Assembly (NCBI GenBank): GCA_947476855.1
Contig: CANJSR010000049.1
Coordinates: 1-16,230, forward strand
Direction: 5' to 3'
Origin: Acetobacteraceae bacterium
GTDB lineage: Bacteria > Pseudomonadota > Alphaproteobacteria > Acetobacterales > Acetobacteraceae
DNA: 16,230 bases
Positions within the stretch are counted from its first letter, which is position 1. Each line of letters starts with the position of its first letter. This document shows, in pieces, positions 1 to 16,230 of the stretch. The notes under the pieces were generated by a model that was given only the letters and a program-made list of their open reading frames with translations, did not search any database and had not been told where the DNA came from. The position numbers and the translations under genes are program-made.

Positions 1-320
1 TCCCAGCCGCAGCCCAGCCGCTCCATCGTGCCGGGGCCGAAATTTTCCAGCACGATGTCGGCGGTCGGCACCAGGCGATGCATGACCGCCTGGCCTTCCT
101 TGGACTTCAGGTCGATGGCGAGGCTGCGCTTGTTGCGGTTGAAACCAGCGAAGAACCCGGCGCCGAAGCCGCCCAGGCGGCGGGTCCGGTCGCCATCGGG
201 CGCCGGCTCCACCTTGATCACATCGGCGCCGAGTTCGGCGAACAGCAGGCCGGCGGTCGGCCCCATGACGGTGTGGGAGAATTCAAGGACCCGCAGTCCC
301 TCAAGGGGCCTCGCCGCCAT
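1..320 (-). CDS. CaiB/BaiF (type III) CoA-transferase, N-terminal part; 3' end outside window
   Basis: Reading the minus strand from the ATG at 318-320 gives about 106 residues of a CoA-transferase family III protein; the rest lies beyond the window edge. The family moves CoA between carboxylic acids through an aspartyl-CoA thioester intermediate. Visible family features are the start MAARPLEGLRVLEFSH, the segment GPTAGLLFAELGADVIKVEP, the stretch FNRNKRSLAIDLKS and the motif LENFGPGTMERLG. The catalytic Asp normally lies near residue 170 and is not in the window, so activity cannot be judged. The ATG shares one base with the TGA of the upstream lyase gene (TGATG), which indicates translational coupling. 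The pair probably activates a hydroxy acid to its CoA ester and then cleaves it. The substrate cannot be told from sequence. Confidence 0.93.
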   Translation of the reverse strand, partial: MAARPLEGLRVLEFSHTVMGPTAGLLFAELGADVIKVEPAPDGDRTRRLGGFGAGFFAGFNRNKRSLAIDLKSKEGQAVMHRLVPTADIVLENFGPGTMERLGCGW

Positions 321-1282
321 CAGTGCGCGACCTGCCGGCGGAAGGCTTGCAGGCTGCCGGCGTGGATCAGTTCGCTGGGCAATTGATGCCCGACGATGTC
401 TTCCGCCATGCGGCCCACCTCGATCAGGTTGTCGAGGTCGACGCCGGTTTCGATCCCCATTTCCTCACACAGCAGGACCAGTTCTTCCGTGCAGATGTTG
501 CCGGCGGCCTTGGGCTGGCCGGCGAAGGGGCAGCCGCCGAGGCCGCCCACGGTGCTGTCGAACTGGCTGACGCCCATCTTCAGCGCCGCATGGGCGTTGG
601 CGACGGCGAGGCCGCGGGTGTCGTGCAGATGCAGGCTGATGGTCATGCTGGGCCAGCGGTTGCGGACTTCGCCGATCACCTTTTCGATGCGGTGCGGCGC
701 GGCCCAGCCCATCGTGTCGGCGAGCGAGAACAGGGTGATCTGCGCGCCGGTTTCCTGCGCGATCGCCATGCCGTCTTCCAGCGTCTTGATCACCTGCGCG
801 GGGGCGATGTCACCCTGGTAGTTGCAACCGAAAGCAGCCATCACGCCGACGCGGTTGACCGGGATGCCGTTGGTCAGATGCGCGGCGGCCTGGCGCTTCA
901 TCGCTTCGACGTTTTCCGCGTGGGTGCGGTTGAGGTTCTTCTTGGTAAAGCCCTCGGACGCGGTCAGCGAGATGGAGCCGGACAGCGTCAGCTTGCCCTG
1001 ATACTTGCGGGCGCGGTCGAGACCGTTGCCGTTGAAATAAAGCCCCGTGTAGTGGACGCCGTCCTTGGCCTGGAACGATTCCACGACGGCTTCGGCGTCG
1101 GCCCAGCCGGGCACGAGGCGGGGGTTCACGAAGGAGCAGGCCTGGATGTGGTGCAGGCCGGTTTCCGACAGCGCCTCGATCAGCTTGACCTTGTCGGCGG
1201 TGGGGATCGGGCCTGGCTCGATCTGGAAGCCTTCGCGTGGGCCTTCCTCGTGGATTTCGACGTGCTTGGGCAGGTCGGACAT
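320..1282 (-). CDS. Hydroxymethylglutaryl-CoA lyase-like protein (DRE-TIM barrel)
   Basis: A 320-residue protein of the HMG-CoA lyase/HMGL-like family, which cleaves 3-hydroxyacyl-CoAs to acetyl-CoA plus an oxo acid. Family landmarks are GPREGFQIE (residues 14-22), the SLHLHDTRG segment with the metal-binding pair H218/H220, and the GGLGGCPFA loop with the catalytic cysteine C251. The metal-site Asp of the usual GPRDGLQ motif is Glu here (E17), and the family Glu before the TSF/CSF strand is Gln (Q47), so the exact substrate may differ from HMG-CoA. An upstream in-frame ATG (1378) exists, but I chose 1282 because GGGGGAG lies 8 bases before it and homology starts there. It is the first gene of a coupled pair with the CoA-transferase. 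Candidate roles are leucine, terpenoid or branched C5/C6 dicarboxylate breakdown. Confidence 0.88.
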   Translation of the reverse strand: MSDLPKHVEIHEEGPREGFQIEPGPIPTADKVKLIEALSETGLHHIQACSFVNPRLVPGWADAEAVVESFQAKDGVHYTGLYFNGNGLDRARKYQGKLTLSGSISLTASEGFTKKNLNRTHAENVEAMKRQAAAHLTNGIPVNRVGVMAAFGCNYQGDIAPAQVIKTLEDGMAIAQETGAQITLFSLADTMGWAAPHRIEKVIGEVRNRWPSMTISLHLHDTRGLAVANAHAALKMGVSQFDSTVGGLGGCPFAGQPKAAGNICTEELVLLCEEMGIETGVDLDNLIEVGRMAEDIVGHQLPSELIHAGSLQAFRRQVAH

Positions 1283-1290
1283 GGTGGATG

Positions 1291-1318
1291 CTCCCCCAGG
1301 GGTTGGTCTACGGGGGAG
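1291..1318 (-). promoter_or_regulatory. Possible hairpin hiding the ribosome binding site of the HMGL-like gene
   Basis: The Shine-Dalgarno GGGGGAG (minus strand, 1297-1291) has a perfect 7-base complement, CTCCCCC (1318-1312), just upstream in the same leader, with a 14-base loop. If it folds in the mRNA, the ribosome site would be paired. The loop contains a competing CCCC/GGGG pairing, so this is only a candidate; G-rich leaders in a GC-rich genome form such pairings by chance. Confidence 0.3.
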
Positions 1319-1387
1319 CGTAGCATTGGGGGCGGGCGGTGTCATGGCGTGGGGGTGGGCCATGGACGGCGGTGGCAATTCAGCCGG

Positions 1388-1786
1388 TCATGCCTCCGAA
1401 GGCCCGTCTACCAGATCGGTGATATGTGCAACGAAACGGGCGGCTTCCACGACCGCTGCTTCGGCCGCCTCTCTTGGAATGATGGCGTCCGGCCCAAGTT
1501 CGTAGTCGCAGATGGCCTTCAGGTCATAGGCGCGGGCAAGGAATGGTCGCAAGGAAACATCGAAGCCTGTTTCAAGAGCAACAAGACGAGCGAATGCGAG
1601 GTGGGCACCCTTGTGGGTTTTGGTGACGCGACCGGTTCGTTCGAAGATCAATGCCTCCGCCGCGTGATACCCCGCGAGATAGGCCGCGCGACCAGCGTCC
1701 TCGGTCAGGTCGACGGTCAGCATGGTGCGTGCATGATCCAGTATCCTGCGTGCCTTCGCGAGGTACAGTTCAGCTTCCGGCGTCAC
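1388..1786 (-). CDS. HEPN domain protein, probable type VII toxin (HepT-like)
   Basis: The product has about 132 residues if translation begins at GTG 1786-1784, which overlaps the TGA of the upstream nucleotidyltransferase in a GTGA. The open frame runs further upstream to 1933, but that part is antisense to the partner gene and lacks HEPN character. The protein is an all-helical HEPN domain: the helix RAAYLAGYHAAEALIF (33-48) is followed by R53-VTKT-H58, a fit to the Rx4-6H RNase signature, then ARAYDLKAICDYELG and a long C-terminal helix. HEPN proteins paired with MNT partners are RNA-cleaving toxins whose partner inactivates them by nucleotide transfer. The Rx4HxY tyrosine modified in the Shewanella HepT is not present in that form, so neutralisation may differ. 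It could also be a housekeeping HEPN/MNT pair without toxicity. Confidence 0.85.
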   Translation of the reverse strand: MTPEAELYLAKARRILDHARTMLTVDLTEDAGRAAYLAGYHAAEALIFERTGRVTKTHKGAHLAFARLVALETGFDVSLRPFLARAYDLKAICDYELGPDAIIPREAAEAAVVEAARFVAHITDLVDGPSEA

Positions 1787-2106
1787 AGATCCACACCATC
1801 CCGCCGGATTTCGTGCATCAATGGCGTCCGATCTCCATAGGCACCCGCTCGATACGGCAGAGCATGAATGAAGGCTCCGTCGTCGTACAGTATCTCCGTC
1901 ACGATTGGCACCAGCCGATCCGTCTCCTGCCACCGGTCATGAAAGCCCCGCAGGAAGATCGCGATGTCGTAGTCGGACTCCGCATCCGCCTCCCCGCGCG
2001 CGCGGGACCCGAACAGGACAACCCGCTCGATCCGTTCCCCGTATGCATCATCGAGCGCCGAACGGAACCGGCGCAGGATGGGATCGTGCAATGCCTGCAT
2101 GGACAT
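1783..2106 (-). CDS. MNT-type nucleotidyltransferase, probable type VII antitoxin (MntA-like)
   Basis: A 107-residue minimal nucleotidyltransferase of the DNA polymerase beta-like superfamily. It carries an exact GSx10DxD active-site motif: G33-S34, ten residues, then D45-Y46-D47, within the segment [20 protein letters not shown]. The size matches MntA-type antitoxins, which transfer AMP from ATP to a HEPN partner and silence it. The HEPN gene follows directly with a 4-base overlap (GTGA), the expected antitoxin-first order. Start ATG 2106 is preceded by AAGAAGG about 7 bases upstream; a second ATG two codons later is possible. The intergenic DNA 2107-2249 is shared with the divergent molybdenum enzyme operon, and I recognise no clear promoter boxes there. 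Confidence 0.88.
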
Positions 2107-2249
2107 GGTCCGCCCTTCTTACCACATCCGCCGCGGTCGCCGCACCGGTTTCGCCCCCGCAGCCGGGAATTCCTTCAACCCCCATGCGTCCCATGATAGA
2201 AGTCAAACCAACCGATCCAAGCACCAAGCCAGGGGAGAGTTTCCGCGCC

Positions 2250-2723
2250 ATGATCCAGTTGGATATCAACGGCAAGACGCACCAGGTCGACGCCACCCCC
2301 GACACCCCGCTGCTCTGGGTCATCCGGGAATGGCTCAACATGACCGGCACCAAATACGGCTGCGGCGTCGCCCAATGCGGCGCCTGCACCGTCCTGATCG
2401 ACGGCGTCGCCGTCCGGTCCTGCGCCATGCCCGCCAGCGGCGTCGGCGCCGGCAAGATCACGACGATCGAGGGTCTGTCGCCCGACGGCCTTTCCCACCC
2501 CGTCCAGGTCGCCTGGCTGCAGCATGAAGTCCCGCAATGCGGCTACTGCCAGTCCGGCCAGATCCTCGCCGCCGTCTCCCTGCTCAAGGACAAGCCCAAG
2601 CCCACGGATGCCGACATCGCCGAGGCGATGACCAACATCTGCCGCTGCGGCACCTACCAGCGCGTCAAGGCCGCGATCCACACCGCCGCCGCCCTGACCC
2701 AGCCCACCAACGGCAAGGCATAG
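2250..2723 (+). CDS. (2Fe-2S)-binding subunit of a molybdenum hydroxylase (isoquinoline 1-oxidoreductase alpha-like)
   Basis: A 157-residue iron-sulfur subunit with the two clusters of the xanthine oxidase family. The plant-ferredoxin-type cluster uses C38, C43, C46 and C58 ([12 protein letters not shown]...SC). The second, four-helix-bundle cluster uses C97, C100, C131 and C133 (CGYCQSGQ...CRCGTY). It passes electrons from the molybdenum subunit encoded 12 bases downstream. It has no signal peptide, so it probably travels folded with the Tat-exported large subunit, as in related periplasmic enzymes. Start ATG 2250 fits homology and follows AGGGGAGAG at 2231-2239; in-frame ATGs upstream (for example in the context ATGATAGAAGTC) would add a non-conserved tail. 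It is the first gene of the operon. No FAD subunit is present, as in IorAB-type enzymes. Confidence 0.93.
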
Positions 2724-2735
2724 GGAGCAAGCGCC

Positions 2736-4904
2736 ATGAACCAGATCACATCCCAACACGCATCCCTGGGGCGCCGTTCCTTCCTGACCGCCAGCGCGGC
2801 CATCGGCGGCGGCCTCGCCCTCGGCATCTCGATCCCACCAGCGGCGGCCCAGGCAGCCGCCGTCGAAGTCGGCATCTGGGTAACGATCGCCCCCGACGAC
2901 ATCGCCACCGTCCGCATCGCCCGCTCGGAAATGGGGCAGGGGACGCTGACCGGCCTCGCCCAGCTTGTCGCCGATGAGCTTGATGCCGACTGGCGCTTCG
3001 TCCGCGCCGAATACGTCGCCCCCGAGGTCAACCACGCCAACAAGCGCGCCTGGGGCGACATGTCGACGGGCGGCAGCCGCGGCATCCGTGCTTCGGTCGA
3101 ATATGTCCGCAAGGGTGGCGCCGCCGCCCGCGCCATGCTGATCGAGGCCGCGGCCCAGCGCTGGGGCGTGCCCCCCGGCGAATGCACCGCCGCCATCAGC
3201 GTCATCACCCACACGCCGACCGGCAAGACCCTGCGCTACGGCGAAGTCGCGGCCGAGGCGGCAAAGCTGCCCGTGCCTGCCAACGTCACGGTCAAGACAC
3301 CAGCGCAATGGAAGCTGATCGGACGCGGCGTCAAGCGGCTCGATACAAAGGAGAAACTGTCCGGCAAGCTGACCTACGCGATCGACGTGGTCCTGCCCGA
3401 CATGTTGAACGCCTCCATCGCGCAATGCCCGGTCTTCGGCGGCAAGCTGAAATCCTTTGACGCCGACAAGATCAAGGGAATGCCGGGCGTGCGCCACGTG
3501 GTCCCGGTGGGGGACGCCGCCGTCGCGGTCGTCGCCGACAAATGGTACCAGGCCAATACCGCCTTGAAAGTCCTGCCGATCGTCTGGGACGAAGGCGCCA
3601 ACGCCGCCGTCGACAGCAAGCAGATCGACCTTTTCCTCCGCGCCGGCCTCGACGCCAAGGACGCCGCCCTCGGCCAGAAGAAGGGCGATGTCGAAGCAGG
3701 CCTGAAGGGCGCGGCCAAGGTGGTTGAGGCCGTCTATGCCTCCCCATTTCAGAACCACGCCACGCTGGAACCCATGAACTGCACGGCGAAATTCGCCGAC
3801 AACAAGGTGGAAATCTGGGTCGCCAGCCAGAACGGCGACGCCAGCCTCGCCGCCGCGGCCGAGGCCGGGGGCGTGCCGCTCTCCAACGTCAAGGTGAACA
3901 AGCTGCATCTCGGCGGCGGTTTCGGCCGGCGCGGCATGCAGGACTACACCACCCAGGCGGTGCTGATCGCCAAGCAGATCCCCGGCCGCCCGATCAAGCT
4001 GATCTGGTCGCGGGAGGAGGACATGCAGCAGGGTCGCTATCGTCCGATCACCCAGGCCAAGCTGAAGGCCGGGCTCGACAAGGACGGCAACCTGACCAGC
4101 CTGCACGCTCGCATCTCCGGTCAGTCGATCCTGGCGCAGGTTGCCCCCGCTCGCATGACGAACGGCATCGACACGCTCGCCTTCCAGGGCTGGCTCGCCG
4201 ATGAGTTCGGCTACATGGGCATCCCCAACCTGCTGATCGACATGGCGATCCGCAACACCCATGTCCCGGTCGGCTTCTGGCGCGGCGTCAACCACAACCA
4301 GAACGCCGTCTACATGGAGTGCTTCATTGACGAAATCGCGGCCGCCGCCGGCAAGGACCCGCTGGATTTCCGCCGTACGCTGCTCGCCAAAAGCCCCCGC
4401 CATCTGGCCGTGCTGAACGCCGCCGCCGAACGCGCCGACTGGGGCAGCCCGCTGCCAGCCGGCGTCTTCCGGGGCATCAGCCAGAACTGCGGCTTCGGCG
4501 CCTATACCGCGGCGGTGGCCGAGGTCTCGGTGTCGAAGAAGGGCGAACTCACCGTCCACCGCATCGTCGCGTCGACCGACTGCGGCTATGCGGTCAACCC
4601 CGACCAGATCGCGGCCCAGGTGGAGGGCAGCTTCGTCTACGGCCTGTCCGCGCTGTTCAGCAGCGAGATCACGATCGACAAGGGCCGCGTCGTGCAGAGC
4701 AACTTCGACAACTATGAGGTGATGCGCCTGGCCCAGATGCCGAAGGTGGAGACGGTGCTGGTCCCCTCGGGTGGCTTCTGGGGCGGGGTCGGTGAACCCA
4801 CCATCGCGGTGGCTGCGCCGGCGGTGCTGAACGCGATCTTCGCCGCCACGGGCAAGCGCGTCCGCTCCCTGCCGCTGACGCATCACGACCTCAGCCACAC
4901 CTGA
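2736..4904 (+). CDS. Tat-exported molybdopterin-binding subunit, xanthine dehydrogenase family (isoquinoline 1-oxidoreductase beta-like)
   Basis: A 722-residue catalytic subunit of the aldehyde oxidase/xanthine dehydrogenase superfamily, close in layout and length to IorB and to membrane-linked aldehyde dehydrogenases. A twin-arginine signal (GRRSFLTAS, R13-R14) with a hydrophobic stretch ends near residue 40 (AAAQA), so the enzyme works in the periplasm. Cofactor motifs are GGGFGRR (393-399), WRGVNHNQNAVYMECF, and GVGEPT with the presumed catalytic base E687, which marks it as probably active. The substrate is unknown: N-heterocycles and aldehydes are oxidised by family members. It sits between its Fe-S subunit and a cytochrome c gene (2 bases apart), which suggests electrons go to the respiratory chain rather than NAD. 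The following SoxY/SoxZ genes suggest a carrier-bound substrate, which is my inference. Confidence 0.93.
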   Translation: MNQITSQHASLGRRSFLTASAAIGGGLALGISIPPAAAQAAAVEVGIWVTIAPDDIATVRIARSEMGQGTLTGLAQLVADELDADWRFVRAEYVAPEVNHANKRAWGDMSTGGSRGIRASVEYVRKGGAAARAMLIEAAAQRWGVPPGECTAAISVITHTPTGKTLRYGEVAAEAAKLPVPANVTVKTPAQWKLIGRGVKRLDTKEKLSGKLTYAIDVVLPDMLNASIAQCPVFGGKLKSFDADKIKGMPGVRHVVPVGDAAVAVVADKWYQANTALKVLPIVWDEGANAAVDSKQIDLFLRAGLDAKDAALGQKKGDVEAGLKGAAKVVEAVYASPFQNHATLEPMNCTAKFADNKVEIWVASQNGDASLAAAAEAGGVPLSNVKVNKLHLGGGFGRRGMQDYTTQAVLIAKQIPGRPIKLIWSREEDMQQGRYRPITQAKLKAGLDKDGNLTSLHARISGQSILAQVAPARMTNGIDTLAFQGWLADEFGYMGIPNLLIDMAIRNTHVPVGFWRGVNHNQNAVYMECFIDEIAAAAGKDPLDFRRTLLAKSPRHLAVLNAAAERADWGSPLPAGVFRGISQNCGFGAYTAAVAEVSVSKKGELTVHRIVASTDCGYAVNPDQIAAQVEGSFVYGLSALFSSEITIDKGRVVQSNFDNYEVMRLAQMPKVETVLVPSGGFWGGVGEPTIAVAAPAVLNAIFAATGKRVRSLPLTHHDLSHT

Positions 4905-4906
4905 GC

Positions 4907-5323
4907 ATGGGATGGGGGAGGGTGGTGGCGCTGCTGCTGGCCCCAATCGCGATCGGGGTGGCGTCAGGCGCCGAACACGCCCCGCTGACGGCCACGCCCG
5001 GTGATCCAGAGGCCGGGCGACGGATCGTGGCCGACCGCGCTTTGTCCGCCTGCCTGCTGTGCCACGCCGGCCCGTTCCCCGCGCCGCATCTGCAGGGCGG
5101 GATCGGGCCGCCGCTGGAGAGTGTGGGCGATCGCCTCACGCCCGGGGAAATCCGGTTGCGTCTGGTCGATCCCCGCCGGGTCAACCCCGACACCGTGATG
5201 CCCGCCTATTTCGTGACGGAGGGCCTGCACCGCGTCGGCCCCGCCTGGGTGGGAAAGCCGATCCTGACAGGCCAGCAGATCGAGGATGTTGTCGCCTTTC
5301 TCACCACGCTGAGGACACCATGA
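4907..5323 (+). CDS. soxX: SoxX-like periplasmic mono-haem cytochrome c
   Basis: A 138-residue cytochrome c with an N-terminal signal peptide (MGWGRVVALLLAPIAIG, likely cut after ASG near residue 21). It has one haem-binding motif, C49-L-L-C52-H53, and a probable axial ligand M98 in the VMPAYF segment. The order CxxCH, then GGIGPPL, then the MPAYF loop and the C-terminal helix (ILTGQQIEDVVAFLTTLR) fits the SoxX family. In Sox systems SoxX pairs with SoxA to load thiosulfate on SoxY, but no soxA is nearby, so here it may simply accept electrons from the molybdenum enzyme. It begins 2 bases after the large-subunit stop and overlaps the next gene by 4 bases (ATGA). The local ribosome site is weak, so coupling is likely. 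It could be named a generic class I cytochrome c instead. Confidence 0.87.
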   Translation: MGWGRVVALLLAPIAIGVASGAEHAPLTATPGDPEAGRRIVADRALSACLLCHAGPFPAPHLQGGIGPPLESVGDRLTPGEIRLRLVDPRRVNPDTVMPAYFVTEGLHRVGPAWVGKPILTGQQIEDVVAFLTTLRTP

Positions 5324-5751
5324 CCACGCTCCCCCGCCGCCTGGTGCTGACCGCCGCCGCCGCGACCGTGCTGCTGCCGGCCGCCACCCAGGCCAACCCC
5401 GACCGCGTGACTGCCTTGATCCGGGACTTCGTAGGCGGTGCCCCACTGGCGGAGGGGCGGATCAAGCTCGACCTGCCGGTGCTGGTCGAGAACGGCAACG
5501 CCGTCTCCATGGCCATCAGCGTCGATGCCCCCGCCGGCGCGGTGCGGGACATCGCGGTCTTCGCCGACGGCAACCCGCTGCCCGAGGTGCTGCGCCTGCG
5601 CCTTGGCCCCGCCTCCGGCCCGCCGCAGGTGGAGACCCGCATCAGGCTGGCGACCTCCCAGACCGTGACCGCGATCGCCCGCATGGCCGACGGCACCTGC
5701 TGGCGCGACCAGGTGGAGTTGCTGGTCACCCTCGCCGCCTGCATCGAATAG
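5320..5751 (+). CDS. SoxY-related carrier protein with AACIE C-terminal arm
   Basis: A 143-residue SoxY paralogue. SoxY is the periplasmic protein that carries sulfur intermediates on a cysteine at the end of a flexible C-terminal arm, normally GGCGG. Here the protein ends in LVTLAACIE, so the cysteine (C141) keeps its third-from-last place while the flanking glycines are replaced. I recall an NCBI family named for exactly this AACIE arm, so this appears to be a recognised paralogue class of unknown function. The N terminus has a twin-arginine-like signal (LPRRLVLTAAAATVLL), as in true SoxY. A second cysteine lies in the GTCWRD segment. Start ATG 5320 overlaps the upstream stop in ATGA. SoxZ follows after 10 bases. 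The carried group may not be sulfane sulfur. Confidence 0.92.
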   Translation: MTTLPRRLVLTAAAATVLLPAATQANPDRVTALIRDFVGGAPLAEGRIKLDLPVLVENGNAVSMAISVDAPAGAVRDIAVFADGNPLPEVLRLRLGPASGPPQVETRIRLATSQTVTAIARMADGTCWRDQVELLVTLAACIE

Positions 5752-5761
5752 GGAGGCACGC

Positions 5762-6091
5762 ATGGTCCGCGTCCTGATCACCGCGCCCAGGCAGGTGAAG
5801 CCAGACGAGCCCTTCACGGTGAAACTGCTGATCGGGCATCCGATGGAAAGCGGCCAGCGGCGGGACACGCTGGGGCAGGCGATCCCGCGGGAGATCATCC
5901 ACGACCTGGTCTGCACCCTGGCGGGGGAGGAGGTGCTGCGTGCCACCCTCTACCCCGCGATCGCCGCCAACCCCTTCCTCTCCTTCACCGCGGTGGCTCG
6001 GCGGAGCGGCGACCTGGTCATCCGCTTCACCGACGACCGCGGCGTGACGCAGACCGAGGCGGTGCCGATCCTGGTGGAGCCCCGAGCCTAG
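5762..6091 (+). CDS. soxZ: SoxZ, carrier complex partner of the SoxY-like protein
   Basis: A 109-residue SoxZ family protein, the immunoglobulin-like partner that forms the SoxYZ heterodimer. Recognisable features are the start VRVLITAPRQVKPDEPFTVKLLIGHPMESG, the central IPREIIHDLVCTLAGEEVL and the C-terminal strand with TEAVPILVE. The length matches the family. There is no signal peptide; SoxZ is normally co-exported folded with Tat-borne SoxY. The ribosome site GGGAGG lies just before the ATG. It is the last gene of the five-gene operon: only 8 bases separate its stop from the convergent hydrolase stop, and I see no terminator in that gap, so transcripts from both strands may overlap. Confidence 0.94.
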   Translation: MVRVLITAPRQVKPDEPFTVKLLIGHPMESGQRRDTLGQAIPREIIHDLVCTLAGEEVLRATLYPAIAANPFLSFTAVARRSGDLVIRFTDDRGVTQTEAVPILVEPRA

Positions 6092-6099
6092 GCCGAATA

Positions 6100-6855
6100 T
6101 CAGCTCAGGCCGCCGAGGAAATCCCCCATCGCCTGATTGAACAACGCCGGCTGGTGCAGGTTCGACGCATGCCCCGCATCCGGAATGATCACCTTCCGCG
6201 CGCCGGGGATTTTCGCCGCCATATAGTCCGTCGCCGCCAGGAACGGCGTGTCGTTCGCCCCCGCCAGCACCAGTGTCGGCACGGCGATGCCGGGCAGGGA
6301 GTTGATGACGCCCGCGTTCTCCTGCGCCAGCATCCCCCGCGCCGCGCGCGCCAGGCCGAGGGCGGAGCGATGCTGGCTCATGCGGACCTCGTCGCTGCCG
6401 CCGAGGGCGGCGAAACCGCGGGCCTCCAGGTCATCGCCGCGGGTGCGGGCGCGGATGTTCCAGGTCTCTCGCGCGTCGTCCTTCTTGAAGCCGGGGCCAG
6501 TATCGAACAGCATCAGGGCGCGACACATGGCTGGGTGGCGCAGGTGAAAGGCCGCGGTCATGTAGCCGCCCAAAGACAGCCCGCCGATCACGGCGCGGGT
6601 TTCGCCACAGGCTTCCAGGATCGCCTTCATGTCGGCGACCGTTTCGGCCTCGGAGAAGGCGGATTGCTCGGGTGTGTCGGACTGGCCATGCCCGCGCATG
6701 TCCCAGACGATGACCTTGTAGCGGTCCTTGAAGGCGGCGATCTGGCCGTCCCACATGCGGCAGGTGGCGCTGTAGCCATGGCTCAGCAGGACGGCTGGGC
6801 CGGTGCCGTGGGCTTCGAAATGAATGTTGGTGCCATCGCGGTTCAGGGTAGCCAT
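6100..6855 (-). CDS. Alpha/beta-fold hydrolase
   Basis: A 251-residue alpha/beta hydrolase resembling the 3-oxoadipate enol-lactonase/MenH-like branch. The catalytic triad is visible: nucleophile S94 in the elbow GGLSLGG, D202 in LAGANDTPF and H229 in PDAGHASN. The oxyanion HG motif (SHGYSA, 25-30) and DMRGHGQSD are also in place. No signal peptide or membrane segment, so cytoplasmic. Start ATG 6855 is preceded by GAGGAGGG 5 bases upstream; an in-frame ATG 15 bases earlier (6870) would place the ribosome site inside the gene. It is divergent from a crotonase-family gene across a 90-base gap, which may mean shared control and pathway, possibly CoA thioester or lactone/ester turnover. The substrate cannot be assigned from sequence. 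Confidence 0.9.
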   Translation of the reverse strand: MATLNRDGTNIHFEAHGTGPAVLLSHGYSATCRMWDGQIAAFKDRYKVIVWDMRGHGQSDTPEQSAFSEAETVADMKAILEACGETRAVIGGLSLGGYMTAAFHLRHPAMCRALMLFDTGPGFKKDDARETWNIRARTRGDDLEARGFAALGGSDEVRMSQHRSALGLARAARGMLAQENAGVINSLPGIAVPTLVLAGANDTPFLAATDYMAAKIPGARKVIIPDAGHASNLHQPALFNQAMGDFLGGLS

Positions 6856-6885
6856 TTGTTCCCTCCTCATTGTCGTTCTGGTGGC

Positions 6886-6931
6886 TTGACCATAAGGTGG
6901 CACGCAGCCATCAGGCTTGAAAGCCATCAGG
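6886..6931. promoter_or_regulatory. Divergent intergenic region with repeat elements, possible operator
   Basis: Between the divergent hydrolase and crotonase genes there is a direct repeat GCCATCAGG (6907-6915 and 6923-6931, 16 bases apart). It flanks a small inverted repeat GGCTT-GA-AAGCC (6914-6925). A TTGACC hexamer at 6886-6891 could be a -35 box for the crotonase gene, but I see no convincing -10. The arrangement could be a regulator site; it is unproven. Confidence 0.3.
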
Positions 6932-6945
6932 GCAGGGAACCAAAG

Positions 6946-7731
6946 ATGCAACACGAAGCGTATGAACATATCCGCGTCAGTGAATCCGGCCATGTCGCCA
7001 CGATCGAGGTGACTCGCGGCCCGAACAACTTCGTCGACACCGACATGGTGGGCGAAATCGCCGACGCGCTGGAACTCTATGACCGCGACGCGAACATCCG
7101 CGCGATCGTGCTCTGCGCCGAGGGCAAGCATTTCTGCGCCGGCGCCGATTTCGGCAGCCGCGGGACCGATGGCGTGGCCAAGGCGACCAAGCGCGGCCGG
7201 CATTTGTATAAGGAAGCCCAGCGCCTGTGGCGTACGAAGAAGCCGATCGTCGCCGCCGTACAGGGTGCCGCGATCGGCGCCGGCGTGGGCCTGGCCGTCG
7301 CGGCTGATTTCCGCGTGACCTGCCCCGAGGCCCGCTGGTCCACCAACTTCACCCGGATGAACTACCATCCCGGTTTCGGCCTGACCGCCAGCCTGCCGCG
7401 CCTGGTCGGGCACCAGAAGGCGATGCTGATGATGTACACCGGCCGTCGCCTGACCGGGGAAGAAGCGCTGGAAATGGGCCTCGCCGATCTGTGCGTGCCG
7501 ATGGACCAGGTCCGCGCCGCGGCCGTGGAACTCGCCACGGAAATCGCCCAGTCTGGCCCGCTGGCCATCATCGGGACGCGCGAAACCCTGCGCCGCTACT
7601 TCGCCGATGAGGTCGCCCGTGCGACCGAGCGTGAGTACGAGGAACAGGACTGGCTGCGCAACACGGCCGACTTCAAGGAAGGTATCAAGGCGATGGGTGA
7701 GCGCCGCCTGCCGAACTTCCAGGCGAAGTAG
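6946..7731 (+). CDS. Crotonase (enoyl-CoA hydratase/isomerase) family protein, atypical active site
   Basis: A 261-residue crotonase-fold protein. The CoA/oxyanion-hole elements are intact: KHFCAGADF (61-69) and AAVQGAAIGAGVGLAVAADFRV (103-124). The loop before LPRLVG (150-155) has HPGFG where hydratases have PGxGG. Aligning by eye to mitochondrial enoyl-CoA hydratase, the two catalytic glutamates are replaced by G115 and F135, so simple hydration is unlikely. Isomerase, hydrolase, decarboxylase or other crotonase chemistry is possible. Start ATG 6946 follows GCAGGGA and fits the family start. The length is normal and the protein is presumably cytoplasmic. It is divergent from the hydrolase and ends 197 bases before the convergent DUF2950 gene. 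Confidence 0.9.
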   Translation: MQHEAYEHIRVSESGHVATIEVTRGPNNFVDTDMVGEIADALELYDRDANIRAIVLCAEGKHFCAGADFGSRGTDGVAKATKRGRHLYKEAQRLWRTKKPIVAAVQGAAIGAGVGLAVAADFRVTCPEARWSTNFTRMNYHPGFGLTASLPRLVGHQKAMLMMYTGRRLTGEEALEMGLADLCVPMDQVRAAAVELATEIAQSGPLAIIGTRETLRRYFADEVARATEREYEEQDWLRNTADFKEGIKAMGERRLPNFQAK

Positions 7732-7787
7732 CTGCCGGGAGCGTCGTCTTCGGCCCTCCGGCGCCGGTGGCCCGGGGGGAGGTGATG

Positions 7788-7827
7788 CCCACGACTTTGC
7801 CCGCTGGAAACCGGGGAAAGTCGTGGG
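7788..7827. repeat. Large imperfect hairpin downstream of the crotonase gene
   Basis: CCCACGACTTT (7788-7798) is the exact reverse complement of AAAGTCGTGGG (7817-7827). One mismatch further in, CCC (7800-7802) pairs with GGG (7813-7815). No T-run follows, so a standard intrinsic terminator is not certain, but it sits 57 bases after the crotonase stop in a convergent gap and could end transcription from either side. It stands immediately beside a second hairpin (7828-7847), which suggests a dispersed palindromic repeat element. Confidence 0.55.
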
Positions 7828-7847
7828 TCCCGGCCCTTCGGCCGGGA
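7828..7847. repeat. REP-like GC hairpin with TCCCGGCC arms
   Basis: TCCCGGCC (7828-7835), a CTTC loop, then GGCCGGGA (7840-7847) form a perfect 8-bp stem, followed by TGACGG. From memory, very similar hairpins (CCCGG...CCGGGATGACG) are scattered in many copies through GC-rich alphaproteobacterial genomes as intergenic palindromic repeats. Together with the adjoining hairpin it probably acts as a transcript end or stabiliser. Confidence 0.5.
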
Positions 7848-7876
7848 TGACGGAAGGGGCGTGGCTCCGGCCCGAC

Positions 7877-7954
7877 TATTGGGTCTGGATATCCAGCTTT
7901 GCTACTGGGTCTGGATATCCAGCCCCATTACTGGGTCTGGATATCCACCCGGGC
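7877..7954. repeat. Three tandem 26-bp repeats overlapping the 3' end of the DUF2950 gene
   Basis: Units start at 7877, 7903 and 7929, each beginning TAYTGGGTCTGGATATCCA. Units 1 and 2 share TGGGTCTGGATATCCAGC; unit 3 has ACCC after the core. Each contains the palindrome TGGATATCCA. Unit 3 encodes the last residues of the DUF2950 protein (VDIQTQ), and its stop codon lies at the unit 2/3 border. Units 1 and 2 are therefore extra, non-coding copies of the gene's 3' end, presumably made by slippage or unequal crossover. Because 26 is not a multiple of 3, read-through would shift frame. Confidence 0.85.
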
Positions 7955-8920
7955 CCAGTTGATGTCCGGATCAAACCGGGTCATCCCCCCCGCGACCTTC
8001 CCCGTCTCCGGTCCCAGGTCGCGCTGGTAGACCACCCCATCCTGGTTGACGATGAACGTCATCAGGCCGGATGACCCATAGATCGCCGGCCAGGCCACCA
8101 GCCCGAACCCGCCGGTCATCCGCCCGTTCACCACGTAGTCCTTCGCACCCCCCGGCGCGTTCATGCCCTGCGCCTTGAGGATGCGGAACAGATAGCCCTG
8201 GTAGGGCATCTGCTTCCCGGACTGGAGCGTGCCGGGATACCCGTGCTCCCGCGCATCCGCCACGATCTGCGCCAGCGGGCTGGCATCCGGCGCGTCGGGG
8301 GAGCCGGGCCAGTAAAGCCCATCCCGCTTGCCCTTCTGGCTGACCATGCGCTGGGCGTATTCCCACCGCCCGCCGCGCGCCGCGCCGATCAGGTCCTTGT
8401 ACAGCGCCTGCGCATCGACATAGGCCAACGCAGACCGGATGGCCGCGATCTCATTCCTTCCGATCCGGCGATCCACCAGTTCCTGCGCCCCGGCCTGCGA
8501 GTCGAACCGCCAGCGCCCGTCGGCCCGCACCAGGGGGATGGGCATGGGCCAGTTCGTGTGGCCGACATCCAGCACCATCCGGTCGGGGGTGGCGGCGGTC
8601 AGGGCGTGCCGCTCCTCATACAGGGCCAGGAAATGCTTGCGGCCCTCGGCGTCGGCGACCGGGTCACCGGATTCGACCAGGGCTTCGGCGCCTGGGCCGA
8701 GCACGGTGAGGAGGGCGGGAATGCTGCCGGTGCGGAGGCCGGTGATGAAGGCGCCGAGGGCCTCTTCGGGCGTGGCGTAGGTGGTCTGGGGTTGGGTCGG
8801 GGCAGGGGCGGTCGCGGCGGGCTTTGGTCCCGAGGTCTGGGCCGAGACGAAGGCAGGGCCGCCCACGAGCAAGGGTGGAACCAGCAGGGCCGTGCGAATC
8901 ATCCGAGTGAAGCGTGTCAT
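7928..8920 (-). CDS. DUF2950 family exported protein
   Basis: A 330-residue protein with an N-terminal signal peptide (MTRFTRMIRTALLVPPLLVGGPAFVSAQ) and a Pro/Ala-rich linker (about 30-45), then the DUF2950 domain. Family-like segments are YATPEEALGAFITGLRTG, the RWEYAQRMVSQKGKRDGLYWP region, QMPYQGYLFRILKAQG and GLVAWPAIYGSSGLMTFIVNQDG. Its molecular function is unknown; it is probably periplasmic. It begins 15 bases after the DUF3300 gene with GGGGAGG about 9 bases before its ATG, so the two form an operon, the usual arrangement for these families. Its last codons lie in a triple tandem repeat, two copies of which lie downstream of the stop. Confidence 0.9.
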   Translation of the reverse strand: MTRFTRMIRTALLVPPLLVGGPAFVSAQTSGPKPAATAPAPTQPQTTYATPEEALGAFITGLRTGSIPALLTVLGPGAEALVESGDPVADAEGRKHFLALYEERHALTAATPDRMVLDVGHTNWPMPIPLVRADGRWRFDSQAGAQELVDRRIGRNEIAAIRSALAYVDAQALYKDLIGAARGGRWEYAQRMVSQKGKRDGLYWPGSPDAPDASPLAQIVADAREHGYPGTLQSGKQMPYQGYLFRILKAQGMNAPGGAKDYVVNGRMTGGFGLVAWPAIYGSSGLMTFIVNQDGVVYQRDLGPETGKVAGGMTRFDPDINWARVDIQTQ

Positions 8921-8935
8921 GCCTTGGCCCTCCCC

Positions 8936-10381
8936 TTACCGATGCCGTCCGCCGCCGCCACCACCACCCCTGGCGGGCGCGGCTCGGCCGCCGCCACCGC
9001 CCGCGGGGCGAGCGGCGTGGGTCTGCCGGCTCTGAGCGCCCCGGTTGGCGTATTGGCCGGCACGGGCGCCGTCGCGGGCGCCGGCGAAGGCGTTGCCGCG
9101 GGATGGAAGCTGGGTGGGGCGCTGGACATTGGCGGGTCGCTGGCCGGCCGAGGGGCGGGACTCAGGACGCAGGCCCGCGCCGGGTGCCGCCGAACCAGGC
9201 CGGCCGGCATCGGGACGCCCGACACCTGGATTACCGACGCCGGGACCACCGATGCCCGGACCACCGACGCCGGGGCGGCCAACACCGGGACTACCGACAC
9301 CGGGACCACCAACGCCCGGACCACCAACACCGGGACTACCGACACCGGGACCACCAGCGCCCGGACGCCCGACGCCCGGCCGGGCATCACCGGGCCGGTT
9401 GCCGACTCCGCCCGCGCCGCCCAGACGGCCCACCAGGTCCCCGGGCACGCTCACGTTCGGACGGCCGATCGCGTTCGGCGGCAGGCCGCCCGGGCGCGCG
9501 GGAAGCCCGACCGGACCGCCCGGCGGCCGCCCCGGCACACCGCCCGCGCGGGGCGGCGGCGGCCGCCACACGTTGTTGTTGATGGCCGTGCGGTTGACGT
9601 TGATGTTGTTGTAGCGATTGACGTTCACGTTCATGTAGCCGCCGCCCCAGGACGGACGCGCCCAGCCCCACAGCGAGCCGATCACCGCCACCCCGCCCGC
9701 GAAGGCGAGCCCGGTCAGGATCGCGCTCCCCACTCCATAACCGGGCGGCGGCGGCACATAGACCGGCGGGTAGGTCGGATAGGGCCAGGTCCCATAGGCC
9801 GTGGTCGGGTTGTAGACCGGCACGTAGACGACCGTCGGATTGGCCGGCTGGATGATGATCTCCTGCGGCGACACGGTGACCTGCTGCTGCTCGGTCGTCG
9901 CCAGCGTGCCCGCCGCGTGGGCCTGCCGCCGCAGCCGCTGGACCGAATTCATCACGTCCGGCTGCTGGTAGGACACCGCGTAGCCAAGCTGCTGCAGCCA
10001 GTCGAGCTTGCTGTTCATCATCGCCAGCACCTGGGGGAAGGGGACCAGCGACTTGACGCTCGGATCCCAGCTCATCGGTCCCAGCGCGGCGGCCAGCGCA
10101 TCCCCGGTCAGTTGCGGGTTCGATCCTTGGCCCAGCCAGCGATCCGCCTCCACGACCTGCAGCGGATAGGTGGACGCCATGAGCACCTGGGCCAGCAGCT
10201 CATCTGGGTAAAGCGCGATCGGCGCCAGCATGGCGTCAAGCTGCTCGGTGTTGAACCCCTGGGTCGCGGGCGCCGTCGCCGGGGCGGGCGGGCGGCTGGC
10301 GGACTGCCCGAAGGAGGCCGTCGGCGTGATCAGGGACAGGGCCGCGCAGAGCGCGATGCCGCGAAACAGGGGTCCAGGCAT
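8936..10381 (-). CDS. DUF3300 family exported protein with elastin-like Gly/Pro tail
   Basis: A 481-residue protein. A signal peptide (MPGPLFRGIALCAALSLI...) is followed by the DUF3300 domain: LDAMLAPIALYPDELLAQVLMASTYPLQVVEADRW and later MSWDPSVKSLVPFPQVLAMM are typical. Next comes YVPVYNPTTAYGTWPYPTYPP, a hydrophobic Gly/Ala segment that may cross or touch a membrane, and the Asn-rich stretch NVNRYNNINVNRTAINNN. The C-terminal third is low complexity, with twelve pentads of type xPGVG and a Gly/Arg-rich end. Function is unknown; a cell-envelope role is likely. Start ATG 10381 has AAGGGG a few bases upstream; an in-frame ATG at 10411 lacks a good ribosome site. It forms an operon with the DUF2950 gene. 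Confidence 0.9.
   Translation of the reverse strand: MPGPLFRGIALCAALSLITPTASFGQSASRPPAPATAPATQGFNTEQLDAMLAPIALYPDELLAQVLMASTYPLQVVEADRWLGQGSNPQLTGDALAAALGPMSWDPSVKSLVPFPQVLAMMNSKLDWLQQLGYAVSYQQPDVMNSVQRLRRQAHAAGTLATTEQQQVTVSPQEIIIQPANPTVVYVPVYNPTTAYGTWPYPTYPPVYVPPPPGYGVGSAILTGLAFAGGVAVIGSLWGWARPSWGGGYMNVNVNRYNNINVNRTAINNNVWRPPPPRAGGVPGRPPGGPVGLPARPGGLPPNAIGRPNVSVPGDLVGRLGGAGGVGNRPGDARPGVGRPGAGGPGVGSPGVGGPGVGGPGVGSPGVGRPGVGGPGIGGPGVGNPGVGRPDAGRPGSAAPGAGLRPESRPSAGQRPANVQRPTQLPSRGNAFAGARDGARAGQYANRGAQSRQTHAARPAGGGGGRAAPARGGGGGGGRHR
9203..9382 (-). repeat. 15-bp coding repeat, 12 elastin-like pentapeptides (xPGVG)
   Basis: Twelve consecutive in-frame 15-base units encode xPGVG with x mostly R, G or S (once N). 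Three units deviate: PGAG, PGIG and PDAG. On the plus strand the pattern reads as repeats of ACCGACGCCGGG-like units. The pentad resembles the VPGxG repeat of elastin. Such perfect-period DNA is expected to vary in copy number between strains. Confidence 0.85.
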
Positions 10382-10455
10382 GGCGATGCCCCTTGTGGCC
10401 GAGGGTTGCAACAGCGATCCGGCACGATCGATCCGGAGCCGTATTCCCGCATAGG

Positions 10456-10480
10456 CCCCTTCGCCGCCGGGCGAAAGGGG
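10456..10480. terminator. Possible GC hairpin between CNNM-family and DUF3300 genes
   Basis: CCCCTTCGCC (10456-10465) pairs with GGCGAAAGGGG (10470-10480) with one bulged A. It lies 25 bases past the stop of the CBS-domain gene and before the DUF3300 start, so it could end the first transcript or sit in the leader of the second. There is no T-run, so confidence is low. Confidence 0.35.
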
Positions 10481-10504
10481 ATCGTTGCGAACCGGAGGGG
10501 GATG

Positions 10505-11806
10505 CTACCCCTCGGCCACCGGTTCCACGCTGGCGCGCACCTTGTCCACCCGGCGCCCGTCCATCTCCAGCACCTCGAACCGCCAGCCGCCGAAGACGAT
10601 CCGGTCGCCGGTGCGCGGCACGCGGCGCAGCAGGGCCAGCACCAGGCCGGCGAGCGTGTGGTAGCTGCCCTCGGCCGGCAGATCGGGCAGGTTGAGCCGC
10701 GATTTCAGCTCATCGACCGGCATCATGCCGTCCATGACCAGGGTGGTTTCGCCGCCCGGGCTGCCCTCGGACTGGTGATGTTCGGCATCCGCCGGGTCAC
10801 CCACGATCGCTTCCAGCACGTCGGCGGCGGTCACCAGCCCCTCGAAGCTGCCGTACTCGTCCATGACCAGGGCAATGCCCATCGTGTCCGATTTCAGCCG
10901 CTCCAGCGCGTCCAGCGCGGTGACCGTGTCCGGCACGATCAGCGGCTGGCGCAGCGCCGTTCCGATCGACAACGTGCCGCCGGACAGCAACTGGTCCAGC
11001 ACGTCCTTCGCCTGCACCACGCCGACCACGTTGTCGATCGAGCGGTCACAGACCACGAAGCGCGAATGCGGGGCGGATTTCAGGGCGGCGGCGATCTCGG
11101 CTGCCGGGCTTGCCATGTCGACCCAGGCGAGCTCGGTGCGTGGCGTCATGATCGCGCGGACCGGCTTGTCGGCCAAGCGCAGCACGCGCTCGATCATGTC
11201 GCGTTCCTCGATTTCCAGCACGCCGGTCTGCGTGCCCTCGGCCAGCAGGGCCTTCAGTTCCTCATCCGTCACCGCCTGCTGCGGCACCCGGTGCAGGCCC
11301 ATCATGCGGAGGATCAGGCCCGAGGACTTGCCGAGGAGCCAGACCGCGGGGTTGGTGATGCGGGCGAGCCAGCTGATCGGGCGGGCGACCCAGACGGCCA
11401 TTGCCTCGGGCGTGCGCAGCGCGAGCTGCTTGGGCACCAGTTCGCCCAGCACCAGGGTCAGGTAGGTCGTGATCACGACGACGATGGCCAGCGCCACGGT
11501 CTCGGCCGCGCCCTCCATCCCCGGCCAGGTGCTCAGCAGCCAGACCTGCAAATGGGAGGCGATGCGCGCGCCGCCGAACACGCCGGTCAGGACGCTGACC
11601 AGGGTGATTCCGATCTGTACCGTGGGCAGGAAGCGCTGCGGTTCCTCGGCCAGGGTGCGGGCCGCCGCGGCGCCGACGACGCCCCGCCGCTCCATCGCGG
11701 CCAACCGCGCCCGCCTCGCCGACACCAGCGCCAGCTCGGCCATGGCGAAGAGGCCGTTCACCAGGATCAGCAGGAGGATCACGGTGGCTTCGATGGTTAT
11801 GCCCAT
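10505..11806 (-). CDS. CNNM/CorC (HlyC) family CBS-domain membrane transporter
   Basis: A 433-residue hemolysin-family protein. Order of domains: DUF21/CNNM transmembrane domain (about 1-190) with the signature NGLFAMAELALVSARRARL near the start and GELVPKQLALRTPE; a CBS pair (about 205-335) with MTPRTELAWVD, NVVGVVQAKDVL and ALVMDEYGSFEGLVTAADVLEAIVGD; and a C-terminal CorC/HlyC transporter-associated domain (about 350-433). These proteins are linked to Mg2+ or other divalent cation export in the inner membrane; a hemolysin role is an old annotation. ATG 11806 is chosen because CNNM homology begins at once; the ribosome site is weak. It is divergent from a DUF3429 gene across 99 bases. Confidence 0.93.
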   Translation of the reverse strand: MGITIEATVILLLILVNGLFAMAELALVSARRARLAAMERRGVVGAAAARTLAEEPQRFLPTVQIGITLVSVLTGVFGGARIASHLQVWLLSTWPGMEGAAETVALAIVVVITTYLTLVLGELVPKQLALRTPEAMAVWVARPISWLARITNPAVWLLGKSSGLILRMMGLHRVPQQAVTDEELKALLAEGTQTGVLEIEERDMIERVLRLADKPVRAIMTPRTELAWVDMASPAAEIAAALKSAPHSRFVVCDRSIDNVVGVVQAKDVLDQLLSGGTLSIGTALRQPLIVPDTVTALDALERLKSDTMGIALVMDEYGSFEGLVTAADVLEAIVGDPADAEHHQSEGSPGGETTLVMDGMMPVDELKSRLNLPDLPAEGSYHTLAGLVLALLRRVPRTGDRIVFGGWRFEVLEMDGRRVDKVRASVEPVAEG

Positions 11807-11905
11807 GGGGGTCGGTGCAACCTTTTGTCTGTTTGTGCCAACCCTCATAGCATGATGGGACCGAACGTGGGACGCCCTGATCCCGCGCTGCCAGAAGGTG
11901 CCGCC

Positions 11906-12373
11906 ATGCCGCCCGTCGCCGTTCTTCTGACGATCGTCTCCATGGTTCCGTTCGTGGCCTGCGGCCTGGCGGCGGCGGGGCCGCACGCGGAGCCGGCGGA
12001 CCGCATGCTCGCGGCCCTGATCGGCTACGCGGCGCTGATGCTGGCCTTCGCCGGCGGGCTGTACTGGGCGATGATCCTGCTGGCGCGCGACCGGCCGGCG
12101 CCGGTCGGAGTCCGGCCGATCCTGACCGGCGCGATTCCGGTCCTTCTCGCCTGGGCCGCGTTGGTGGTGGCGTATGAATTTCCCGGCTGGATTGCATTGC
12201 CGATTCTGATTTTCGGCTATGTCGCGGCGGTCCTGGCGGAGTTGCATGCCGGTCTGATGGCCGATCAACCGCGCGCATATGTCTGGCTTCGTTGGGGATT
12301 CACGGGTGTGGCGGTGGCGATGCTTACAACTGTACTGATGTTGCGGGTCACGGGCAGTACCATCGCATTTTAA
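11906..12373 (+). CDS. DUF3429 family inner-membrane protein
   Basis: A 155-residue polytopic membrane protein with about five hydrophobic segments (approximately 4-24, 36-59, 72-92, 94-111 and 128-150). The segment GYAALMLAFAGGLYWAM (40-56) and the following GAIPVLLAWAALVV match the DUF3429 family as I remember it. Function is unknown. Start ATG 11906 follows AGAAGG about 7 bases upstream; in-frame ATGs at 11852 and 11855 would add a non-hydrophobic 17-18 residue leader and are less likely. It is transcribed away from the CBS-domain gene, so 11807-11905 must hold both promoters, but I cannot identify boxes. Confidence 0.82.
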   Translation: MPPVAVLLTIVSMVPFVACGLAAAGPHAEPADRMLAALIGYAALMLAFAGGLYWAMILLARDRPAPVGVRPILTGAIPVLLAWAALVVAYEFPGWIALPILIFGYVAAVLAELHAGLMADQPRAYVWLRWGFTGVAVAMLTTVLMLRVTGSTIAF

Positions 12374-12396
12374 GCGACAAATGTCTTTTATTGTCG

Positions 12397-12412
12397 TTAA
12401 CCATTTGTTAAC
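12397..12412 (+). promoter_or_regulatory. CtrA binding box (TTAA-N7-TTAAC)
   Basis: TTAACCATTTGTTAAC at 12397-12412 is an exact match to the alphaproteobacterial CtrA consensus TTAA-N7-TTAAC, including the C after each half site. The surrounding 12385-12415 is strikingly AT-rich for this genome. The box ends 30 bases before the ATG of the following small gene, a position compatible with control near the transcription start. It implies cell-cycle or motility/envelope-linked regulation of that gene. Confidence 0.75.
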
Positions 12413-12442
12413 CATTGTCCCATCAAGAGAGGGACGTGGTTC

Positions 12443-12802
12443 ATGTCGGCTCAGGCAACTGCCCAGATCATTCCGTTTCCGATCGCCGCCGAGGCGCGCC
12501 TGTCGCAGGCCCCGGCAGAACCGGTGGTCTCCAACCCCGAGTTGCGGGAACGCGACGAACAGCAGGAGCGTCTGACCCGCGCGCTGGCCTCCCTCGACGC
12601 CGCGCTCGCCGAACAGCGAATCGCCATGAGTGGGTGGCGCGAATCGCTCGACCATCTGCGGAAGGCCACGACCGGGCTGGGGTTGTCGATGCAGCGCTAT
12701 CACCGCACCCTGGGCAAGCTGGGCACGGATGTCTCCGACCTGCACGCCAAGTCCGTGCAGTTGGAGCGTTGGGCCGACAAGGCGCTGACCAAGCACGACT
12801 GA
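12443..12802 (+). CDS. Small coiled-coil protein of unknown function, putative CtrA target
   Basis: A 119-residue protein I do not recognise beyond its form. An IIPFP motif at 9-13 sits in a short disordered N terminus. It is followed by a charged helical region with heptad-like spacing (about 35-115: RERDEQQERLTRALASLDAA, then RESLDHLRKATTGLGLSMQR, then DVSDLHAKSVQLERWADKAL). No signal peptide or membrane segment. Start ATG 12443 follows AGAGAGGGACG. The CtrA box directly upstream is the strongest clue: such genes often belong to cell-cycle, division or motility regulons in alphaproteobacteria. A structural or scaffold role is possible but is guesswork. Confidence 0.82.
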   Translation: MSAQATAQIIPFPIAAEARLSQAPAEPVVSNPELRERDEQQERLTRALASLDAALAEQRIAMSGWRESLDHLRKATTGLGLSMQRYHRTLGKLGTDVSDLHAKSVQLERWADKALTKHD

Positions 12803-12821
12803 TCCGGGGCGGGGCGGCCTT

Positions 12822-12843
12822 GTCTCCTCCGGGCGGAGGGGAC
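12822..12843 (+). promoter_or_regulatory. Hairpin enclosing the ribosome binding site of the leader ORF
   Basis: GTCTCCTCC (12822-12830), loop GGGC, then GGAGGGGAC (12835-12843) pair over nine positions with one G-U. The right arm is the Shine-Dalgarno (GGAGGGG) of the ATG at 12845. The hairpin also stands 20 bases after the stop of the upstream gene, so it could serve as a weak terminator, but there is no T-run. Confidence 0.45.
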
Positions 12844-12844
12844 G

Positions 12845-12940
12845 ATGCCGGACCATGACCTGACCGCCGAGCGCCTCGTAGCGATTGTAGATACGCGGTG
12901 CGGCGGTGGCGGCCGGACGCAGTTGGTGCGGGCGGCCTGA
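12845..12940 (+). CDS. Possible 31-residue leader ORF upstream of kdgK
   Basis: ATG 12845 to TGA 12940 encodes MPDHDLTAERLVAIVDTRCG followed by GGGRTQLVRAA. It has a far better ribosome site (GGAGGGG, ending 3 bases before the ATG) than the kinase gene, whose ATG lies 2 bases after this stop. That geometry suggests translational coupling, with the small frame either a leader peptide or the remnant of a longer gene. The first half looks protein-like (AERLVAIV), the rest is Gly/Arg-rich. I recognise no family; it may also be chance. Confidence 0.4.
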   Translation: MPDHDLTAERLVAIVDTRCGGGGRTQLVRAA

Positions 12941-12942
12941 GG

Positions 12943-13869
12943 ATGGCGGTCGACCTGCTCTGCATGGGCGAACCGATGCTGGAGTTCAACCAGCTTCCGC
13001 CCAACCCCGATGGCAGCCGGCACTACCTCGAAGGGCACGGCGGCGACACCTCCAACGCCGCCATCGCCGCTGCCAGGCAGGGCGCGCGCGTCGGATATCT
13101 GACCGCGGTCGGGCGCGATATGGCTGGCGACAGTTTCATGGCGCTTTGGGCTTGGGAAGGCGTGGATACCACGACCGTCCTCCGGTCGGAGCGTGATCAG
13201 ACCGGCGTTTATTTCGTGACCCATGACCGGGACGGGCATCAGTTCCTGCATTACCGGGCGAACTCGGCCGCGGCGATGATCACACCGGACGATGTGCCGG
13301 AGGATGCGATCCGGGCGGCGCGGATGCTGTATGTGTCCGGCATCAGCCAGGGGATTTCGACCTCGGCCTGCGATGCGGTGTTCCATGCGATCGGCCTCGC
13401 CCGCGCGCATGGCGTGAAGGTTGCGTATGATACGAATTACCGCCCCCGTCTGTGGCCGCCGGCGCGCGCCGCCGGGGTGATGTGGGCGGCGATGGCGTCG
13501 GTCGATTATGCGCTGCCGGGGCTGGAGGATGTTGCGACGCTGACCGGGCTGACCGATCCCCAGTCAATCCTCGATTTCTTCCTGCGCCTCGGCCCGCCGG
13601 TCGTGGTGCTGAAGATGGGTGCGGCGGGCGCCTGGGTCGCGACTGCGGCGCAACGAATCCATGTGCCCGCCCATGTGGTCGCCGTGGTCGACGCGACCGG
13701 GGCGGGCGATACGTTCTGCGGTGCTTTCCTGGCCCGCGTCCTGGCGGGCGACGATCCGGTTCCCGCCGCGCGGTATGCGGCCGTCGCGGCGGCGTTGAAG
13801 TGCACGGGCTATGGCGCTGTCGCGCCGATTCCATCCGCGGCCGCGGTGCGTCTGGCGATGGATGGTTGA
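12943..13869 (+). CDS. kdgK: 2-keto-3-deoxygluconate kinase-type PfkB sugar kinase
   Basis: A 308-residue PfkB/ribokinase-fold kinase. KdgK phosphorylates 2-dehydro-3-deoxy-D-gluconate to KDPG for the Entner-Doudoroff aldolase step. Similarity to E. coli KdgK as I remember it is clear: GEPMLEF near the start, GHGGDTSNAA (31-40), MLYVSGISQGIS, and VAYDTNYRPRLWP, which matches the FDNNYRPRLW segment. The ATP/catalytic motif DATGAGDTF has the base D256. Start ATG 12943 was chosen because the family begins there; a longer start at 12898 adds an Arg-rich 15-residue tail. It lies 2 bases after a small upstream ORF. A related PfkB substrate cannot be excluded, since no sugar-pathway genes are adjacent. 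Confidence 0.87.
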   Translation: MAVDLLCMGEPMLEFNQLPPNPDGSRHYLEGHGGDTSNAAIAAARQGARVGYLTAVGRDMAGDSFMALWAWEGVDTTTVLRSERDQTGVYFVTHDRDGHQFLHYRANSAAAMITPDDVPEDAIRAARMLYVSGISQGISTSACDAVFHAIGLARAHGVKVAYDTNYRPRLWPPARAAGVMWAAMASVDYALPGLEDVATLTGLTDPQSILDFFLRLGPPVVVLKMGAAGAWVATAAQRIHVPAHVVAVVDATGAGDTFCGAFLARVLAGDDPVPAARYAAVAAALKCTGYGAVAPIPSAAAVRLAMDG

Positions 13870-13884
13870 CCGGGGCAACCGGTC
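13868..13884 (+). terminator. Weak hairpin after kdgK
   Basis: GACCGG (13868-13873), loop GGCAA, CCGGTC (13879-13884) overlap the kinase stop codon. The stem is short and no T-run follows, so it may only partly separate the kinase from the carbonic anhydrase gene 60 bases downstream. Confidence 0.25.
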
Positions 13885-13929
13885 CGGGGCTTAATGACTC
13901 CCAACGTCGTTCTACAGGGAGGAAATTTC

Positions 13930-14640
13930 ATGTGCAATCAATGCGGTGATTCCAGCCATGTCGGGCTTGGCCGGCGCGGGTTGATGGGAGCGGTTTCGGC
14001 TGGCCTGGTCGCGGGCGGCCTGCTGGCTCGACCGGCGGTCGCGGCGACGACCCGGATCACGGCCGATGCGGCGCTGAAACGTCTGATGGATGGGCACAAG
14101 GCCTATCTGGCCAACAAGGCCTCGGTCAGCGGCTATGGCGCCGGACGGGCCGGGCGGGCCGGCGGGCAGACACCGATCGCGATGTTCCTGTCCTGCGCGG
14201 ATTCGCGCGTGCTGCCTGAACTGATCTTCAACCAGGGGCCGGGCGACATCTTCGTCTGCCGGGTCGCCGGCAATGTCAGCAATGAATACGACATCGCCAG
14301 CATCGAATACGGCGCGGCGGTGCTGGAAATTCCGCTGCTCGTCGTGCTGGGGCATTCGGGCTGCGGTGCGGTGGACGCGGCGATCAAGGTGCATCGCGAC
14401 GGGGCGAAACTGCCGGGTCATCTGCCGGGGCTGATCGACATGATCCTGCCGTCGGTCAAGGCGGCCGAGGCCACCAATCCGAAGAACCTGCTGGCTGCCG
14501 CCACCACCGAGAATGTCCGCCATACCGCGCGGAACATCGCCGCGTCCCAGCCGGTGCTGGCCGCCAAGGTGCAAAGCGGCGCGCTGAAGGTCGTCGGCGC
14601 CGTCTACGATGTCGGAAGCGGAAAGATCACGATGGTGTAG
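13930..14640 (+). CDS. Tat-exported beta-class carbonic anhydrase
   Basis: A 236-residue beta-carbonic anhydrase (CO2 + H2O to bicarbonate). Zinc ligands C89, H142 and C145 with the D91/R93 dyad are all visible in LSCADSRV and VLGHSGCG. FNQGPGDIFVCRVAGN and the SIEYGAAVL helix are also typical. The N terminus carries a twin-arginine signal (GRRGLMGAVSAG, R15-R16) ending in AVAATT near residue 40, so the enzyme should act in the periplasm rather than the cytoplasm, where most bacterial beta-CAs work. A CNQC motif lies before the Tat motif. Start ATG 13930 has AGGGAGG 7 bases upstream; an in-frame ATG at 13894 has no such site. It ends at a convergent strong hairpin. Confidence 0.93.
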   Translation: MCNQCGDSSHVGLGRRGLMGAVSAGLVAGGLLARPAVAATTRITADAALKRLMDGHKAYLANKASVSGYGAGRAGRAGGQTPIAMFLSCADSRVLPELIFNQGPGDIFVCRVAGNVSNEYDIASIEYGAAVLEIPLLVVLGHSGCGAVDAAIKVHRDGAKLPGHLPGLIDMILPSVKAAEATNPKNLLAAATTENVRHTARNIAASQPVLAAKVQSGALKVVGAVYDVGSGKITMV

Positions 14641-14663
14641 GCGCGCCCGCGGGCACGATGGTC

Positions 14664-14695
14664 TGAACGGACCGCCCGATCAGGCGGTCCGTTCA
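14664..14695. terminator. Bidirectional hairpin between convergent carbonic anhydrase and MlrC-like genes
   Basis: TGAACGGACCGCC (14664-14676) and GGCGGTCCGTTCA (14683-14695) form a perfect 13-bp stem with loop CGATCA. The minus-strand stop codon (14682-14680) lies in the loop, so the right arm encodes the last residues of the metallopeptidase. It is well placed to stop transcription from both directions, although no T-run is present on either side. Confidence 0.65.
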
Positions 14696-16176
14696 AGCCG
14701 AGGCCGACGACGGATGTCGGCCCGCACATGCCGGAAATTCAGGATCGCGGGATCGGCGACCACCGGTCCGGGGGCGATGGCGACGATGATCTCCCCCGCG
14801 ATCGGGGAGAAATCGGCGCGGAAATGCACCGAGGACTTCAGCGCCAGGATCGGGCACTCCGACGGCTCGATCCCCACGTGCCGGATGATCGCCTGGTCGA
14901 GCGCCTGCATCTTCCGCGTCGTCACGATCACCCGCACGCCGGCGATGTCGATCAGCGCGGTCGGCCCGAGGTTCCCCGGATTGCCGGCCCCCATCGGCCC
15001 GGTCAGGGTGAATTCGCCGTTCGTCAGTTTCTCCACCCGCGCGGCGGCCTCGAAGGGCATGCCGTCGGACTTGCCACCAAGGGACAGCGACACGAAGGCG
15101 CCCACGCCGGCCGCGTGGCAGGCGGCGGCGCTCTCGGAATCGTTGATCAGGCAGACGACCGCGCCCTTGGCGCCCTGGCGAACCAGTTCGGACAGCAGTT
15201 CCGTCGTATCGCCGTGGCCGCCGCCGCCGGGGTTGTCCTGAGTATCGGCGAGCACGATCGGGCCGGTCTTGGTGGGGGCCAGGCGGATCGCCTCGGCCAC
15301 CGCCAGTTCGGACGGCATGGTGTGCTGGACGAAGGTGGATTCACGGCCATTCAGTTCGGCCAGCAGCGCGTCGGCGGCTTCGTCCGCCTGGGCCTGGGTG
15401 TCACCGAAGGCCGCTATGGCGGCGCCGCAATCGGCGAAGTCGGCGTAGGGGAAGCCGAAGCAGAACGCCAGTTCCGCCAGGCCCGTCCGGGCCGCGATCT
15501 CGGTGCGGGCGTCCATCACCGGGGACATCGGCGGCATCATCGTGCATTGGCTGCCGAGCGGGATCCAGAAATCGAGTTGGCGGAAGGCGCGGGGCCAGGG
15601 GGTGCCGCGTTCGATCCGCTCCAGCAGGAGTTGCATGGCCCGCGCCCCGGCCTCCCGCATGTCGATGTGCGGATAGGTGCGATAGGGGGCGACGGCGTCG
15701 GACAGGCGGACCATGGCCGCGGTCACGTTGGCGTGCGGGTCGAGGCTGATCGTCAGCGGCAGGTCGGGTCCGACGATGGCGCGGACGCGGCGCAGCAGCT
15801 CGCCCTCGGCATCGGGGAAGCTGTCGACCACGGCGGCGCCGTGCAGGTCGAGGTAGACGCCGTCGAGCGGTCCGTCATCCAGCGCCATCGAGAGATGGCC
15901 GCAGATCAGGCCGCTGATGCGCTCGAAGGCTTCGTCCTGCACGGGGCCGGCGGGGTTGGCGAAGGTCCAGGCCAAGGGGACCAGATCGACTCCGGCGGCC
16001 TCGGCCACCGCGATGGCGCCGGCGGTGCCGATCGAGCAGGGGCGGAGGGCGGGGATCAGCGCCTCGCCGATCTGCAAGGGCGGCAGGCCCCCGGGTTCGC
16101 AGAAGTCCCGGTAGGTGGTCGGGCGCGGGGCGAAGGAGTGGCTTTCGTGCAGGAAGCCGCCGATGGCGATGCGCAT
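14680..16176 (-). CDS. M81 family metallopeptidase (MlrC-like)
   Basis: A 498-residue member of the MlrC/M81 family, named for the Sphingomonas enzyme that degrades linearised microcystin; most members have unknown natural substrates, probably small peptides or amides. The zinc triad is visible: D146 and H148 in SLDPHANVT and H170 in YRTYPHID. The 2- and 22-residue spacings equal those I recall for MlrC (D167/H169/H191). The conserved start GGFLHESHSF and the C-terminal domain (VLADTQDNPGGGGHGDTTELL, SLGGKSDG) are also typical. No signal peptide, so cytoplasmic. The ATG at 16176 starts at the family N terminus but has a poor ribosome site. A possible upstream gene ends 14 bases before it, so it may be in an operon, often with peptide transporters in this family. 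Confidence 0.93.
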   Translation of the reverse strand: MRIAIGGFLHESHSFAPRPTTYRDFCEPGGLPPLQIGEALIPALRPCSIGTAGAIAVAEAAGVDLVPLAWTFANPAGPVQDEAFERISGLICGHLSMALDDGPLDGVYLDLHGAAVVDSFPDAEGELLRRVRAIVGPDLPLTISLDPHANVTAAMVRLSDAVAPYRTYPHIDMREAGARAMQLLLERIERGTPWPRAFRQLDFWIPLGSQCTMMPPMSPVMDARTEIAARTGLAELAFCFGFPYADFADCGAAIAAFGDTQAQADEAADALLAELNGRESTFVQHTMPSELAVAEAIRLAPTKTGPIVLADTQDNPGGGGHGDTTELLSELVRQGAKGAVVCLINDSESAAACHAAGVGAFVSLSLGGKSDGMPFEAAARVEKLTNGEFTLTGPMGAGNPGNLGPTALIDIAGVRVIVTTRKMQALDQAIIRHVGIEPSECPILALKSSVHFRADFSPIAGEIIVAIAPGPVVADPAILNFRHVRADIRRRPRLERTA

Positions 16177-16190
16177 GGGGATGGGTCCGA

Positions 16191-16230
16191 TCAGCCGAAG
16201 AACAGACGGTGCATCAGGCGGCCGGGCGCA
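16191..16230 (-). CDS. Possible C-terminal end of an upstream gene, cut by the window edge
   Basis: On the minus strand one frame reads APGRLMHRLFFG and then TGA (16193-16191), 14 bases before the MlrC-like start. The short spacing and the open frame to the edge fit the tail of a co-transcribed gene. Twelve codons are too few to name a family. Confidence 0.35.
   Translation of the reverse strand, partial: APGRLMHRLFFG

Follow-up and report, generated by a model that had tools for sequence, protein, structure and literature searches.

Five tightly packed genes at positions 2250-6091 of the window (the whole 16,230-nucleotide stretch of Acetobacteraceae DNA analysed here) join a molybdenum (Mo) hydroxylase to a SoxX-type cytochrome and a SoxYZ-type carrier, and Mo-Sox linkage of this kind recurs in >100 loci. 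We give even weight for and against to the proposition that they represent a reduced version of a conserved operon whose periplasmic products carry out an oxidation pathway of their own, based on a carrier but separate from the thiosulfate Sox cycle. In this pathway SoxXA would load the carrier and the Mo enzyme would oxidise the cargo.

Gene content of the locus

The initial annotation described five packed genes for an IorAB-type hydroxylase, a mono-haem cytochrome c and a SoxYZ pair. The coordinates of the open reading frames confirm the packing (all on the + strand, with intergenic gaps of 12, 2, -4 and 10 bases), and domain and family matches bear out the identities:

2250..2723, + strand: Fe-S subunit with two [2Fe-2S] clusters, IorA/AldH-type small subunit (157 aa; Fer2 PF00111, Fer2_2 PF01799)
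2736..4904, + strand: Mo-binding subunit of a xanthine-oxidase-family hydroxylase (722 aa; MoCoBD_1 and MoCoBD_2)
4907..5323, + strand: SoxX-type mono-haem cytochrome c (138 aa; TIGR04485 match, single CxxCH)
5320..5751, + strand: SoxY-type carrier subunit with the arm AACIE, not GGCGG (143 aa; PF13501, TIGR04487)
5762..6091, + strand: SoxZ-type carrier subunit (109 aa; TIGR04490, PF08770)

The first two genes display features expected of a FAD-less periplasmic Mo hydroxylase: both MoCoBD domains, the GGGFGR motif, the catalytic Glu, a separate Fe-S subunit and no FAD subunit (a Pfam scan of the 9 window proteins, the five operon proteins included, found no FAD-binding subunit). The Fe-S subunit contains 8 Cys and, by eye, no signal peptide. 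In the Mo subunit, inspection by eye suggests a twin-arginine (RR) leader, and the active-site motifs are GGGFGRR at residue 393, the invariant R516 and the catalytic-type Glu687 (GxGEP). Its AF2 model (pLDDT 86.8) best matches 8gy3_C in the PDB (TM 0.84, 30% identity), the Gluconobacter oxydans membrane-bound aldehyde dehydrogenase, which is its closest solved relative. From these features the pair is predicted to be a FAD-less IorAB/AldH-type hydroxylase or aldehyde dehydrogenase.

SoxX (CxxCH at residues 49-53) and SoxZ pass the cut-offs of their families, with 68.4 bits against 61 for TIGR04485 and 81.5 bits against 76 for TIGR04490. These two components of thiosulfate Sox are thus present in the window, whereas the GGCGG-type arm is not, as SoxY ends in AACIE. 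SoxY carries the PF13501 domain and, as judged by eye, an RR leader. Its best NCBIfam match is TIGR04487, 'SoxY-related AACIE arm protein', at 155.4 bits, below the cut-off of 172; the SoxY of G001, the nearest genome in the comparison set, also falls below it (153.9 bits). The window SoxY likewise scores below the cut-off of TIGR04488 (89.1 bits against 125). Scores against TIGR04557, the fused SoxYZ carrier, are 62.2 and 46.3 bits against a cut-off of 140, and SoxY and SoxZ are separate genes. The arm cysteine is Cys141, encoded at 5740-5742, and is invariant across 25 aligned SoxY rows. A structure model of SoxY from the single sequence reached a pLDDT of 38.7.

All five genes are present in G001 at 94-99% identity, with soxA on a contig separate from that of the five-gene set. 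Tblastn searches of the window with one query each for SoxA, SoxB, SoxC, FccA and FccB gave a best E of 0.3. The original observation that soxA, soxB and soxCD are out of view therefore stands for the window (soxCD being judged by the SoxC query). It does not stand for soxA as a general trait: the operons of relatives contain this gene, and in G001 it is found away from the five-gene set. The window's lineage probably relies on a soxA outside the operon.

Linkage of Mo genes with AAC-type SoxY

The five-gene order is not unique to the window's genome. Among 80 named loci with this SoxY type, 79 have the arm pattern [AGP]AC followed by any residue and E. Upstream sequence of 5.6 kb or more is available for 60 of the 80, and each of these 60 has the Mo gene within 6.5 kb, on the same strand. 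SoxA was found in 74 of the 75 named loci having at least 1.5 kb downstream, and FccB in 55 of 60 named loci. Neither SoxB nor SoxC was detected beside AAC-type SoxY in any of the 80 (tblastn, one query each). The usual order is FeS-Mo-(fccA-fccB)-soxX-soxY-soxZ-soxA; the window copy is without fccAB and soxA.

Two further samples were compiled. The class sample comprised 289 genomes with 87 SoxY places, for the best 40 of which (and later for 11 more) the genomic context was viewed. Within those best 40, the 24 AAC-type loci included 20 linked to Mo and none to SoxB, and the 16 GGC-type loci none linked to Mo and 12 to SoxB; FccB was present in 13 of the 24 class-sample loci. In the phylum sample (398 genomes), each of the 20 genomes with an AAC-type SoxY (AAC genomes) had the Mo gene on the contig that carries this SoxY, in the same orientation, scored on at most the best two candidate Mo places per genome; 2 of the 20 also belong to the class sample. 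The named and class loci are not fully independent, with L070, L071, L107, L120 and L140 being the same contigs as G015, G148, G299, G061 and G187. Members of TIGR04487 over its cut-off occur in 15/289 class genomes and 14/398 phylum-sample genomes. Among the matches listed, the operon also occurs outside the class, including metagenome-assembled genomes labelled Rokuibacteriota, and variant SoxYs pair with Mo enzymes in other gene arrangements (L164-L168, L181).

A chance neighbourhood is ruled out by the 60/60 named loci and the 20/20 phylum-sample AAC genomes. The proposal that the five genes form one functional unit is thereby strongly supported, with the amendment that the set is incomplete: soxA normally belongs to it, and often fccAB too. 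No conserved flanking gene beyond the operon was usable as a clue to the substrate. Outside the operon, one cluster (c7) consisted of ABC-transporter ATPases, judging by those of its proteins that were scanned, and none of the other groups exceeded 13 of 106 sequences.

The linkage has exceptions. AAC-type SoxY is present in only 11/33 genomes of the window's genus. The complete genome G067 keeps FeS-Mo-soxX-soxA, and no match to SoxY, SoxZ or FccB was found in it. A first Mo tree, built from 81 of 126 Mo proteins, placed no row of the unlinked group inside the AAC-operon clade. In a second tree (59 rows, phylum-sample rows added), five relatives (L205-L209) whose 14-15 kb of sequence contain no Sox genes fell inside the Sox-linked clade, four of them on long branches, and the notion of a strictly Sox-linked Mo clade was dropped. 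Sox-linked Mo relatives and unlinked ones have different residues following R516 and flanking E687.

All 111 SoxA rows contain the second CxxCH and Cys206; some of these rows duplicate genomes, and L160 and L163, where soxA is not next to soxYZ, are among them. In no case was SoxB seen next to the operon. Over its cut-off it is encoded elsewhere in 20/52 AAC genomes and was not found anywhere in 32/52, some of them incomplete; the SoxB-less genomes make up 20/24 of the class set, 9/10 of the AAC relatives in the window's genus and 3/18 of the remaining set. None was found in G001 (64% complete). SoxC exceeds its cut-off in 4/24 AAC genomes, away from the operon, and in G001 scores only below it. 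The possibility raised at the outset, that a complete Sox cluster elsewhere serves SoxYZ, is accordingly rejected for the window's genus (SoxB in 1/10) but not for two families (f172 and f195), whose AAC genomes have SoxB elsewhere in 14/14 cases. A SoxH-like hydrolase was considered as the missing release enzyme and rejected: of 25 genomes (G067 plus 24 AAC genomes), only one has a TIGR04559 match over the cut-off, and 7 others have weaker ones. No hydrolase that would release the cargo came to light.

Proposed pathway and its alternatives

Given the RR leaders of the Mo subunit and SoxY, judged by eye, the parts should meet in the periplasm. There, SoxXA would oxidatively couple a reduced sulfur compound to the SoxY arm cysteine through an S-S bond, a thiol being the likeliest candidate. 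The loaded arm would then enter the Mo hydroxylase, where the bound cargo might be oxidised with water-derived oxygen, at carbon, as is usual for enzymes of this family. The two Fe-S clusters would relay the electrons to a c-type cytochrome, for which SoxX is a candidate, and FccAB, where present, may oxidise leftover sulfide or persulfide. A Mo enzyme that stands in for SoxCD and works on cargo bound to the SoxY arm, as suggested at the outset, would fit. In favour of the scheme count the Mo linkage in the named loci and both genome samples, the split between Mo-linked AAC-type and SoxB-linked GGC-type loci, the occurrence of the operon beyond the class, the variant Mo-SoxY arrangements, the conserved second CxxCH and Cys206 of SoxA, and the AAC genomes in which SoxB was not found over its cut-off.

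A more specific version, which we consider less likely than not, is a widespread and previously undescribed organosulfur route: SoxXA would make a mixed disulfide between an organic thiol and the AAC arm, the Mo enzyme would hydroxylate a carbon of the protein-bound cargo, the carbon part would leave as an aldehyde or acid, and flavocytochrome c would oxidise the persulfide that stays behind. If true, the substrate of this Mo hydroxylase would be tethered to a protein, and the Sox-type cycle would run without SoxB or SoxCD.

Several observations speak against the carrier-based pathway in general. SoxYZ is missing from the FeS-Mo-soxX-soxA set of G067, the neighbourhoods of five close relatives of the Mo enzyme contain no Sox genes, and AAC-type SoxY is limited to a third (11/33) of the genomes of the window's genus. 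In addition, SoxB might act in trans in the 20 of 52 genomes that have it elsewhere, fccAB is not universal, and the search for a release hydrolase gave the single TIGR04559 genome of 25.

The G067 arrangement also favours shared electron transfer with separate chemistry, an explanation that we regard as rather unlikely. Here the Mo enzyme would oxidise a free aldehyde or N-heterocycle with SoxX or SoxXA as its cytochrome partner, and SoxYZ would never carry its substrate. The Gluconobacter membrane aldehyde dehydrogenase, the nearest solved relative at 30% identity, hands electrons to a cytochrome subunit, and soxX in the window starts 2 bases after the Mo gene. However, separate chemistry leaves unexplained why the Mo clade goes with one SoxY arm type and soxA, not with any cytochrome c, and why Mo and SoxY are paired in other arrangements too.

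Aldehyde dehydrogenases being the nearest solved structures would also suit a thiol carrier for aldehydes, in which formaldehyde or another aldehyde would form a hemithioacetal with the SoxY cysteine, the Mo enzyme would turn it into a thioester for hydrolysis, and sulfur would stay on the carrier. SoxYZ-like carriers do adjoin PQQ alcohol or methanol dehydrogenases and the SoxH hydrolase elsewhere, as described in parts of PMC12997753 and PMC11237559. We nevertheless hold this improbable: it has no role for FccAB or for SoxA, the haem motifs and Cys of which are fully conserved, and SoxH-like TIGR04559 is confined to the one genome in 25.

Improbable too, finally, is a SoxCD analogue for inorganic sulfur, in which the Mo enzyme would oxidise the sulfane sulfur of the arm and SoxB or another hydrolase would free sulfate; the loading enzyme SoxXA and the carrier are both in the operon and 20/52 genomes have SoxB elsewhere, but no known release step remains in the 32/52 genomes where SoxB was not found, the arm is not GGCGG, and the known chemistry of the xanthine-oxidase family takes place at carbon. 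As substrates of this family, the abstract of PMC3877041 names aldehydes and heterocyclic compounds.

Relation to known systems

The arm family is already named by NCBI (TIGR04487), and our literature search found no account of the Mo-Sox operon. Sequences lacking GGC were dropped from one published SoxY survey (PMC11237559), which therefore does not cover the AAC branch. Source names on matches of the AACIE-type SoxY are mostly 'sulfur-oxidizing protein SoxY' or 'thiosulfate oxidation carrier protein SoxY', and genomes with this operon may therefore be read as thiosulfate oxidisers, although SoxB is missing from many of them. Should the carrier-based pathway be real, Sox-type carriers would gain a further substrate class, and Mo hydroxylases a substrate of a new kind. 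The pathway is testable in culturable Bradyrhizobium, Microvirga and Reyranella, genera among the matches listed.

With thiosulfate Sox (SoxXA-YZ-B-CD, Paracoccus pantotrophus type) the operon shares SoxX, the SoxY family, SoxZ and a carrier cysteine near the C-terminus, as well as, in the full operon of relatives, a SoxA with conserved haem motifs and Cys. It differs in the arm (AACIE, not GGCGG) and in having a xanthine-oxidase-family Mo enzyme instead of SoxB and SoxCD, neither of which is seen in the operon. TIGR04487 shares the arm motif with the window SoxY and is its best match; it is, however, a named protein family and not a described pathway, and the SoxYs of the window and G001 score below its cut-off.

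The Gluconobacter enzyme 8gy3 and FAD-less IorAB-type hydroxylases have the same Mo-subunit fold and a separate Fe-S subunit, again with no FAD subunit. They are set apart by the residues that distinguish unlinked from Sox-linked relatives after R516 and around E687, and we know of no carrier protein for Mo hydroxylases of these types. SoxEF occurs in Sox operons, and in SAR324 a flavocytochrome c is found with SoxYZ (PMC4782131). In both, as in the longer operon of relatives, an FccAB-type pair adjoins SoxYZ without the complete Sox set. The available portion of PMC4782131 reports no Mo hydroxylase or SoxXA alongside in SAR324, and the window itself is without fccAB. The quinoprotein-associated carrier TIGR04557 offers a further parallel, as there, too, a SoxYZ-type carrier is tied to a non-Sox periplasmic oxidoreductase. 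That system combines a fused SoxYZ with PQQ dehydrogenases and a SoxH-like metallohydrolase, whereas in the operon described here SoxY and SoxZ are separate and are accompanied by SoxXA, a Mo enzyme and, in many loci, FccAB.

A five-gene Mo-Sox cluster and its recurrence

As the initial annotation had described, five ORFs are closely packed head to tail in the window, with gaps of 12, 2, -4 and 10 bases. The cluster and its surroundings are as follows.

1388-2106, - strand: HEPN and nucleotidyltransferase ORFs, immediately preceding the operon in the opposite orientation; possibly a toxin-antitoxin-like pair
2250-6091, + strand: the five ORFs, namely
first gene, + strand: Fe-S subunit (FeS) of a xanthine-oxidase-family hydroxylase; Fer2, Fer2_2, eight Cys
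second gene, + strand: Mo subunit (Mo); both MoCoBD domains, twin-arginine leader by eye
third gene, + strand: SoxX, above the TIGR04485 cut-off; one CxxCH
fourth gene, + strand: SoxY-type protein ending AACIE; PF13501, twin-arginine leader by eye
fifth gene, + strand: SoxZ, above the TIGR04490 cut-off
downstream of the five genes, convergent: alpha/beta hydrolase

The top NCBIfam match of the window SoxY is TIGR04487 (155.4 bits versus a cut-off of 172). Using tblastn, we found no soxA, soxB, soxC or fccAB (flavocytochrome c pair) in the window, in agreement with the annotated absence of the first three. The nearest genome compared, G001 (64% complete), carries this five-gene set too (94-99% identity), and AAC-type SoxY (C-terminal arm like AACIE) is patchy within their genus (11 of 33 genomes).

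A TIGR04487 profile search of 289 class genomes returned matches at 87 places in 69 genomes. The surroundings of the best 40 of these 87 places were fetched and divided by C-terminal motif into 24 AAC-type loci, a few of them ending GAC, SAC or PAC, and 16 GGC-type loci (arm like GGCGG). Among these best 40, the Mo gene adjoins 20 of the 24 AAC-type versus none of the 16 GGC-type loci (Fisher p = 1.5e-7, kinship ignored). The AAC loci without an adjoining Mo gene are L005 and L034, which stop at contig edges, L053 (genome G128; ~2 kb upstream, Mo genes on other contigs) and L044 (G092; ~7 kb upstream, Mo gene on another contig). Among the matches listed, a Mo relative is present somewhere in all 24 class-sample AAC genomes (those with AAC-type SoxY), split or partial in G012, G123 and G148.

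For the named-genome scan we kept the best 80 of at least 559 confirmed SoxY matches. They include Bradyrhizobium, Microvirga, Reyranella, Rhodoplanes, Tardiphaga and Enhydrobacter, and also MAGs labelled Candidatus Rokuibacteriota. Within these best 80, 60 loci extend at least 5.6 kb upstream; in every one of them the Mo gene lies no more than 6.5 kb away on the same strand, and FeS is present in 59. SoxX occurs in 78 of 80, SoxA in 74 of the 75 loci that extend 1.5 kb or more downstream, and SoxB or SoxC in none of the 80 (tblastn, one query each). The phylum sample was searched with E-values up to 1e-42 for AAC-type SoxY and up to 1e-180 for the Mo gene. AAC-type SoxY was detected in 20 of 398 genomes (G001 and G184 are also in the class sample), all 20 with the Mo gene on SoxY's contig and strand. 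An additional, unlinked Mo copy occurs in G592 and G673, and four more genomes (G067, G490, G500 and G598) have the Mo gene without a SoxY at E 1e-42. Judged by this recurring FeS/Mo-Sox linkage, the unit that the initial annotation recognized is real and widespread.

The full operon and its variable parts

ORF clustering and family scans give the order of the full operon as FeS, Mo, fccA-like cytochrome, FccB-like flavoprotein (with FCSD domains), SoxX, SoxY, SoxZ and SoxA; soxX follows soxA in locus L050, and FccB follows soxA in L046. The three operon SoxAs tested score 197-219 bits against TIGR04484 (cut-off 110). SoxA follows SoxZ in all 10 same-genus relatives fetched. Eight of their loci (L151, L153-L159) extend to the Mo gene, with FccB in between in seven (not L158), while the upstream side is cut off in L150 and L152. 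In the window and G001 both fccAB and soxA are missing at the operon place; G001 soxA is on another contig (C135), and FccB has no match in this 64% complete genome. In the window's lineage, soxA is probably a displaced operon part. The fccAB pair is an accessory part, since FccB occurs in 55 of the 60 named loci (from the best 80 of at least 559) and in 13 of the 24 AAC class loci.

Directly after soxA, same-genus relatives (L157:6429-8227, L159:6900-8585) and G201 (L168:62-2682) have another FeS-Mo pair, whose Mo is only distantly related to the window Mo (22-28% identity), so such operons may encode two different Mo hydroxylases. Tandem FeS-Mo or Mo copies are present upstream of the Sox genes in L165:9987-15682, L131:3-7900 and L100:2830-7900. 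In L050:10179-12256 (G012 C53) two ORFs take the place of a single Mo gene, owing to either a real break or an assembly error.

SoxB, the Mo enzyme and a putative carrier mechanism

SoxB adjoins none of the 24 AAC-type versus 12 of the 16 GGC-type class loci. Whether soxAB and soxCD lie elsewhere, as the initial annotation had asked, depends on the genome: soxA does in G001, and SoxC is above cut-off in the same 4 of 24 class-sample AAC genomes as SoxB. Adding 1 of 10 same-genus relatives and 15 of another 18 AAC genomes from the phylum sample brings the number with SoxB above cut-off to 20 of 52 AAC genomes, never on the operon-bearing stretch. Since SoxB was not found above cut-off in the other 32, some of them incomplete, the putative pathway does not need it in many genomes; in others it could act in trans. 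When the class sample is restricted to AAC genomes with completeness of at least 90% and contamination of at most 5%, 14 of 16 have no SoxB above cut-off. Of 25 genomes tested for the SoxH-like hydrolase TIGR04559, a candidate release enzyme, just one has it above cut-off. A further SoxB-less arrangement is seen in soxXYZA loci L170, L171 and L172, where SoxY ends GACS, fccAB is present in L171 and L172, and neither a Mo gene nor SoxB was found nearby.

The closest solved structure to the Mo subunit, by both sequence (E 2.3e-75) and fold (model pLDDT 86.8; TM 0.84, 30% identity), is the Gluconobacter aldehyde dehydrogenase large subunit 8gy3_C. All 26 rows of alignment A2 share R516 and Glu687. 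Conservation in 41 Sox-linked rows, with difference in most of 23 unlinked rows, marks 32 positions, eight of which (517, 519, 521, 682, 689, 690, 692, 693) are at most seven residues from R516 or E687 by raw count. These eight positions presumably belong to the substrate pocket, as in xanthine oxidase. AAC-operon Mo proteins fall within one supported clade in two trees. This clade also contains Mo proteins without Sox linkage, namely L205, L207, L208 and L209, all on long branches, and L206 (the second Mo copy in G592), whose branch is shorter. Where the neighbouring SoxY is a variant that ends GAC or SGC (longer tail in L165), the Mo enzyme is mostly outside the clade (L165, L166, L167, L168, L181), only L164 being inside. 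That Mo enzymes and SoxY variants are paired repeatedly, in other arrangements, points to a functional connection between the two.

Gene content suggests that SoxXA would load a cargo onto the carrier, SoxYZ would carry it, the Mo enzyme would oxidize it and FccAB, where present, would dispose of sulfide or persulfide. The operon's SoxXA has probably retained the oxidative S-S coupling for which SoxAX is known, since the second haem motif (C161, C164, H165) and Cys206 (G001 fragment numbering) occur in 111 of 111 SoxA rows from operon loci, duplicate genomes included; they are found in 10 of 10 rows from GGC loci too. Because xanthine-oxidase-family enzymes perform chemistry at carbon, an organic thiol would fit better as cargo than sulfane sulfur. 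The abstract of PMC3877041 names aldehydes and heterocyclic compounds for this family. The main facts against the carrier mechanism are the unlinked Mo relatives and G067. This complete genome keeps FeS-Mo-soxX-soxA (L163:7867-11916; C1:2347000-2366000) and has no match to SoxY (TIGR04487), SoxZ (TIGR04490) or FccB, a natural loss of SoxYZ inside the operon.

Relation to known Sox systems

Among the matches listed in our searches of the open-licence PMC literature, we found no account of a Mo hydroxylase with Sox carriers, and within these the Mo-Sox unit is undescribed; the AACIE arm family has already been named by NCBI (TIGR04487). SoxY variants have been associated with alcohol, formate and organosulfur genes, sequences without GGC having been removed (PMC11237559), and a SoxYZ-like carrier is reported in the ped cluster (PMC12997753). 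Polynucleobacter sox clusters are reported to be split, with some genes resembling Bradyrhizobium ones and sulfur oxidation not confirmed (PMC3308952), and direct demonstration is said to be lacking for every proposed Sox reaction (PMC5336275).

The arm [AGP]AC-x-E is present in 79 of the 80 named loci (best 80 of at least 559); some AAC-type SoxYs of the class sample end in D or have no acid. Compared to the GGCGG arm, the AAC arm has an acid two residues past Cys instead of the last glycine. Another SoxYZ type (arm QGGCLS or GGCIT) is located beside FccB in L161:9471-11765, L162:8662-10630 and L173:7505-9738, with FccA in two of the three and no SoxXA, SoxB or Mo gene found nearby. This arrangement is similar to that of SAR324, in which, according to PMC4782131, SoxYZ is adjoined by flavocytochrome c.
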